Origin: Sulfurimonas sp.
GTDB lineage: Bacteria > Campylobacterota > Campylobacteria > Campylobacterales > Sulfurimonadaceae
Direction: 5' to 3'
Assembly (NCBI RefSeq): GCF_016744025.1
Contig: NZ_JADGFC010000005.1
Location: 1 to 60,744, forward strand
DNA: 60,744 nt
Of the stretch, positions 1 through 60,744 are shown piece by piece (position 1 is the first letter of the stretch; each line of letters begins with the position of its first letter). The notes below the pieces were generated by a model. The model worked only from the letters and a program-made list of their open reading frames with translations. It had not been told where the DNA came from and did no database searches. A program made the position numbers and the translations under genes.

Positions 1-1295
1 GTATAATTAGTATAATTTATTTTATTGTCAAATTCTATTCTGTTGATAGCTAATCTACATTCTGATAAATTATTAATATCATTAACTCCTTCAACATTTG
101 TAAACGGTGTAGTTTCTTGGGAAAATATCAATAAAGGCTTATTATTATTAATAGATTCTACGATTACTGTTCCATTTATACAAGCTATTGCTTGTGCATG
201 CTTTACGATAATCTTACTATCAACTTCAAGACTCAATAAATATACATTTTTTAATTTACTTATTTCATCATAAAATCTTTTCGTTCTAAATTTTTCTATT
301 GTTGTTAAAAAATAATACCTTGATGCATTATTTAAGTCTTTAGATTGGTGAGGATGATCTTTAACATATAATATCCATCCATCTGGTAAGCATTGAGAAA
401 TTGTTTTTATAATTACTAATTGATTATAAAAAGCAACTCTTGCTAGAGTTGATGCTTCAGGTTCAACATGTAAAGAATAATAAATATATTTTTTATTTGT
501 ATCAATTTCAACACATTTCAACTTATAATATTTAGATAAGTTCTTAGTATATAAATAATTTTTTAGATACGTCCAATAACTTACTTCAAAAGAATGATGG
601 ATACTTCTAAATCTACCCAGTAATTGATTAATAAAATTAATTAATAAATAACCACCAACTTTATTGAGAATTTTACGTACTAAATCCTTCATAGATTTAC
701 TCTTTATATTTGGTACTATCTTATGGGCATTAAATAAAAAATCGTTTACATTTAATGGTTTTAGACCATTACTAATAGGATTAATTTTCATATATTTCTT
801 AGTTACATAATTAAATAATTGATTTGCACTGATAGTCCCATTATCCATAGCAACTTCCATTATAAGCACTTTCTTATTATATTTTTTTGCTATATCATAT
901 ATTACAGTATCAAAAGTAGATCCATATTCTAAACCCGCTGAAAATACAGCATATATATCATCTGATTTAAATTTTTCATACCAATAACTTAAAGCACTAT
1001 AGTAAATGTATTGAATACTATTTATATCAGTAGTTACACGAGAGAAAAAATGTTCTACTTTAAGCTGTGTATCTCGAAAGTTTTTTATTAAATCATAATC
1101 TAGGTTAATATCTTCTGTAATATAAAATTCATTAATGCTCTCCATACTAAAAACATTTTTAACTTTATATTTTTCTTTAATATAACTGATCTTGGAATCA
1201 AAACCAATAATAATAGTATCAATCTCCAATAGTTTAGATTTAGATAGAGAATCTATCAATATACAATTTAAATCTATTAATATAATTTTTTTCAT
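1..1295 (-). CDS. Capsule-type surface polysaccharide transferase/biosynthesis protein, partial (3' end off window)
   Basis: An open frame on the minus strand begins at the ATG at 1295 (MKKIILIDLN) and runs without a stop to base 1, giving at least 431 residues; the C-terminus lies outside the window. Around residue 275 it carries the motif SLHVEPEAST, and about 40 residues later LYVKDHPHQ. This pair resembles the 'PLHxQPE...VKEHP' signature of capsule/surface-carbohydrate biosynthesis proteins with a Kdo-transferase-like fold. The N-terminal part has no clear signal peptide, so it is probably cytoplasmic. It starts 36 bases after the preceding SDR gene and is the last visible gene of the sugar operon. 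A role in adding or handling the sugar made upstream is inference; the acceptor is unknown. An ATG five bases upstream is ruled out by an immediate stop. Confidence 0.75.
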   Translation of the reverse strand, partial: MKKIILIDLNCILIDSLSKSKLLEIDTIIIGFDSKISYIKEKYKVKNVFSMESINEFYITEDINLDYDLIKNFRDTQLKVEHFFSRVTTDINSIQYIYYSALSYWYEKFKSDDIYAVFSAGLEYGSTFDTVIYDIAKKYNKKVLIMEVAMDNGTISANQLFNYVTKKYMKINPISNGLKPLNVNDFLFNAHKIVPNIKSKSMKDLVRKILNKVGGYLLINFINQLLGRFRSIHHSFEVSYWTYLKNYLYTKNLSKYYKLKCVEIDTNKKYIYYSLHVEPEASTLARVAFYNQLVIIKTISQCLPDGWILYVKDHPHQSKDLNNASRYYFLTTIEKFRTKRFYDEISKLKNVYLLSLEVDSKIIVKHAQAIACINGTVIVESINNNKPLLIFSQETTPFTNVEGVNDINNLSECRLAINRIEFDNKINYTNY

Positions 1296-1331
1296 TTCAT
1301 CCCACCCCATTTTTTATTTTCACTAATTAAT

Positions 1332-2162
1332 TTACCAAACACTTCTACCACCATCCATATTAAGTGTTGCTCCATTCATATAACTACTAGCATCACTACA
1401 TAAAAAAAGTATAGATGATTTATATTCATCTATATTGGCCATTCTCTTCATAGGTATTAAGTTCGTTACTTTTTCTAAAAAATCATCAGGATGATTATTA
1501 AATACACCACCTGGTGCAAAAGCATTACATCTTACTCCCTTATCTGCCCAATAGGTTGCTATATATTTTGTTAGACCTATTAATCCATGTTTAATAACAG
1601 AGTATGTTACAGGTTTAACATTTTGTTCCTCATCACTTAGTCCATCCTGTTTATATAGTCTTTGATCAGGAGCAATTACACCAAGGTCAGATGCTATATT
1701 TAAAATTACACCTTTATTATTTTTTGCCATCTCGTATCCAAAAGTTTTACTACATAACATAGCCCCAGTAAGCCCAACAGATATTTCTAAGTTCCATTGA
1801 TTTAATTCAAAATTCTCAAATCTTGATTTGTTTACTTTACTATTTTTTTCAAATTTAGGGTCTATTGCTGCATTGTTAATCAAAATATCTGGGTATTTAT
1901 TATATTTATCAAATATTACCTCTTTTGCTTTTTCTAATTCATTTTCTTTAGTTATATTTACATTTAGTATTAAAATTTCTTTTTTGTATTTGTCTAAACA
2001 ATATTCTTTTACTTCTTCTAATGCTTTATCATTGATATCAAAAACTATTACATCTGCATCTGCTTCAAGTAAAGCTTCTATATGTTTTCTTCCAAGAAGT
2101 CCTGCACCACCTGTAATAATTGCAAGGTTACTTTTTAAATTAAAATTTTCTATTGCATTCAT
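1332..2162 (-). CDS. Short-chain dehydrogenase/reductase (PtmA-like)
   Basis: A 276-residue SDR. The N-terminal nucleotide-binding motif TGGAGLLG is present near residue 17, NNAA about 80 residues later, a serine in NIASDLG, and the YSVIK catalytic Tyr/Lys pair. The C-terminus ends in the usual NMDGGRSVW-type SDR tail. The fold therefore looks catalytically complete and should use NAD(P)H. The closest type I recognise is the oxidoreductase PtmA of flagellin-glycan loci, but the substrate cannot be read from sequence. It lies 8 bases after the nitrilase-family gene and 36 bases before the capsule-type transferase, inside the sugar operon. Confidence 0.85.
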   Translation of the reverse strand: MNAIENFNLKSNLAIITGGAGLLGRKHIEALLEADADVIVFDINDKALEEVKEYCLDKYKKEILILNVNITKENELEKAKEVIFDKYNKYPDILINNAAIDPKFEKNSKVNKSRFENFELNQWNLEISVGLTGAMLCSKTFGYEMAKNNKGVILNIASDLGVIAPDQRLYKQDGLSDEEQNVKPVTYSVIKHGLIGLTKYIATYWADKGVRCNAFAPGGVFNNHPDDFLEKVTNLIPMKRMANIDEYKSSILFLCSDASSYMNGATLNMDGGRSVW

Positions 2163-2170
2163 TTTTTATC

Positions 2171-2953
2171 CTATATTGAGTTTTTATATAATTTTATTTT
2201 TCTATCATTAGTAGTATTGAATTTATCTTTAAAAATTCTAGTAAAATCTTTATTTATATCATATACTTTCATATCTTTTATACCTTTAAATGACAACACA
2301 TCACCATTTGCATCAAAAATATTACTACTTTCTTCATACTCTAAATTATTTCCATCTATACCTGTTCTATTTACACCTACTAAATAAATTTGATTTTCGA
2401 TAGCTCTTGCTTTTAATAAGGTTTCCCAATGATTAAGTCTTAATTTTGGCCAATTAGCAATATTTATAATAACATCTGATTTTTTTGAAAGCGAACTGTA
2501 TAACTCAGGAAATCTCAAGTCATAACAAATTGTTAAACCAAAATTATAATTTTTATAAGTTACTATCTCTAGCTTTTTACCTGCTTTAAAATATTTATCT
2601 TCGTTGGCAAAAGTAAATGGATGTATTTTTGTATATTGACCTATTACTTTTCCCTTATCTGATATAAAGAAACTGTTATTTGTAGCTCTGCTTTTACTTT
2701 TTATAACAGCTCCAAATAAAATAGCTATTTTATTATCTTTTGCCAGTTTTGACATTCTTCGTAAAGTAATACTTTCTTTTTTATTTTCTGCTGAATATGA
2801 GATATTTGTAGAAAATCCAGTTAATGTCATTTCAGGAAAAATAATTAATTTAACATCTTCTTTTAATGCTAATTTAATATATTCTAAACAATTATGAAAA
2901 TTTTTATCTTTATCTTCCCAAACTTGATCTAATGATACTATTGCTATTTTCAT
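2171..2953 (-). CDS. Carbon-nitrogen hydrolase (nitrilase superfamily)
   Basis: A 260-residue protein of the nitrilase/omega-amidase superfamily. The catalytic triad is visible: Glu in IIFPEMTLTGFS, Lys in YTKIHPF and Cys in LTICYDLRFPEL. These enzymes hydrolyse amides or nitriles in the cytoplasm, or run the reverse N-acyl transfer. Its length is normal for omega-amidase-like members. It sits between two SDR genes with 8-base gaps, so it is probably co-translated with the sugar pathway. An amidase in such an operon could remove or add an amide on the sugar or supply ammonia; this is inference. General housekeeping omega-amidase is the alternative, but the operon position argues against it. 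Confidence 0.85.
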   Translation of the reverse strand: MKIAIVSLDQVWEDKDKNFHNCLEYIKLALKEDVKLIIFPEMTLTGFSTNISYSAENKKESITLRRMSKLAKDNKIAILFGAVIKSKSRATNNSFFISDKGKVIGQYTKIHPFTFANEDKYFKAGKKLEIVTYKNYNFGLTICYDLRFPELYSSLSKKSDVIINIANWPKLRLNHWETLLKARAIENQIYLVGVNRTGIDGNNLEYEESSNIFDANGDVLSFKGIKDMKVYDINKDFTRIFKDKFNTTNDRKIKLYKNSI

Positions 2954-2961
2954 ATTATCAC

Positions 2962-3705
2962 TTATATTATTTTATTTAGCTGTCCACCATCGACAACAAT
3001 ATTTGATCCTGTTATAAAATCACTTTCCTCTAAAAACATAACTGTTTTAGCTATATCACTAGGTGTAGCAAAAGTATTAAGCGGTACATTATTTTGGATG
3101 TAAGTTTCAACTGATATTTTATCATTTTTAATTTTATCATCCCACGTACTACCCTCAAACATAACATTACCAGGGGAAATAGTATTTACTCGTATATTCA
3201 ATTTAGCAATATTTTTTGACAAAGCTTTGGCAAAACTATACAAGGCTGTTTTTGCACTACTATACGCTATAGGTGCACCTATTGATTCACATCCTGCTAT
3301 AGATGCTATAAATATAATATGCCCTCTACTATTTTTCATCGCTTTAATACTATGATTTGCTAAAGATACAGCACTAAAGAAATTGACATCAAAAACTCTT
3401 TTATGTTCTTCTATACTCACATCCCAACCCATTATTGACTTCCCACTTCCAATATTTGAGACGACAAGATCAAGCCTTTTTTCAGTTTTAATAATATTTT
3501 TTATAGCCTCTTGAATATTTTTATCATCTGACAAATCCGCTTTTATTGTCTTAACTTTATTCTCTAACTCTTTAGCTGAATTTTCTAAGTCTTTAGAATC
3601 ACGACCATTAATGTAAACAATATAATCGTTTTCAACTAAAATTTTAGCTATACCTTTACCTATTCCTTTGCTAGAACCTGTTACTAAGGCTACTTTTTTA
3701 TTCAT
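2962..3705 (-). CDS. Short-chain dehydrogenase/reductase
   Basis: A 247-residue classical SDR. TGSSKGIGKG at residues 9-18 binds the cofactor, followed by VSNIGSG in place of the more common NNAG, IASIAG with the catalytic Ser, and YSSAK for the Tyr/Lys pair. The C-terminal ITGSNIVVDGGQ motif is typical. It is a second, distinct SDR in this operon (the other ends at 1332). It begins 3 bases after the TIM-barrel gene and ends 8 bases before the nitrilase-family gene. A reduction or oxidation step on a sugar or keto intermediate is likely; the exact substrate is unknown. Confidence 0.85.
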   Translation of the reverse strand: MNKKVALVTGSSKGIGKGIAKILVENDYIVYINGRDSKDLENSAKELENKVKTIKADLSDDKNIQEAIKNIIKTEKRLDLVVSNIGSGKSIMGWDVSIEEHKRVFDVNFFSAVSLANHSIKAMKNSRGHIIFIASIAGCESIGAPIAYSSAKTALYSFAKALSKNIAKLNIRVNTISPGNVMFEGSTWDDKIKNDKISVETYIQNNVPLNTFATPSDIAKTVMFLEESDFITGSNIVVDGGQLNKII

Positions 3706-3708
3706 TTT

Positions 3709-4536
3709 TTATAAATACTTTTTAATATATTTAGAAATAAATTTCTTTTGTTCTTTTAGCATAGATAAATCATCAATATAAGAATCATCTTTTGCCGCTT
3801 GCATTATAATATTTCCATTAAATTTGTATTTTTTAAGTAATTTAAATACTGTTTCAAAGTCAGCATTACCAGTTCCAAGTTTTACTGAGGCACCATTTAA
3901 AACTCTATCTTTTATATGTAAATCTGATATATACTCACCATATGCTTTAAACTCTTCTTTTGGAGAATACCCTAATGCCGCAGAATTTCCTATATCATAG
4001 TTTACTTTTATATTCTTTGAATTAAATTTACCTAATAACTCTTTAAATCTATCTGGGGACAAATCTGTTTCAAAATTAATATATATTCCATGTTTTTTTG
4101 CTAGTGGCAATACTTTGTTGATTGATTCTACAAGCATATCCATATCTTTCTTATTCTTCAATGTCGACTGATCAACACATGGAATTACTATATCAACTAT
4201 ATTTAAAGATTTAATATTTGTTATTAATCTTTTTAGTATTTTTTCACTCTGTTTTTGATGTTTTGAATGAAATGGTGCTTCCATAAAGTAATCTGCACAT
4301 ATAGATTTTACATCTGTTCCTGTACTTTTAATTGTTTCTTTTATCTTTTTTATTCCATCTGTAGACATTAGTGGATTATTTTCATATTCGTTATAATCCA
4401 AAATAAATTCAACTTGATTAAGTCCTAATTCTTTAGCAATATTAAATTCTGCTTGCCAGTATTGAACTGGATGTGCCTGGTATCTATTTTTATATTTTGG
4501 AAGCAATCTTCCTTGCATTATTCCTAGTTTTTTCAT
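3709..4536 (-). CDS. Xylose isomerase-like TIM-barrel sugar isomerase/epimerase
   Basis: A 275-residue protein of the AP-endonuclease-2/xylose isomerase-like TIM-barrel superfamily. Likely metal-site segments are QVEFILDYNE, INFETD, VNYDIGNSAA and DLHIKDR, spaced as in sugar phosphate isomerases/epimerases. It starts with MKKLGIMQGRL, where a loop after strand 1 often binds sugar. It overlaps the methyltransferase by 4 bases (ATGA) and precedes an SDR by 3 bases. A second TIM barrel of the same superfamily is fused to the NeuB-type synthase in this operon, so two isomerase-like steps may be needed. The substrate is not known. Confidence 0.8.
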   Translation of the reverse strand: MKKLGIMQGRLLPKYKNRYQAHPVQYWQAEFNIAKELGLNQVEFILDYNEYENNPLMSTDGIKKIKETIKSTGTDVKSICADYFMEAPFHSKHQKQSEKILKRLITNIKSLNIVDIVIPCVDQSTLKNKKDMDMLVESINKVLPLAKKHGIYINFETDLSPDRFKELLGKFNSKNIKVNYDIGNSAALGYSPKEEFKAYGEYISDLHIKDRVLNGASVKLGTGNADFETVFKLLKKYKFNGNIIMQAAKDDSYIDDLSMLKEQKKFISKYIKKYL

Positions 4537-5468
4537 TTTTTCACCACCATTAATATGTTTGATGTTTTTTTTGATTCTGCTAATTTTTCGAAATATTTTT
4601 CATTTAGTAAATTCAGTTCATTGTTTAGCCAATTTGTAATTTCAGGATCTTTTCCTTGAAGTGATGGTTTATTTAATCCCCCAACACAATCATTTTGTGG
4701 TGAATCATTAAGTATCCAGTTAATATGATTTAAAATATTGTAATCCTGAGTATAAACAAAATCTAGAACTTCAAATTCTGCTTTTTTTGCAATAATACTT
4801 AATGATTTTTCTGAAAAATAAAAGCTATGTGCTGAATGATAATAAAATGTATTATATGCAGGTACATCCCATACCGAAATTAATGGATCGTATAAATTTG
4901 GAACCTCAATTAAAGCTATACCATCATCTTCTAGAACATGATGAATAGTTTTTAAAAAACTTATAGGATCAGGGGTATGTTCCAATACTTGGAAGGCACT
5001 AACTACACTAAAATTGTCCTTTATATTAAATTTAGATTCTTCTAAATAGTTACTATCTGTTGCTATTTTAAATTTTTCCTCGACAAATTTACAACAATTA
5101 GAGTCTAACTCAATAGCATTTATAGATTTAAATTTATCTTTTATATGAGATAAAAACTGTCCTGCTGATGAACCAATCTCTAAAAATGAGTCATCATTGT
5201 TTTTATATTTATTTAGTGCATCAATTCTTTCTTTTTGATAATTAACATAAATATCAAATATCTCTTCTGCATTTGTTTCGTTTTCTTCAGCTTTATGTGA
5301 GTATTCTTTTCTATACTCATTATCATAATAATCTTTTGTATCAATTATCATATTTTGTAAGAAACCTAAATCACAATCCTTACAATAATATACTTTCCCA
5401 AGTCCTCTTCTCAACTTATCTGTTAAAACTTCATCTGTCTTTGTATCGCAAACCGGGCATTTTATCAT
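4533..5468 (-). CDS. Class I SAM-dependent methyltransferase with N-terminal zinc ribbon
   Basis: A 311-residue protein. Residues 1-35 hold a zinc-ribbon-like pair, CPVC and CKDC. A class I SAM methyltransferase domain follows, with the SAM-binding motif FLEIGSSAGQF near residue 98 and the motif-IV region AFQVLEHTPDP. Zinc-ribbon plus methyltransferase is the arrangement of sugar C-methyltransferases, although those usually have a further C-terminal domain that is not obvious here. It overlaps the VOC gene and the TIM-barrel gene by 4 bases each, so it is part of the same coupled operon. C- or O-methylation of the surface sugar is inference. Confidence 0.8.
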   Translation of the reverse strand: MIKCPVCDTKTDEVLTDKLRRGLGKVYYCKDCDLGFLQNMIIDTKDYYDNEYRKEYSHKAEENETNAEEIFDIYVNYQKERIDALNKYKNNDDSFLEIGSSAGQFLSHIKDKFKSINAIELDSNCCKFVEEKFKIATDSNYLEESKFNIKDNFSVVSAFQVLEHTPDPISFLKTIHHVLEDDGIALIEVPNLYDPLISVWDVPAYNTFYYHSAHSFYFSEKSLSIIAKKAEFEVLDFVYTQDYNILNHINWILNDSPQNDCVGGLNKPSLQGKDPEITNWLNNELNLLNEKYFEKLAESKKTSNILMVVKK

Positions 5469-5896
5469 TTTAATTCCTCTACTACTTCTAAAATCGTACC
5501 ATCTATATCATGACCATACATCACTTTAACATTTCCGTCAGGTGAAAATAATGGCTTACTATTACATTTACAATTATACTTTTGTAGTTTTTCGTAAATT
5601 TCATCAATATTTTTTACACTCACCGCAATATGTGAACAACCTAGTCTGTTTGCTGCATAGTTGTTTTTTTCTTGTTTTATAGTGTTTTGGTATTCTAATA
5701 ATTCAAGAACCGTACCATCTTTAGCTTTTAATTTAGTCCAACTAATAGATGCATCTTTAATAGCAACTAATTCATCGATATATTTACCTTCTTCTATCAT
5801 CTCTTTTTGAACTTCTAAATCAAATAAATCTTTATAAAATGCAACAGAATCTTTTAAATTTCTTACTACAATACCTATATGTCTAAGTTTAAACAT
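5465..5896 (-). CDS. VOC/glyoxalase-family metalloprotein
   Basis: A 143-residue single-module vicinal-oxygen-chelate protein. The HIGIVVRNLKDSVAFY start, the CSHIAVSVKNIDE second beta-alpha repeat and the closing DIDGTILEVVEE supply the usual His/Glu metal ligands. Relatives include methylmalonyl-CoA epimerase and glyoxalase I. It overlaps the aminotransferase by 8 bases and the methyltransferase by 4. In a sugar operon it may epimerise or isomerise a keto-sugar intermediate; this is inference, as VOC proteins are too diverse to assign by sequence alone. Confidence 0.8.
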   Translation of the reverse strand: MFKLRHIGIVVRNLKDSVAFYKDLFDLEVQKEMIEEGKYIDELVAIKDASISWTKLKAKDGTVLELLEYQNTIKQEKNNYAANRLGCSHIAVSVKNIDEIYEKLQKYNCKCNSKPLFSPDGNVKVMYGHDIDGTILEVVEELK

Positions 5897-7271
5897 TGTT
5901 TCTTTCTTCTAACAGCTCTATTAAACATTCTTTATAAACATCAATTGCTTCACTTAAGGCATCCATTGGAATTGATAATGGTGGTCCTAGTTTAATAGTA
6001 CCAGATAATGTTCTTACTGAATTTACACCTTTTAACATTGCTCTATATATTAAACTATCTACTAATTCAATATCAAGTTCATTTGTTCCAAGCTTCACAA
6101 AAAATACTGCTGCAACTAAACCTTTACAACTTATATATGAAATAATTTCAGGAAATTCTTTTTGGAATGATAATAGTTTTTTTTCTAGCATTTTACCTTT
6201 TACTTTAGATTGTTCTACTAGTTTTTCATCTATTAATACATTAAGTGATGCTAATGATGCAGAACAAGCTAATGGATTACCACCATGAGTACTATTCATA
6301 GATGGATCAATATTTAGTATATTTGCTCTTCCTATAATTGCAGATAAAGGTAAACTTGAAGATATAGCTTTTCCCATACAAACAATATCAGGTTCCATAT
6401 TATAATGTTGAAAACCAAACAATTTCCCCGTTCTACCAAAGCCTGCTTGAACTTCATCTACGGTGATAAGTGTTTTATTTTCTTTTGCCCATATAACCAT
6501 AGCATCTATATAAGATTGTGGATAAAATAATGCTCCCCATCCTTGATATGACTCCATTATAATTCCAGCGATATTTTTTAAGTTTAAGCCATTTTCTTCT
6601 AATGTTTTTAGATCTCTTAAAAATAATTCTCCAGCATCCAATAAACTGTCTTTAACATACCATTCAGTTGGAAAAGGTAAATGATAGATGTCTTTATCTT
6701 GGTTTACAATCCACTCTTTTCCACCTTCTTTTCCACCTAATTGCTGTGAACCAGTAGTTTTTCCATGAAATGAACCATCAAAACTCAAAATAACAATTTT
6801 ATCATTGTCTATTTTTCTTCCATTTTGTCTCATTGTTTTAAATGCGGCTTCTGTTGTTTCTGAACCTGTTGTATACAAAATACATTTATCCAATTGTTTT
6901 GGGGTCACTTCTATTAATTTTTTAACAAAGTCTCTTCTTTCTAAAGATGGGTAATAATAATTGTTCAATAAATTCTTTTTACAACTATTCTCTATTGCTT
7001 CCACAACTCTAGGATGTGAGTGTCCTATATTTGCTACAAATATTGTTGATGTTAAATCAATAAAACAATTTCCATAGCCATCAAATATCTGATAATCTTT
7101 TGCACTATCCCATAATATCGGTAATTGATCATGCATAGAATCTGTTTCATAAAGTCTCAAGTCATTCATTATCTCAATTGAGTCGGGATGTGGTATTGGT
7201 GAACAAACTTTTCTATGTTTCGTTTCTATATTTTTTGTTTTTTCTGGTATTAAATCATAATGAATTTTCAT
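5889..7271 (-). CDS. Class III PLP-dependent aminotransferase
   Basis: A 460-residue fold-type I, class III aminotransferase (glutamate-1-semialdehyde / omega-amino acid type). Visible motifs are TGSETTEAAFK for phosphate binding, VDEVQAGFGRTGK with the PLP-ring Asp, and MGKAIS with the probable PLP lysine. Its length fits the class. It shares one base with the CMP-sugar synthetase stop (TAATG). Nucleotide-sugar pathways normally use DegT/AHBA-family enzymes for amination, so a class III enzyme here suggests transamination of an aldehyde or keto acid rather than a UDP-4-ketosugar. That interpretation is inference. Confidence 0.9.
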   Translation of the reverse strand: MKIHYDLIPEKTKNIETKHRKVCSPIPHPDSIEIMNDLRLYETDSMHDQLPILWDSAKDYQIFDGYGNCFIDLTSTIFVANIGHSHPRVVEAIENSCKKNLLNNYYYPSLERRDFVKKLIEVTPKQLDKCILYTTGSETTEAAFKTMRQNGRKIDNDKIVILSFDGSFHGKTTGSQQLGGKEGGKEWIVNQDKDIYHLPFPTEWYVKDSLLDAGELFLRDLKTLEENGLNLKNIAGIIMESYQGWGALFYPQSYIDAMVIWAKENKTLITVDEVQAGFGRTGKLFGFQHYNMEPDIVCMGKAISSSLPLSAIIGRANILNIDPSMNSTHGGNPLACSASLASLNVLIDEKLVEQSKVKGKMLEKKLLSFQKEFPEIISYISCKGLVAAVFFVKLGTNELDIELVDSLIYRAMLKGVNSVRTLSGTIKLGPPLSIPMDALSEAIDVYKECLIELLEERNNV

Positions 7272-8008
7272 TATTTATTCTCCTTGATTTTATTAAGATA
7301 TTTAAATAAGGGGGTACCTTTTTTTGAGATTTGGAATTCAATATATTCAAAATCATCCAAAGTATCAACCTCATATCCCATAGGCGTAATAAACCCAAAA
7401 ATATGATTTCCATAGAGTGAATTATGCATTTTTACAAACTGTGTTCTTAATATATCTACATATCCATTTGGTATATAAACATCAGGAAAAAACTGTCTTG
7501 GTCTCTCCGTATCTTCTAACTTATATTTTTCGCAGATAGGTGTATAAAACTCATTTCTTAATGAAAACCATTTAAAAGGTGATTCTGATACTACATGTGA
7601 AGATCGCAAAGAAGTAGCAACATTATTATTTTTTAAGGATTCTATTGCATCATCAATATATTTAATATCTCTAAGAGGAGTAGTGGGTCTTAATAGTACA
7701 ACTAAATCTGGAATATAATTTTCGTTTTTTTCTAACCACTCTAAACTGTGTAATACAAAATCGATATCGGTTGCATGATCAGTGGATATTCTATCAGGTC
7801 TTAAGAAAGGAACTTCAGCATCATATTCTAAGGAGATATCTACTATCTCTTTAGAATCCGTACTAACAATAACTTTATCTATCGTTTTTGATAATTTTGC
7901 GGCAGCTATTGTATAGCTAATCAATGGAAAGTTTTCCAATAATTTTATATTTTTTTTAGGAACTCCTTTTGAGCCACCTCTAGCAGGAATTAAAGCTAAC
8001 ACTTTCAT
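7271..8008 (-). CDS. CMP-sugar synthetase (NeuA/acylneuraminate cytidylyltransferase family)
   Basis: A 245-residue protein with the signature LIPARGGSKGVPKKNIK at the N-terminus, the CTP-binding loop of CMP-sialic/legionaminic/pseudaminic synthetases. LLRPTTPLRD and VDTLDDFEYIE are also typical of the family. It activates a 2-keto-3-deoxy acid sugar with CTP in the cytoplasm, releasing pyrophosphate. The start overlaps gmhA by 4 bases. With the NeuB-type synthase one gene upstream it indicates that the operon makes a CMP-activated ulosonic acid; which acid is not clear. Confidence 0.9.
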   Translation of the reverse strand: MKVLALIPARGGSKGVPKKNIKLLENFPLISYTIAAAKLSKTIDKVIVSTDSKEIVDISLEYDAEVPFLRPDRISTDHATDIDFVLHSLEWLEKNENYIPDLVVLLRPTTPLRDIKYIDDAIESLKNNNVATSLRSSHVVSESPFKWFSLRNEFYTPICEKYKLEDTERPRQFFPDVYIPNGYVDILRTQFVKMHNSLYGNHIFGFITPMGYEVDTLDDFEYIEFQISKKGTPLFKYLNKIKENK

Positions 8009-8577
8009 TTAAAATCCTTAAAAAAGTCTCTTTCTACAATTCCACAAACGATATGACCTATAAGAATATGACTCTCTTGTATCCTTCCAGTTACTCTAGA
8101 TGGGACATTTACACACTCGCACAAGTCGCTCACAGCAACGGGTGCTTCACCTGTTAAAACAAAAGTTTTTATTTTCTTCTGGTTTGCTACTTTTATAGCT
8201 TCAATGATATTCTTACTATTACCACTTGTTGTGATAGCTATAAATATGTCATCTTGATTTCCAATTGATGAAAGTTCTCTAGAAAATACTTTGTCATAGC
8301 CATAATCATTAGCTATGGCACTTATTGCTGAATTATTAGTTCCCAAACAGATTGATGGTAATGAATCTCTATCAAGAATATACCTAGAAGTAAATTCAGC
8401 TGATATATGTTGTGCATCTGCGAAACTACCTCCATTACCAGCTAAAATTATTTTTCCACCATTTATTAACGATTTCAAACATTCATTAGCTATATTCTCA
8501 ATTTGTTTTATTAAATTATTATCATTTAATATTTTATGTTTTACTTCAATAGAATCTTGAATCTCTTTTTTTATCAT
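8005..8577 (-). CDS. gmhA: Phosphoheptose isomerase (SIS domain)
   Basis: A 190-residue SIS-domain protein that follows GmhA closely: AGNGGSFADAQH, AEFTSR with the catalytic Glu, AIANDYGYD, TTSGNSKN and RIQESHILIGH with the catalytic His region. GmhA converts sedoheptulose 7-phosphate to D-glycero-D-manno-heptose 7-phosphate. The kinase, phosphatase and guanylyltransferase of the GDP-heptose route are encoded just upstream (10,460-13,038). It lies between the NeuB-type synthase and the CMP-sugar synthetase with 4-base overlaps on both sides, so heptose and ulosonate genes are interleaved. A second chromosomal gmhA for LPS core may exist elsewhere. Confidence 0.9.
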   Translation of the reverse strand: MIKKEIQDSIEVKHKILNDNNLIKQIENIANECLKSLINGGKIILAGNGGSFADAQHISAEFTSRYILDRDSLPSICLGTNNSAISAIANDYGYDKVFSRELSSIGNQDDIFIAITTSGNSKNIIEAIKVANQKKIKTFVLTGEAPVAVSDLCECVNVPSRVTGRIQESHILIGHIVCGIVERDFFKDFK

Positions 8578-10463
8578 ATTCTATTTTCCATTCGCTCAAG
8601 ACTTACCCAAAAACCTTCACCATTATTTTTATGCCCTTGCCAAACTTCAGGGATAAAGGATGCTTCTGGAGACAAATCATTGATAATAGGATATATGTTA
8701 TCAAAATCTACATTACCATCACCTATTTGAATCCCTTCTCCATCTACACCTGTGCCATCAGAAATATGATAATGAGCTGTGTATGGTGCAAGTTTTCTTG
8801 TATATTCTATATGATCCCATTCAAATTTATTACAAGCGAGATGTGAATGTGAAATATCTTGACAAATTTTTAAATTAGTTTTGTTACAAAAATCTATAAT
8901 TTCATCAGCATCTATAAAAATATTCTGGTATCTTTGCCCTCCAAAAAGCCATGGAAAAGGTGCCATATTTTCTGGCAATAATTCTATACCATCTAAATTT
9001 AATTGTTTAACGGAATCAATAAGGTTAGCATAATGTACATCTCTATCTTCAAATGGCATAATTTCATCTTTTGTGAACCCACCACAATGCACTACAATCT
9101 GAGGTATTTTTGTTCTTGGAAAATACTTTTTCATAGTTAAAGTTTTATCAATAACTCTTTGTAAGTGTGCAATTGATAGTTTTCTATACTCTTCATTTGG
9201 TGTACAAAGATCTAATAGATGATCATCTTCAAATAATTCTGGAGCATGTACAATATATTCACAAGAATATTCTTGTGTTAAAAACCTTGATAAATCTTCC
9301 TTGATATCTTTAAAACTCATATGAAATTCTACTGAATCCGGTTTAGTATTTTCCATTAAAGAATTAATATCGTGAAATCTTACGGGTAATGCCCAAGTTC
9401 TATTAAAACTATAATTCTTTTTAGCTCTTATCAATCCACCTAAATCAGATTTGAATAATGCTTTCCCTTTTTTAATATCTCTTATTGCTTTATATCCAAT
9501 TATCTTATTTAAATATTGAGGATTCAGCCCTTGCCCAGGACTTTTTATCTCAAACATATCTTTTGCAAAAGTTTCGCCCTCTTTAATATCACTTTTAGCA
9601 TAAATGCTTTTTGATAAATTTTCTCTATTAATTAGTTCACCTTGAGTAACTATTCTATCATTAGAAGTTCCTAAAGACAACTCAACTTCTCTAATCCCAT
9701 CAACTAGTTTCTTAAAATCAGCATATTCTAAACTAGCTGAATGATCTGGACCTTCCATATTTCTATCAAGTGTAAAGTGTCGTTCAATTATTTGTGCTCC
9801 CATCGCGACTGCAGCTATTGATATTGCTATTCCTCTTTCATGACCTGAGTAACCAATTGGAATACTATATTGTTCTAAACGATTTAAATATCTAAGATTG
9901 ATGTCTTTAAATGGTGCTGGATAAGTTGAATTACAATGAAGTAGTGCAAAATTAGCATCTAATTTTGTAAGAAACTCAACAGTTTCATCTATCTCGTCTT
10001 TTCTACTCATGCCTGTTGAAAGAATTAAGGGTAAGTTTTTATTAACTAAATGCTCTAATAAATCAAAATTTGTCATATCAGCAGATGCTGTTTTAAAAGC
10101 TGGCACACCAATTTTTTCAATTAAATCTGCACTTGACTTATCCCAAGGAGTACACATAAAAATTAAATTTTTACTTTTTGCATACTGCGCTATAGACTTG
10201 TATTGTTCAAAAGTTAATTCAAATTTTTCTAATAATCCCATTGTATATTGTGTTGATAAATCACTACTAGTCATATCTAGTGCATCTTGAGTATATAGCT
10301 CTTTTAAATTCCTCATTTGAAATTTAACACAATCTACACCCATTTGCGAAGCCTGATCTATCATTTTAATAGCATTCTCATAAATACCATTATGATTCAT
10401 TCCTATTTCAGCAATTATGAATACTTTATCATTTTTACCTATTTCAACATGCTCTATTATCAT
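8574..10463 (-). CDS. NeuB-type ulosonic acid synthase fused to a xylose isomerase-like TIM barrel
   Basis: A 629-residue fusion. Residues 1 to about 280 are a NeuB TIM barrel (AEIGMNHNG, CVKFQ, FMCTPWD, LLHCNSTYPAP, GYSGHERG, ERHFTLDRNMEGPDH), and about 285-345 form the SAF/antifreeze-like domain (GQGLNP). NeuB enzymes condense PEP with an aldose to give a 2-keto-3-deoxy acid. Residues from about 355 to the end form a second barrel of the AP-endonuclease-2/xylose isomerase superfamily, with likely metal ligands in IVVHCGG, IELLPENM, CQDISHSH, HYHISDG and FIPEVW. Normal NeuB proteins are about 340 residues. It overlaps both neighbours by 4 bases. The second barrel may isomerise the aldose substrate; this is inference. 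Confidence 0.88.
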   Translation of the reverse strand: MIIEHVEIGKNDKVFIIAEIGMNHNGIYENAIKMIDQASQMGVDCVKFQMRNLKELYTQDALDMTSSDLSTQYTMGLLEKFELTFEQYKSIAQYAKSKNLIFMCTPWDKSSADLIEKIGVPAFKTASADMTNFDLLEHLVNKNLPLILSTGMSRKDEIDETVEFLTKLDANFALLHCNSTYPAPFKDINLRYLNRLEQYSIPIGYSGHERGIAISIAAVAMGAQIIERHFTLDRNMEGPDHSASLEYADFKKLVDGIREVELSLGTSNDRIVTQGELINRENLSKSIYAKSDIKEGETFAKDMFEIKSPGQGLNPQYLNKIIGYKAIRDIKKGKALFKSDLGGLIRAKKNYSFNRTWALPVRFHDINSLMENTKPDSVEFHMSFKDIKEDLSRFLTQEYSCEYIVHAPELFEDDHLLDLCTPNEEYRKLSIAHLQRVIDKTLTMKKYFPRTKIPQIVVHCGGFTKDEIMPFEDRDVHYANLIDSVKQLNLDGIELLPENMAPFPWLFGGQRYQNIFIDADEIIDFCNKTNLKICQDISHSHLACNKFEWDHIEYTRKLAPYTAHYHISDGTGVDGEGIQIGDGNVDFDNIYPIINDLSPEASFIPEVWQGHKNNGEGFWVSLERMENRI

Positions 10464-11821
10464 ATTTTTTCCTTAGTAATCCAACTTCTTAACCCTATAT
10501 TATCAAAGGTAAACGATTCTATACTTAAACCTCTTTCTCTAATAGCGTTCATTAATTTAATTTTATAAAATGTGGGTACATAAAATAAAAAATACCCACC
10601 ACCGCCTGCACCTAAGAGTTTTCCACCTAATGCACCATTTTCTAAAGCAAATTCATAAATATCATCTAAAAAAGGTGTTGTTATTTTATCTGAAAAATGT
10701 TTTTTTGTTTCCCATGCTTTATGTAATAATTCACCAAAATTATCAAGTTGACCTTTCAATAGTTTCGATTTCATCTCATAAGCTATATTCTTTGATATTT
10801 GAGCAAATTCTTTTTGCTCACTCTTCTTCATATTATCTTTTTGATTATCATGAATATCACCTGAATTATGGTTTAATCCTGTATAACATAGGACAAGTGA
10901 GTCTTCAAGTTCGTTAAGTATATCATCAGATATTCTTAATGGATTAACTATATTTTCATGGTTTTTAAATTCCATAAAACTAAATCCACCAAAAACAGTA
11001 GCATACTGATCTTGCCAACCACCCGATAATCCAAGTTCTACTCTTTCTGCATGAAATGCCAATTCAGCTATCTCATAATCATTAAATTTATTTTCTCTAA
11101 AATTATTAAACGTACCAATTATTGCTGAAAGTAAAACAGCAGAACCACCTAGTCCTGAACCAGGGGGGACATCACTATATGTATATAATTCAAACCCAAA
11201 ATCTGGATTTAAAAGTTTAATTACAGATTTAATCAAATCAAGTTTCCCATTGAAATTAACTTCTGTTATATCGGTACATTCTACTTTTATATTTAAATCA
11301 TTGGAAAATATTTTAATTATATTATCATCTCTTTTTTCTAATACTGCATGAGCAAATTTATTTATTGTTGTATTTAAAACAACACCATCTTCCTCTGTAA
11401 AGTAAGTAGTTAAATCTGTTCCACCTCCAGCAAAACTAATTCTTACTGGAGATTTGGCTTTTGAAATTATTTTTTCTTTTTCATTCCAATTAATATTTTT
11501 TTGAGATGTAACTGATATGAATTTATGATTATTATCTAAAATTGGTATTGCTTTAATTCTAGTATCTAGTAGCTTTAATATATTTTCTTTTGTTCCATTA
11601 TCTTGAAATAAAAATACAAAGTTTCGATTTATACACTTAACTATTGGTAATTCAAAATTTTTGTTTTCTAACAAAAATCGTCTAATATCTCCATCTGTTG
11701 CACAGCCAACAACCTTGTTTTTATCTTCTATAAAAATAACACCTAAGTGGTTATTATCTATTTTAATTAATGCACATTCTATTGTATCATTTATGTTTAT
11801 TAAATATTTATCTTTCTCCAT
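10460..11821 (-). CDS. hddA: D-glycero-alpha-D-manno-heptose 7-phosphate kinase with N-terminal CBS pair
   Basis: A 453-residue protein. Residues from about 120 onwards match HddA, a GHMP kinase: KSPVRISFAGGGTDL at the N-terminal end, PPGSGLGGSA as the ATP loop and KLLGAGGGGY near the C-terminus. It makes heptose 1,7-bisphosphate. Residues 1 to about 118 look like a CBS-domain pair (GVIFIEDKNKVVGCATDGDIRR, then a second repeat with AIPILD), which ordinary HddA proteins of about 340 residues lack. CBS pairs usually sense adenine nucleotides or similar ligands. The gene overlaps hddC by 14 bases and the NeuB fusion by 4. Kinase function is well supported; regulation through CBS is inference. 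Confidence 0.88.
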   Translation of the reverse strand: MEKDKYLININDTIECALIKIDNNHLGVIFIEDKNKVVGCATDGDIRRFLLENKNFELPIVKCINRNFVFLFQDNGTKENILKLLDTRIKAIPILDNNHKFISVTSQKNINWNEKEKIISKAKSPVRISFAGGGTDLTTYFTEEDGVVLNTTINKFAHAVLEKRDDNIIKIFSNDLNIKVECTDITEVNFNGKLDLIKSVIKLLNPDFGFELYTYSDVPPGSGLGGSAVLLSAIIGTFNNFRENKFNDYEIAELAFHAERVELGLSGGWQDQYATVFGGFSFMEFKNHENIVNPLRISDDILNELEDSLVLCYTGLNHNSGDIHDNQKDNMKKSEQKEFAQISKNIAYEMKSKLLKGQLDNFGELLHKAWETKKHFSDKITTPFLDDIYEFALENGALGGKLLGAGGGGYFLFYVPTFYKIKLMNAIRERGLSIESFTFDNIGLRSWITKEKI

Positions 11822-12521
11822 TATTCAAATCCTTGATATATTTTATCATCTTATCATAATCTTCAGGAATTCCTATATCTATAAATATATCATGATATCT
11901 AAATAAATCTATTTTTTTATTTAAAAGATATTCTTTAAACTTATCTTCTATTGCAAATATTTCTTCTTTAATTTTAGTGAAAAATTCTAAATTATTAAAA
12001 TAATAACATCCAGCATTAATATAAGAATTATTTATTCCAACCTTTTTTTCATTAAAGTTTGTGATAAAATTATTTTCTATTATTAAAGTTCCATATCTAT
12101 CACAATTATTTTGTAATGAGCCTAAGATAGATATTTTATTTTTAGAATTTTTAACCATACTATTTAAGTCTGGTGCTATATATGTATCGCCATTAAATAC
12201 AAGTATAGATTCAGATTCTATAAGTTGTAATTGATTTATTGCATTCTTAATACTTCCACCCGTTCCAAGTGGTTTTTTTTCCTTTAATACTATAATAGAT
12301 TTATCACTTCGAAAATAATCTTCAATAATTTCAGATAGATAATGTGTAAGTAAGTATATTCTACTACTTGGAAAATATTTTCTAATTTCTTTAATTTGAT
12401 ATTCTAAAAATGGAATATTGAGGATAGGAGCCATTGGCTTTGGTACATCATTTACAACACTCCGGAGTCTTGTTCCAAAACCACCTGCAAGAATAAATAT
12501 ATTAATATTATTTTTATCCAA
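11808..12521 (-). CDS. hddC: D-glycero-alpha-D-manno-heptose 1-phosphate guanylyltransferase
   Basis: A 237-residue nucleotidyltransferase. ILAGGFGTRLRSVV and DVPKPMAPILNIPFLEYQ match HddC, and KPLGTGGSI, VFNGDT and FIDIGIPEDY are standard for the sugar-1-phosphate nucleotidyltransferase fold. HddC couples heptose 1-phosphate to GTP, giving GDP-heptose in the cytoplasm. Its neighbours HddA and GmhB supply exactly the preceding steps, which strengthens the call. It overlaps gmhB by 8 bases and hddA by 14. A different nucleotide (CTP, ATP) cannot be excluded from sequence. Confidence 0.87.
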   Translation of the reverse strand: MDKNNINIFILAGGFGTRLRSVVNDVPKPMAPILNIPFLEYQIKEIRKYFPSSRIYLLTHYLSEIIEDYFRSDKSIIVLKEKKPLGTGGSIKNAINQLQLIESESILVFNGDTYIAPDLNSMVKNSKNKISILGSLQNNCDRYGTLIIENNFITNFNEKKVGINNSYINAGCYYFNNLEFFTKIKEEIFAIEDKFKEYLLNKKIDLFRYHDIFIDIGIPEDYDKMIKYIKDLNNGER

Positions 12522-13038
12522 AAATACCCTTTAGTTCAATTAAATTATTTAATATTCTAATATTAAATTTATTTTTATCTATTTTATGCCCTGTAGATAT
12601 CAAATAACTATTCCCTATTTTAGCATTTATACCTGCCTCAACATCAGTATTCTTATCACCAACTAGTATTGATTTATCTAAATCAATATTAAACTTCTTT
12701 TTAGCATCTAATATCATTTTAGGTCTTGGCTTACGACATTCACAAATAATATCATATTCTGGATGATGAGGGCAACAATAAACTTCACTTATTATAATAC
12801 TTTCTCTCGCAAATTTTTCTATCATCCACTTATTTAATATATAAAAATCTTTTTCTGTGTATTTACCTCTAGCTATTCCTGCTTGATTTGTTATTACAAT
12901 TATTATATAACCAATTTTTTGAAAATATCTGCAAGTTTCAAATACACCATCAATAAACTCAAACTCATCTATTTTATATAAATAATTTTTCTCTTTATTG
13001 ATCACGCCATCTCTATCTAAAAACAGTGCCTTTTTCAT
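12514..13038 (-). CDS. gmhB: Heptose 1,7-bisphosphate 7-phosphatase
   Basis: A 174-residue HAD-superfamily phosphatase. FLDRDGVIN carries the nucleophile and acid/base Asp pair, [11 protein letters not shown] is motif II, and [13 protein letters not shown] is the C-terminal Asp motif. The zinc-binding insert (CCPHHPEYD then CECRKPRP) is diagnostic of GmhB-type enzymes. It removes the 7-phosphate of heptose 1,7-bisphosphate. It lies between fcl (4-base overlap) and hddC (8-base overlap). Histidinol-phosphatase is a related alternative, but the context makes GmhB far more likely. Confidence 0.9.
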
Positions 13039-13991
13039 AAATTATTGTTATACCATTTATACATCATTTTAATCCCATCTTCAAGCTCAACCTTATGTTT
13101 CCAACCAAGAGAGTGAAGTTTCGAGGGGTCTGTTAGTTTTATCATCGTGCCATCAGGTTTAGTATCGTTGAAGTATAGTTCACCTTTAAACCCAACTATT
13201 TTTTTAATAGTAAGAGCTAATTCTTTGATGGAAATGTCTACCCCTGTACCAATGTTGATATGTGTATTTCTTATCTCTTTATCATCGTATGTATCTTTTG
13301 CATCTCTACTTTCAAGTAAGAACACACAAGCATCTGCCATATCTTCTGAGTAAAGGAATTCACGTCTTGGTTTACCGCTTCCCCAGATTTCTACTTGAGC
13401 AGTTTTGTTTAGTTTTGCTTCGTGCATCTTTCTAAGTAATGCTGGTAATACATGAGAAGTTTCTAAGTCAAAGTTATCGTTTGGTCCGTATAAATTCGTA
13501 GGCATTACAGATATGAAGTTAGTTCCATATTGTATGTTGTAAGACTCACACATTTTTATACCTGCTATTTTAGATATAGCATATGGTTCATTTGTGTATT
13601 CTAGTTCTGATGTTAGCAGGGAGTCTTCTTTCATAGGTTGTAGTGCATTTTTTGGATAGATGCAAGTACTTCCTAGGAAAAGTAGTTTTGTGACTCCATG
13701 AACATAGCTTTGGTGAATAACATTGTTCTGAATTTGTAAGTTTTCATATATGAAGTCTGCTCTGTAAGTGTTGTTTGCAACTATTCCACCTACTTTCGCA
13801 GCCGCTAGTATGACATACTCCGGTTTTTCATTTTCAAAGAAGTCTGCTACTGCTTGCTGGTTTAATAAGTCTAGTTCTTTATGAGTTCTATAAACTAGAT
13901 TTGTGTAGCTTTTGCTTTGTAAGTTTTTTACAATAGCAGAGCCTACTAAACCTCTGTGTCCTGCTATATATATTTTACTAGTTTTATTCAT
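13035..13991 (-). CDS. fcl: GDP-L-fucose synthase-type epimerase/reductase
   Basis: A 318-residue extended SDR matching Fcl/Wca[13 protein letters not shown] for NADP binding, [29 protein letters not shown] with the Tyr/Lys pair, [10 protein letters not shown] and [15 protein letters not shown]. It would convert GDP-4-keto-6-deoxymannose to GDP-L-fucose using NADPH. The start shares one base with the gmd stop, so the two are coupled. Because GDP-heptose genes follow directly, it could also act on a GDP-4-keto-6-deoxyheptose, as related enzymes do in Campylobacter capsules. Fucose-type chemistry is the default call. Confidence 0.92.
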
Positions 13992-15112
13992 TATTCGAAA
14001 TAGCTCAAAGTCTTATATCCACCATCTTGAAGGTAAACATCTTTTGTCATAAGCTTTAGGTCTGATTTCATCATATCGTTTACTAGTTGTTCTAGTTTAT
14101 ACTCTCTACTCCAGCCTAGTTTGGTTTCTGCCTTAGTTGGATCACCAAGAAGTAAATCAACTTCTGTTGGTCTAAAGTATTTAGGATCAACACAAACTAC
14201 TTCTTTTCCTATTTCTACTTGGTACTGATGGTTTGAACAAGATACTACGTAAGCTTTTTCATCTACGCCTACACCTTTAAACTCTAACTCTATACCTGCA
14301 CAAGCGAAACTCATTTTTACAAAGTCTCTTACAGTTGTAGTTTGTCCAGTAGCTATAACCCAGTCTTCTGCTTTGTCAGCTTGAAGTATCATCCACATCA
14401 TACGAACATAGTCTTTAGCATGTCCCCAGTCACGTTTAGCGTCAAGGTTTCCAAGGTAAAGTTTATCTTGAAGCCCTAGTGCTATTTTAGAAGCTGCTCT
14501 TGTGATTTTTCTAGTTACAAATGTCTCACCTCTAACTGGTGACTCATGATTGAAAAGGATTCCATTACATGCAAACATTCCATAAGCTTCTCTATAGTTT
14601 ATAGTTATCCAATATGCGTACATTTTAGCAACAGCATATGGACTTCTTGGGTAAAAAGGTGTTGTTTCACTTTGAGGTGTTTCTTGCACCTTTCCGTATA
14701 ACTCAGATGTAGATGCTTGGTATATTTTTGTTTTTTTACTTAGACCTAAAAGCTTTACAGCTTCAAGTATTCTAAGTGTTCCTGTACCATCTGCATTTGC
14801 AACATACTCCGGTGTTTCAAAAGATACTGCTACATGGCTCATAGCTGCAAGATTATAAATTTCATCAGGTTGAGTTTCTTGGATAATACGAGTAATGTTC
14901 ATACTATCTGTCATATCACCATAGTGCAGAATAAGGTTTCTGTTCTCTACATGTGGATCTTGGTATAAATGATCAATTCTGTCAGTATTAAACATAGAAC
15001 TTCTTCTTTTCATACCGTGAACTATGTAACCCTTTTTTAGTAAAAATTCAGCTAAATAGCTTCCATCTTGACCTGTTATACCTGTTATTAATGCTACTTT
15101 TTTATCAGTCAT
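13991..15112 (-). CDS. gmd: GDP-mannose 4,6-dehydratase
   Basis: A 373-residue extended SDR that follows Gmd along its whole length: [16 protein letters not shown] for NADP binding, the [15 protein letters not shown] arginine-rich loop, [14 protein letters not shown] with the catalytic Ser/Thr-Glu, [10 protein letters not shown] and [16 protein letters not shown]. It dehydrates GDP-mannose to GDP-4-keto-6-deoxymannose. It starts directly after the manC stop with no gap and overlaps fcl by one base. It could instead, or also, process GDP-heptose made by the downstream hdd genes. Confidence 0.95.
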
Positions 15113-16489
15113 TTATATAATATCCCTTTTATAATCATCTTCAATTCTTAATATATCATCTTCGCCAGTATATTCACCAACTTGTGCTTCAATAATAACT
15201 AATAGTTCATTAGTATCATTTAATAGTCTATGAATATCACCTGCCTTAATGTATGTAGATTCATTCTGATTTAGTATGAATGTATTATCATTTACACTAA
15301 CAGTTGCTACACCACTTACTACAATCCAATGTTCATTCCTATGTTTATGACTTTGTAAAGATAGCCTTTTTTTAGATTTAACTTCTATGCGTTTTATCTT
15401 ATAGCCTTGACTGTCTTCAAGAACTGTGTAGTTTCCCCATGGTCTATGACCAGTTAAGTGAATATTATGAAGTTCTGAACCCATCTCTTTTAGTTTTTGT
15501 ACAACTTTTTTTACTTTTTGAGAAGAACCTTTTTTAGAGATCAAGAGTGCATCGCCAGTGTCTACAATGATAGTATCTTCTATATCTATAGTTGCAATTT
15601 TTCTATCGCTTCCATAGACTAGGTTGTTTTTAGAGTCTATGCTTATAAGGTTTTCATTTTTAGTATTGCCATTTTCATCTTTAGGAAGTTCATCGTAAAG
15701 AGCATCAAAACTACCAACATCTGACCAGTCTATATCCGAAGCTATTACTTTTACTTTTGAAGATTTTTCCATTACTGCATAATCTATGGAGTCTTCTGGT
15801 ATTTTCAGCATATCTTCGTGTTTAATTCTAACTATATTTTCTTTATTTGCATTCTTAAATGCTTTTTCACATTCTACATAAATTTCTGGAGAATATTTCT
15901 GAAGCTCTTCTAAAAACGCCCCTGCTTTAAAACAAAACATGCCACTGTTCCAGTAATAGTTTCCAGCTTGAAAATACTCAGTAGCCTTGTCAAAGTCTGG
16001 CTTTTCATGAAAAGCTATCACATTAAATTCATCAGCTTCAATATACCCAAAACCAGTCTCAGCAAATGATGGAGTTATTCCAAATGTTACAAGATTATCT
16101 TCTTGTGCTAACTTCTTAGCTTGAATTAAAACTTTTTTATATTCTAATTCATCTTTTATAAGATGGTCAGATGGTGTAACTAATACTATTTCATCAGGGT
16201 TAAGAGTCATACAAGCCAAAGCAATGGCTGGTGCTGTATTTCTCCCTATGGGTTCTAAAAGATATCTATTATTAGTTTTATTTATCTCTTCAAGTTGATC
16301 AAGTGCTAAAAAATATTGCTCAGTATTTGAAACTATAAATTGACTATCACAAACCTTAGAATTTCTTTCTACCGTTAACTGGAATAATGACTTTTCTTCA
16401 AATAATTTTACAAACTGTTTTGGCATAAGAGTTCTGCTTATTGGCCATAGTCTTGTACCATTACCACCACATAAGATTATATTCGTCAT
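15113..16489 (-). CDS. manC: Mannose-1-phosphate guanylyltransferase / mannose-6-phosphate isomerase
   Basis: A 458-residue bifunctional type II ManC. The N-terminal two thirds carry ILCGGNGTRLWPISR, MPKQF, EPIGRNTAPAIAL, VTPSDH, FHEKPDF and YYWNSGMF of the guanylyltransferase. The last 110 residues are a cupin (HRPWGNY, QSHKHRNEHWIVVSG) for the isomerase. It converts fructose 6-phosphate-derived mannose phosphates to GDP-mannose, with phosphomannomutase encoded elsewhere. It is the first gene of the long sugar operon. A Shine-Dalgarno AGGA lies 9 bases before the ATG, and a TATAAT-type -10 sits about 35 bases upstream. Confidence 0.95.
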   Translation of the reverse strand: MTNIILCGGNGTRLWPISRTLMPKQFVKLFEEKSLFQLTVERNSKVCDSQFIVSNTEQYFLALDQLEEINKTNNRYLLEPIGRNTAPAIALACMTLNPDEIVLVTPSDHLIKDELEYKKVLIQAKKLAQEDNLVTFGITPSFAETGFGYIEADEFNVIAFHEKPDFDKATEYFQAGNYYWNSGMFCFKAGAFLEELQKYSPEIYVECEKAFKNANKENIVRIKHEDMLKIPEDSIDYAVMEKSSKVKVIASDIDWSDVGSFDALYDELPKDENGNTKNENLISIDSKNNLVYGSDRKIATIDIEDTIIVDTGDALLISKKGSSQKVKKVVQKLKEMGSELHNIHLTGHRPWGNYTVLEDSQGYKIKRIEVKSKKRLSLQSHKHRNEHWIVVSGVATVSVNDNTFILNQNESTYIKAGDIHRLLNDTNELLVIIEAQVGEYTGEDDILRIEDDYKRDII

Positions 16490-16521
16490 TAACTTATTCC
16501 TGACTTTTTTGTTTTAATAGA

Positions 16522-16527
16522 ATTATA
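16522..16527 (-). promoter_or_regulatory. Probable sigma-70 -10 box for the surface-sugar operon
   Basis: On the minus strand the sequence GATATAATTC holds a perfect TATAAT. It lies about 33 bases upstream of the manC ATG, leaving a leader of roughly 25 bases that includes the Shine-Dalgarno AGGA. No consensus -35 is evident, which is normal in Campylobacterota, where an AT-rich upstream region replaces it. All genes down to the left edge are spaced for transcription from here. Confidence 0.5.
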
Positions 16528-16608
16528 TCTTAACTTTCTTTTTGTATATTAAAATATGTAGGGGAATAATTTAAGTAAACTATATAAATACAACAAATGT
16601 TATGTCTT

Positions 16609-16857
16609 TTATTTTTTACAAGGACTTACTAATAAGTTACTCATATTTTTTTCAACTGTTTTACTACCAATACCTTTAACATTTACAAGTTCTTTGATAT
16701 TTTTAAAACAATTTGCTTTTCTATAAGAGATAATTGCTTCTGCTTTTGTAACACCAATACCATTTAAACCTGTTAACTCTTTTTTAGAAGCCGTGTTAAT
16801 ATCAACAGCACCAAATAACACACTAAGACCTAAAAGCATAACTACAAAAAATTTCAT
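16609..16857 (-). CDS. comEA: ComEA-like helix-hairpin-helix DNA-binding protein (secreted)
   Basis: An 82-residue protein with an N-terminal signal peptide (MKFFVVMLLGLSVLFGA) followed by VDINTASKKEL and two helix-hairpin-helix motifs (LTGLNGIGVTKAEAI and VKGIGSKTV). That is the minimal ComEA module, which binds incoming DNA in the periplasm during natural transformation. Two cysteines (CFKN and the C-terminal CKK) could form a disulfide. A clear AAGGA ribosome site precedes the ATG. The secreted DNA ligase two genes upstream fits the same compartment. Confidence 0.85.
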   Translation of the reverse strand: MKFFVVMLLGLSVLFGAVDINTASKKELTGLNGIGVTKAEAIISYRKANCFKNIKELVNVKGIGSKTVEKNMSNLLVSPCKK

Positions 16858-16915
16858 TGTATATCCTTAAAATTTATTTATAACAGTATATAATAAAACC
16901 CAGAAAATAACAAAT

Positions 16916-18127
16916 TCAATTTTTAAGCTTATTCTTCAATATTATTTTTCCACTTTCAACACCAGGTTGGTTATAAGCATCAATATACATAAACTTAGCA
17001 CATATAGAAGTTAATAGTTCATATTCATACATTAGACTTGCTATCGCTCTTTCACTAACATCATCTATTGTTATTACATCACATGGTATGTCATTTAGGT
17101 TATTTATAGATTCTATTGTTGCATCTGCTTGAGAATTTATAAGTGATGAAAATTTCAATCCATCAATATAGTCTAACTCCTCTAGTCCATATAGTTTAAT
17201 GTGTGGTATATTTAAATCACTATCAAAGTCATCTACTTTAATAACAGTTACTGTTTTATCTCTCTTACCCTCAACTATAAGCTGTAAAAAAGAGTGTTGA
17301 TCTATCGGTCCTATAATTCCTATGGGAGTGAGACCTTGTCTTGTTGAGTTTATATCAACTTTTCCTAGGCTCTCACCCCAAAGCTGAATATACCATTTGT
17401 TAAAACCTTCAAGTCTTGATGAGTAGGAAAAAACTACATTTATATTAAAACTATTTTTATACTCAACAAAAAATCTAGCTTTTTTTATAAGTTTTTCATA
17501 AACAGCTCTCTCATGTGTTACGCCAAAGAAAGAGTCATGTATCTCTTTTGTACCCCTAAGCAGTTCATCTATATCTATTCCTACAATTGCTAGTGGAAGT
17601 AAACCAACAGCACTAAATACAGAAAATCTTCCACCTACATTTTTCGGTATTTCAAAACTTTTTATATAATTAGTTTTTGCAAAAGAGTTAAGCTTAGAAT
17701 CATTTTCAGTTATGACTACTGTATTTATTTTATCACATTTAACAAGAGAATTTATATACTTAAAAATAGAAACTGTTTCTATTGTTGTACCAGACTTTGA
17801 TATCACAATAAACAGAGTATCATCTAAGTCAATAGCTTCAACTTTTGATTTTATATCTATAGGATCCGTTGTTTCTAAAAAATAAAGATGTTTGCTCAGA
17901 GATTTAGAATGTTTTAAAAACTTATAGATTGCATATGTACCAAGAGTACTTCCCCCTATTCCAATAACTACAATATTTGTCTGTTTAACACTCGCTGCAT
18001 ACTTTTTAAAGTCACTGGTCTCTTGATGAACAAGATTATAATAACCTATTGTCTCTTTTTCTTTTTCTATCTCATTAAAAACGTCTGCATCTGATATACT
18101 TGGGTTAAAGTTGTGTTGGTATTTCAT
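16916..18127 (-). CDS. pgi: Glucose-6-phosphate isomerase
   Basis: A 403-residue PGI of the short type found in Campylobacterota; E. coli Pgi is about 549 residues. The two SIS halves are marked by VVIGIGGSTLGTYAI and VISKSGTTIETVSIF. NVGGRFSVFSAVGLLPL is the conserved PGI loop, and QHSFLQLIVEG carries the catalytic His region. It interconverts glucose and fructose 6-phosphates and so supplies hexose phosphate for ManC and GlmS. It begins 11 bases after the DNA ligase gene stop, probably in the same transcript. Confidence 0.92.
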   Translation of the reverse strand: MKYQHNFNPSISDADVFNEIEKEKETIGYYNLVHQETSDFKKYAASVKQTNIVVIGIGGSTLGTYAIYKFLKHSKSLSKHLYFLETTDPIDIKSKVEAIDLDDTLFIVISKSGTTIETVSIFKYINSLVKCDKINTVVITENDSKLNSFAKTNYIKSFEIPKNVGGRFSVFSAVGLLPLAIVGIDIDELLRGTKEIHDSFFGVTHERAVYEKLIKKARFFVEYKNSFNINVVFSYSSRLEGFNKWYIQLWGESLGKVDINSTRQGLTPIGIIGPIDQHSFLQLIVEGKRDKTVTVIKVDDFDSDLNIPHIKLYGLEELDYIDGLKFSSLINSQADATIESINNLNDIPCDVITIDDVSERAIASLMYEYELLTSICAKFMYIDAYNQPGVESGKIILKNKLKN

Positions 18128-18138
18128 ATCTCTTCTTT

Positions 18139-18930
18139 TTAGTATCTTTCATGTAGGAACACTGGGAATCTAGGATTACCTTTTGATGTTAGTCCATAAT
18201 ATTTAAATGTTATTATAGCACCTATTTTTGGTGGATTTGTTCTTTGTTTATTATTTAAACCACTTCCAATCTTTATAACTTTCTTATCTTTCATACGACA
18301 GGACAATGAGCCTACGGCATTTTTATACTTTCCATTGCCCTTATTGTAAGCGACTATTTCACACTCTGCATCTATGAAGCTCTTTACTTTTAAAGAATTA
18401 TTATCTCTACCAGTATAGTAACTCAGACTGCCATCACGCACAACAACACCCTCTGCACCTTTTTTCTCGACACTCTTTAAAAACTCATATAAATACTTTT
18501 TATTTTTAACTTTTATCTGTTTAATCACTTTTATATATTTAGATGTTTTAATATGACTGAGTCTCTGTAAAAGATTTCCCTTTGCATCTGGAACTTCAAA
18601 TATATTATAAGTAATACTTCTCCATCCACTATTCGGCTTCTTCTTATTTACGATTGAAGATATATTTGAGAAGTCTCCTCTCTTGCTCCATAGTTCTCCA
18701 TCTAACTTATGTTTAGGAAATTCTTTTGTAAAAAAAGATGGAACTGCAAAAACTTTTCCACCTCTTGATATGAGTTTTTCTCCATCCCAGTAAGCTCTAA
18801 CACCATCAAGCTTTTCACTCATATACCAAGAAGTCACATTTATATCTTTAGTATATTTATTTAATAAGAAGAGTTCAGGCTTCTGTGCGAATAGTGATGT
18901 AAAGAATAAGATTAGTAATAACGGTTTCAT
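18139..18930 (-). CDS. Secreted (periplasmic) ATP-dependent DNA ligase
   Basis: A 263-residue protein beginning with a signal peptide (MKPLLLILFFTSLFA). The mature part has the ligase adenylation motif KLDGVRAYW, with the nucleotide-binding Lys near residue 43. LISRGGK, LDGELW (motif III), GAEGVVVR (motif IV) and SLKVKSF (motif V) follow, with a short OB-fold tail ending in FPVFLHERY. Minimal ATP-dependent ligases with signal peptides are known in Campylobacter and other Gram-negatives and are thought to repair DNA outside the cytoplasm. It lies 6 bases after stt3 and 11 before pgi, with a comEA-like gene nearby, which supports a link to DNA uptake (inference). Confidence 0.9.
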   Translation of the reverse strand: MKPLLLILFFTSLFAQKPELFLLNKYTKDINVTSWYMSEKLDGVRAYWDGEKLISRGGKVFAVPSFFTKEFPKHKLDGELWSKRGDFSNISSIVNKKKPNSGWRSITYNIFEVPDAKGNLLQRLSHIKTSKYIKVIKQIKVKNKKYLYEFLKSVEKKGAEGVVVRDGSLSYYTGRDNNSLKVKSFIDAECEIVAYNKGNGKYKNAVGSLSCRMKDKKVIKIGSGLNNKQRTNPPKIGAIITFKYYGLTSKGNPRFPVFLHERY

Positions 18931-18936
18931 CTACAT

Positions 18937-21066
18937 CTATATCTTTAGTTTATATACTTTAGCATGAGGATTTGTTATAACTTTTTCAAAAAGTGTTTTA
19001 TCATACTCTTCTAAAACCATCAGTTGAATATAGAGTGAATTATATGTTTTTTCATCTAAGATTAAAAAGGTTTTATAGTCTGCCATATAAATAAGACTTA
19101 ATTGAGCACTAAAATCAATAAGTCTAATGTTTTTTTGGAGTTTCATCTCTTTATCATAAAAAGTATTTACTACTCTTCTTAGGGCTATTTTCTTACCACC
19201 AACAATTAAACTATTATTTCTTTTATTTAAAGAGACACCTCTTCCTAACTCTATACTATTTTTACTATCTTTAAAGTTCTTACTTATAAAGAAAAATGGT
19301 GCTTTACCTTGTTCCCCGTTCATTAGATTTATATTTGAAAAAATATTTACTGTTGGAAAGATACTTAACATTCTATAAGGAAGATAAAAGTAGATATCCC
19401 TTGTCTTCTTTGGCAGTTTAATATCAGTTGGTAGTGATAGCAAAAAGTCGTTTGTATCATCAAACCCATATTCTTTTGTCATCTCTTCTATATTTGTAAA
19501 GAATTTTACTTTTTTAGATTCATTCAAATCTTTGTTTTTATCTATTAACTCAAAAGCTTTTTCAGTAAATTCTACATCTAACCTAGCCATTTTTGAAGCT
19601 ACAGTTTGAGAATGATTTAGCATAAAACTAACTGGGAAGTTAACACTTCCACTATGTTTACCACCATCAACTAAAGTTTTTACATCTGAGTAATAACGGA
19701 TAGGGTAACCATAGTCCCACCAAGAGACAACGTAGTCTTGTCTACCTGCTAGAGTTTTTAGTTTATCCAAAACTTCTACTTCACTAGAGTTAAATACAGT
19801 TGGAACCTTATATGAATCTATATGTTTATAGTTTGGATATAAAATTGCTAGAGTGAAAGTTATCATACTAAGATATTTTAATTTTGTTGTTGGCATCTTT
19901 TGTGAAAGCTCAGTTATTAAAAAAGCTACTCCAAAGGCTAAAATAGGAACAGCATAAATGGTAAATCTTAGTCCTCCAACTAGGGCTAAAAAACCAAGAC
20001 CAATCATAGGAAGTCCAAAAAGCATGATTCTATGTTTATATGCTAAATAGATGTATCCGAGTATAGATAAAATAAGTGTAATAGTATGACCGCTTATACG
20101 ATTTGCAAATGTCTCAAATGGAATTTTACCAGCTTCTCTAACGGTTTGCATAACAGAGTAAAAATGAAGATTCAGACCATCTTTAGCCATGCTAATAGCA
20201 TCTGTAAATACATAAGCTTTTAATTTGCTCCAAATAGGATTAAAGCCACCAGTTGCAAAAAACGCTAAAATAGATATAACTAAAATATGATAAATATATT
20301 TTTGAAATTTTTCTTGTTTAAAAGTATAAAATATACCAATAACAATAGGGAAACGGATTAGGGCATCTATATTTAACATGGCAAACATCATAATGGCTAA
20401 TAATTTATAGTTATAAAGATTTTTTCTGTCAAATATTAAAGCATAAAATAGTATCAGTGTAAAAAATGAAAATTCTAAAGCATAACTTTGAGGGTACCAC
20501 CATCTATATACTAAAATATCAAAAGCAGTAATAAGTAAATACTTATCTTCATTGATCTTTATCGCCCAGATTATAGACCATAACAAGAACATTGGTAAAA
20601 CTATATTTAGCATATCTGTATCATAATAGCCTACCATAGTACGGTTATAATAACTCCATGCTATTGATGCCAAAAGAGCTGCAATAAAACCAAGTTCCAA
20701 ATTGTCTATACTTTTAGCAATTAAAATAATTGGAACTACAACTAACGAACTTAAAACAACTGGCATATAGAATATAATAGTTTCAAAAGTAAAAGGCAAT
20801 ATATAGGCAAAAAATGCTGTTAATTGAGATACTGCAGTTGTAATAGGAGAATAATCATTTTCCTGAGAGACACAACTAAGGATATCTCTTGCACCCTCTG
20901 CCCAAAAATAACCATCATTTGTATTTATCATAAACTGACCGTTAAAAATAAATGGCTCAAAACCATTAAACTGATAAACCCAAATCATACGCATAGCTAC
21001 TGAGAATATAAATGCGATTGCTATATAGCCAATCGTCAATTTTATTTCTGATGATATATTATTCAA
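18937..21066 (-). CDS. STT3/PglB-type oligosaccharyltransferase
   Basis: A 709-residue membrane protein with about a dozen hydrophobic segments in residues 10-400 and a C-terminal globular domain. The catalytic-site motif WWDYGYPIRYY is present near residue 465, and an N-terminal loop carries the conserved acidic NTNDGYFWAEG. Such enzymes move a lipid-linked oligosaccharide to asparagine in D/E-X-N-X-S/T sequons on periplasmic proteins. It overlaps the GT2 gene by 4 bases. The rest of a pgl locus (flippase PglK, PglA/C/D) is not in the window, so the glycan made is unknown. Confidence 0.92.
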   Translation of the reverse strand: MNNISSEIKLTIGYIAIAFIFSVAMRMIWVYQFNGFEPFIFNGQFMINTNDGYFWAEGARDILSCVSQENDYSPITTAVSQLTAFFAYILPFTFETIIFYMPVVLSSLVVVPIILIAKSIDNLELGFIAALLASIAWSYYNRTMVGYYDTDMLNIVLPMFLLWSIIWAIKINEDKYLLITAFDILVYRWWYPQSYALEFSFFTLILFYALIFDRKNLYNYKLLAIMMFAMLNIDALIRFPIVIGIFYTFKQEKFQKYIYHILVISILAFFATGGFNPIWSKLKAYVFTDAISMAKDGLNLHFYSVMQTVREAGKIPFETFANRISGHTITLILSILGYIYLAYKHRIMLFGLPMIGLGFLALVGGLRFTIYAVPILAFGVAFLITELSQKMPTTKLKYLSMITFTLAILYPNYKHIDSYKVPTVFNSSEVEVLDKLKTLAGRQDYVVSWWDYGYPIRYYSDVKTLVDGGKHSGSVNFPVSFMLNHSQTVASKMARLDVEFTEKAFELIDKNKDLNESKKVKFFTNIEEMTKEYGFDDTNDFLLSLPTDIKLPKKTRDIYFYLPYRMLSIFPTVNIFSNINLMNGEQGKAPFFFISKNFKDSKNSIELGRGVSLNKRNNSLIVGGKKIALRRVVNTFYDKEMKLQKNIRLIDFSAQLSLIYMADYKTFLILDEKTYNSLYIQLMVLEEYDKTLFEKVITNPHAKVYKLKI

Positions 21067-21872
21067 CTCTTCAAATCCTCTATCTTTTTTTCATAAATTT
21101 TAATTTCTTGTATTTTATCATGTTTTTGAGCACCTGTTAGTAGTAGGCTGTATTTTTCAATTAATGTATTATTTATAAGTTCTTCTTTAGAGTTTGAAAT
21201 TTTTAAAAGTTTTTCTAATGATTTAACTCTAAACCGATCCATTCCCCAAAACTTCATACTAAGCTGATCAGCATCTCCACCATACTTTGTAATTAATTTT
21301 TTATCTACTAGCCCTATCTCATTTATCATAGCCACTCTCAACCAAAGGTCATAATCCTCACAGACTTCTAGACTCTCATCAAAAAGCCCTACTTCGCTAA
21401 GTAAGTTTTTATGAATAATAGTTGAAGATGGAGCTATAAAACAATGAGAAAGGCACTCTTCAAAAATGTCTCCACCAACTTTTCGATACTTTTTAGGTAT
21501 TTTTACCTCTTTTAAATTACGTATCCATTTTTCATCAGTATAACTAATCTGTAGTTTTGGACACTTTTGATGTAACTTTAAATGTTCTTGAAGCTTCTGG
21601 GGATGCCACTCATCGTCTGAGTCTAAAAATGCTATCCATTCAAAGTTTGATTTTTTTATACCTAAGTTTCTAGCACTTGAAACACCTGAATTTTTTTGAT
21701 AATAATACTTTGCATCTGGAAAAGTTTTTAAAATTTGTGAAGTTTTATCAGTTGAGCCATCATCAATAATAATGACTTCTTTTGGTTTATGTGTTTGTGC
21801 ATAGACAGATTTAAGTGCACGTTTAAGAACTTCATATCGGTTATAGGTTGGAATGACAACCGATACATCCAT
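21063..21872 (-). CDS. Family 2 glycosyltransferase
   Basis: A 269-residue GT-A glycosyltransferase. VVIPTYNRYEVLKRAL starts the domain, IIDDGSTDKT and FLDSDDEWHPQ give the nucleotide-sugar and DXD-type metal sites, and the C-terminal part carries the acceptor region (CEDYDLWLRV). It is cytoplasmic, without a membrane helix. It overlaps stt3 by 4 bases and follows mqnE by 5, so it probably extends the lipid-linked glycan that the oligosaccharyltransferase uses. The sugar donor is unknown. Confidence 0.88.
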   Translation of the reverse strand: MDVSVVIPTYNRYEVLKRALKSVYAQTHKPKEVIIIDDGSTDKTSQILKTFPDAKYYYQKNSGVSSARNLGIKKSNFEWIAFLDSDDEWHPQKLQEHLKLHQKCPKLQISYTDEKWIRNLKEVKIPKKYRKVGGDIFEECLSHCFIAPSSTIIHKNLLSEVGLFDESLEVCEDYDLWLRVAMINEIGLVDKKLITKYGGDADQLSMKFWGMDRFRVKSLEKLLKISNSKEELINNTLIEKYSLLLTGAQKHDKIQEIKIYEKKIEDLKS

Positions 21873-21877
21873 CTATA

Positions 21878-22939
21878 CTACCACTCTTTTATTTCGTTAT
21901 ATAGACTATCTCTCTCTACTGGAGTAAATCCACTATTTTTAATAAGTGCTACAAATTCTTCTAAGTTTACACCATTTGCACTAGCGGCACCTGCGGCTGA
22001 GTTTATAGACTCTTTTTCTATTGTTCCATCTAAATCATTTGCTCCAAACTCTTGAGCAACAAGAGCTAAGTTTACGGTTGAAGTAACCCAGTATGCTTTT
22101 AAGTTTGGAACATTATCTAAAACTATTCTACTAATTGCCATAGTCTTTAAAATCTCATTTGCAGTCATAAACTCTGTAACTTTAAGGTAGTTGTTTTCAG
22201 TCTGATACACAAGAGGAATAAAAGCATTAAAACCTTTTGTCTTATCTTGTAAATCCCTGATTCTCATCATATGGTCTATTCTATGTTCTCTTTTTTCAAC
22301 ATGTCCAAAAAGCATAGTAACGTTTGACATCTTTCCACGTTCATGCCATTTTTGATGAATTTCAAGCCATTGTTCTGATGTCAATTTACCCTTGCAAATA
22401 TAGTCTCTAACTTTTGTATCAAAGATTTCAGCACCACCACCTGGCATTGAATCAACACCATTTTCTATCATCAAATCTAGTATCTCATCATAAGTTTTTC
22501 CATACTCTCTTGCTAAAAAATCAACTTCAGCAGCAGTTAGAGCTTTTACATGCATATGAGGATAAGCATCTTTAATTTTTTTAAATATTTCTAAGTACCA
22601 TTCTAATCCAGTATCTGGATTATGCGCAGACACAATATGCACCTCTTTTGCACCACGAGAATCAACATCTTTTACGATACCCATAATTTCATCATGAGTC
22701 ATAGTATATTCATTTGGATTTTTTCTATTTGCGGAATATGCACAAAACTTACATATATCTGCACATTTATTAGTAGGGTTAATATGACGATTTATATTGA
22801 AATATGTCTTATTTCCATGAAGTGCTTTTCTTTTAGCATCTGCTAACTCTCCAAGCTCAAAAAAATCCATATCATAAAGGCTAAGAGCTTCATCAAACGA
22901 AACTCTTTCCCCTGCTAAAATCTTCTCTTTTAATGTCAT
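21878..22939 (-). CDS. mqnE: Aminodeoxyfutalosine synthase (radical SAM, menaquinone pathway)
   Basis: A 353-residue radical SAM enzyme. The cluster motif CADICKFC (CX3CX2C) is near residue 58, VHIVSAHNPDTGLEWY follows, and MPGGGAEIF is typical of MqnE. It joins 3-[(1-carboxyvinyl)oxy]benzoate to SAM in the futalosine menaquinone route used by Campylobacterota. MqnC is the closest paralogue; the PGGGAEIF form and the CAYSANRKN stretch favour MqnE. The gene starts 5 bases after the class II aldolase. Menaquinone is the electron donor for the fumarate reductase encoded at 49,737-53,217. Confidence 0.88.
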   Translation of the reverse strand: MTLKEKILAGERVSFDEALSLYDMDFFELGELADAKRKALHGNKTYFNINRHINPTNKCADICKFCAYSANRKNPNEYTMTHDEIMGIVKDVDSRGAKEVHIVSAHNPDTGLEWYLEIFKKIKDAYPHMHVKALTAAEVDFLAREYGKTYDEILDLMIENGVDSMPGGGAEIFDTKVRDYICKGKLTSEQWLEIHQKWHERGKMSNVTMLFGHVEKREHRIDHMMRIRDLQDKTKGFNAFIPLVYQTENNYLKVTEFMTANEILKTMAISRIVLDNVPNLKAYWVTSTVNLALVAQEFGANDLDGTIEKESINSAAGAASANGVNLEEFVALIKNSGFTPVERDSLYNEIKEW

Positions 22940-22944
22940 TTCTA

Positions 22945-24552
22945 TTATCCTATATTGACTTGTGAACCAGTAATATTAGCAAACGGTTTTGAAGCCATTG
23001 CACAAACAAGTTCAGGTATGTTTTCTAAGTTTTTACTTACTAAAATTGTATTTACTCTAACTCCAATATTTTCATACTTTACTTCTTTTTCATTTTCCGA
23101 TGCCAGTATAATTGCCGAAGCATCTATTCCCAATTTTAGAAATGGAATTGTCTCTTGTATTAACTTTACTTTTGACACAACAATATCAATTCCACCAAAG
23201 TTTCTTACTACAGTTGTAATCGAATTTTGTATATCAGTATTAGAATTAAGTGTAACTACTGAAGCACCTCTTGCTCTTAGTATCTGAGCTATCTCTTTTG
23301 CTTTGCTAAGCTCACCATCAACTAATACAATCTTACCATTAAACTCAGGAGTGCTTCCAGATTTTTTTAGTTTAGCCTGTTCAAGTTCCCAATACTCTAC
23401 TTCAAAAATTTTTGCAGCACTAAGTGCTTTATATCCACCAAGTTTTTCAGCTTTTAAAATCGCTTCAAAGGTGTGGTCGTTTATATCTTTGATGATATTT
23501 GCTTCTTTAGCATTTTTACCAAAAGATAGAGTTCCATTGTTTTTTAGTATTGCAAAATTTGGTGCAGGGTTTAGAAGTGTCTCGTTCGTTTTATTATCTT
23601 CAAAATATTTCGTATATTCTTTAACATAAAATGCCAAGTCAGCTTCAAAATCTTCGCTTATAATTGCAGGGATACGTTTTGTTCTAATAACATGATCTGG
23701 AGTTAAAGGACCCTGTGTTGCAATTTTTTCAATATTTTGTTTTGAGAAGTTAACAGCTCCATTTGAATCATTCAAGATTGAGATGGTAGCACAGCCTTTT
23801 ATCTCTGACATCTTACGTCTGATAGATGCTAGTTCTAAAAGCTCGATATTTATACTTTCTTCACTAACTTCTAAGTTAGCACCATTAGATGTTAAATATT
23901 TTTCAGCTTTATCAACCAACTCAATAGTCTTCTCATAAGATTTTTTCGCGTTATCATCAAAAGTAAAAAGACCGTGATTCATAAGAACCATTCCCTCTAA
24001 CTCATCCCAGTTTACATCTCTTGTCATGTCATAAATAAGTTTTGTAAGAACAAATCCCGGCATAATGTAAGGAATAATAAGAACTTTATCACCATAAAGC
24101 TCTTTTATTTTATCTTCACCACCCTCTGTATTTGTGATAGTCACAATAGCATCTGTATGAGTGTGATCTACAAATTTATAAGGAATAACAGCATGTAAAA
24201 TTGCTTCAACAGATGGATTTGGAGCAGATGGATTAGTCATAGCAAGTCTTTGATACTTAACCATATCAGTATCATTGAGCTCTTTTAACTCAGCCATACG
24301 AAGTAGCATCTCCATCTTTACAGGAGCAAACCCCTCAGCTTCTATAGTTGCTAAATCCCAACCACTACCCTTTACATATAAAATATCTTCTGTCTCGCCA
24401 AAAAGATTTGTTGCAGTTAATTTTACAGATGTGTTTCCACCGCCATGCAGGACTAAAGAGCTATCACGTCCAAGTAGTCTTGATGTATAAACTCTTAAAT
24501 CTAAATCTGTTTTAAACTCACTTGATTCTTTGTCATTGTATAAGCTCTTCAT
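22945..24552 (-). CDS. Class II aldolase with a degenerate C-terminal SDR-like domain
   Basis: A 535-residue protein. Residues 1 to about 380 are a class II (zinc) aldolase/adducin domain: HGGGNTSVK for phosphate binding, SVEAILHAVIP with the catalytic Glu, DHTHTDA with two zinc His and MNHGLFTF with the third. Members cleave ketose 1-phosphates to DHAP plus an aldehyde. The last 130 residues resemble the dehydrogenase half of bifunctional RhaD/YuxG-type proteins (usually about 650-700 residues), but the glycine-rich motif reads VDGELSKAK, NNAG is replaced by VSKV and no YxxxK is seen. The dehydrogenase is therefore shortened and probably inactive. It is followed closely by mqnE and preceded by metK, lsrK and an ABM gene. 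Confidence 0.85.
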   Translation of the reverse strand: MKSLYNDKESSEFKTDLDLRVYTSRLLGRDSSLVLHGGGNTSVKLTATNLFGETEDILYVKGSGWDLATIEAEGFAPVKMEMLLRMAELKELNDTDMVKYQRLAMTNPSAPNPSVEAILHAVIPYKFVDHTHTDAIVTITNTEGGEDKIKELYGDKVLIIPYIMPGFVLTKLIYDMTRDVNWDELEGMVLMNHGLFTFDDNAKKSYEKTIELVDKAEKYLTSNGANLEVSEESINIELLELASIRRKMSEIKGCATISILNDSNGAVNFSKQNIEKIATQGPLTPDHVIRTKRIPAIISEDFEADLAFYVKEYTKYFEDNKTNETLLNPAPNFAILKNNGTLSFGKNAKEANIIKDINDHTFEAILKAEKLGGYKALSAAKIFEVEYWELEQAKLKKSGSTPEFNGKIVLVDGELSKAKEIAQILRARGASVVTLNSNTDIQNSITTVVRNFGGIDIVVSKVKLIQETIPFLKLGIDASAIILASENEKEVKYENIGVRVNTILVSKNLENIPELVCAMASKPFANITGSQVNIG

Positions 24553-24629
24553 TTTTTCTCTTTTTGTTATATTTTCGAAGTATTTTATTTGTAAAAGGTT
24601 TTGAGTGGTATCTATAGGATGGCTAAAAC

Positions 24630-24646
24630 TCAGACTAAGTGTCTGA
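24630..24646 (-). terminator. Hairpin after metK, probable weak terminator
   Basis: A perfect 6-base stem TCAGAC/GTCTGA with a 5-base loop lies directly downstream of the metK stop. On the plus strand it is followed by ATTTTATTTT, on the minus strand by GTTTTA, so it could slow transcription between metK and the aldolase. The stem is short and read-through is likely. Confidence 0.4.
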
Positions 24647-24649
24647 ATT

Positions 24650-25849
24650 TTATTTTAGTTTATTGAATACATCCATAGCATCTAGTTTTTCCCAAGGATA
24701 GTCACTTTGACCAACTTGACCACGAGCAGCAACATCTGCATAAAGAAAAGTCTCAGCACTTGGCTTATCCAGTCCAAACTTCTTAGTAATCCAGTTTGGA
24801 GTTAATGAGAAGTTTTCACTTACAAAAGTAGAAAGCTTATCATCATCAATACCATCACAAACTGTTCCATATGTGTCTACAGAAACTGAAGTTGGTTTAG
24901 CTACGCCGATTGCATAAGAAAGTTGAACTGAACATTTTTTTGCAAAACCAGCAGCAACAATATGTTTAGCTACCCATCTAGCAGCGTAAAGACCACTTCT
25001 ATCAACTTTTGTGTAGTCCTTAGAAGACTGAGCACCACCACCAATAGGAGCGTATCCACCAAAACTATCAACAATTAGTTTTCTACCAGTAAGCCCTGAG
25101 TCGTGTAAAGGAGAGTGACTTACATATCTACCAGTTGGATTTAAGTGAACTATAGTCTTTTTAGGATCATAAAGGTCAGTTGGAAGTCCAGCATCATTTA
25201 TTAGTCCTTGGAGTAATTCTCTAACTTCAGTGATATCCATATCTTCATGTGATGGAGCAGATACTACAATAGTATGAATTGAAAGAGGATTACAATTTTC
25301 AAAATTTTCTTTATTTCCATAATCAAGAGTAACCTGTGTTTTAATATCAACACCAAGTTTATGATTGTGTTTTAGAGCATAGTGGTAAACTTTATCACTT
25401 AAAATTCTTGCATAAGTAATAGCAGCTGGCATATAATCAGCTGTTTCACTTGAAGCATAACCAAACATAATTCCTTGATCACCAGCACCTGTTTCACCAT
25501 CTTCTTGGTCAACACCTTGATTAATATCAGGAGATTGTCTATTTAATAGAATCTGTACTTTCACATCTTCAGGAAACAAGCACTGTTCTCTTGTAAAAGC
25601 ACTTTTACCATCATAACCGATGCCTATAAGTGCATCTTTTACAATTTTCTCATACTCAGCATCACTAAGGTTAGCTTTTGAAGTAACCTCTCCACCTACT
25701 ATTACATGTTTTCCAGCTACAAATACTTCAGATGCAACTCTACTTTGAGAGTCAGCAATGATTAATTTATCAACTATACTATCTGCTATGATATCCGCAC
25801 ACTTATCTGGGTGTCCTGGGGCTACTACTTCACTTGTAAATAAATACAT
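24650..25849 (-). CDS. metK: S-adenosylmethionine synthetase
   Basis: A 399-residue MetK. SEVVAPGHPDKCAD, GAGDQGIMFGYA, the active-site loop region (LTGRKLIVDSFGG, GGGAQSSKDYTKVDRSG) and AIGVAKPTSV are all present. It makes SAM from methionine and ATP in the cytoplasm. A good AAGGA ribosome site precedes the ATG by 5 bases. It lies 75 bases after the lsrK stop on the same strand, with a weak hairpin in the gap. Its place between the AI-2 kinase and the aldolase links this group to SAM and its by-products. No SAM riboswitch is visible upstream. Confidence 0.96.
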   Translation of the reverse strand: MYLFTSEVVAPGHPDKCADIIADSIVDKLIIADSQSRVASEVFVAGKHVIVGGEVTSKANLSDAEYEKIVKDALIGIGYDGKSAFTREQCLFPEDVKVQILLNRQSPDINQGVDQEDGETGAGDQGIMFGYASSETADYMPAAITYARILSDKVYHYALKHNHKLGVDIKTQVTLDYGNKENFENCNPLSIHTIVVSAPSHEDMDITEVRELLQGLINDAGLPTDLYDPKKTIVHLNPTGRYVSHSPLHDSGLTGRKLIVDSFGGYAPIGGGAQSSKDYTKVDRSGLYAARWVAKHIVAAGFAKKCSVQLSYAIGVAKPTSVSVDTYGTVCDGIDDDKLSTFVSENFSLTPNWITKKFGLDKPSAETFLYADVAARGQVGQSDYPWEKLDAMDVFNKLK

Positions 25850-25924
25850 TTATTTCCTTGAATTATTATCAGTATAGAGGGATGTCTCCCTATAAACTAG
25901 TTTGAAAAGCAACTTTAATCTAGG

Positions 25925-27487
25925 CTATAAGCCTGGTGCTTTCCACATTGAAGATGTGATATTATCATCTACTAACTTTAGTTGTGCTTCATAAGCTTTT
26001 TCGAACTTTATTTTAAGCTCATTATATGTCTTATTATTTTTCATATTTGGTTCATAAACTTTATCCCATACAACTAACTTTTTTGCTGCAGCTGAGATTG
26101 AGTCATATATACCAGCACCTACCCCAGCTGCCATTGCAGCACCAAGTGCTGTTGCTTCTGTTACTTTTGGAATACGAATTTCACAACCCGTTACATCAGC
26201 TAAGATCTGGGACCATAAAGCACCTTTACTAGCACCACCAGCAAAAACTATTGTGTTAATTTCTAAATCTGTAAACTCTTTTATTTTATCCAGATTTATA
26301 CTTGAGACAATTGCTGCATTTTCTTGTAAACTTCTAAACATAGAAGCACGATTACAAATTTCAGGATCAAGGCTAAGATTTAAAAAGCTTGGACTTGCGT
26401 GATACCATTTTCCATACTTCATTGAGTCAGAAAAAACTGGAATAATTCCATAAGAACCTACGGGTATATCTTTAGCTTTTTGTTCTAAAATCTCATAAGC
26501 ATCTACCCCCTGCTCTTTTGCTTGAAGTTTTTCCATCTCACAGAATGCATCTCTAAACCAACGCATGACTAAACCACTAAAAAAAGTAATTCCTTCTGCT
26601 TGGGATTGATTTTGTATAACATGAGGATTTACTCTAATTCCCATATCTTTTGGAGGTTGAGTAGCACTTGGGATATTTACAACCTGTTGCCAGAATGAGC
26701 CACCAAGTATTGCCACATCACCGAGTTCTACTACACCTAAACCTGCAGAGCCTAGTTGAACATCTCCACCACCCATAACAACTTTTGTACTCATTGCAAG
26801 TCCTGTCTCAGATGCAGCTTCTTTAGTTACAGTTCCAATAAGAGTTCCAACTTCTAAACAAGGAGGGAAAATATCATCTTTTAAACCGACTTTCGTAGCC
26901 ATTTCACTCATCCAATCGCGTGACTCTAGAGAGAAGATTCCTGTAGTTCCGCCGTTGCTTGGATCAGTCGCTATTACAGCGCTAAGACGAGCTAATATCC
27001 AATCTCCAATCATAGAGATTTTACTAACCTTCTCATAAACTTCAGGTCTATTGTTTTTTAGCCACATGATTCTTGGAAGTGCTCCCAGTGCAAAAGTCTG
27101 CCCAGATGCTTTGTAAAAGTCTTCTTCGATGCCAGCAAAATTTTCTTTAAGATACTTAACTTCTTTATCAGCCCTTGCATCTACATTTGCAACGGCCCAA
27201 AGTTCTTCTACATTTTCATCATAAAGAACTATACCTTCTCTCATACTTGTAGCACTTAGAGCAATTATATCTTCGCCACTTAGCTTAGCATCTAAAAGAG
27301 CTTTTTTTATACATCCAACTACAAGTTTCCAGTTAGCTGTAAAATCAAAACTCATAGAATTAGCTACACCATCTTCTGCCAAATGAGTCCATTCTTTTTG
27401 TGCAGCAGAAATTTGATTTCCATCTGTGTCAAAGATAACTGCTCGAACACTTCCAGTCCCTGCATCTATGGCCATTAAATAGCTCAT
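25925..27487 (-). CDS. lsrK: Autoinducer-2 kinase (LsrK family, FGGY carbohydrate kinase)
   Basis: A 520-residue FGGY kinase that I recognise as LsrK-like over its whole length: AIDAGTGSVRAVIFD at the start, MREGIVLYDE, ANVDARADKEV, DPSNGGTTGI, GGGDVQLG, ITFFSGLVMRWFRDAFC, ENAAIVSSINL, FAGGASKGALW and a C-terminal SMWKAPGL almost identical to E. coli LsrK. LsrK phosphorylates DPD/AI-2 in the cytoplasm. The ATG follows the ABM gene stop by 4 bases, with the ribosome site AGGA overlapping that stop, so the two are coupled. No lsrACDB transporter, lsrR or lsrF is near. A related sugar substrate such as a 5-deoxypentulose is possible. Confidence 0.85.
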   Translation of the reverse strand: MSYLMAIDAGTGSVRAVIFDTDGNQISAAQKEWTHLAEDGVANSMSFDFTANWKLVVGCIKKALLDAKLSGEDIIALSATSMREGIVLYDENVEELWAVANVDARADKEVKYLKENFAGIEEDFYKASGQTFALGALPRIMWLKNNRPEVYEKVSKISMIGDWILARLSAVIATDPSNGGTTGIFSLESRDWMSEMATKVGLKDDIFPPCLEVGTLIGTVTKEAASETGLAMSTKVVMGGGDVQLGSAGLGVVELGDVAILGGSFWQQVVNIPSATQPPKDMGIRVNPHVIQNQSQAEGITFFSGLVMRWFRDAFCEMEKLQAKEQGVDAYEILEQKAKDIPVGSYGIIPVFSDSMKYGKWYHASPSFLNLSLDPEICNRASMFRSLQENAAIVSSINLDKIKEFTDLEINTIVFAGGASKGALWSQILADVTGCEIRIPKVTEATALGAAMAAGVGAGIYDSISAAAKKLVVWDKVYEPNMKNNKTYNELKIKFEKAYEAQLKLVDDNITSSMWKAPGL

Positions 27488-27491
27488 AGTT

Positions 27492-27779
27492 TTATCCTAA
27501 AATCTCTAATTCATCACTATATTTACTTTCACAATATGGCTCATAACTTGATTTATATACTGCATAGTGCGCAGATGCTTTATGACCATCAAGTGCAACC
27601 TCATTTCTCCAAGTCTCAACTGCCATAAATTTTTTAGGGTTATTTTCGTACTGAAAAATATCATATAAAAGACATCCCTCTTCTATCTTACTAGGTTTTA
27701 CCATAGCTGTTAAAAGCTCTTTCATCTTTGCTTCACTACCCTCTTTTGCTATAAATGTTACTCTTTTTGTAATTGTCAT
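27492..27779 (-). CDS. ABM-domain protein (antibiotic biosynthesis monooxygenase / LsrG-like fold)
   Basis: A ferredoxin-like dimeric alpha-beta barrel protein of 95 residues from the chosen start. TKRVTFIAKEGSEAKMKELL, EEGCLLYDIFQ, FMAVETWRNEVALDGHKAS and HYAVYKSS are the usual ABM elements. I start it at the internal ATG (MTITKR) because GGAG sits 9 bases before it; the frame can be extended 15 bases upstream (METNI) but that ATG contains the ribosome site. E. coli LsrG, the phospho-AI-2 isomerase, has this fold, and this gene is translationally coupled to lsrK, so a similar job is plausible. Many ABM proteins do other things, so this is inference from context. Confidence 0.8.
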   Translation of the reverse strand: MTITKRVTFIAKEGSEAKMKELLTAMVKPSKIEEGCLLYDIFQYENNPKKFMAVETWRNEVALDGHKASAHYAVYKSSYEPYCESKYSDELEILG

Positions 27780-27811
27780 TATATTTGTCTCCATATGCTT
27801 AATTTTTAATC

Positions 27812-30382
27812 TTGAAGATTATATCTAATTTATACAACTACACTATAATAGTAAAAACAGATGAGGATTTTTTTTTGGATTTACTACTAAAAATAGAAGA
27901 TATCATAGATAATAATGGTTCAGACTTTGAACTTTCAAAACTTTTCAAAGCTTATATTAACGAGTATAAAGCTTCACTGCCAGAGCTTTTTGAAAGCTCT
28001 CAAGGTAAAGATTTTTTAGTTAAACACACAAAAAAGCTAGACTCTGTCATCTCTTTAATGTACAAAACAGTTTTAAGACGTGTCTTTGGAAACTACTTAC
28101 CTATGAGAAGTTCTATCCCAGTAGCTATTGTAGCTCTTGGAAGTTATGGAAGAGAACAACTATGTGTGAATAGTGATATTGATCTTCTAATTGTTTATGA
28201 AGATGTTGATGGATTTAATACTCAATTGATTATAGAAAAACTTTTCTACTTAGCCTTAGATGCAGGCCTTAAACTTGGGCATAGAGTTCACGAAACATCT
28301 GATCTTTTTAAGGCTGCAGGTGAAGATATAACAATAAGAACTTCACTAATGGAATCACGTCTTATAACTGGTTCTGCTTTTACTTGGCATGCTACTCAAA
28401 AAGAGCTAAACAAAATAAGACTTTTCAATCAAAAAGAGTTTATACTTGCCAAAATAGATGAGGCTCAAATAAGAAGAAAGAAATACTCAACATCAATGCA
28501 GCCAAATATAAAAGAGAGTGTTGGAGGTCTTCGCGACACTCAACTTCTTCTATGGATAGCACAGACTATTTATGGTGTACAAAGTTTAAGAGATTTAAGT
28601 CCAAAAATGTTTTCTGATGATGAGTACAGAGAGTTCAGAATAGCTTTAGAACTTTTATTTCGTGTTAGAAGTTCCTTGCATCTAATAACACATAAACAAG
28701 AAGACAGACTAATTCTCGATCTCATGCCACAAGTAGCAAAAATGCTGGGATTTAAAAATGAACAAAAAATGCTTACAAAAGTTCTTCATGCTCAGTGGCG
28801 TATAAGCAACTTCACTCAAATTTTTGTCAAAAAAATGGTTAGACCATATATTGCTGATATGAGTTATGTTAAAAAATTTAGACATAATCGTTTAAGCCGT
28901 GGAATCTATCTTTTAGAAGACAGACTCTTTGCTTCTTTCAACCTTAAAATCCAACCAATCAACACTCTGTTGAAACTTCTAGTATCTCTGCCTGATAAGT
29001 TTTACCATTTTGATGCAGGTTTTTTAAACCAGTTAACATATACAAAAGTAACTTACCCTCTTACAAAAAAAACTTATATACTACTAAAAGCCTTACTTTC
29101 CAAAGATAATATTTACTGCTTTTTAAAATTATTTTATGATGCAGGAATTTTACATGAACTTTTTTCTAGTTTTAGAAAAGTTCTGCATCTCCCTCAATTT
29201 GACGGATATCATCACTATCCTGTAGATTTTCATTCTATAAAGTGTATTGAAGCACTTGAAAATATAACAGAACCTTTTATACAAGAACTCCATGATGAAC
29301 TAACAGTTGAAGAAAAGCTTTTACTAAAAGTAGTTGTATTATTTCATGACACAGGAAAAGGTCGGATACAAGACCATTGTGAAGTTGGAGCAAAACTTGT
29401 CGTCCCATTTGCAAACAAATTAAATTTTAGTAGTGAACTAACAGAAAGAGCAGTTACTCTTATTAAACATCATATTCTTATGAGTAACGTCGCTTTTAAA
29501 GAAAATATTCACAACGAAAAAACTCTTTATAAATTTATGTCTAGCGTTAAAGATACCAAAAACTTAAAACTTTTATATATTATTACTTACGCAGATATTA
29601 ATGGTGTGGGCGAAAATGCATATAATTCTTTTAACTCTAGACTTCTTCATGACTTATACTCTAGTGCATTAGAAGTTTCAGAAAATAGCGAAAGAATTAC
29701 AGATGCTTTAAAACGAGTTACTATAGAAAAACGTATTAAGAATTCTGATGCTTTTAAAGAATTACCAAAACTTCTTCAGACTAAACTACTTAATGTAGAA
29801 TCAAATATGTTATTTTTTAAACATACACCTCTAGATATAGTTAGAATTGCAAAAAAAGCAAAAGAAACAAAAGCGTATGAGTATAATATTTATGCTAAAA
29901 AATCTCTAAGTATTGAAATTTTCAGAAAGGTTCCACTAAATGTTGGATATCTTTTAGCAACACTAAGTCATTTGGATGTTGCATCTATGGAAATATTCAC
30001 CCTATTTGATGGTATCAAATATTTCAAAATAGAGTTCATAAAAAATGTAGATGGTAATGAGCTTATAGAAGTAGAAACAATTGTTAACAATGCATTTGAT
30101 ATGAGCAGGCATGTGACAATGAAAGAAGTAAGTATTGATAAAAAAGAGATCATTATAGATTGTGATCATTCATTAACACATGCTGAGCTTAAGGTAAATA
30201 CTAAAAATCAGATTGGTCTTCTTGCCTACATTATGGAGTGTTTCGAAGAATTAGGAATAAATATTGTAACAGCTAAGATTCACTCCACTAAACATAAGGT
30301 GCGTGATAGCTTCTTAATGGAAAAACAAAATGATATATGCAATAATGTCGCAAAAATATATGAACTATTAACTAAGGACTAA
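27812..30382 (+). CDS. glnD: [Protein-PII] uridylyltransferase/uridylyl-removing enzyme
   Basis: Up to 856 residues in GlnD order. The nucleotidyltransferase has GSYGREQLCVNSDIDLLI, followed by the PII-uridylyltransferase helical domain (ESVGGLRDTQLLLW). An HD hydrolase domain (HHYPVDFHSIKC, FHDTGKG, KHHILMSN) and two C-terminal ACT domains (VPLNVGYLL and KNQIGLLAYIMECF) complete it. It sets the uridylylation state of PII and so senses glutamine. The longest frame starts at a TTG with no ribosome site, only 32 bases from the ABM start on the other strand; a TTG at 27875 with GAGGA and a TATAAT upstream is a serious alternative. It is followed by glmS after 4 bases. Confidence 0.92.
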   Translation: MKIISNLYNYTIIVKTDEDFFLDLLLKIEDIIDNNGSDFELSKLFKAYINEYKASLPELFESSQGKDFLVKHTKKLDSVISLMYKTVLRRVFGNYLPMRSSIPVAIVALGSYGREQLCVNSDIDLLIVYEDVDGFNTQLIIEKLFYLALDAGLKLGHRVHETSDLFKAAGEDITIRTSLMESRLITGSAFTWHATQKELNKIRLFNQKEFILAKIDEAQIRRKKYSTSMQPNIKESVGGLRDTQLLLWIAQTIYGVQSLRDLSPKMFSDDEYREFRIALELLFRVRSSLHLITHKQEDRLILDLMPQVAKMLGFKNEQKMLTKVLHAQWRISNFTQIFVKKMVRPYIADMSYVKKFRHNRLSRGIYLLEDRLFASFNLKIQPINTLLKLLVSLPDKFYHFDAGFLNQLTYTKVTYPLTKKTYILLKALLSKDNIYCFLKLFYDAGILHELFSSFRKVLHLPQFDGYHHYPVDFHSIKCIEALENITEPFIQELHDELTVEEKLLLKVVVLFHDTGKGRIQDHCEVGAKLVVPFANKLNFSSELTERAVTLIKHHILMSNVAFKENIHNEKTLYKFMSSVKDTKNLKLLYIITYADINGVGENAYNSFNSRLLHDLYSSALEVSENSERITDALKRVTIEKRIKNSDAFKELPKLLQTKLLNVESNMLFFKHTPLDIVRIAKKAKETKAYEYNIYAKKSLSIEIFRKVPLNVGYLLATLSHLDVASMEIFTLFDGIKYFKIEFIKNVDGNELIEVETIVNNAFDMSRHVTMKEVSIDKKEIIIDCDHSLTHAELKVNTKNQIGLLAYIMECFEELGINIVTAKIHSTKHKVRDSFLMEKQNDICNNVAKIYELLTKD
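27844..27849 (+). promoter_or_regulatory. Possible -10 box for glnD
   Basis: A perfect TATAAT lies inside the first codons of the longest glnD frame. About 15 bases downstream is GAGGA, then a TTG in frame at 27875. If used, it would give a short leader and a shorter GlnD. TATAAT occurs by chance in such AT-rich DNA, so confidence is low. Confidence 0.35.
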
Positions 30383-30386
30383 CCTA

Positions 30387-32204
30387 ATGTGCGGAATTGT
30401 TGGATATCTAGGCGAAAAAAACACTAAACAAATTTTACTTGACGGACTTAAAGAGTTAGAATATAGAGGTTATGATTCAGCTGGAATCGCTGTTTTACAA
30501 AATGGTGAGTTTTCAAACTATAAAGCAATTGGTAAACTTATAAACCTAGAAAAGAAAACAAAAGACTTTGTTACAGAGGGCTTTGCTGTAGGTATCGGAC
30601 ATACTCGTTGGGCAACGCATGGCAAACCTACAGAACTTAATGCACATCCTCATCTAGGGGAGAGTTCTTATATTGTTCATAACGGTATTATAGAAAATTA
30701 TGCCCAGCTAAAAAAAGAGCTAATATCTGATGGAGTTACATTTCTTAGTCAAACAGACACTGAGGTTATAGTTCATCAGTTTGAGAAGAATTTAAAAACT
30801 CAAAAAAATGCTTTTAAGGCTTTTGAGAAAACTATAAATGAGTTGGATGGTGCTTACGCTATTTTACTTACAACTAAATCAGAAGAAGATACTATCTTTT
30901 TTGCAAAACATGGTTCACCTATGCTTGTTGGAATCAATTCTGAGTATGAAAAGTTTTTTGCTTCATCTGACACTCCCCTTATCGAACATGCTACTCAAGT
31001 AAACTATTTTGAAGATGGAGATTATGGTTTTGTAAATTCTAAAGAAATTTCTATCTTTGATAAAGATGCCAAAAAGAAGAAAGCTATTTTTACAAATCTT
31101 TCTCAAAATAAACTTTCAGCTCAAAAAGACGGCTTTAGATTTTTTATGGAAAAAGAAATTTATGAACAAAGTGATGTTATTGCAGATACTCTTATGGGAA
31201 GACTTAGTGATGATGAAGTCATATTCGATGAATTTGATAAAAGTCTATTTGATGATGGTATAAATGAAATTAAACTTTGTGCTTGTGGAACCTCTTATCA
31301 CTCTGCTCTAAGTGCTTCTTATCTTTTTGAGCGATACTCAAAAATCAGAACCTCAGTTGAGATAGCAAGTGAATTTAGATATAGAGAACCTATAATGTGC
31401 AAAGACACTCTGTTTATAGTTATTTCACAGAGTGGAGAAACAGCAGATACTCTTGAGACACTAAAAATGGCAAAAAAAGCAGGATTAAAAACTTTAGTTA
31501 TCTGTAATGTAGACAATTCATCAATGGTTAGATTAGCAGATGCGACAATTCTAACACGTGCTGGAATAGAAAAAGGCGTTGCGTCTACAAAAGCCTTTGC
31601 TACTCAGGTTACAATTTTTTGGATGCTTAGTTTATACATAGCAAAACTCAGAGACTCTTTAAAAAATGAAGAAATAATTAGACAAATATCTCTTCTTCGC
31701 GAAGTTCCTGCATCTGTAAAAGTAACAGATGAGATGCATGAAAAACTAAAAAGACTATCTAAAAGATACCTACACGGACATGGGTTCTTTTTCATTGGTA
31801 GAGATATATTTTTCCCATTAGCCTTAGAAGGGGCATTGAAATTAAAAGAGATTTCTTACTTACATGCTGAAGGTTACCCAAGTGGAGAGATGAAACACGG
31901 TCCTATCGCGCTTGCCGATCCAGAACTTTTTACTATTGCCCTACTTCCAGAACATTTGCACTATGAAAAATCAAAAAGTAATGTAGAAGAATTAAGTGCA
32001 AGGGATTCTACAATCTGTGCTATTAGTTCACAAGAATTTGATAAAGCAGATGACTTTATTCGTATTTCTAAATGTAAAGATTATATGTTAGAATTTTTTG
32101 AAATGATGGTTGTCGTACAATTACTCTCTTTAGAGATTTCTGTTCGTCTTGGGAACGATGTTGATATGCCAAGAAATCTTGCTAAGAGTGTTACCGTAGA
32201 ATAA
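30387..32204 (+). CDS. glmS: Glutamine-fructose-6-phosphate aminotransferase (isomerizing)
   Basis: A 605-residue GlmS. The N-terminal glutaminase starts MCGIVGYLG with the nucleophile Cys2 and has GIGHTRWATHG and ENYAQLK. Two SIS domains follow (CACGTSYHSA with ISQSGETADT, and GRDIFFPLALEGALKLKE), ending in LAKSVTVE. It makes glucosamine 6-phosphate from fructose 6-phosphate and glutamine, the entry to peptidoglycan and amino sugars. It is coupled to glnD (4-base gap), which ties amino-sugar synthesis to the glutamine sensor. The length is normal. Confidence 0.97.
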   Translation: MCGIVGYLGEKNTKQILLDGLKELEYRGYDSAGIAVLQNGEFSNYKAIGKLINLEKKTKDFVTEGFAVGIGHTRWATHGKPTELNAHPHLGESSYIVHNGIIENYAQLKKELISDGVTFLSQTDTEVIVHQFEKNLKTQKNAFKAFEKTINELDGAYAILLTTKSEEDTIFFAKHGSPMLVGINSEYEKFFASSDTPLIEHATQVNYFEDGDYGFVNSKEISIFDKDAKKKKAIFTNLSQNKLSAQKDGFRFFMEKEIYEQSDVIADTLMGRLSDDEVIFDEFDKSLFDDGINEIKLCACGTSYHSALSASYLFERYSKIRTSVEIASEFRYREPIMCKDTLFIVISQSGETADTLETLKMAKKAGLKTLVICNVDNSSMVRLADATILTRAGIEKGVASTKAFATQVTIFWMLSLYIAKLRDSLKNEEIIRQISLLREVPASVKVTDEMHEKLKRLSKRYLHGHGFFFIGRDIFFPLALEGALKLKEISYLHAEGYPSGEMKHGPIALADPELFTIALLPEHLHYEKSKSNVEELSARDSTICAISSQEFDKADDFIRISKCKDYMLEFFEMMVVVQLLSLEISVRLGNDVDMPRNLAKSVTVE

Positions 32205-32326
32205 GATATTATAACAAAACATAACTATTATTAAAAAAAGTGATATTTCTTGCAGTTTCATATTAAATTTATTTTTTATTAGATATTATCTACGCTTCTA
32301 TTTAAATTTAATAAAAGTGAAGCTGT

Positions 32327-34180
32327 ATGAAAACAAAATCAAAACTCATTTTCATCGTAACTATAATGCTCCTTGTTCTAACAACCGCCACAATCATAAA
32401 TGTATCACTAAACTTTCGAGACTATAGCATCAAAAGTGCTATAGAAAAATCAAAAATGACTGCTACTATTGTAAAGGACGGTTTAACTGCTCATATGGTC
32501 AATGGTATTATGGACAAAAGAGAATACTTTTTAAATCAAATATCAGCAAATAATGATGCAGTAAAATCTTTATGGCTTGTAAGAAGTGAGAATGTTATTA
32601 AGCAATACGGGAAGGGCTTAAACGACGAAACACCTAGAGATGATATAGATAAAAAAGTTCTTAGTAGCGGAGAAACACTTAGAGAGGTGATAGAAAATTC
32701 AAACGATATTACTCTAAGAGTTACTATTCCTTATAAAGCAACAGTAAGTGGGGGAAACACAAACTGTCTAACATGCCATGATGTACAAAGAGGAGATACT
32801 CTTGGGGCTATTAGTATGGAGTTTGATATCAGTGATATGAGAACAACTGGTATGCTTACTATACTGAAAATATTTGGAATTAATATGCTATTTTTAGTTA
32901 TTGTTCTTCTTTTATTAAACTACTATGTTACTCCTTTTATGAGATTATTTACTAACTTACAAAATGGAATTAAAAAAGCCTATAGTGGTGACTTTACTCA
33001 TAAATTTGAAACTACCGTTGGTGGAGATGCTAAAAATATCGTAGATCAAATGAATTCACTCTTTGCTAAAATGCAAGAAACATTTGGAGATATAAAATAT
33101 AACCTTGCAACATTTATACCTCAAGGCTGTGTCTCCTCAGCCGACCCTTTACATGAAGCTAAAACGATTATCAATGAACTATCCGATGTGTATAAGTTTA
33201 AAAAGACTATTGAGCTTGATTCTTCAAAAGATGAAGTTTATACAAGAATCATTGATATACTAAAACTTAAATACAATCTTAATAGATTTGCCTTATATGA
33301 GGTAAATAATATAACTCAAGAGAGAAAACTTATCTTTAGTTCAGACAAAGAATCTCTTATCTGCCAAGAAAAAGTAAATAAAGACGCTCAGGGCTGTAGA
33401 GCATTTAGAACAAAAAGCGTTACGATTTCTAGTGAATTTCCAAACTTATGCCAAGCATGTTTATCAGAAAGACAGAACTATATATGTATTCCATTTACAA
33501 TTAATAATGATGTTTCACTAACTATATCTATTACTGGAGACAGCGAAGATGAAATAGAAAAAATCAGAGCTCATATAACAAGTGTTAAACATTATCTTGA
33601 AGCTGCTAAGCCTGTTATAGAAAGCCAAATTTTAATGGAGAAACTTAAAGACACTTCACTTAGAGATGGAATGACAGGTCTTTATAATAGAAGATTCTTA
33701 GAAGAGATAATCGACAAGATTATGCATCAGGCGAAAAGAACAAAAGAGACATATGCAGTAATGATGCTAGATGTTGACTTCTTTAAAATGGTAAATGACA
33801 CTTATGGACATGATGTAGGTGATAGAGTTATAGTAGAAATTGGTAAGGTATTAAAAGACAATATACGTGAGTCTGATTTAGCTATACGCTATGGCGGGGA
33901 AGAGTTTGTTGTAATGCTTCACAATGCAAGTGAAGAAGGAACTCAAGAAGTTGCTAAAAAGATTCACTCTGCCTTTGCAGCACTATCTTTTGATGTTGGA
34001 ACAGGAGAGACCCTGAGAAAGACTATGAGTATAGGTATCTCAAAGTTTCCTGAAGATGGTGATACTATTTGGAAAAGCATTAAGTTTGCAGATACTGCAC
34101 TCTATGTTGCTAAAACGACAGGTAGAAATAAAATTGTTCATTATGAAAAAGAAATGGCTGATAGCGACGACTTAAGATAG
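32327..34180 (+). CDS. Membrane diguanylate cyclase with periplasmic CxxCH sensor
   Basis: A 617-residue protein. Transmembrane helix 1 is at about 7-27. A periplasmic domain of about 150 residues holds CLTCH (147-151), a c-type heme attachment motif. Helix 2 is at about 180-199, followed by a HAMP-like linker. A middle cytoplasmic domain (about 275-440) has a cysteine cluster (LICQEK, QGCRAF, LCQACLSE, YICIPF). The C-terminal GGDEF domain has LRDGMTGLYNRR, DVDFFKMVND and the active site RYGGEEF with an upstream RESD inhibitory site, so it should make cyclic di-GMP. No EAL domain is present. A redox or gas sensor is the natural reading (inference). Confidence 0.88.
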   Translation: MKTKSKLIFIVTIMLLVLTTATIINVSLNFRDYSIKSAIEKSKMTATIVKDGLTAHMVNGIMDKREYFLNQISANNDAVKSLWLVRSENVIKQYGKGLNDETPRDDIDKKVLSSGETLREVIENSNDITLRVTIPYKATVSGGNTNCLTCHDVQRGDTLGAISMEFDISDMRTTGMLTILKIFGINMLFLVIVLLLLNYYVTPFMRLFTNLQNGIKKAYSGDFTHKFETTVGGDAKNIVDQMNSLFAKMQETFGDIKYNLATFIPQGCVSSADPLHEAKTIINELSDVYKFKKTIELDSSKDEVYTRIIDILKLKYNLNRFALYEVNNITQERKLIFSSDKESLICQEKVNKDAQGCRAFRTKSVTISSEFPNLCQACLSERQNYICIPFTINNDVSLTISITGDSEDEIEKIRAHITSVKHYLEAAKPVIESQILMEKLKDTSLRDGMTGLYNRRFLEEIIDKIMHQAKRTKETYAVMMLDVDFFKMVNDTYGHDVGDRVIVEIGKVLKDNIRESDLAIRYGGEEFVVMLHNASEEGTQEVAKKIHSAFAALSFDVGTGETLRKTMSIGISKFPEDGDTIWKSIKFADTALYVAKTTGRNKIVHYEKEMADSDDLR

Positions 34181-34197
34181 ATTTAAATCAAATTAAT

Positions 34198-34426
34198 GAC
34201 GCAATTCTGCGTCGTTACATTCGTCACACATATTAGTGCACTCCCTCTCTAAACTCCTTACATTTACATCACTCTTTTGATTTTATTGTAAAAATATTAA
34301 AACAATTGAACAAAAATATTTATAAATAAAATTCTAGAGTAAAAAATTTAAAGAGTGGTGTAATTGCTAGGCAGAGAGAAGGAAGTGTGCTGTAGCACAT
34401 GACGAGGAGCTAACGACGCAAGTGCG
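34198..34426. repeat. Imperfect long inverted repeat around an AT-rich spacer (REP/MITE-like)
   Basis: Two arms of about 76-79 bases, 34198-34276 and 34351-34426, read as imperfect reverse complements of each other. Matching blocks include TGCGTCGTTA against TAACGACGCA, a TCTCTC/GAGAGA block, and CACTCTT against AAGAGTG at the inner ends. The spacer of about 74 bases is nearly all A/T. The right arm also holds a local hairpin TGTGCT/AGCACA. It fills the 276-base gap between the convergent GGDEF gene and mrp. No open frame is apparent inside it. It may act as a terminator or be a non-autonomous mobile repeat. Confidence 0.6.
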
Positions 34427-34456
34427 CCGCTATTTGAATTTGTGTTAGGCTAAGCC

Positions 34457-35566
34457 TTAAACACTACAAGCACTAACTCCAGGAGGTGTTGTTGGCTGTA
34501 CAGAATCGTTAGTAGCACCACCATCTGCATTAATAGATTCGATAGTAGCCCAGATAGACTCAGCTGCTGCTATATATCTCTTTGCACTTTCTGAAGTTGG
34601 GTTAACAAAAGTAATTGGTTTACCTTCATCTCCACCAGTTCTAATACTTGGCTCGATTGGAATTTCAGCAATAATCTCAGTATCAAATTCTTTAGCCATT
34701 GGACCAGAAGTTCCTTTACCAAAGATATCATACTCAACACCAGTATCTGGTGCAATAAATCCGCTCATATTCTCAACGATTCCAGCGATAGGAATATTAA
34801 GTTTTCTAAACATATCTAAAGAACGACGAGAGTCATCAATAGAAACTGCTTGAGGAGTTGTTACAGTAAGACCTGCCGTAACGGGTACACTTTGAGCTAA
34901 TGTAAGCTGAGCGTCACCAGTTCCTGGAGGCATGTCAATAACTAAAACATCTAACTCAGACCAAAGAATATCTCTTAGGAATTGCTCTATTGCTTTCATA
35001 ATCATAGCACCACGCCACATAAGTGACTGACCCTCTTCCATTAGTGAACCCATAGACATTACTTCAATACCATAAGCTTTAATAGGAAGAACTTTGTTTC
35101 CAGTAACTTCTGGTTTAACATCTGCTATACCCATCATACGAGGTATATTTGGACCATAGATATCAGCATCTAATAGACCAACTTTTTTGCCTTGTGCAGC
35201 AAGAGCTACAGCAATATTTACTGATGTTGTTGATTTACCAACTCCACCCTTACCAGAACTCACCATTAAAAAGTTTTTAACTTGTGGAGCAATATTTTTG
35301 CTTTTTGGAGCAGGTGTTGCATCTGGTATTTTTGGAGCTTTGATATTACAGCTTACTTTAGAAGCACCAACTGCTTTAAGCTCTTTAGTTGCTTCGTCTG
35401 TAATTTGCTGTGCTACTTCTGGAGCACTTGATGTAATTTCTACGTTAAAACTCACATCCTTACCATTAATCTCTATGCTATTAACAAAACCAAAAGTTAC
35501 GATATCTTTAGTAAAACCCGGATACATAACTTTTGATAGTGCTGAATTTACAATTTCGTTAGTCAT
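34457..35566 (-). CDS. mrp: Mrp/ApbC family iron-sulfur cluster carrier ATPase
   Basis: A 369-residue protein from the chosen start (MTNEIVNSAL). The N-terminal 90 residues are a MIP18/DUF59-like domain. The P-loop ATPase then has SSGKGGVGKSTTSVN (deviant Walker A), DADIYGPNIPRM and DMPPGTGDAQLTL. The C-terminus carries CSV, where Mrp proteins often have a CxxC; only one Cys is seen here. I chose the ATG at 35566 because AAGGA lies 11 bases upstream; the frame extends 31 codons further, but that part is low-complexity and lacks a ribosome site. It carries or inserts Fe-S clusters, fitting the Fe-S-dependent ThiC encoded upstream. Confidence 0.92.
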   Translation of the reverse strand: MTNEIVNSALSKVMYPGFTKDIVTFGFVNSIEINGKDVSFNVEITSSAPEVAQQITDEATKELKAVGASKVSCNIKAPKIPDATPAPKSKNIAPQVKNFLMVSSGKGGVGKSTTSVNIAVALAAQGKKVGLLDADIYGPNIPRMMGIADVKPEVTGNKVLPIKAYGIEVMSMGSLMEEGQSLMWRGAMIMKAIEQFLRDILWSELDVLVIDMPPGTGDAQLTLAQSVPVTAGLTVTTPQAVSIDDSRRSLDMFRKLNIPIAGIVENMSGFIAPDTGVEYDIFGKGTSGPMAKEFDTEIIAEIPIEPSIRTGGDEGKPITFVNPTSESAKRYIAAAESIWATIESINADGGATNDSVQPTTPPGVSACSV

Positions 35567-35670
35567 AATATATATTTTCCTTGAATTTGATTTTGTGTCA
35601 TAAAATAAAATGAAGTAAAGTTTTACTTTTATAAGTAAGACTTTAATTCTTAGAAGCATATCATATCTAA

Positions 35671-35691
35671 ATAAGACAAATATTGTCTTAT
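35671..35691 (-). terminator. Hairpin between thiC and mrp, possible terminator
   Basis: A perfect 9-base stem (ATAAGACAA/TTGTCTTAT) with a 3-base loop lies just after the thiC stop. The tract that follows on the minus strand is only moderately T-rich. A second hairpin, AAGTAAA/TTTACTT, follows at 35613-35628 with a T-rich tail. Confidence 0.45.
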
Positions 35692-35708
35692 ATCAATAAT
35701 CTTACTTT

Positions 35709-37121
<1,413 letters not shown>

Positions 37122-37251
37122 TTATATATTAGTATGTGGAAATATAATCAAATAAAGTTAAAGTAGCATTAAGCACTTCTTTAAAAAAAAATCTCAAAGG
37201 CAATATAGCACTATATGGTAACAAACAAGATAAAAAAAAGCTTTCCAAGTG

Positions 37252-37257
37252 TATAAT
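37252..37257 (+). promoter_or_regulatory. Probable -10 box for the ispDF operon
   Basis: GTGTATAATTTC holds a perfect TATAAT 32 bases before the TTG start of ispDF, with an A/T-rich tract upstream as usual in Campylobacterota. It would drive ispDF, the HP1021-like regulator, the sat-like gene and pgpA. Confidence 0.5.
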
Positions 37258-37288
37258 TTCGTAACACTTTTTAAGAGAAGGAATATAT

Positions 37289-38428
37289 TTGACGGACACA
37301 ACACTTATTTTACTTGCTGCGGGTAGTTCTAGTCGTTTTGAGTGTGATGTAAAAAAGCAGTGGTTAAGAATCGGGCATCTACCTTTATGGCAATTTGTCG
37401 CTCGTAAGTGTGTAGAAACTAAACTTTTTAATAAAATCATTATCACTTCTTCTAGTGATGACATTGAGTTTATGAAAAGTTATGATTCTTTTACCTTTGT
37501 AGAAGGTTCTAGCACTAGGCAAAAATCTTTAAAAAATGCTTTAAAAGAAGTAGATAGTGAATATGTTCTTGTTAGTGATATAGCAAGATCTTGTGTAAAC
37601 GAAGAATTTTTAAAAAAAATCATCTCTAAAAAAGGCGAAGCTGACTGTATAGTTCCATACTTGAGAGTCAGTGATACTATAGTATATAAAAATGAGACTA
37701 TAGATAGAGAAGAAGTAAAGAGAATTCAGACTCCTCAACTCTCTAAAACTTCTGTTATTAAAGAAGCTCTTGAGAGAGATGAAGAGTTTACAGATGAAAG
37801 TAGTGCAATAGTTGCTAATGGTGGTTCAAGAGAATTTATACTTGGAGAGAATGAAGCTAGTAAAATTACTTATATCCGTGATTTGAACTCTCTTTCATGT
37901 TTATCTCAGCCATCAAGTGACATACTTAGTGGCACAGGCTTTGATGTGCATGCCTTTGATGACAAGGAAGAAATGTATCTAGGTGGAGTAAAGATAGATT
38001 CAACTTTTGGATTTAAAGCTCACAGTGATGGAGACGTAGCAATTCACGCCTTAATAGATGCTCTTTTAGGAGCAGCTGGAATGGGTGATATTGGTATGAT
38101 GTTTCCAGACAGTAGTGATGAATACAAAGATATTGACTCAAAAATTTTACTTCAAAGAGTTGTTAAAAAAATATACAACTTTGGTTTTATTATTGTTAAT
38201 GTTGATTTAACAATAGCGGCCCAAACGCCAAGGATTGGCAAGTACAAATTGCAAATGAGAAAGACTATAGCAGAGATTTTAAATTGTGATAGCTCTAGAG
38301 TAAATATAAAAGCTACCACAACTGAAAAGCTTGGCTTTATTGGTCGTAGTGAAGGTGTTGGCGTTATTGCGAATGCAAATTTAAAATATTTTGATTGGAC
38401 TAAAGTTCAGAATAAAGGTAACAATTGA
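37289..38428 (+). CDS. ispDF: Bifunctional IspD/IspF isoprenoid enzyme
   Basis: A 379-residue fusion. The N-terminal IspD part has LLAAGSSSRF and KKQW for CTP binding; the C-terminal IspF part from about residue 215 has GFDVHAF, GGVKIDS, AHSDGDVAIHALIDALLGA and MFPDSSDEY with its zinc ligands. It carries out two steps of the MEP pathway, making and cyclising CDP-methylerythritol. The fusion is normal in Campylobacterota. The start is a TTG with AAGGA 6 bases upstream. It overlaps the regulator gene by 4 bases, as in Campylobacter and Helicobacter. Confidence 0.95.
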   Translation: MTDTTLILLAAGSSSRFECDVKKQWLRIGHLPLWQFVARKCVETKLFNKIIITSSSDDIEFMKSYDSFTFVEGSSTRQKSLKNALKEVDSEYVLVSDIARSCVNEEFLKKIISKKGEADCIVPYLRVSDTIVYKNETIDREEVKRIQTPQLSKTSVIKEALERDEEFTDESSAIVANGGSREFILGENEASKITYIRDLNSLSCLSQPSSDILSGTGFDVHAFDDKEEMYLGGVKIDSTFGFKAHSDGDVAIHALIDALLGAAGMGDIGMMFPDSSDEYKDIDSKILLQRVVKKIYNFGFIIVNVDLTIAAQTPRIGKYKLQMRKTIAEILNCDSSRVNIKATTTEKLGFIGRSEGVGVIANANLKYFDWTKVQNKGNN

Positions 38429-39312
38429 AAATACTAATTATAGAAAACGAAGTTTATTTAGCACAGAGTATTGCTACAAAGTTAAGCGAGTTAGGTCATG
38501 TATGCGAGATGTGTACATCCACTAGAGATGCGATAAAAAGTAATAACTATGATGTAGTTTTACTTTCTACCAACATCAACGGTCAAGACTTTAACCCGGT
38601 TATTGAGACATTTAAAAATTCTATTATTATATTAATGGTTTCATATATCTCAAATGACACAGTTTCTAAACCACTCAGTGCAGGTGCGAAAGACTATATC
38701 CTTAAGCCTTTTATGATTGAAGAACTCATTAGAAAGATAGACCACTATCAAGACTATGAGAAACTAAAAAATAGAGATGAGGCTTATAAGAAGTACTTAA
38801 CTCACTCTTTTTCTACCGTGACACATGAGCATGATCACGATGCAATTGAACTGCCGATTTTTATCTCATCATCATTTCAAAAATACTCAGATGCTTTTGC
38901 CTTTGAGCATGCATATAAAAAAGATTTGCCAATACACTTTATAACACTTAGTGATCCTAAGGCTATGAGTGAAATAGAATCTATAAATCAAGATTCTATT
39001 CTATATATTATAGATTATCAAACTCTTAAAAAAGGTGATAGAAAAACTTTTGCTTCTCTTATACATAATAAAAAAGCAATTATTTCAAGTACCGACAAGA
39101 TTGAAGATGTAGAACATAAAGTGTTAGAAATAAAAAGTGAAAACAATATTTTTGACCAAGGTGACATACTTCCAATTGAAGATTATGTAAAGTATATTGT
39201 TCTTAACTATCAATACAAATTTCCAGATATTGAACTATCAAAAAAATTAGGTATAAGCCGTAAAAGTTTATGGGAAAAACGAAAGAAATATGACATCATC
39301 AAGAAAAAATAA
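38425..39312 (+). CDS. Atypical response regulator of the HP1021/Cj1608 family
   Basis: A 295-residue protein. Residues 1-120 are a receiver-like domain whose phosphoacceptor site reads LLSTNI, with Ser48 where Asp is expected; the Lys in YILKPF is kept. A CxxC (Cys27, Cys30) is the only cysteine pair. The C-terminus (about 255-295) is a Fis-type helix-turn-helix (SKKLGISRKSLWEKRKKY). Gene order ispDF - regulator - sat - pgpA matches Campylobacter (Cj1607-Cj1610), and HP1021 follows ispDF in Helicobacter. HP1021 is a phosphorylation-independent regulator tied to replication initiation and redox. Start TTG overlaps ispDF by 4 bases. Confidence 0.88.
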   Translation: MKILIIENEVYLAQSIATKLSELGHVCEMCTSTRDAIKSNNYDVVLLSTNINGQDFNPVIETFKNSIIILMVSYISNDTVSKPLSAGAKDYILKPFMIEELIRKIDHYQDYEKLKNRDEAYKKYLTHSFSTVTHEHDHDAIELPIFISSSFQKYSDAFAFEHAYKKDLPIHFITLSDPKAMSEIESINQDSILYIIDYQTLKKGDRKTFASLIHNKKAIISSTDKIEDVEHKVLEIKSENNIFDQGDILPIEDYVKYIVLNYQYKFPDIELSKKLGISRKSLWEKRKKYDIIKKK

Positions 39313-40480
39313 AACTCTTTTAATAGATAAAGAAGCAGCCTGTGCTTTAGAACTACTAAAAGATGGCTTATTAGCACCAGCTACTTCATTGATGAACTCA
39401 AAAGAGAGTCAAAGCGTTTTAAAGACAAGATTAATAAATGGAAAAACATTCCCTTTTCCTTTTATTCTTGCACCATCAGGTAAAACTAATGCTCTAGTTC
39501 TTGAATCACTCAAAGAGGGAGAAGAACTAACTATCTTATATGATGGCAAAGTGTTTGCAACTCTAATTGTTAAAGAAGTTTTTCATATTAATCCTAGCGA
39601 TAGAATTAAGCAAATTTATGGAACAGATGATCTTAATCATCCTGGTGTATCAGCTACAATGAGTAGACTTGGACCATTATCTGTTTGTGGAGAGTATGAG
39701 CTTGTAAATAAATCTAGCAATAACAATAAAGAGATCATAGAAGATGCAAAAAAACGCATTAATGCAAAACATACAACATCTCTTGTTATGGCAGCTAATC
39801 CTTTACATCGTGCACATGAAAGATTAATACGCCAAGTTCTTGAAAATACAGACCTGCTTGTAATATTTTTACTCAAACCATATACTGAGTCAAATCTTTC
39901 ATATGAAATACGAAAAGAATCTCTAGAATTTTTTATAAATAACTTCTTAACTAAAAATCATGTGGTGGTTGTTCCTCTGGATAACAACTATATATTTGCT
40001 GGTTTTAATGAAATAATTCTAGATGCCATAGTAGCTAAAAATTATGGTTGTGATAGGCTAACTATTGGTAGTAACCATGCTGGAGTTGGTATGTTTTATG
40101 ACGCTAATTCTAATAAGTCAATCATAGATAGAGTAGTTGGAATAGATATAGAAATTACGATTACAAACGAATATGTATATTGCGATAAATGTACAACTCT
40201 TGTAAGTAAAAAAACTTGTCCACATGGTCAACACCATCAGATATCTTATCATGCAGACTCTATCTTAGAACTTTTAGAACTTGGGCTTCTTCCTCCAACT
40301 ATTCTAATAAGAAAAGAGATTTCAGCACAGATATTATCTAAGCTATTTCCAAACAGATTTAAAAATTTGGAAAAACTATACTACGACATCTTGCCAGTTG
40401 AAGGTCTTTTAGAAAAACACACTGAAAAAGGTTTCTACTTAGAGTTAATGAAACTCTACCAAACAACATCACTTACATAG
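39290..40480 (+). CDS. sat: Sulfate adenylyltransferase-like protein (active-site residues altered)
   Basis: A 396-residue protein with the ATP sulfurylase architecture: a PUA-like N-terminal domain, a nucleotidyltransferase domain with PLHRAHE (His173, His176) and a Cys/His zinc motif (YCDKC then CPH). The usual sulfate-binding QTRNP reads MAANP (167-171), so Gln and Arg are lost, and GRDHAG reads GSNHAG. ATP sulfurylases make APS from sulfate and ATP, or the reverse in sulfur oxidisers. With the two anion-binding residues gone, activity on sulfate is doubtful. It overlaps the regulator gene by 23 bases; the order is conserved in Campylobacter (Cj1609). Confidence 0.85.
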   Translation: MTSSRKNKTLLIDKEAACALELLKDGLLAPATSLMNSKESQSVLKTRLINGKTFPFPFILAPSGKTNALVLESLKEGEELTILYDGKVFATLIVKEVFHINPSDRIKQIYGTDDLNHPGVSATMSRLGPLSVCGEYELVNKSSNNNKEIIEDAKKRINAKHTTSLVMAANPLHRAHERLIRQVLENTDLLVIFLLKPYTESNLSYEIRKESLEFFINNFLTKNHVVVVPLDNNYIFAGFNEIILDAIVAKNYGCDRLTIGSNHAGVGMFYDANSNKSIIDRVVGIDIEITITNEYVYCDKCTTLVSKKTCPHGQHHQISYHADSILELLELGLLPPTILIRKEISAQILSKLFPNRFKNLEKLYYDILPVEGLLEKHTEKGFYLELMKLYQTTSLT

Positions 40481-40487
40481 GAATATA

Positions 40488-40994
40488 ATGAACTGGTTTT
40501 TTATAACACTAGGCTTTAGCGGTCTAGCTCCAAAAGCACCTGGAACGGTAGGAACTTTAGTTTCTCTGCCTCTTGGAATGCTTATACTAATATACTTTGA
40601 TGCACGAACTCTATTCTTAGCATCTCTTCTTATCAGCATTATTGCTATTAAGTCTATAAATAAATACGAAGAAAAAAGTGGCATACATGATGACAAACGA
40701 ATTGTTATAGATGAACTTGCAGGAATGTGGTTTGCACTAAGTGTATCTCCAGCAATAAGTGTTGGTATGGGTGAAGTTACAAGCTTAGAAAATGGTTTTT
40801 TAATTCAGTCTATCTTATCCTTTGTTCTTTTTAGATATTTTGATATCGCAAAACCTTCTATAATAGGAAGAATTGACAGAGAAGTTAAAGGTGGAATCGG
40901 TGTTATGGGTGATGATATCATCGCAGGTTTTGCCGCAGGAATCATGAGTTCTCTTATATGGCAAGCTTGGTTACAGATTCAAACTATGACTTAA
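40488..40994 (+). CDS. pgpA: Phosphatidylglycerophosphatase A
   Basis: A 168-residue inner-membrane protein. LGFSGLAPKAPGTVGTLVSLPL at the N-terminus, IVIDELAGMW and the final GVMGDDIIAGFAAG are the conserved PgpA blocks, with three to four hydrophobic segments between them. It removes phosphate from phosphatidylglycerophosphate in phospholipid synthesis. It follows the sat-like gene by 7 bases and ends exactly where the convergent polyferredoxin gene ends, with no spacer. Confidence 0.93.
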   Translation: MNWFFITLGFSGLAPKAPGTVGTLVSLPLGMLILIYFDARTLFLASLLISIIAIKSINKYEEKSGIHDDKRIVIDELAGMWFALSVSPAISVGMGEVTSLENGFLIQSILSFVLFRYFDIAKPSIIGRIDREVKGGIGVMGDDIIAGFAAGIMSSLIWQAWLQIQTMT

Positions 40995-42083
40995 TTAAGA
41001 AGAGGATTTAATTCCTTCTTCTTTGCATCTACTACATATTTTTTCTTCTTTACTTGTACTAAATATCATATTACATTCATCGCATCTACGTACATTAAAA
41101 GAGATAAGATTTTGAACTATCGGCTCAAAAAACTCTTTTATATTATATGCAGGACTTAGAGTAATAGCATCACTTTCACAGACATCATGGCAGATACTAC
41201 ATTTAACACAAAGAAATGGATCAAAATCTATCTTAGAGTTCATAAGATCAGATGTTAAAGCACCTGTTGGACATAGTCTATAACACATTTGACAAGCAGT
41301 ACAACTCTCTTTATTTAAAAGCTTTTGCGAAGTAAAAGATACTTCATTGGCATCTACAACATGAAATTGTGAAGGACGCTCAACTCTTTTTATAGCTGTA
41401 AATAAAATCTTACGTTTTTGAGGAATTACTTTTTTCTTTAATAAGGCAATATCCTCTTTTTCTAAAGTATGCTCTACTAACTCATTTGTGGCTTTTTTAA
41501 ATTCTTTTTCAAAAGCACTATTGCCTTTTGCAACATTACCAAGAGTTATAGAGTTAAAAAAATCTCGTCTATTGCTTTCTTGATTATCTTGTGTTTCATC
41601 ACATTCAAAACAAATATTTTCAAGTCTTATATCAGACTTATTTTCCATTGCACTTAAAAGATAAATCGCTTCTTCATAATTTTTAAGGATTTGAGTTTTG
41701 CATTTATGAGAGATTGAGCAATCATCGCAATGCCCCATGTCAAGAATTATTTCTTTTTTAAATATTGCCAAAGAGATAATATACTCAACACTAAGAGCTG
41801 CTATACAAGGAACATTTTTATGACAAGAGATAAGACTACTTTTATCATCTACAAACTCAACTAAAAAATCTCTTGGTTTAAAGTTATCAAGATATAGTGC
41901 CTCATTAGGGCAAATTGCATCACAGGCACCACAACCTATGCAAGATGCAGTATTTATCACAGGAAGAGGCTTCCCTGTTACTCTGATTGCATCTGTTGGA
42001 CAAATAACTTCACACTTATCGCATTTACTCTCTTTATCAAGTGAGTGGACACATTTAATTGCAGTTAATGATATTGATGACAT
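40995..42083 (-). CDS. Polyferredoxin-like 4Fe-4S protein
   Basis: A 362-residue soluble protein with two pairs of 4Fe-4S motifs. One pair is N-terminal (CDKCEVICP preceded by C11, and CIGCGACDAICP). The other is C-terminal (CTACQMCYRLCP and CVKCSICHDVC), followed by a zinc-ribbon-like CDEC...CSRC. The middle has further cysteines (CDDCSISHKC, CFECDE). An SNRRDFFNS motif is internal, so it is not a Tat signal. It should move electrons in the cytoplasm; the partner is not encoded here. Its ATG overlaps the MscS gene stop by one base (TGATG). I do not recognise a precise family. Confidence 0.8.
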   Translation of the reverse strand: MSSISLTAIKCVHSLDKESKCDKCEVICPTDAIRVTGKPLPVINTASCIGCGACDAICPNEALYLDNFKPRDFLVEFVDDKSSLISCHKNVPCIAALSVEYIISLAIFKKEIILDMGHCDDCSISHKCKTQILKNYEEAIYLLSAMENKSDIRLENICFECDETQDNQESNRRDFFNSITLGNVAKGNSAFEKEFKKATNELVEHTLEKEDIALLKKKVIPQKRKILFTAIKRVERPSQFHVVDANEVSFTSQKLLNKESCTACQMCYRLCPTGALTSDLMNSKIDFDPFLCVKCSICHDVCESDAITLSPAYNIKEFFEPIVQNLISFNVRRCDECNMIFSTSKEEKICSRCKEEGIKSSS

Positions 42084-43906
42084 CAGGTTTTGCTATGCTC
42101 ATTTTCTCGGTAGATGCTCATAGATGGAAATGCAAATTCTAATGAGTTTTTCTCAAATATTTCCATTATTTTATACATTACATCTTCTTTCGTTTCTAAC
42201 CATTCATTCCATTTTATACTTTTTGAAAAACAGTAAACAAGTATATTAATACTTGAATCTGAGAATTCATCTAGATATACAAGTAGATTTTTTTTGATAC
42301 CCATCTCATCATCTTTAGAAACAAGTTTAGAACTCTTATGATAAGAATATTTATACTGAGTATTTTGAGTGGCAATTTGAGGATGTTCATCTAACATATG
42401 ACGAATCTCTTCTATAGCAATTTTTATATCCTCAGGACGAGAATCATACTTAATACCAAGACTCATCTTTATTCTTCTACCAAGTGAACGTCTGTTCCAA
42501 TTTTTCACATCCTGATTAGCTAAGATAGAGTTTGGAATTGCGATTATTGAATTATCAAAAGTTCTCAAAGTTGTAACTCTTAAACCAATCTCTACAACTA
42601 TTCCTTCTTGTCCATTTACAGCTATCCAGTCACCTTGAGAAAAAACATCACTAAGTAAGATAGATAAAGTACCAAAGAAGTTAGCTAAAGAATCCTTAGC
42701 AGCAAGAGCAACAGCAAAACCACCAATACCTAGACCAGATAAAACTGTAGTTAAATTAGCACCTGCAAAGTGTAAAATAACTAAGAGTCCAATAACCATA
42801 ATAATGAAATTAATTATTTTAATACTAACATTAATTATTTCACTTTTGATTTTTTTATCAGCTGTATTTATTTCATGTATTTTTATAGTTGAAATAACAT
42901 CTACTGTTTTGTAAACTATATATGTTAGAAAAATCACATAAACGATAGTAAAGAACTTATCAAATGTGCCAGCACCTGTAAAGTCATTATATATATAAAT
43001 AGTAAGTTCTATATTTATAAAAATAGCAATATATTCTAATGGTTTACGCACACAATTTAAGATATCTATAGAATATTTTTTTAAAGACTCAATATCAAAA
43101 ACATATGCTTCTAGTTCTTTGTAAAGGTATTTGCGAATCAAATAAATTATTATGTACACAAAGAGTATAAAAATAATTTTAACAATATCAAAACCATATG
43201 GGCGGATAACTGAGTTTACCTGTTTAGCAAAATTTGTATTATTTATTGAGATAACAGGATTGATTAGATTATAGTTCGAGTATTTATTGAGTCTATACAT
43301 CTTTTTTTCAAACAGTGAAAGGTATTTAATAGTATCTGCATTTAATTCTACTAATGCATAATAATCTTGGATATTCTGTTTAGCTTGCTTTAGGGTTATT
43401 GATGAATCATCAATTTGTAATATAGACTCATAATCAACCTTTAATATCTTCTCGTTATCAGCCTTATTTTTGGCAAAGGTATCCATCATATAGATTTGAA
43501 ACTCTTCAAAGCTCATTCTATCTAATGACTTTAAAATATTCCTAACCATAGTGTTTTGAGCATTTAAAAGTTTATATGATTTGACTAGGACTTCATCTCT
43601 AATGGTTGCATATGTATTGCCAAGACGTTTATTCAATTTTATAATTTTTTCTAAGGCAAAAATTTCAGAATCATAGACTCTTGATTTATTTATAAATCTA
43701 GCTTTATTTTTTAAAATGTCGTCTAATGATTTGGAATATAGGGCTTCTTGTTCTATAGCAATTTGGATGATTTTTTCTTGAGTTACATTATTATCATTCA
43801 TCTGCTTTATTATAAAAAGCTGTTGTTTTACAAATGTAGAATAGTCTGGTTCCGAGATAGCCAGTAGCGGTAAAACTAAGGCTAAAATTATCAGTAATTT
43901 TTTAAT
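42083..43906 (-). CDS. MscS-family mechanosensitive channel, probable AUU start
   Basis: An MscS-type protein of 572 residues from the first ATG (43801) or 607 from an ATT at 43906. The C-terminal half has the pore helix and beta domain (GLGIGGFAVALAAKDSLANFFG, GDWIAVNGQEGIVVEIG, IAIPNSIL), after about four membrane helices. From the ATT, 35 more codons encode a textbook signal peptide (KKLLIILALVLPLLAIS) with AAGGA 7 bases before it and an in-frame stop just upstream. I therefore extend the gene to 43906. A G-to-T change from ATG, or a base error, would look the same. It follows gdhA by 14 bases. Confidence 0.82.
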   Translation of the reverse strand: MKKLLIILALVLPLLAISEPDYSTFVKQQLFIIKQMNDNNVTQEKIIQIAIEQEALYSKSLDDILKNKARFINKSRVYDSEIFALEKIIKLNKRLGNTYATIRDEVLVKSYKLLNAQNTMVRNILKSLDRMSFEEFQIYMMDTFAKNKADNEKILKVDYESILQIDDSSITLKQAKQNIQDYYALVELNADTIKYLSLFEKKMYRLNKYSNYNLINPVISINNTNFAKQVNSVIRPYGFDIVKIIFILFVYIIIYLIRKYLYKELEAYVFDIESLKKYSIDILNCVRKPLEYIAIFINIELTIYIYNDFTGAGTFDKFFTIVYVIFLTYIVYKTVDVISTIKIHEINTADKKIKSEIINVSIKIINFIIMVIGLLVILHFAGANLTTVLSGLGIGGFAVALAAKDSLANFFGTLSILLSDVFSQGDWIAVNGQEGIVVEIGLRVTTLRTFDNSIIAIPNSILANQDVKNWNRRSLGRRIKMSLGIKYDSRPEDIKIAIEEIRHMLDEHPQIATQNTQYKYSYHKSSKLVSKDDEMGIKKNLLVYLDEFSDSSINILVYCFSKSIKWNEWLETKEDVMYKIMEIFEKNSLEFAFPSMSIYRENEHSKT

Positions 43907-43920
43907 TTAAGATTCCTTAC

Positions 43921-45276
43921 TTAGATTCCCTCAGCAATCATAGCATCTGCGACTTTTTTGAATCCTGCTATATTTGCTCCATCTACATAATTACCTTCAA
44001 CTCCATAATCTTTGGCAGTCAAAGCAACTCTTTTACAAATTTCTTGCATTACATTTTTTAATTTTGAATCAACTTCTTCAAAGCTCCATTTACTCATAGA
44101 AGCATTTTGAGCCATCTCAAATTCACTAACTGCAACACCACCAGCATTTGCAGCTTTTGCAGGAGCAAAGCATATTTTATGAGATAAAAAATCACTAATT
44201 GCTTTTGGTGTTGAAGGCATATTTGCACCCTCACTTACACTTACACAACCATTAGTAATAAGGTTTTGAGCGTCAAAGCCATTTAGCTCATTTTGAGTAG
44301 CACAAGGAAAAGCAGCATAACATGGGATATCCCAAACAGGATGACCCTCTTCTGGATAATCTGAAACTGGAATATATTTAGCTTCTGGATGTACTTTTAT
44401 ATATTCTTGCAAAGAAGCTCTTTTTTCTAACTTCAACTCTTTAAGAAGTGCTAAATCAACACCTCTAGAGTCATGAATAGTCCCTCTAGAATCAGTACAT
44501 GTAACAGGAATAGCTCCTAAATGATAAAGTTTTTCTATTGCATGAAGAGCAACATTTCCTGCTCCACTTACAGTACAAATCTTCTCTTTTAAACTCTCTT
44601 TACCTTCCATCTCAAGCATAGTTTCTGTAAAGTACACAGTTCCATAACCTGTAGCTTCAGGTCTCATAAGAGATCCTCCAAACATGAAAGGTTTACCTGT
44701 TAGAACACCTTCATATGATGAAGTAATCTTTTTATATTCACCAAAAAGATATCCTATTTCTCTTGCACCAACACCAATATCTCCTGCTGGGATATCTATA
44801 CGAGGTCCAATATATTTGTGAAGTTCAGTCATAAATGCTGAACAAAACTTCATAACTTCAAAGTCACTTTTCCCCTTAGGGTCAAAATCACTTCCACCTT
44901 TACCACCACCGATAGGAAGACCAGTAAGTGCATTTTTTAGTATTTGCTCAAAGCCTAAAAATTTAAGTATTCCCTCATTTACAGATGGATGAAAACGAAG
45001 TCCACCTTTGTATGGCCCAAGTGCATTGTTAAATTGAACTCTATAACCTGTATTAACCTTGATATTTTGATTATCATCCATCCAAGTTACTTTAAATTTA
45101 AAGATTCTATCTGGAACAATAAACCGCTCTAATATTGCATGTTTTTTATATCTATCATCTGCTTCTAAAAGTGGTGCAATAGAGTAAATAACTTCTTCCA
45201 TCGCCTGATAAAATACTTTATCTTGATCACAGTTACTTGTCTCGAATTTTTTAATTCTATTCTCGGCTATCGTCAT
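43921..45276 (-). CDS. gdhA: NADP-specific glutamate dehydrogenase
   Basis: A 451-residue GdhA of the hexameric type. GYRVQFNNALGPYKGGLRFHP, GLPIGGGKGGSDFDPKGKS with the catalytic Lys, PAGDIGVGAREIGYLFG and VSGAGNVALHA for the nucleotide are all present. It makes glutamate from 2-oxoglutarate and ammonia with NADPH. The length matches the family. It precedes the MscS gene by 14 bases. Together with glnD and glmS it gives the window several nitrogen-assimilation functions, though in separate transcripts. Confidence 0.97.
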   Translation of the reverse strand: MTIAENRIKKFETSNCDQDKVFYQAMEEVIYSIAPLLEADDRYKKHAILERFIVPDRIFKFKVTWMDDNQNIKVNTGYRVQFNNALGPYKGGLRFHPSVNEGILKFLGFEQILKNALTGLPIGGGKGGSDFDPKGKSDFEVMKFCSAFMTELHKYIGPRIDIPAGDIGVGAREIGYLFGEYKKITSSYEGVLTGKPFMFGGSLMRPEATGYGTVYFTETMLEMEGKESLKEKICTVSGAGNVALHAIEKLYHLGAIPVTCTDSRGTIHDSRGVDLALLKELKLEKRASLQEYIKVHPEAKYIPVSDYPEEGHPVWDIPCYAAFPCATQNELNGFDAQNLITNGCVSVSEGANMPSTPKAISDFLSHKICFAPAKAANAGGVAVSEFEMAQNASMSKWSFEEVDSKLKNVMQEICKRVALTAKDYGVEGNYVDGANIAGFKKVADAMIAEGI

Positions 45277-45299
45277 TTCATCCTCTTTAAGTGCCTATA

Positions 45300-47321
45300 T
45301 TAAATCTTATCATGATATGTTTTTAACATATCTGTCATCTTTATATGACGCTCTTTATGTTGTTGTATCATCTCTTGTCTTTGTTCATTTATACTCTTAA
45401 ATTCATTAACAAGTCTATCATAATTTTTATTTAAAAATGTATTGTTTGTATTCATCATATTATTAAGCTCATACAAATAAAAACTACTTTGTAATCTATC
45501 TTTTATATCCTGTATTATAGGCTGATATAAAGAGAATTTTGCAGGGCTATCTTCATATAATTTTATAGACTGCTCTATACGTTTTTCCAAAGATGCAACA
45601 CTCATTTCTGTAGCATTTTGATAGTTAAAACTAACAGCACTACTTAAGTGATTAAACTCTGAACTAATCTTTGCATAAGATGCATGTATTTCATCACTAA
45701 AAGGTTTTAAAATATTCTCATATGCCTTAGATGCAAACTTACGCATATTGGCAAACTCTATATCAGAGTGCATTGCTTCTGATTTTCTTATAAACTCATA
45801 AGGAGATTGCCATTTTTTGATTTTACTGGTTAATAGTTCATAAACTAGAGCATTATTTTCATTAACTTCTATTTGTATCTCTTTTAAATTTCTAACATAC
45901 TTTTTAAACATTTTTCCAACAATATCATCATCATGAAAAAGTCTTTTATATATTAGATTTGTTTCAATTTTTGCAGCTTGATACTCTACAGCTTCATAAG
46001 TCACTTTACTCTTTAGAAAACTACCTTTTTGTTGAGCATATCTCACTCTAGTCTCATTTGTAATGTGGTTATAAATATCATTTGCTATAGTGTCAATAAT
46101 CTCTTCAATTGAACTATAAGAGCTTTTTAGTTTTTTAGTAAATTTACCTTTTAACTCATCAAACCTTATCTTATACTCATTTTCAAAATCATTTAACTCT
46201 TTTTCTAATTCACCATATATATTTAAGAAAAGTTCATGTTGATCTATAAGTTTATTACATATAATTTTTATATCTTTTTTGATAGCAAAATCTTTTGATG
46301 AGTTTGCAATAGGTCTTATTTGCTTATCAATAAAATCTAAAACTAGTTCTATGTTTGACTCTTTTAACTCATTTAGGTTTTTGTTTAAATCACTATCTAA
46401 AATAGCTTGTACTTCAGACTTATACTTTGCATAAGGTTCTTCCACAAGCTCACCTATTTCTAAAGAGTTTGTAGCCTTTAGTTTTTTTGAGAGTGATTTT
46501 AAAAACTCGTCTAACTCATCTTCTATCAAAATATTCTTATCATGACTTCTTGAATCTAAGGCTTGCTTAGCAGAGATAGGTATTACTTCACTAAAGTACT
46601 CACTAAATCTATCTTTTACATAAAGTGTAGTTTGAGATATCTCCTCAGTAGTGAATTTATCTTTTTGATTTAGTACACAAAGAGATTTATTTTGATACTC
46701 ATTTAAATACTCATCTAAAACCTTTGCTTCACTCAATTTACCTGCATTATCAATTAATGAAAGCCAGATTATTCCATCTACTTCTTTTAAAACTTTTTGA
46801 GTAGTTGTTGTGTCTGTGTTGGCTTGAGAATTTAGACCAGGAGTATCTACAAAAACTACATCTTTTAAAAGCTCTAGTGGAGCATAAAGAGTTAAATATT
46901 CTATTTCTTGTACCACCTCACGCTGATCAGTAAACTTAGAAATATTTTCAACACTTTGATATTCATCTCGTCCATCTTTATATCTAATACGAATTTTTAA
47001 CTCATCCGCATATCTTATGTAGTTTACTTTAGATGTTACAGGCGTTATTCCAGTTGGAAGGATATTTTTTGAAAGAAGTGCATTTAAAAAAGTTGATTTA
47101 CCACTTGAAAATTGGCCAGTAATTGCAACTTTCATCGGTTCTTTTGCTCTTATTTCAAGTTTTAAAAGAGCTTCTTTTAACTCTTTACTTGATGACATAT
47201 TTTCATCAAGCATTGTATAACTTGTCTTTTTTATTAAACCAAGAAGATTCTCATCAAACTCTGGAACGACCTCAATAAACTTTGCTTTATACGAAGCAAT
47301 AAATAAATCTAATTTACTCAT
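45300..47321 (-). CDS. Bacterial dynamin-like GTPase (DLP, second of tandem pair)
   Basis: A 673-residue dynamin-family GTPase. GQFSSGKSTFLNALL is the P-loop, PVTSKV holds switch I, DTPGLNS is G3 and NQKDKF is G4. Long alpha-helical segments rich in Lys/Glu follow (about 270-650), forming the stalk, with a short hydrophobic/basic region that may touch membrane. It overlaps the first DLP gene by 8 bases. Tandem DLPs Cj0411/Cj0412 lie next to frdCAB in Campylobacter and form a hetero-oligomer that tethers membranes; the same arrangement is seen here. Nearest start is the ATG at 47321. Confidence 0.9.
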   Translation of the reverse strand: MSKLDLFIASYKAKFIEVVPEFDENLLGLIKKTSYTMLDENMSSSKELKEALLKLEIRAKEPMKVAITGQFSSGKSTFLNALLSKNILPTGITPVTSKVNYIRYADELKIRIRYKDGRDEYQSVENISKFTDQREVVQEIEYLTLYAPLELLKDVVFVDTPGLNSQANTDTTTTQKVLKEVDGIIWLSLIDNAGKLSEAKVLDEYLNEYQNKSLCVLNQKDKFTTEEISQTTLYVKDRFSEYFSEVIPISAKQALDSRSHDKNILIEDELDEFLKSLSKKLKATNSLEIGELVEEPYAKYKSEVQAILDSDLNKNLNELKESNIELVLDFIDKQIRPIANSSKDFAIKKDIKIICNKLIDQHELFLNIYGELEKELNDFENEYKIRFDELKGKFTKKLKSSYSSIEEIIDTIANDIYNHITNETRVRYAQQKGSFLKSKVTYEAVEYQAAKIETNLIYKRLFHDDDIVGKMFKKYVRNLKEIQIEVNENNALVYELLTSKIKKWQSPYEFIRKSEAMHSDIEFANMRKFASKAYENILKPFSDEIHASYAKISSEFNHLSSAVSFNYQNATEMSVASLEKRIEQSIKLYEDSPAKFSLYQPIIQDIKDRLQSSFYLYELNNMMNTNNTFLNKNYDRLVNEFKSINEQRQEMIQQHKERHIKMTDMLKTYHDKI

Positions 47322-49686
47322 GAGTTTTTCCTAAATAAGTTAAATCATCTTTTACTTTATCAATAAGCATAACTTTTTGCTCAATTATAGATAATCTTTT
47401 TGAAGTATCAAATGATTTATCTTGTACTCTTTGTTTGGCCTTGTTAATATTTTCTTCTTTTGTTTGCATCTCAAACTCTATCTCTTTGAGAGGTTTTTTA
47501 CATGTAAGTTCAAACTGATTTACTAAATCTATATTTATTTTTTGTGCTTTGTCATCAAACTTACTATAAAGTTCATCAAAAGCTTGAATAAAGAAAGCTT
47601 CACACTTTTTATCAATACCCTCTATATCTTTTTTAGAAGCTGATTTTATTGCAGCATTAACTTGCTCTATAAGTATAAGATTACTATTTACTAGATTTAA
47701 GTCACTAAAGTGTTTTTGGAAAAACTCTTTTGCATCTTCTGTATTATTATTTGAGTCAATAAAACCTTCGAAATCCCTTTGTATCTTTTCAAAAGAATCT
47801 TGCATCCTCTTTTGAAATTGATATCTATAATCTCTAAGCATATCTATAAAGCCATCTTTTATACCTGTTTCTATGATAGATGCTATTCTGCTCTCTTGTG
47901 GTTTAGTCTTATTTTTTCTTAATTCGTAAGAAACATCGTCTATAACTCTTCTTTTAACTACTGTTTTAAGTGATATCATTTTATTTTTAGAAATATTTTT
48001 AAGTGTTGAGAAGTAACTAATTAACTCATCCTTAGCCTGATCTATATCTTGATTTAGTTTTGTTATTTTAGTTTTTATTTCTACTATATCTTCTTGATAT
48101 TTATTATATTCATTTTCAATCTCACTAGCACTTTTACCTAGTAAATCTTTTTCTATTTGTAATGTATTTTTAGATATATTAGCTATGCCCACTAACTCTT
48201 TTGTGTTTGATTCTATTACAAGCTGAGCTTTTTGTGAATTATCTCCAAAAAGTACATCACTTAAATAATTTTCTATATTGGAGATTCCTGTTTTTTCAAT
48301 AGGATAGCCTAACCTTGTAGCTTCTTCACCCTCACCTATTCTATGCATAAGTGCCATTTTTCCAGCGATTGGAATAAAGTCGATCTTGTCTATGATGGAA
48401 TTAAACTGAGCTTCTTTATTTAAACTTTGTAGTTTTGTTTTTATACTTGATTTTGTATACTCTATAACTTCGTCTAGTTCTTTTGTACTTACTGTATCTA
48501 TTCTTGTTATTACTATTAAGAGTCGGGCAATGCTTTGATAAAGAAGTGTATCTACTATAAACTCTATGTCTTTTTGAGTAGCTGATTGATTTACATTCAT
48601 TAGATGACACATTAGGTCACACTCAAAAAGATAACCTTTTGTAATCTCTTCTCTTTGTATTACAGGATCATCTAAACCTGGAGTGTCAACTATTTCAACT
48701 CCATTTTGTACAAATTTTAAATCTGTATACAACTCAACACTCTTAACTAAATTACATTTTTTGTCTGAATGTTCTGCGGAAGTATATGATGGAAGTTCAT
48801 CTATATTTATCTCTGCGCTAAAACCATCTTCTGTAATAAATGATTCTAGATTATCTTTAAAATATTTTTTTGTTTCTTGAACAAATGGTTTCATGCTCTC
48901 AAGCGTTAAAGCACTTTTTTCTATATTTTGCCACTCTTTTGTTGTCCAAAAATTAACTTTTGCACTTGGAGTTTTAGCATGTTTGATAATACTTAAGTTC
49001 GCTGTTTCAGGAACAACAGAAGTTCCCAATATCTCTTTTCCCAACAAAGCGTTAAGAAGTGTTGATTTACCAGCATTCATAACACCAGTTATACCAATAG
49101 AGAATTTCTCATTTCTTATTTTTTGAGGTATTATTGATAATCTTTCATTTAGACTTTCATCTTCAACAGCATTTTTTAGATTATCTACTGCTGTACAAAG
49201 AGAGTTAATTGCACTTTCAAAGAAGTTTGAACCACTCTCAGCTTTTATAACATGGATTGGTTTAATCTTTTCTTCTTTTGACTCTATTAAAGCGAGTAAA
49301 CTTATAAGTCGTCTACTAGTTTCATAACCTATAATATTTTCTTTTCGTAATATATCTAATCTTTGTTCTATCTCTTGGTTTAGCTCAATATTTCCATTTG
49401 AACTTAGGAAAAAAAGAAGCTCTTTTTGAATGTATTGAACACTCTGTTTATCCCATTCTTCAAGGCCAACAAGAAACTCCATAGCTTCTCTTGCTTCACT
49501 AATAGTTGAAAAATTATCAATATTTAAGGGGGTTACTATGAGTAAAATTGAAGCATAATCACAAAAGGTCTCTTGATTTGAGTCTAATGTAGAGGTTAAA
49601 AAGGTTTTAATATCACCAAAACTAGAAAATATTTGTTTTGCATCTTCTTCCCAAGTAAGAAGAAAAAAGTCATTGATTATGTGCAT
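47314..49686 (-). CDS. Bacterial dynamin-like GTPase (DLP, first of tandem pair)
   Basis: A 790-residue dynamin-family GTPase. An N-terminal helical region of about 190 residues precedes the GTPase domain: GVMNAGKSTLLNALLG (P-loop), PETANL (switch I), DTPGLDDP (G3) and TRIDTV (G4). The remainder is long predicted coiled helices (for example IENEYNKYQEDIVEIKTKI). It differs from its partner in having the long N-terminal extension, as in the Campylobacter pair. It ends 8 bases inside the partner gene and starts 50 bases after frdB, on the same strand. A role in membrane remodelling or tethering is inferred from the family. Confidence 0.9.
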   Translation of the reverse strand: MHIINDFFLLTWEEDAKQIFSSFGDIKTFLTSTLDSNQETFCDYASILLIVTPLNIDNFSTISEAREAMEFLVGLEEWDKQSVQYIQKELLFFLSSNGNIELNQEIEQRLDILRKENIIGYETSRRLISLLALIESKEEKIKPIHVIKAESGSNFFESAINSLCTAVDNLKNAVEDESLNERLSIIPQKIRNEKFSIGITGVMNAGKSTLLNALLGKEILGTSVVPETANLSIIKHAKTPSAKVNFWTTKEWQNIEKSALTLESMKPFVQETKKYFKDNLESFITEDGFSAEINIDELPSYTSAEHSDKKCNLVKSVELYTDLKFVQNGVEIVDTPGLDDPVIQREEITKGYLFECDLMCHLMNVNQSATQKDIEFIVDTLLYQSIARLLIVITRIDTVSTKELDEVIEYTKSSIKTKLQSLNKEAQFNSIIDKIDFIPIAGKMALMHRIGEGEEATRLGYPIEKTGISNIENYLSDVLFGDNSQKAQLVIESNTKELVGIANISKNTLQIEKDLLGKSASEIENEYNKYQEDIVEIKTKITKLNQDIDQAKDELISYFSTLKNISKNKMISLKTVVKRRVIDDVSYELRKNKTKPQESRIASIIETGIKDGFIDMLRDYRYQFQKRMQDSFEKIQRDFEGFIDSNNNTEDAKEFFQKHFSDLNLVNSNLILIEQVNAAIKSASKKDIEGIDKKCEAFFIQAFDELYSKFDDKAQKINIDLVNQFELTCKKPLKEIEFEMQTKEENINKAKQRVQDKSFDTSKRLSIIEQKVMLIDKVKDDLTYLGKTHE

Positions 49687-49736
49687 AGGCTCTCTTTGTG
49701 GAGGATAACAAATTAATGTTATCCTGTATGGAAGTT

Positions 49737-50456
49737 TTAACGAAGTGCTACAAGTTTACGTCGCATGAAAGCAATTTTACTTTGCAGAGGTAAATGTTTA
49801 GGACAGTTGTCTTCACAAGCAACTAGTGACATACAACCAAATATACCATTGTCATCACCAACTAACTCATAATAATCTTCGTCAGTTCTATTATCATGTG
49901 GATCAGCGTAGAATCTTGCGACTCTGTTTAGTCCAACAGCACCAACAAAGTCTGGACGCATAAGTTTTGTTCCACAAGCAGCAACACAAATACCACACTC
50001 AATACAACGATCTATTTCAAAAACTTCTTCTGCAATTTTTGGATCAGATGGAGCTTCGAGTTTTGAAATATCAACTTCTTCATTTGTATGAATCCAGCTC
50101 TCTACGCGCTTACTCATATCATTCATCCAGTTACCAGTATCTACAGATAAATCTTTTAAAAGTTTAAAAGCGGGCATTGGGAATAGTTCAAGTACACCAT
50201 CGTCATAATCTTTAGTAAGAGTACGACATGCAAGTTGAGGAGTACCATTTACCATCATTCCACAACTTCCACAGATACCTGCACGACACACAAAGTCAAA
50301 AGATAAATCAGGATCCATAGTTTCTCTAATCTTGCTAAGAGCAATAAATAGAGTCATACCTTCAGTTTCTTCTAATTTATACTCAACCATATGTGGTTTT
50401 GAAACCACTGAATTTGGATTATACTTCAGTGCTTTTATAGTTACAGTTCTGCTCAT
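49737..50456 (-). CDS. frdB: Fumarate reductase iron-sulfur subunit
   Basis: A 239-residue FrdB. The N-terminal plant-type ferredoxin has [12 protein letters not shown] and LACRT for the 2Fe-2S cluster. The C-terminal part has [14 protein letters not shown] and a distal [16 protein letters not shown] for the 4Fe-4S and 3Fe-4S clusters. It passes electrons from menaquinol-linked FrdC to FrdA on the membrane face. It overlaps frdA by one base. Confidence 0.96.
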
Positions 50457-52438
50457 TATTTATCTCCAAGTCTTTCGTTTAGTGCTTTAAAAAGTGGTTG
50501 TAATTCAAAAGGCATTAACGCATCTTGAATTTCAATTCTATCTTTACCATCTGCTTCCATCTCTTCGCGCTTTTTGTCAACTTCTTCTTGACGTTTAACA
50601 CTTAGTTCATTCTCAATCATCATACCTTTGGCACCATAACCACGAAATGCTGGAGGCATTTCCATTTTCATAATATCTAAGTCTTCATAAGATAAAGTTG
50701 GTAAAGTATCACCTTCATTCCATGTAGCAAGAGTTCTTTTTAACCAGTTAGCATCATCACGTTTTAGGTAATCTTCTCTATAGTGAGCACCACGACTCTC
50801 TTTTCTCTCTAAGGCACCAAGTGCTACACAAAGAGAAAGTTTAAGCATCATTGGAACTCTGTACGCTTCTTCAAGTTGAGGATTAGCAGTTAGAGTTTTT
50901 GATTCTATTTTAACATCAAGTGATTTTTTATATAGTTCTTCTAATTTTTGCACAGCTTCGCTAAGACCTTCTTCATCACGGAAAATCGCAACCTTGTCCC
51001 ACATAATAGCTTTCATTTCATTTTTGATTTCAAAGATATCATTAGTACCTTCTTTTTCAAGAAGATCGTTCATATATTTTGTTTTATCATCAATACTAGC
51101 TTGAAGAGTTTTTGAGCTAATGTCTATATCATGTGAAGCACAAAAATCAGCAAAATAATCTCCAACAATCATACCAGCAACAACAGTTTCACTTACTGAG
51201 TTTCCACCAAGTCTATTAAAACCGTGCATATCCCAACAAGCTGCTTCTCCACATGAGAAAAGTCCATCTAGTTTTTGAGACTCACCAGTAGGTTTTGTTC
51301 TGATTCCACCCATAGAGTAATGTTGCATTGGAAGAACTGGAGCCCAGCCTTTTGGACCTTCATCTGCAGGATCAATTCCATTAAAAATTTCACAAATTTC
51401 TTGAACATCACGAAGATTTTTCTCAATATGTTCACGACCTAAGATAGAAATATCTAACCATAAGTGATCGCCATAAGGAGATTTAACACCTTTACCATTT
51501 CTAATATGCTCAAGCATACGACGACTTACAACGTCACGAGATGCAAGCTCTTTTTTCTCAGGTTCATAGTCTGGCATAAAACGGTAACCATCAACATCTC
51601 TAAGAATACCACCATCTCCACGACAACCTTCAGTAAGAAGAATTCCAGATGGAACAATTGGAGTTGGGTGAAATTGTACAGCTTCCATATTTCCAAGTGT
51701 TGCTATTCCAGTTTCAAGAGCGATAGCCGCACCGATACCTTCACAAATAACAGCATTTGTAGTTTGCTTATAAAGTCTTCCGTATCCACCAGTTGCTATT
51801 AGTGTACCTTTAGCAACATAAGCAGTTAATTCACCAGTAACTAAGTCTCTTACGATAGCACCATAACAACGATTGTTTTCATGGATAAGAGAGATAGCTT
51901 CTTTTCTATCTTCAATATTTACATTATGTTTTAAAGCTTCATTAGCAACACCAAAAAGCATAGTATGCCCTGTAGCATCTGCTGTATAACAAGTTCTCCA
52001 CTTTTTAGTTCCACCAAAGTCACGAGAATGGATATAACCATGTACTTCATCATCTTCAACTAGAGTTGTTCTCTCAGCATTCATAACAACTTCTCTTGGA
52101 CCTTTTGTTATTCTTGTCCAAGGAACACCCCAAGCAGCCAATTGGCGAATTGCTTTTGGTGCAGTAGTAACGAACATACGAGCAACTTCTTGATCACAGC
52201 CCCAGTCACTACCTTTTACAGTATCTGCAAAGTGAACATCTTCATTATCACCTCTACTCATTTTAGAATTACCTAAACTAGCTTGCATACCACCTTGAGC
52301 AGCAGCTGAATGAGAACGCTTAACAGGAACAAGACTTAAAACTGTTGTACTTAAACCTTTTGACTGACTAGCAACTGCAGCTCTTAGACCTGCTAGTCCA
52401 CCACCGATTACTAATGCATCGCAATATTTTACATTCAT
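50456..52438 (-). CDS. frdA: Fumarate reductase flavoprotein subunit
   Basis: A 660-residue Frd[18 protein letters not shown] binds [19 protein letters not shown] holds the covalent-flavin His, [21 protein letters not shown] and the REHI region form the substrate site, and [10 protein letters not shown] is the C-terminal FAD contact. It reduces fumarate to succinate in anaerobic respiration. The length matches the Campylobacterota/Wolinella type. It overlaps frdC by 4 bases and frdB by 1. Confidence 0.97.
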
Positions 52439-53217
52439 GCTGTTACCTCTGTGTTTGCGTTATAAATTTTTTCTATTTGTGTAGTTGGATGATATTTTTC
52501 ACCAGCATTATCTGAATGATCCATACCAATTTTTAAGTATGCTAAAAGAGTAGTAAGACCAAGAACTAGGAAAAATATTGTTATAGTCCATTTAACTTTT
52601 TTCAAAGTTTTTCTTGTTTCTTTTGAATTTTCACCTTCGAACCATCCCCATTTAATACAAAGACGATAAAGACCAATACTTCCGTGTAATTCTACAGCGA
52701 AAAGAAGCATAAGATAAAAAGGCCATAGTGTTAACATTCTGTCGCCTGAACCGTATGGTCCAATTGAGCCTGGTTGAGTTAACATTAAGAACAGGTGAGC
52801 TGAACCAAGGAAGAACATTGAAAAACCAGTAACGGCTTGAATAAACCACATACTAGTTTCATCATGTTTCATCATTTTCATATGAGTTCTGTATACTTGC
52901 CACTGTCTAAAGCTTGCAGGAAGTTTTCTCATACCCATAGCAGCATGAACAATAAATATAATGAAGACTACAGCAACAGCAAGAGATACTAACCCTGGCT
53001 TAGGCTCTTCAAAGAACATACTACCTTCCATAAACTTAGTAAGAGAATACATAAAGTCTTTGCTTATCAAAATAGTTGATACAAAAAACATATGCCCCCA
53101 CATAAATAAACCTAAAAACAATCCTGTTGCACTTTGTATATAATCTAACTTAGCTGGTAGTCTACTTTTTTTACCATCCACAGACTTGCCTAAAAAACCT
53201 TCAATTAGGTTGCTCAC
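52435..53217 (-). CDS. frdC: Fumarate reductase cytochrome b subunit
   Basis: A 260-residue di-heme membrane subunit of the Wolinella type with five membrane helices. Candidate heme ligands are in [26 protein letters not shown] and [12 protein letters not shown]. It oxidises menaquinol and anchors FrdAB. The start is a GTG (MSNLIEG) with AAAGGA 6 bases upstream. It is the first gene of frdCAB; a 34-base hairpin lies about 106 bases upstream of the start. Confidence 0.95.
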
Positions 53218-53322
53218 TCTATTTCCTTTTCATTGCCACGCAAATGCGATATAACACTTCTAAAAGCCATCTATAAATTACCTATAAATTTATATTTTAT
53301 GCTAATACAATTAAAACCCAAA

Positions 53323-53356
53323 TTGTGCAATAAAGATAAATATCTTCATTGCACAA
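53323..53356 (-). promoter_or_regulatory. Strong hairpin upstream of frdC
   Basis: TTGTGCAAT pairs with ATTGCACAA and, after one A-C mismatch, AAGATA pairs with TATCTT around a two-base loop. That gives a 34-base near-perfect palindrome, 106 bases before the frdC start. As DNA it could be an operator; as RNA it could be a leader hairpin or a terminator of an upstream transcript. No long T-run follows on either strand. Confidence 0.55.
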
Positions 53357-53520
53357 CCCAAACAAAATAAAATCTCACAGTTATATCAAATTTTTAACAT
53401 AAAAAGAGAGATTTAATTGCGTAAATTATATCCATCATTATCAAAAACTTAACTTAAGTCCTAATGGAAATTTGGATATATAATGATTATTATTTCTTAT
53501 AATACACATATTCATTTTTC

Positions 53521-53607
53521 TTATGCTCTAGGCGTTTGTAGAACAATATAAAAAGTATTAAAAATCTCTTTATTGCCTATTAAATTATGTTCCTTTTTTT
53601 TTGCCAT
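53521..53607 (-). CDS. Possible 28-residue small protein
   Basis: An ATG at 53607 with AAAGGA 5 bases upstream opens a 28-residue frame (MAKKKEHNLIGNKEIF...). It is basic at the N-terminus and has no similarity I recognise. The ribosome site is the main support. It may be a real micropeptide, the degraded start of a lost gene, or chance. Confidence 0.3.
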   Translation of the reverse strand: MAKKKEHNLIGNKEIFNTFYIVLQTPRA

Positions 53608-53706
53608 TTATATCCTTTTATAATTTTATTTATGCAAGAATTTTATACCTCCAAGATGACTTAAAAGTTACTTTTTGATATAAAGCAATCTTGTTTAGTT
53701 AATCTT

Positions 53707-54153
53707 ATGCTAAAATTCAAAAAAAAAGGACTAGCCATCACTTACACAATTATTCATACAATTCACATTTTCTCAGTATTTATATATGGAGGTTTTTTAT
53801 TTATAGATATATTGTTTATATCTAAGATGCCACAAACTCTAAGCCCAGAAGAGAATACAAAAGCTAGAGAAGCAATTATGATGCATGTTAGAAAGGTTGT
53901 TCCTAAAGCTCTTATTGTAGCTGTCGCAACTGGCCTTTATATGTTTTTTCAAGTATTTGGAGAAATTTCGGATAGTGGAATGACAAGCTTTCAAATACTA
54001 CTTAGCATAAAAGCTTCTTTGGGACTCTGTTTAGGATTTAGAGGAATCAATCAAGTATTTTTTGGAATTCAGCCATGGGTATTTAAGAAGCATTATTTCC
54101 CATTTACTTTAGTTGTAATGATTATTTTATTGTCACAATTTATGTACCTATAA
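53707..54153 (+). CDS. Small four-helix membrane protein (CopD-like), unknown function
   Basis: A 148-residue protein with four hydrophobic segments (about 10-32, 67-87, 95-115 and 127-147). Histidines lie in helix 1 (TIIHTIHIF), and HVRKVVPKAL precedes helix 2. The pattern resembles CopD/putative membrane proteins of Campylobacterota, some of which bind heme or copper; no specific function can be assigned. It is followed by a bidirectional hairpin terminator before the convergent gene. Confidence 0.75.
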   Translation: MLKFKKKGLAITYTIIHTIHIFSVFIYGGFLFIDILFISKMPQTLSPEENTKAREAIMMHVRKVVPKALIVAVATGLYMFFQVFGEISDSGMTSFQILLSIKASLGLCLGFRGINQVFFGIQPWVFKKHYFPFTLVVMIILLSQFMYL

Positions 54154-54179
54154 AATTAAGAGATTCTTATCTCTTAATT
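54154..54179. terminator. Bidirectional hairpin terminator
   Basis: A perfect 11-base stem, AATTAAGAGAT/ATCTCTTAATT, with a TCTT loop lies between the convergent genes ending at 54153 and 54191. The outer A/T bases give T-rich tails on both strands. Confidence 0.6.
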
Positions 54180-54190
54180 AAGGAATAAAA

Positions 54191-54562
54191 CTATTCCCAC
54201 TCATCATATTTAGCATTAGTATGTTTATCTTTTTTGTATCTTCTAGCATTTTTACTTTTATCCAATTGGTTTGAACTATACAAAATATCATCTTTTATAT
54301 CTTCTACACTTTTTTCACTATCTTTAAATGCTATCATTTTTTTAACAAGCTTTTGCAAGTCTTGTAACTCACCTTTATATAAAGCAATCTCTTCAACTCT
54401 ATTTAAAACTTTAAGAGCATTATCTATTTTTTTGATGAAGCCGGGCATTGACAATTGAGGTGTATTATTGAGATAAGATATTATACTATTATGAAATCTC
54501 TCTAAAGATCTTATATATCTAAGTCTATTTGAGTTTTCTATAGCTTTAGTAGATGCTGCCAT
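54191..54562 (-). CDS. Hypothetical helical protein
   Basis: A 123-residue, charged, mostly alpha-helical protein without a signal peptide or membrane helix. The middle (IDNALKVLNRVEEIALYKGELQDLQKLVKKMI) looks like a coiled coil; the C-terminus is very basic then acidic (KNARRYKKDKHTNAKYDEWE). I recognise no family. It is divergent from the rhodanese gene and convergent with the small membrane protein gene. Confidence 0.65.
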   Translation of the reverse strand: MAASTKAIENSNRLRYIRSLERFHNSIISYLNNTPQLSMPGFIKKIDNALKVLNRVEEIALYKGELQDLQKLVKKMIAFKDSEKSVEDIKDDILYSSNQLDKSKNARRYKKDKHTNAKYDEWE

Positions 54563-54590
54563 GTTATGCCTATTATTTAATTATCGTTGG

Positions 54591-54596
54591 TATAAT
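54591..54596 (+). promoter_or_regulatory. Extended -10 promoter for the rhodanese gene
   Basis: TTGGTATAAT is a perfect TATAAT with the extended TGn element. It lies 32 bases before the chosen TTG start. It also shows that an ATG at 54553, upstream of the promoter, is unlikely to be the start. Confidence 0.55.
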
Positions 54597-54627
54597 TATA
54601 CACTTAAATTACCATATGGAGAACAAC

Positions 54628-55023
54628 TTGAGAAAAATATTACTATCATTAATGATTTTAAGCCTAACACTCTTTGCATCTATGAGTAACCAATACCCTT
54701 CACAAAAGATTTTAGACTCTAAAATCCCTATTGTTGATATACGTACACCAGGTGAATGGAAAGAAACAGGATTAGCAAAAGGTGCAATCCCAATAATGTT
54801 CTTTGATGAAAAAGGTGCATATAACGTAAATGCATTTTTAGATGAGTTAAATAAGAAAGTAGATACTAAGAAATCTTTTGCCATTATCTGCAGAACTGGA
54901 AATAGAACTAAAATGGTAGCAAATTTTTTATCAAAAGATCTTGGTTATGATGTTATCAATCTTCAAGGTGGTATGGTTTACTTTAAAGCAAGTAAGTTAC
55001 CAATAGTTCCTTATAAGAAATAA
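54628..55023 (+). CDS. Periplasmic rhodanese-domain protein
   Basis: A 131-residue protein with a signal peptide (RKILLSLMILSLTLFASM) and a single rhodanese domain: IPIVDIRTPGEWKETG, GAIPIMFF and the active-site loop CRTGNRT with the catalytic Cys, followed by LQGGMVYFK. It probably handles sulfane sulfur in the periplasm. I start at the TTG at 54628 because GGAG lies 8 bases before it and the promoter sits at 54591; an ATG at 54616 has no ribosome site. The stop overlaps the next small gene (TAATG). Confidence 0.85.
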   Translation: MRKILLSLMILSLTLFASMSNQYPSQKILDSKIPIVDIRTPGEWKETGLAKGAIPIMFFDEKGAYNVNAFLDELNKKVDTKKSFAIICRTGNRTKMVANFLSKDLGYDVINLQGGMVYFKASKLPIVPYKK

Positions 55024-55145
55024 TGAGCTTTTTAAAATTTCTTTTTCATTTCACAATAAGAGTTATAATCTTCTTCGGAATTATATCTCTTATTGTTTTT
55101 CTACTATGGGGTGCTTTATATCTTGCTTTCTTGAAAGAGGCTTGA
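55023..55145 (+). CDS. 40-residue single-helix membrane protein
   Basis: A short frame starting inside the stop of the rhodanese gene (TAATG), so it is probably translated by coupling. It encodes MSFLKFLFHF... with one long hydrophobic helix (about 12-35) and the end FLKEA. It overlaps the convergent RND gene end by 56 bases. Function unknown; it may anchor or assist the rhodanese (inference). Confidence 0.5.
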   Translation: MSFLKFLFHFTIRVIIFFGIISLIVFLLWGALYLAFLKEA

Positions 55146-58100
55146 TATCATTTACCAAAGCATAAAGAGTTGGTAAGTATAAAAGATTTAAAAAAGTACC
55201 CCACACTAAACCAAAACTCAAAGAGACCGCGATAGGCTGTAAAATAACAGCTTGTCCAGTTGCATAAAATACTAGAGTAAATAATCCTAAAAATGTAGTC
55301 ACAGAAGTAATAACAATAGGACGAAGTCTAAGTTTTGCTCTTGTAAAAAAATCTTTTGTCTCATGCGTTCCATGTAAGAAATCAAGCATTATAATTCCAT
55401 CATTAATTACAACACCTGCAAGTCCAAGTATTCCTATTACAGAGGGCATACTAAGGTTTATTCCAAGTAGTTTATGTCCCACTAAAGCACCTAAAGCAGA
55501 TAGTGGTATTACACTCATTACCATTAATACATATTTGATTTTTGAAAAAATTAGAAGTAGTGTTAAAAAGATTAAAAATACTGCTAAAAATAGAGCATTT
55601 TTCATATCCTCTTTAAGTTGTTTCTTTTTCTCTTTTTCTCCAAGAAGATTTACCTCTATGCCAGAGTCTCGAATCTCATCAAGTTCAGGTTTAATACTTT
55701 CTAAAACCTCTGTTGGAGTAATTATTCTCTTATCTACACTCGCATAAACTGTTTTTACAATACTTCCGTTTAGCTTATCTATCTTTTCATAATCTTGAAT
55801 CTGGATTATAGTAGAGACATCCGTAAGTTTTACATATCTACCATCATCAAGAGCTATGCTGAAATCTAAAAGAGTGTCAGTACTATCTTTTGCACTATCT
55901 CTAGTTTTTATCTCCATTACACCGCGTTCATTAAAAGTAGTTGATTGTTTCTTCTCTAAAAAGTATGTACTTAAAACTCTAGCTATAGATGCTTCACTAA
56001 GACCTAAACTCTCACCATAAGAGTTTATCTTTATCTTATACTCCATCTTTCCATATCGAATATTATTACTAAAGTTTTTGATACCTTCTAGTTTTGATAT
56101 TGATCCTTCTAGTTTCTTCACCGCCTTTTCAAGCTTGACATCATTACTACCGGAGAGATTTATCTGAATATCACTTCTTATAAGTCCTGGCTTATCTTCC
56201 ATAACTCCAAGATTTACCATCTTGTACTTCTCTTTAAAAGGCATCACCAGTTCTTTAGCTCTAGGTGATAATTCAAAAGTCTGCTTTTGTCTTATCTTCT
56301 CAGGATTATTAAAATCAAAACTAAAGTTTAGTACCGGACTTACATATTTATTTATCCAACTTGTCTCTTCTCTATCGTAAAGTTCCATGGTGATAAAGAA
56401 AACGCTATTGTTTCTTTGTGTATCACCAGATAGACTTCTTCGATATCCACTTGTTGAAGAGATAGATTTTAGTGAAAATTCTTGGGAATGTTTCATCATT
56501 TCTGTTTGTATTTCACTTGCGATTTTAAATGTATCTTCTAATGGAGTATTGATATCCATCTTACCTGATATATAAAGATTATTACCATCAAAATTTGGAA
56601 AGAACTGAAACCTCATAGACTTTGCAGTTAACACAGTTACTATAGGGATAAGAATAACAAATAAAATTAGAAATGTTTTTTTATACTCTATGAAAAAAGA
56701 GAGTGTTCTTCCATAAAGTTCTTGAAATGGTTTCCAATCAACCATGTTATTACTTTTTTTAAGGAACTCAGATGCATGAAGAGGTAAAAAGATAAAACTC
56801 TCTAGAAGTGAACCTAAAAGAATCATAACAACAACTATAGGTATAAGTATTAGAAATAGAGCTATTTCTCCATTTAACATAAACATAGGAAGAAAAGCTG
56901 CTACCGTTGATACAGTAGCAAGTGAAACTGGAAGAATCATCTCTTTTACACCAAGCATTGCAGCTTCACTGTTTTCCATCCCCTCATCTATGTGACGTTG
57001 GATGTTTTCACTTACAACAATGGCATCATCAACGACAATACCAATAACTATAAGTGCTCCAAGAAGCGAAACAATATTTATAGAATATCCCATATAGTAT
57101 ATAAATAACAAACCTATTATAAATGAAAATGGAATACCTAAAGCGACTATAATTGCTATTCTAAGATTAATCAGAATGTACATAGACAAAAACACTAAAA
57201 TAAGCCCAAACATTAGGTTTGAGATTACTGTATTTAGTCTACTCTCAACTGGTTTGGATGTATCTTGATAAAAATTAAAGATAACCTTGGGATAACTTTT
57301 TTGTAGTTTTTTTGTATATTTTCTAAGCTGTGCTGAGAGTGCAATAGAATCACCAACTTCACCTTTTGATATAACAAGAGTAAGAGTTTGTTTATTGTTA
57401 AAAGATGCTAAGGTATCTGTTTGAGGGTATTCTATCTTTACCGTAGCGATATCTTTTAATTTAATATATTTACCATCTATATTAAGGACACTATCCTCCC
57501 ATTCAGATACATCAGCTTTACCATTTGCAGTTGAGAGGTATACAAAATTTCCTCGCTCTTCTATATCTCCAACAGGAAATATATATGAAAGGTCAGAGAT
57601 TGCTTTAAGTACACTTGCATGTTTTAGCTCATAAGCTAAAACAGCTTGTGAGTCTACTCTTATAGAGACTTCTTTTTTTGAGTCTCCACGTATAAGTATC
57701 TCACTAATATTTTTCACTCTAGAGATTTTTATTTTTATCTCTTTTGCTATAGCTGTAAGCTCACCTTTACTCATCTCATCTGAAGATAGTGACAACTTTA
57801 TAAGAGAGCGAGTCTTATCCAAAATTCTTGCAACAGGTTCATTCATATCAGAAGGAAGGTACTGTCTTGTAAGTGCAATAGAATCTTTTACACGAGAGAG
57901 TACATTTGTTTTATTTACACTTTCATTTAATGTTAAAATGATTGCAAAAGCACCAGGAGTAATAGTTGTCTCAGTTTTATCTATACCATTAATATTACTT
58001 AGTTCTTCTTCAATATCACGAACTGCCATCTTATCCATAACTGTTGCACTAGCACCACTATAAGCACCGCGAACACTTATCTTATCAAGCTCAACATTTG

Positions 58101-58215
58101 GAAATAGTTCTTTTGGAATGTTTACATAAGCATTAAAGCCCATATACGCTAAAAATACCAATAGCATATAGTTTAGGCGTTTATTGACTAAAAAATACTT
58201 TATAAAACCTGTCAT
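55090..58215 (-). CDS. RND-family efflux transporter permease
   Basis: A 1041-residue RND (AcrB/HAE1-like) pump. The N-terminal helix and LFPNVELDKISVRGAYSGASATVMD match the family start. The two halves each have a membrane block; GIVVDDAIVVSENIQRH is the proton-relay helix 4 with paired Asp, and GVVINDGIIMLDFLH is the matching C-terminal motif. It exports small molecules across the inner membrane using the proton gradient. The expected membrane-fusion and outer-membrane partners are not adjacent. It starts 3 bases after the hypothetical gene ending at 58219. Confidence 0.92.
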   Translation of the reverse strand: MTGFIKYFLVNKRLNYMLLVFLAYMGFNAYVNIPKELFPNVELDKISVRGAYSGASATVMDKMAVRDIEEELSNINGIDKTETTITPGAFAIILTLNESVNKTNVLSRVKDSIALTRQYLPSDMNEPVARILDKTRSLIKLSLSSDEMSKGELTAIAKEIKIKISRVKNISEILIRGDSKKEVSIRVDSQAVLAYELKHASVLKAISDLSYIFPVGDIEERGNFVYLSTANGKADVSEWEDSVLNIDGKYIKLKDIATVKIEYPQTDTLASFNNKQTLTLVISKGEVGDSIALSAQLRKYTKKLQKSYPKVIFNFYQDTSKPVESRLNTVISNLMFGLILVFLSMYILINLRIAIIVALGIPFSFIIGLLFIYYMGYSINIVSLLGALIVIGIVVDDAIVVSENIQRHIDEGMENSEAAMLGVKEMILPVSLATVSTVAAFLPMFMLNGEIALFLILIPIVVVMILLGSLLESFIFLPLHASEFLKKSNNMVDWKPFQELYGRTLSFFIEYKKTFLILFVILIPIVTVLTAKSMRFQFFPNFDGNNLYISGKMDINTPLEDTFKIASEIQTEMMKHSQEFSLKSISSTSGYRRSLSGDTQRNNSVFFITMELYDREETSWINKYVSPVLNFSFDFNNPEKIRQKQTFELSPRAKELVMPFKEKYKMVNLGVMEDKPGLIRSDIQINLSGSNDVKLEKAVKKLEGSISKLEGIKNFSNNIRYGKMEYKIKINSYGESLGLSEASIARVLSTYFLEKKQSTTFNERGVMEIKTRDSAKDSTDTLLDFSIALDDGRYVKLTDVSTIIQIQDYEKIDKLNGSIVKTVYASVDKRIITPTEVLESIKPELDEIRDSGIEVNLLGEKEKKKQLKEDMKNALFLAVFLIFLTLLLIFSKIKYVLMVMSVIPLSALGALVGHKLLGINLSMPSVIGILGLAGVVINDGIIMLDFLHGTHETKDFFTRAKLRLRPIVITSVTTFLGLFTLVFYATGQAVILQPIAVSLSFGLVWGTFLNLLYLPTLYALVNDIKPLSRKQDIKHPIVEKQ

Positions 58216-58218
58216 AGT

Positions 58219-58659
58219 TTACAAAAGTGACTTAATTACGTTACTTACACCTTGGTGCAAATTGTAGTGTGAAATTGGAAAGTCAAGAATTTCATCTTCT
58301 AAGTTTACGTTATAGTGACCAAGATAATCACCCAATATTTTTAGATCTATATCTGTTTTAGATTCATCTTCAAGCTTGTTTGATCTTTGAATTTTAAAAG
58401 CCAAAGATTTAAGGCTTACAAAATCACTCCATTTAAAAAACAATTCTGGTGTTAATTCTTCTACAATTACACCTTCTGGATTATATAGTTGTTTAGCGTC
58501 TCTTAAAGGTATAAGAATACTTAGTATAGCTTCTGCAAAAGGAACAACTTTCTCGCTCCAAAAAGCTTGCTCATTTCTTGACTCTAGTTCTTTTGCTAAA
58601 ACCTCTGTTATTTCATTTATCTCTGCATTTTTAAAAAGTTCGTAACTCTCTTTTTTCAT
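58219..58659 (-). CDS. Hypothetical protein
   Basis: A 146-residue protein with no signal peptide or transmembrane segment, rich in alpha-helix (YELFKNAEINEITEVLAKELE) and with a C-terminal LHQGVSNVIKSLL. I do not recognise the family. It lies 3 bases before the RND pump on the same strand, so the two are probably co-transcribed. It has a good start with AGGATAACTT before the ATG. Confidence 0.7.
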   Translation of the reverse strand: MKKESYELFKNAEINEITEVLAKELESRNEQAFWSEKVVPFAEAILSILIPLRDAKQLYNPEGVIVEELTPELFFKWSDFVSLKSLAFKIQRSNKLEDESKTDIDLKILGDYLGHYNVNLEDEILDFPISHYNLHQGVSNVIKSLL

Positions 58660-58695
58660 AAGTTATCCTCTGTTTGCTATATTTGATATTTTAAG

Positions 58696-58701
58696 TATAA
58701 T
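58696..58701 (+). promoter_or_regulatory. Probable -10 box for the DUF445 gene
   Basis: TTAAGTATAATCTC contains a perfect TATAAT 26 bases before the TTG start, followed by the ribosome site AGGAG. It lies in the 67-base gap between divergent genes. Confidence 0.45.
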
Positions 58702-58726
58702 CTCGCTTTTAAACTAGGAGATTATA

Positions 58727-59437
58727 TTGAAATTAAATAAAAGTTTTATTACTCATTTTATTGCCGTTATTTTAACAGCTTTATCATTTGTTCTACCTAA
58801 CGAGCAGAGTTCATTGCTTCTTTATTCCGGTCTTTTTGCTCTATCTGGTGCATTGACTAACCAGTTAGCAATCCATATGCTTTTTGAAAAAATTCCCTTC
58901 CTTTATGGCTCAGGTGTCATTCCTGCAAGATTTGAAGCTTTTAAAGAGTCTATTAAAAACCTTATGATGAATGAGTTTTTTACGAAAGATCAATTAGGTG
59001 ATTTTTTTAAGAATGAAGAAAAAAAGATAGATTTAGAACCAATCATACATGAAACTGATTTTTCACCTGCATTTGATGCACTGAGTAAAACTGTCATGGA
59101 ATCATCATTTGGCGGTATGCTTGGAATGTTTGGCGGAGAAAGTGCATTAGATGCTCTTCGTGAACCATTTTCTATTAAAATGAAAGCAGCTGTAGCAAAA
59201 ATAGTATCTTCAAATGCATTTAATCAAACATTAGAGCTACATATGAAAAGTTCATCATTGAGTAATGATATGCTGAGTTCTATAGAAAATGTCATAGATG
59301 CAAGGTTAAATGAGCTAACTCCACAAATCGTAAAAGAGATAGTTCAAGAATTAATTAAAAAGCATCTAGACTGGTTAGTTGTTTGGGGTGGAGTTTTTGG
59401 TGGACTGATAGGACTTATTAGCTCTTTTATTCTCTAA
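58727..59437 (+). CDS. DUF445 family membrane protein
   Basis: A 236-residue protein of the DUF445 (YheB-like) family. Two N-terminal helices (about 8-25 and 28-48) precede the family motif GALTNQLAIHMLFEKIPFLYGSGVIPARFEAFK. A long helical region follows, and a C-terminal membrane helix ends the protein (WGGVFGGLIGLISSFIL). The start is TTG with AGGAG 8 bases upstream. Function is not established for the family. Its 3' end overlaps the convergent gene at 59375 by 63 bases. Confidence 0.82.
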   Translation: MKLNKSFITHFIAVILTALSFVLPNEQSSLLLYSGLFALSGALTNQLAIHMLFEKIPFLYGSGVIPARFEAFKESIKNLMMNEFFTKDQLGDFFKNEEKKIDLEPIIHETDFSPAFDALSKTVMESSFGGMLGMFGGESALDALREPFSIKMKAAVAKIVSSNAFNQTLELHMKSSSLSNDMLSSIENVIDARLNELTPQIVKEIVQELIKKHLDWLVVWGGVFGGLIGLISSFIL

Positions 59438-59668
59438 CTCCATATCTACCATTTTTAGTTTATCATCAAGCGGATATATTTTTCTTGCTTGTTTGATATC
59501 TTGTATTGCTTTATCTAAATCCAACTCTTTTGAGTGAATATCTATATTTAAGAACTTCTGATGAAGCTCTTTTAAAGAAGTTTGTTTAACTTTATCATCT
59601 GCATTAAGTATGTTTAAATTAATATATACAATACTAAATGCTAGAAGAAAGCTAAAAATAGTTTTCAC
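59375..59668 (-). CDS. Small secreted hypothetical protein
   Basis: A 97-residue protein with a signal peptide (MKTIFSFLLAFSIVYINLNILNA) and a mature helical part (DKVKQTSLKELHQKFL, LDKAIQDIKQARKIYP) that looks like a single TPR-like hairpin. The last 20 residues overlap the DUF445 gene on the other strand. It shares one base with the S4-domain gene stop, so the two are coupled. No family recognised. Confidence 0.6.
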   Translation of the reverse strand: MKTIFSFLLAFSIVYINLNILNADDKVKQTSLKELHQKFLNIDIHSKELDLDKAIQDIKQARKIYPLDDKLKMVDMELENKRANKSYQSTKNSTPNN

Positions 59669-59871
59669 TATACTACTTCAACCGTAACTTCAGCTATCTT
59701 GATAATATCACCTGAAACTATTTTAGCTCTTTTTCTAAACTCAACTTCTCCATTTCGTTTAGCATACCCATCTGCAATCAATAACTTGGCATGTGCACCA
59801 CTGTCAACTAAGTCTAAAACTTTTAATAGTTTAAACAGTTCTATATAATCATCTTTTAATTCAAACTTCAT
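59668..59871 (-). CDS. Small S4-domain RNA-binding protein (YbcJ-like)
   Basis: A 67-residue protein that is almost only an S4 RNA-binding domain: YIELFKLLKVLDLVDSGAHAKLLIADG, then a basic loop YAKRNGEVEFRKRAKIVSGDII. Short stand-alone S4 proteins of the YbcJ type are thought to bind ribosomal or other RNA. It starts with an ATG preceded by AGGTAAATT. It is coupled to the secreted hypothetical gene that follows by a one-base overlap. Confidence 0.85.
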   Translation of the reverse strand: MKFELKDDYIELFKLLKVLDLVDSGAHAKLLIADGYAKRNGEVEFRKRAKIVSGDIIKIAEVTVEVV

Positions 59872-59941
59872 AATTTACCTACTTTTATTTAATGACGCAA
59901 TCATAGCCAAATTTATTTTATTATAGATGCACAAGTAAGTA

Positions 59942-60040
59942 TTAGCTTACAAATGGACTAACTAAATATCCACCAACAAGAACGACAACGAAAGTGTAAA
60001 AAAGTTGTATCTCAACTATTTCTATAAATGTCTTTAACAT
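59942..60040 (-). CDS. 32-residue membrane microprotein with perfect ribosome site
   Basis: An ATG at 60040 with GGAGG 6 bases upstream opens a 32-residue frame: an amphipathic N-terminus (MLKTFIEIVEIQ), then a hydrophobic helix (LFYTFVVVLVGGYLV) and SPFVS at the end. The ribosome site is the strongest in the neighbourhood. No family recognised; toxin-like or membrane-complex subunit roles are both possible. Confidence 0.55.
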   Translation of the reverse strand: MLKTFIEIVEIQLFYTFVVVLVGGYLVSPFVS

Positions 60041-60182
60041 GTCCTACCTCCAAACTTTCCTATATATAATAGAAAATTCAAATTTATACAGAGTAATTAA
60101 CTCTGCTATTACTATATATATCGGCAATATGAAAAAAATATGAAAAATTTATATTTATTGCATATTTTTTTAAAATATAAGA

Positions 60183-60326
60183 TATAATACTTTTGATGAT
60201 AAGATGAGGTTCGAGTTCATCTTTAGTGTGTAATTCAGTGCTATGCTCAATTGTGACCCTAAAGACTCTCCAAATTTTGACTCCACTTCTCTCACGAAGT
60301 GATATTTTAATACAAGAGGTTTTGCA
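60183..60326 (+). promoter_or_regulatory. Promoter and long 5' leader of cspA
   Basis: A TATAAT at 60183-60188 would start a transcript near 60195, leaving a leader of about 130 bases before the cspA ATG. Long structured leaders are usual for cold-shock mRNAs and control their translation with temperature. The A/T content drops in this leader relative to the flanking DNA. Structure was not computed. Confidence 0.5.
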
Positions 60327-60545
60327 ATGGCAGAATTACTAGACGGTTCAGTTAAATGGTTTAATGAAGAAAAAGGTTATGGATTTATCCAACAAGATAA
60401 TGGCGGACAAGATGTATTTGTACATTTTCGTCAAGTAAACCACTCAGGTGGTGGTCGTGTTTCTCTTGCTGAAGGGCAAAAAGTAACATACGAAGTAGGC
60501 GAAGGTCAAAAAGGCCCTCAAGCTGAAAACGTAACACCTCTCTAG
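60327..60545 (+). CDS. cspA: Cold-shock protein (CspA family)
   Basis: A 72-residue cold-shock domain protein with [13 protein letters not shown] (RNP1) and DVFVHF (RNP2), the single-stranded nucleic-acid binding motifs, and a closing [10 protein letters not shown]. It acts as an RNA chaperone. The ATG is preceded by AAGAGG 7 bases upstream. The codon use and GC look slightly higher than neighbours, as expected for a strongly expressed gene. A hairpin follows directly. Confidence 0.95.
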
Positions 60546-60555
60546 TAACATCTTT

Positions 60556-60572
60556 GCAGGCTTTTAGCCTGC
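60556..60572 (+). terminator. Hairpin terminator after cspA
   Basis: A perfect 6-base G+C-rich stem GCAGGC/GCCTGC with a 5-base loop lies 10 bases after the cspA stop, followed by a short pyrimidine tract (ACTTCTTC). Confidence 0.55.
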
Positions 60573-60684
60573 ACTTCTTCAAATACTTGTAAACATTCAC
60601 TCTTTACACTTTTTTAACACTTTATTTTTCAATAATCACTTTATCAATCGCCAATTCCAACAACAAGTGCAATTTCCACCTAAA

Positions 60685-60744
60685 TTAGCTAGCTAATCTT
60701 TTACTCATTTCACTGAAAAACACTTCATACGGAGTTTTGTATTT
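60685..60744 (-). mobile_element. Transposase C-terminus (IS30-like), partial, at the right edge
   Basis: On the minus strand the last 19 codons read KYKTPYEVFFSEMSKRLAS and end in TAA at 60685. The TPYEVF block near the end is typical of IS30-type (and related DDE) transposases, where it follows the third catalytic residue. Downstream, at about 60650-60680, lies a sequence that may be the element's terminal inverted repeat (CCAATTCCAACAACAAGTGC). The rest of the element is outside the window. Confidence 0.55.

Follow-up and report, generated by a model that had tools for sequence, protein, structure and literature searches.

An ATP sulfurylase homologue of Campylobacterota that has lost the sulfate-binding residues and resembles citrate lyase ligase at its active-site loop

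Within the window, the whole stretch of 60,744 nucleotides of Sulfurimonas DNA analyzed here, lies a gene whose relatives carry the database label 'sulfate adenylyltransferase' and whose product has changed at the residues that hold sulfate in ATP sulfurylases. What does such a protein do? An earlier note on this DNA had proposed two possible roles, adenylylation of a different acid or sensing. We refer to the gene as SATL (SAT-like). It is part of the following conserved cluster.

37289..38428, plus strand: ispDF (isoprenoid synthesis), which opens the cluster; NF006899 above cut-off
38425..39312, plus strand: cemR, an atypical response regulator, identified from its position and similarity as the orthologue of HP1021/Cj1608/Abu0127 (PMC11334517)
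39290..40480, plus strand: SATL, 396 aa with an ATG start, called from the open reading frame and Pfam
39290..39312, plus strand: overlap of the SATL start with the end of cemR, 23 nt to the end of the cemR stop codon; same offset in 46 of 55 loci
40488..40994, plus strand: pgpA (phosphatidylglycerophosphatase A), which closes the cluster; PF04608

We read 58 SATL-family loci spread over most families of the order, together with about 80 mostly Sulfurimonas loci. Most families share the gene order ispDF-cemR-SATL-pgpA, and thiC often precedes it on the opposite strand. SATL directly follows cemR in 55 of the 58 loci and is followed by pgpA in about 52, confirming the conserved place between a global regulator and pgpA that had been claimed for the gene. 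We take SATL to be the homologue of Campylobacter jejuni Cj1609, based on the C. jejuni gene order (ispDF as Cj1607, the regulator as Cj1608, then Cj1609). This order agrees with the Campylobacter-type loci examined and with PMC4435418.

The change at the sulfate site is old and widespread. Of 299 genomes sampled from the order, 235 have a PF01747 match, and almost every match that was read is a member of the SATL family. A maximum-likelihood tree places the family as a monophyletic group, split from canonical SATs with 100/100 support by a branch of about 2.8 changes per site; a recent local mutation was rejected on this basis. Purifying selection on SATL is strong, with a median dN/dS of 0.053 in Sulfurimonas (0.040 for cemR and 0.104 for ispDF), and this value together with the intact frames led us to reject a decaying pseudogene. 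A search for viral relatives of SATL found none. The profile scan of contigs gave mostly Sulfurimonas, and statements of range hold for Campylobacterota.

By domain content and predicted structure the protein is a relative of ATP sulfurylase. Pfam assigned PF01747 (ATP-sulfurylase, 1.5e-50) and PF14306 (PUA_2, 2.4e-21), and an AlphaFold2 model (mean pLDDT 83) retrieved only ATP sulfurylases as top Foldseek matches, the best being 8a8d (E 5.6e-29, TMq 0.75). The protein has both the PUA-like domain and the ATP-sulfurylase fold expected of Sat (EC 2.7.7.4), as well as the nucleotidyltransferase fold with H/TxxH expected of the HxGH superfamily. It scores far below the cut-offs of the NCBIfam SAT models, with 200.7 against 387 bits for NF003166 and 147 against 322.95 for TIGR00339. 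The closest known system is the zinc-binding Sat subgroup (Thermus 1v47, Methanothermococcus 8a8d), with which SATL shares the fold, the order of PUA_2, catalytic and zinc domains, the HxxHE motif, the GxxHAGxG scaffold and the zinc ligands. In contrast, the sulfate Gln and Arg, MRYAGPR, the Arg and Asp of GRD, the GxxKxxD lid and SGTxxR are lost or changed in SATL, which also has an extra C-terminal tail of about 40 residues, stands at the distance given above and lacks a sulfate-pathway context. The parts of the protein that bear on its function are as follows.

39302..39709, plus strand: N-terminal PUA-like domain, residues 5-140 (PF14306, 2.4e-21)
39788..39817, plus strand: MAANPLHRAH (167-176) in place of QTRNPxHRAH, the former sulfate/alpha-phosphate loop and HxxH; similar to MNANPFTxGH of citrate lyase ligase (CitC)
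39866..39913, plus strand: FLLKPYTESNLSYEIR (193-208) where canonical proteins have the NPLVGxxKxxD lid loop; K196 and R208 are new and GxxKxxD is missing
39983..40009, plus strand: NNYIFAGFN (232-240) where canonical proteins have AMRYAGPR; the invariant Met and Arg replaced by Y234 and I235
40067..40090, plus strand: GSNHAGVG (260-267), the former GRDHAG loop
40181..40249, plus strand: zinc motif C298-x2-C301...C310-P-H312-G with the family-conserved H315, H316 and Y320
40250..40267, plus strand: HADSIL (321-326), the former SGTxxR pyrophosphate motif
40352..40477, plus strand: family-specific C-terminal tail, residues ~355-396, ending LMKLYQTTSLT; not in canonical single-domain SATs

We compared 56 SATL-family representatives (<75% identical) with 12 canonical SATs, using the ligand roles published for Allochromatium vinosum SAT, where sulfate is held by the side chains of Gln199 and Arg201 and by Ala299-NH (PMC3779200). 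The sulfate-holding role that the earlier note had given to the Gln and Arg is thereby supported, and both residues are gone across the family. The Gln column reads M34 V9 F9 T3 I1 and the Arg column A48 G3 F2 V1 I1 L1, with Gln and Arg each in 0/56, whereas Q, T, R and GRD are invariant in the canonical proteins (12/12). The equivalent of Thr200 is A, S or N, and that of Asn202, which serves the alpha-phosphate/PPi, is N27, K16 or D7. A Gln or Arg restored one position off was also considered and rejected, as no adjacent column holds a conserved Q or R among the 56 representatives; position 170 is K or R in 18/56. Within the GRD loop, Arg occurs in 10/56 and Asp in 1/56, the positions of Arg296 and Asp297 being mostly Q/R/K and N. 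The ribose-contacting positions are retained, Gly295 in 53/56 and His298 in 51/56 (the His is lost in five). Both the second His of HxxH (H176) and the Glu that follows (E177) are found in 56/56, and the first His in 47/56 (N in eight, T in one). The zinc ligands C298, C301, C310 and H312 are likewise present in 56/56, as are H315 and Y320. Thus the changes first seen in the open reading frame at 39290-40480, from QTRNP to MAANP and from GRDHAG to GSNHAG with HRAH(E) and the zinc ligands kept, are real and common to the Campylobacterota homologues.

The earlier reading was right about the sulfate ligands and underestimated the extent of the change, since two further losses had been missed. The GxxKxxD lid, whose G, K and D are invariant in canonical proteins, is replaced by K196 and two variable positions. 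SGTxxR is gone as well, including Arg365, which serves PPi; its S, T and R, which all 12 canonical proteins have, are mostly H/N, D/E and L/M/K in SATL. With both elements lost, ordinary ATP-to-AMP chemistry is not assured for SATL. Furthermore, canonical MRYAGPR has become Y-I-F-A-G-x-N, and the family has gained K196, R208, Y234, H315/H316, Y320, R356 and Y383, together with a C-terminal tail that ends in YQTTSLT. The loop letters drift in Campylobacter and Helicobacter, for example to TSLDPLHRAH.

The genomes that carry SATL give it no place in sulfate metabolism. Elsewhere in the source genome lies a cysH-cysD-cysN-sulfite reductase operon, with a gene for a PLP-dependent enzyme of the cysteine synthase type after it; CysDN ATP sulfurylase shares with SATL the annotated reaction only, and the two belong to unrelated protein families. 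Among 55 genomes tested, 27 SATL carriers had neither a strong APS kinase match (E below 1e-20) nor a strong CysH match (E below 1e-30), and AprA was above cut-off in 0 of 38 genomes, which include 17 of these 27. The partner that would consume APS (APS kinase, CysH or AprAB) is thus not a consistent companion of SATL, and a role in sulfate assimilation or dissimilation was rejected given these counts and the CysDN operon. As expected, a canonical sat with an adjoining APS kinase was found in another genome (G070). We conclude that the SATL family is, with high probability, not an ATP sulfurylase, and that the published 'Sat' labels on proteins of Sulfurimonas, Nautilia and Campylobacter (here Cj1609) are probably mistaken.

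This conclusion bears on several published accounts. All four reviewed Sulfurimonas genomes were described as having a Sat-type enzyme and no AprBA (PMC4584964), an aquifer epsilonproteobacterium was found to have 'sat' with the rest of the pathway missing (PMC4674564), and a 'sulfate adenylyltransferase' expressed in Nautilia was assigned to sulfur respiration (PMC10092268). Judging from the distribution of the family, the Sat proteins of these papers would be SATL members. Claims of sulfate assimilation or sulfur respiration have rested on 'sat', or the lone gene has puzzled authors (PMC4584964, PMC4674564, PMC7952632, PMC10092268), and the label spans free-living sulfur bacteria and food-borne pathogens. 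If SATL is not a sulfurylase, the published reconstructions need correcting, and a gene reported as essential in both C. jejuni and C. coli would have to be assigned a function anew. That report (ESSENTIALITY) comes from TraDIS, in which Cj1609 was called essential in C. jejuni (six strains) and C. coli (four), and not essential in C. lari and C. hyointestinalis, with one strain each (PMC10077673). The call may reflect polarity on pgpA; taken as it stands, essentiality is unexpected for sulfate assimilation.

For a positive function, the most specific indication is a match to CitC, an enzyme that adenylates acetate. PF08218 (citrate lyase ligase) was matched by 15/31 SATL members (best 3.5e-6) and by 0/6 canonical SATs. 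In profile comparison with hhalign, SATL matched CitC at 96.7% (E 3.5e-10), and SAT matched CitC at 6.9%. When the HxxH region was compared with equal samples (eight sequences, 12 draws), SATL gave 95-97% in every draw and true SATs 5-44%. Other HxGH enzymes (PanC, NadD, CoaD, RibF) reached at most 31% with SATL as single-sequence controls, a form in which CitC still gave 89-96%. A general HxGH likeness was therefore rejected as the source of the match, which is specific because none of these four enzymes gave a comparable one. The letters common to SATL and CitC are M-x-A-N-P...H, F193, R208 and Y234 (the last aligned by eye across a short gap), and they are invariant in seven CitC sequences.

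The match has clear limits. It is local, with Thr of the MNANPFTxGH loop replaced by His and weaker letters in Campylobacter, whereas over its full length SATL is a relative of SAT (E 1e-56) and not of CitC. PUA_2 stands in place of the N-terminal part of CitC, the full-length CitC model TIGR00124 scores 26 against 262 bits, below cut-off, and no citCDEF context was found at SATL, whose neighbors are ispDF, cemR and pgpA. The ISASxVR motif of CitC was not found in SATL; since an ISxSxVR motif is common to CitC and SAT, the full CitC reaction is not claimed. The idea that the protein adenylylates another acid thus gains a specific CitC match, reproduced in 12/12 random subsets, and is weakened by the loss of SGTxxR and the lid.

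Together these observations suggest that SATL would be an ancient offshoot of ATP sulfurylase, kept across the order and no longer acting on sulfate. The HxxHE helix, most ribose-binding Gly and His residues and the zinc ligands are retained, and the rebuilt loop, M-x-A-[NK]-P...HxxH...F-L...R...Y, specifically matches that of CitC. The protein may then bind an adenine nucleotide together with a carboxylate or acyl group, as an acyl-adenylate, and either make acyl-AMP for a thiol or amine acceptor or handle an acyl-adenylate made elsewhere. Its synthesis is probably coordinated with that of CemR. As read from sequence, an enzyme that uses a carboxylate or acyl-adenylate is our best single bet among the positive functions, with a probability of about 0.4. 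It draws on the residue switches (56 against 12 sequences), the CitC match, the SAT fold, the missing link to a sulfate pathway, the reported essentiality and the dN/dS. Several points count against it. SATL lacks the IS(G/A)(T/S)xxR-type pyrophosphate motif of CitC and SAT, and may no longer be able to use ATP for adenylylation by the known mechanism. Convergence is possible in loops as short as HxGH. The CitC-like letters weaken in Helicobacter and in Campylobacter, the genus of the reported essentiality, and the conserved cluster contains no gene for an acyl acceptor, citrate lyase or an acyl carrier. The CitC-like signal brings the function within direct reach of assays on purified protein with a small set of acids. 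A fuller version is rather doubtful: that an acyl-adenylate enzyme arose within the ATP sulfurylases by a swap of the sulfate site for a CitC-like carboxylate site, belongs to the Campylobacterota core, cannot be dispensed with in C. jejuni or C. coli, and is coupled in translation to CemR, whose missing signal it might supply or read.

The alternative that survives best, although we consider it unlikely, is that SATL is a non-catalytic sensor of a nucleotide or metabolite and partners CemR (Cj1608/HP1021). This orphan regulator of energy metabolism governs energy conversion, and the way it perceives its signal has been called enigmatic (PMC11334517). Such a sensor would fit the retention of ribose-site residues while those for PPi and sulfate were lost, the co-induction of Cj1607-Cj1609 (PMC4435418) and the adjacency of the two genes. 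The constant 23-nt overlap points to translational coupling, although overlapping coding constraint alone could also maintain it. Conservation of an N-terminal RKNK in SATL was set aside as evidence, being partly forced by the overlap with the lysine-rich end of cemR.

The distribution of the two genes cuts both ways. CemR was present in every SATL-bearing genome examined for it, and in a panel of 24 genomes that lack SATL it was kept in 14 and missing in 10; however, the CemR-less genomes cluster in a few lineages, and one of them (G038) is only 82% complete. Conversely, CemR persists after clean deletion of SATL in at least two groups, one family (f9) and several Helicobacteraceae, where ispDF-cemR-pgpA has closed up. 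SATL in turn persists away from cemR in two genera of f9 (L057:4471-6079 and L205:4195-5774), divergent from queH. Finally, cemR is deletable in C. jejuni (PMC11334517), whereas Cj1609 is reported as essential. The cysteine content of CemR showed no clear correlation with SATL loss. In another family (f8) ispDF adjoins pgpA with neither gene between; the same arrangement in one genome (L250, G007) is either ancestral or the result of losing both genes together. Both queH-linked loci carry a short lipoprotein-like gene after SATL that has no Pfam match and proved a dead end as a functional lead. Among the changes reported in a C. coli OR12 derivative that is aerotolerant is sat A290V (PMC5366326); if this sat is the SATL gene, the substitution would fit a link to oxygen and energy control.

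It is quite improbable that SATL is a structural or scaffold pseudoenzyme, conserved for its zinc/His domain and C-terminal tail and not for the old active site. The most invariant block is indeed 311-320 (mean entropy 0.62), the tail is conserved too, and the active-site letters drift in Campylobacter and Helicobacter. However, the second most conserved block is 171-180 (0.74), with H176 and E177 invariant, which a pure scaffold would not need.

A role on RNA is less probable still, with the PUA-like domain binding tRNA or rRNA and the HxGH domain modifying or recognizing RNA. The model here is TmcAL (PF05636), the tRNA(Met) cytidine acetate ligase, an acetate-adenylating tRNA enzyme that shares the HxGH fold with SATL and may share acetate adenylylation with it. 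PUA_2 is present in 31/31 aligned SATL members, and the divergent queH in two f9 genera is a tRNA modification gene; yet canonical SATs have the same PUA-like domain with no known RNA role, and the queH adjacency is confined to two genomes. PF05636 matched none of 32 genomes and none of the 31 aligned SATL members, which seemed to leave room for SATL as a stand-in for TmcAL; the SATL-less genomes also lack TmcAL, so its absence says nothing.

Least tenable of all is the idea that SATL still works as an ATP sulfurylase through an unorthodox sulfate site and supplies assimilation, the role proposed for the Sulfurimonas Sat-type enzyme (PMC4584964): the shared fold and domains, the retained HxxH and zinc ligands, the database label and the reconstructions that assume it are outweighed by the loss of the sulfate side chains, the PPi Arg and the lid in every lineage examined, by the model scores and by the genomic evidence on the sulfate pathway.

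Three minor observations concern the fate and location of the gene. One Helicobacteraceae-type genome (G200; L204/L230) holds a broken SATL copy with stops and a split frame, which suggests ongoing loss. Plasmid matches from outside the phylum have scores like those of canonical SATs, and the six that were read all keep QTRN. Within the phylum, a linear 395,512-bp record of Sulfurovum mangrovi labeled as a plasmid (NZ_CP087125.1, locus L208) carries ispDF, a response regulator, SATL and pgpA; with this core cluster on it, the record may be a piece of the chromosome mislabeled as a plasmid.
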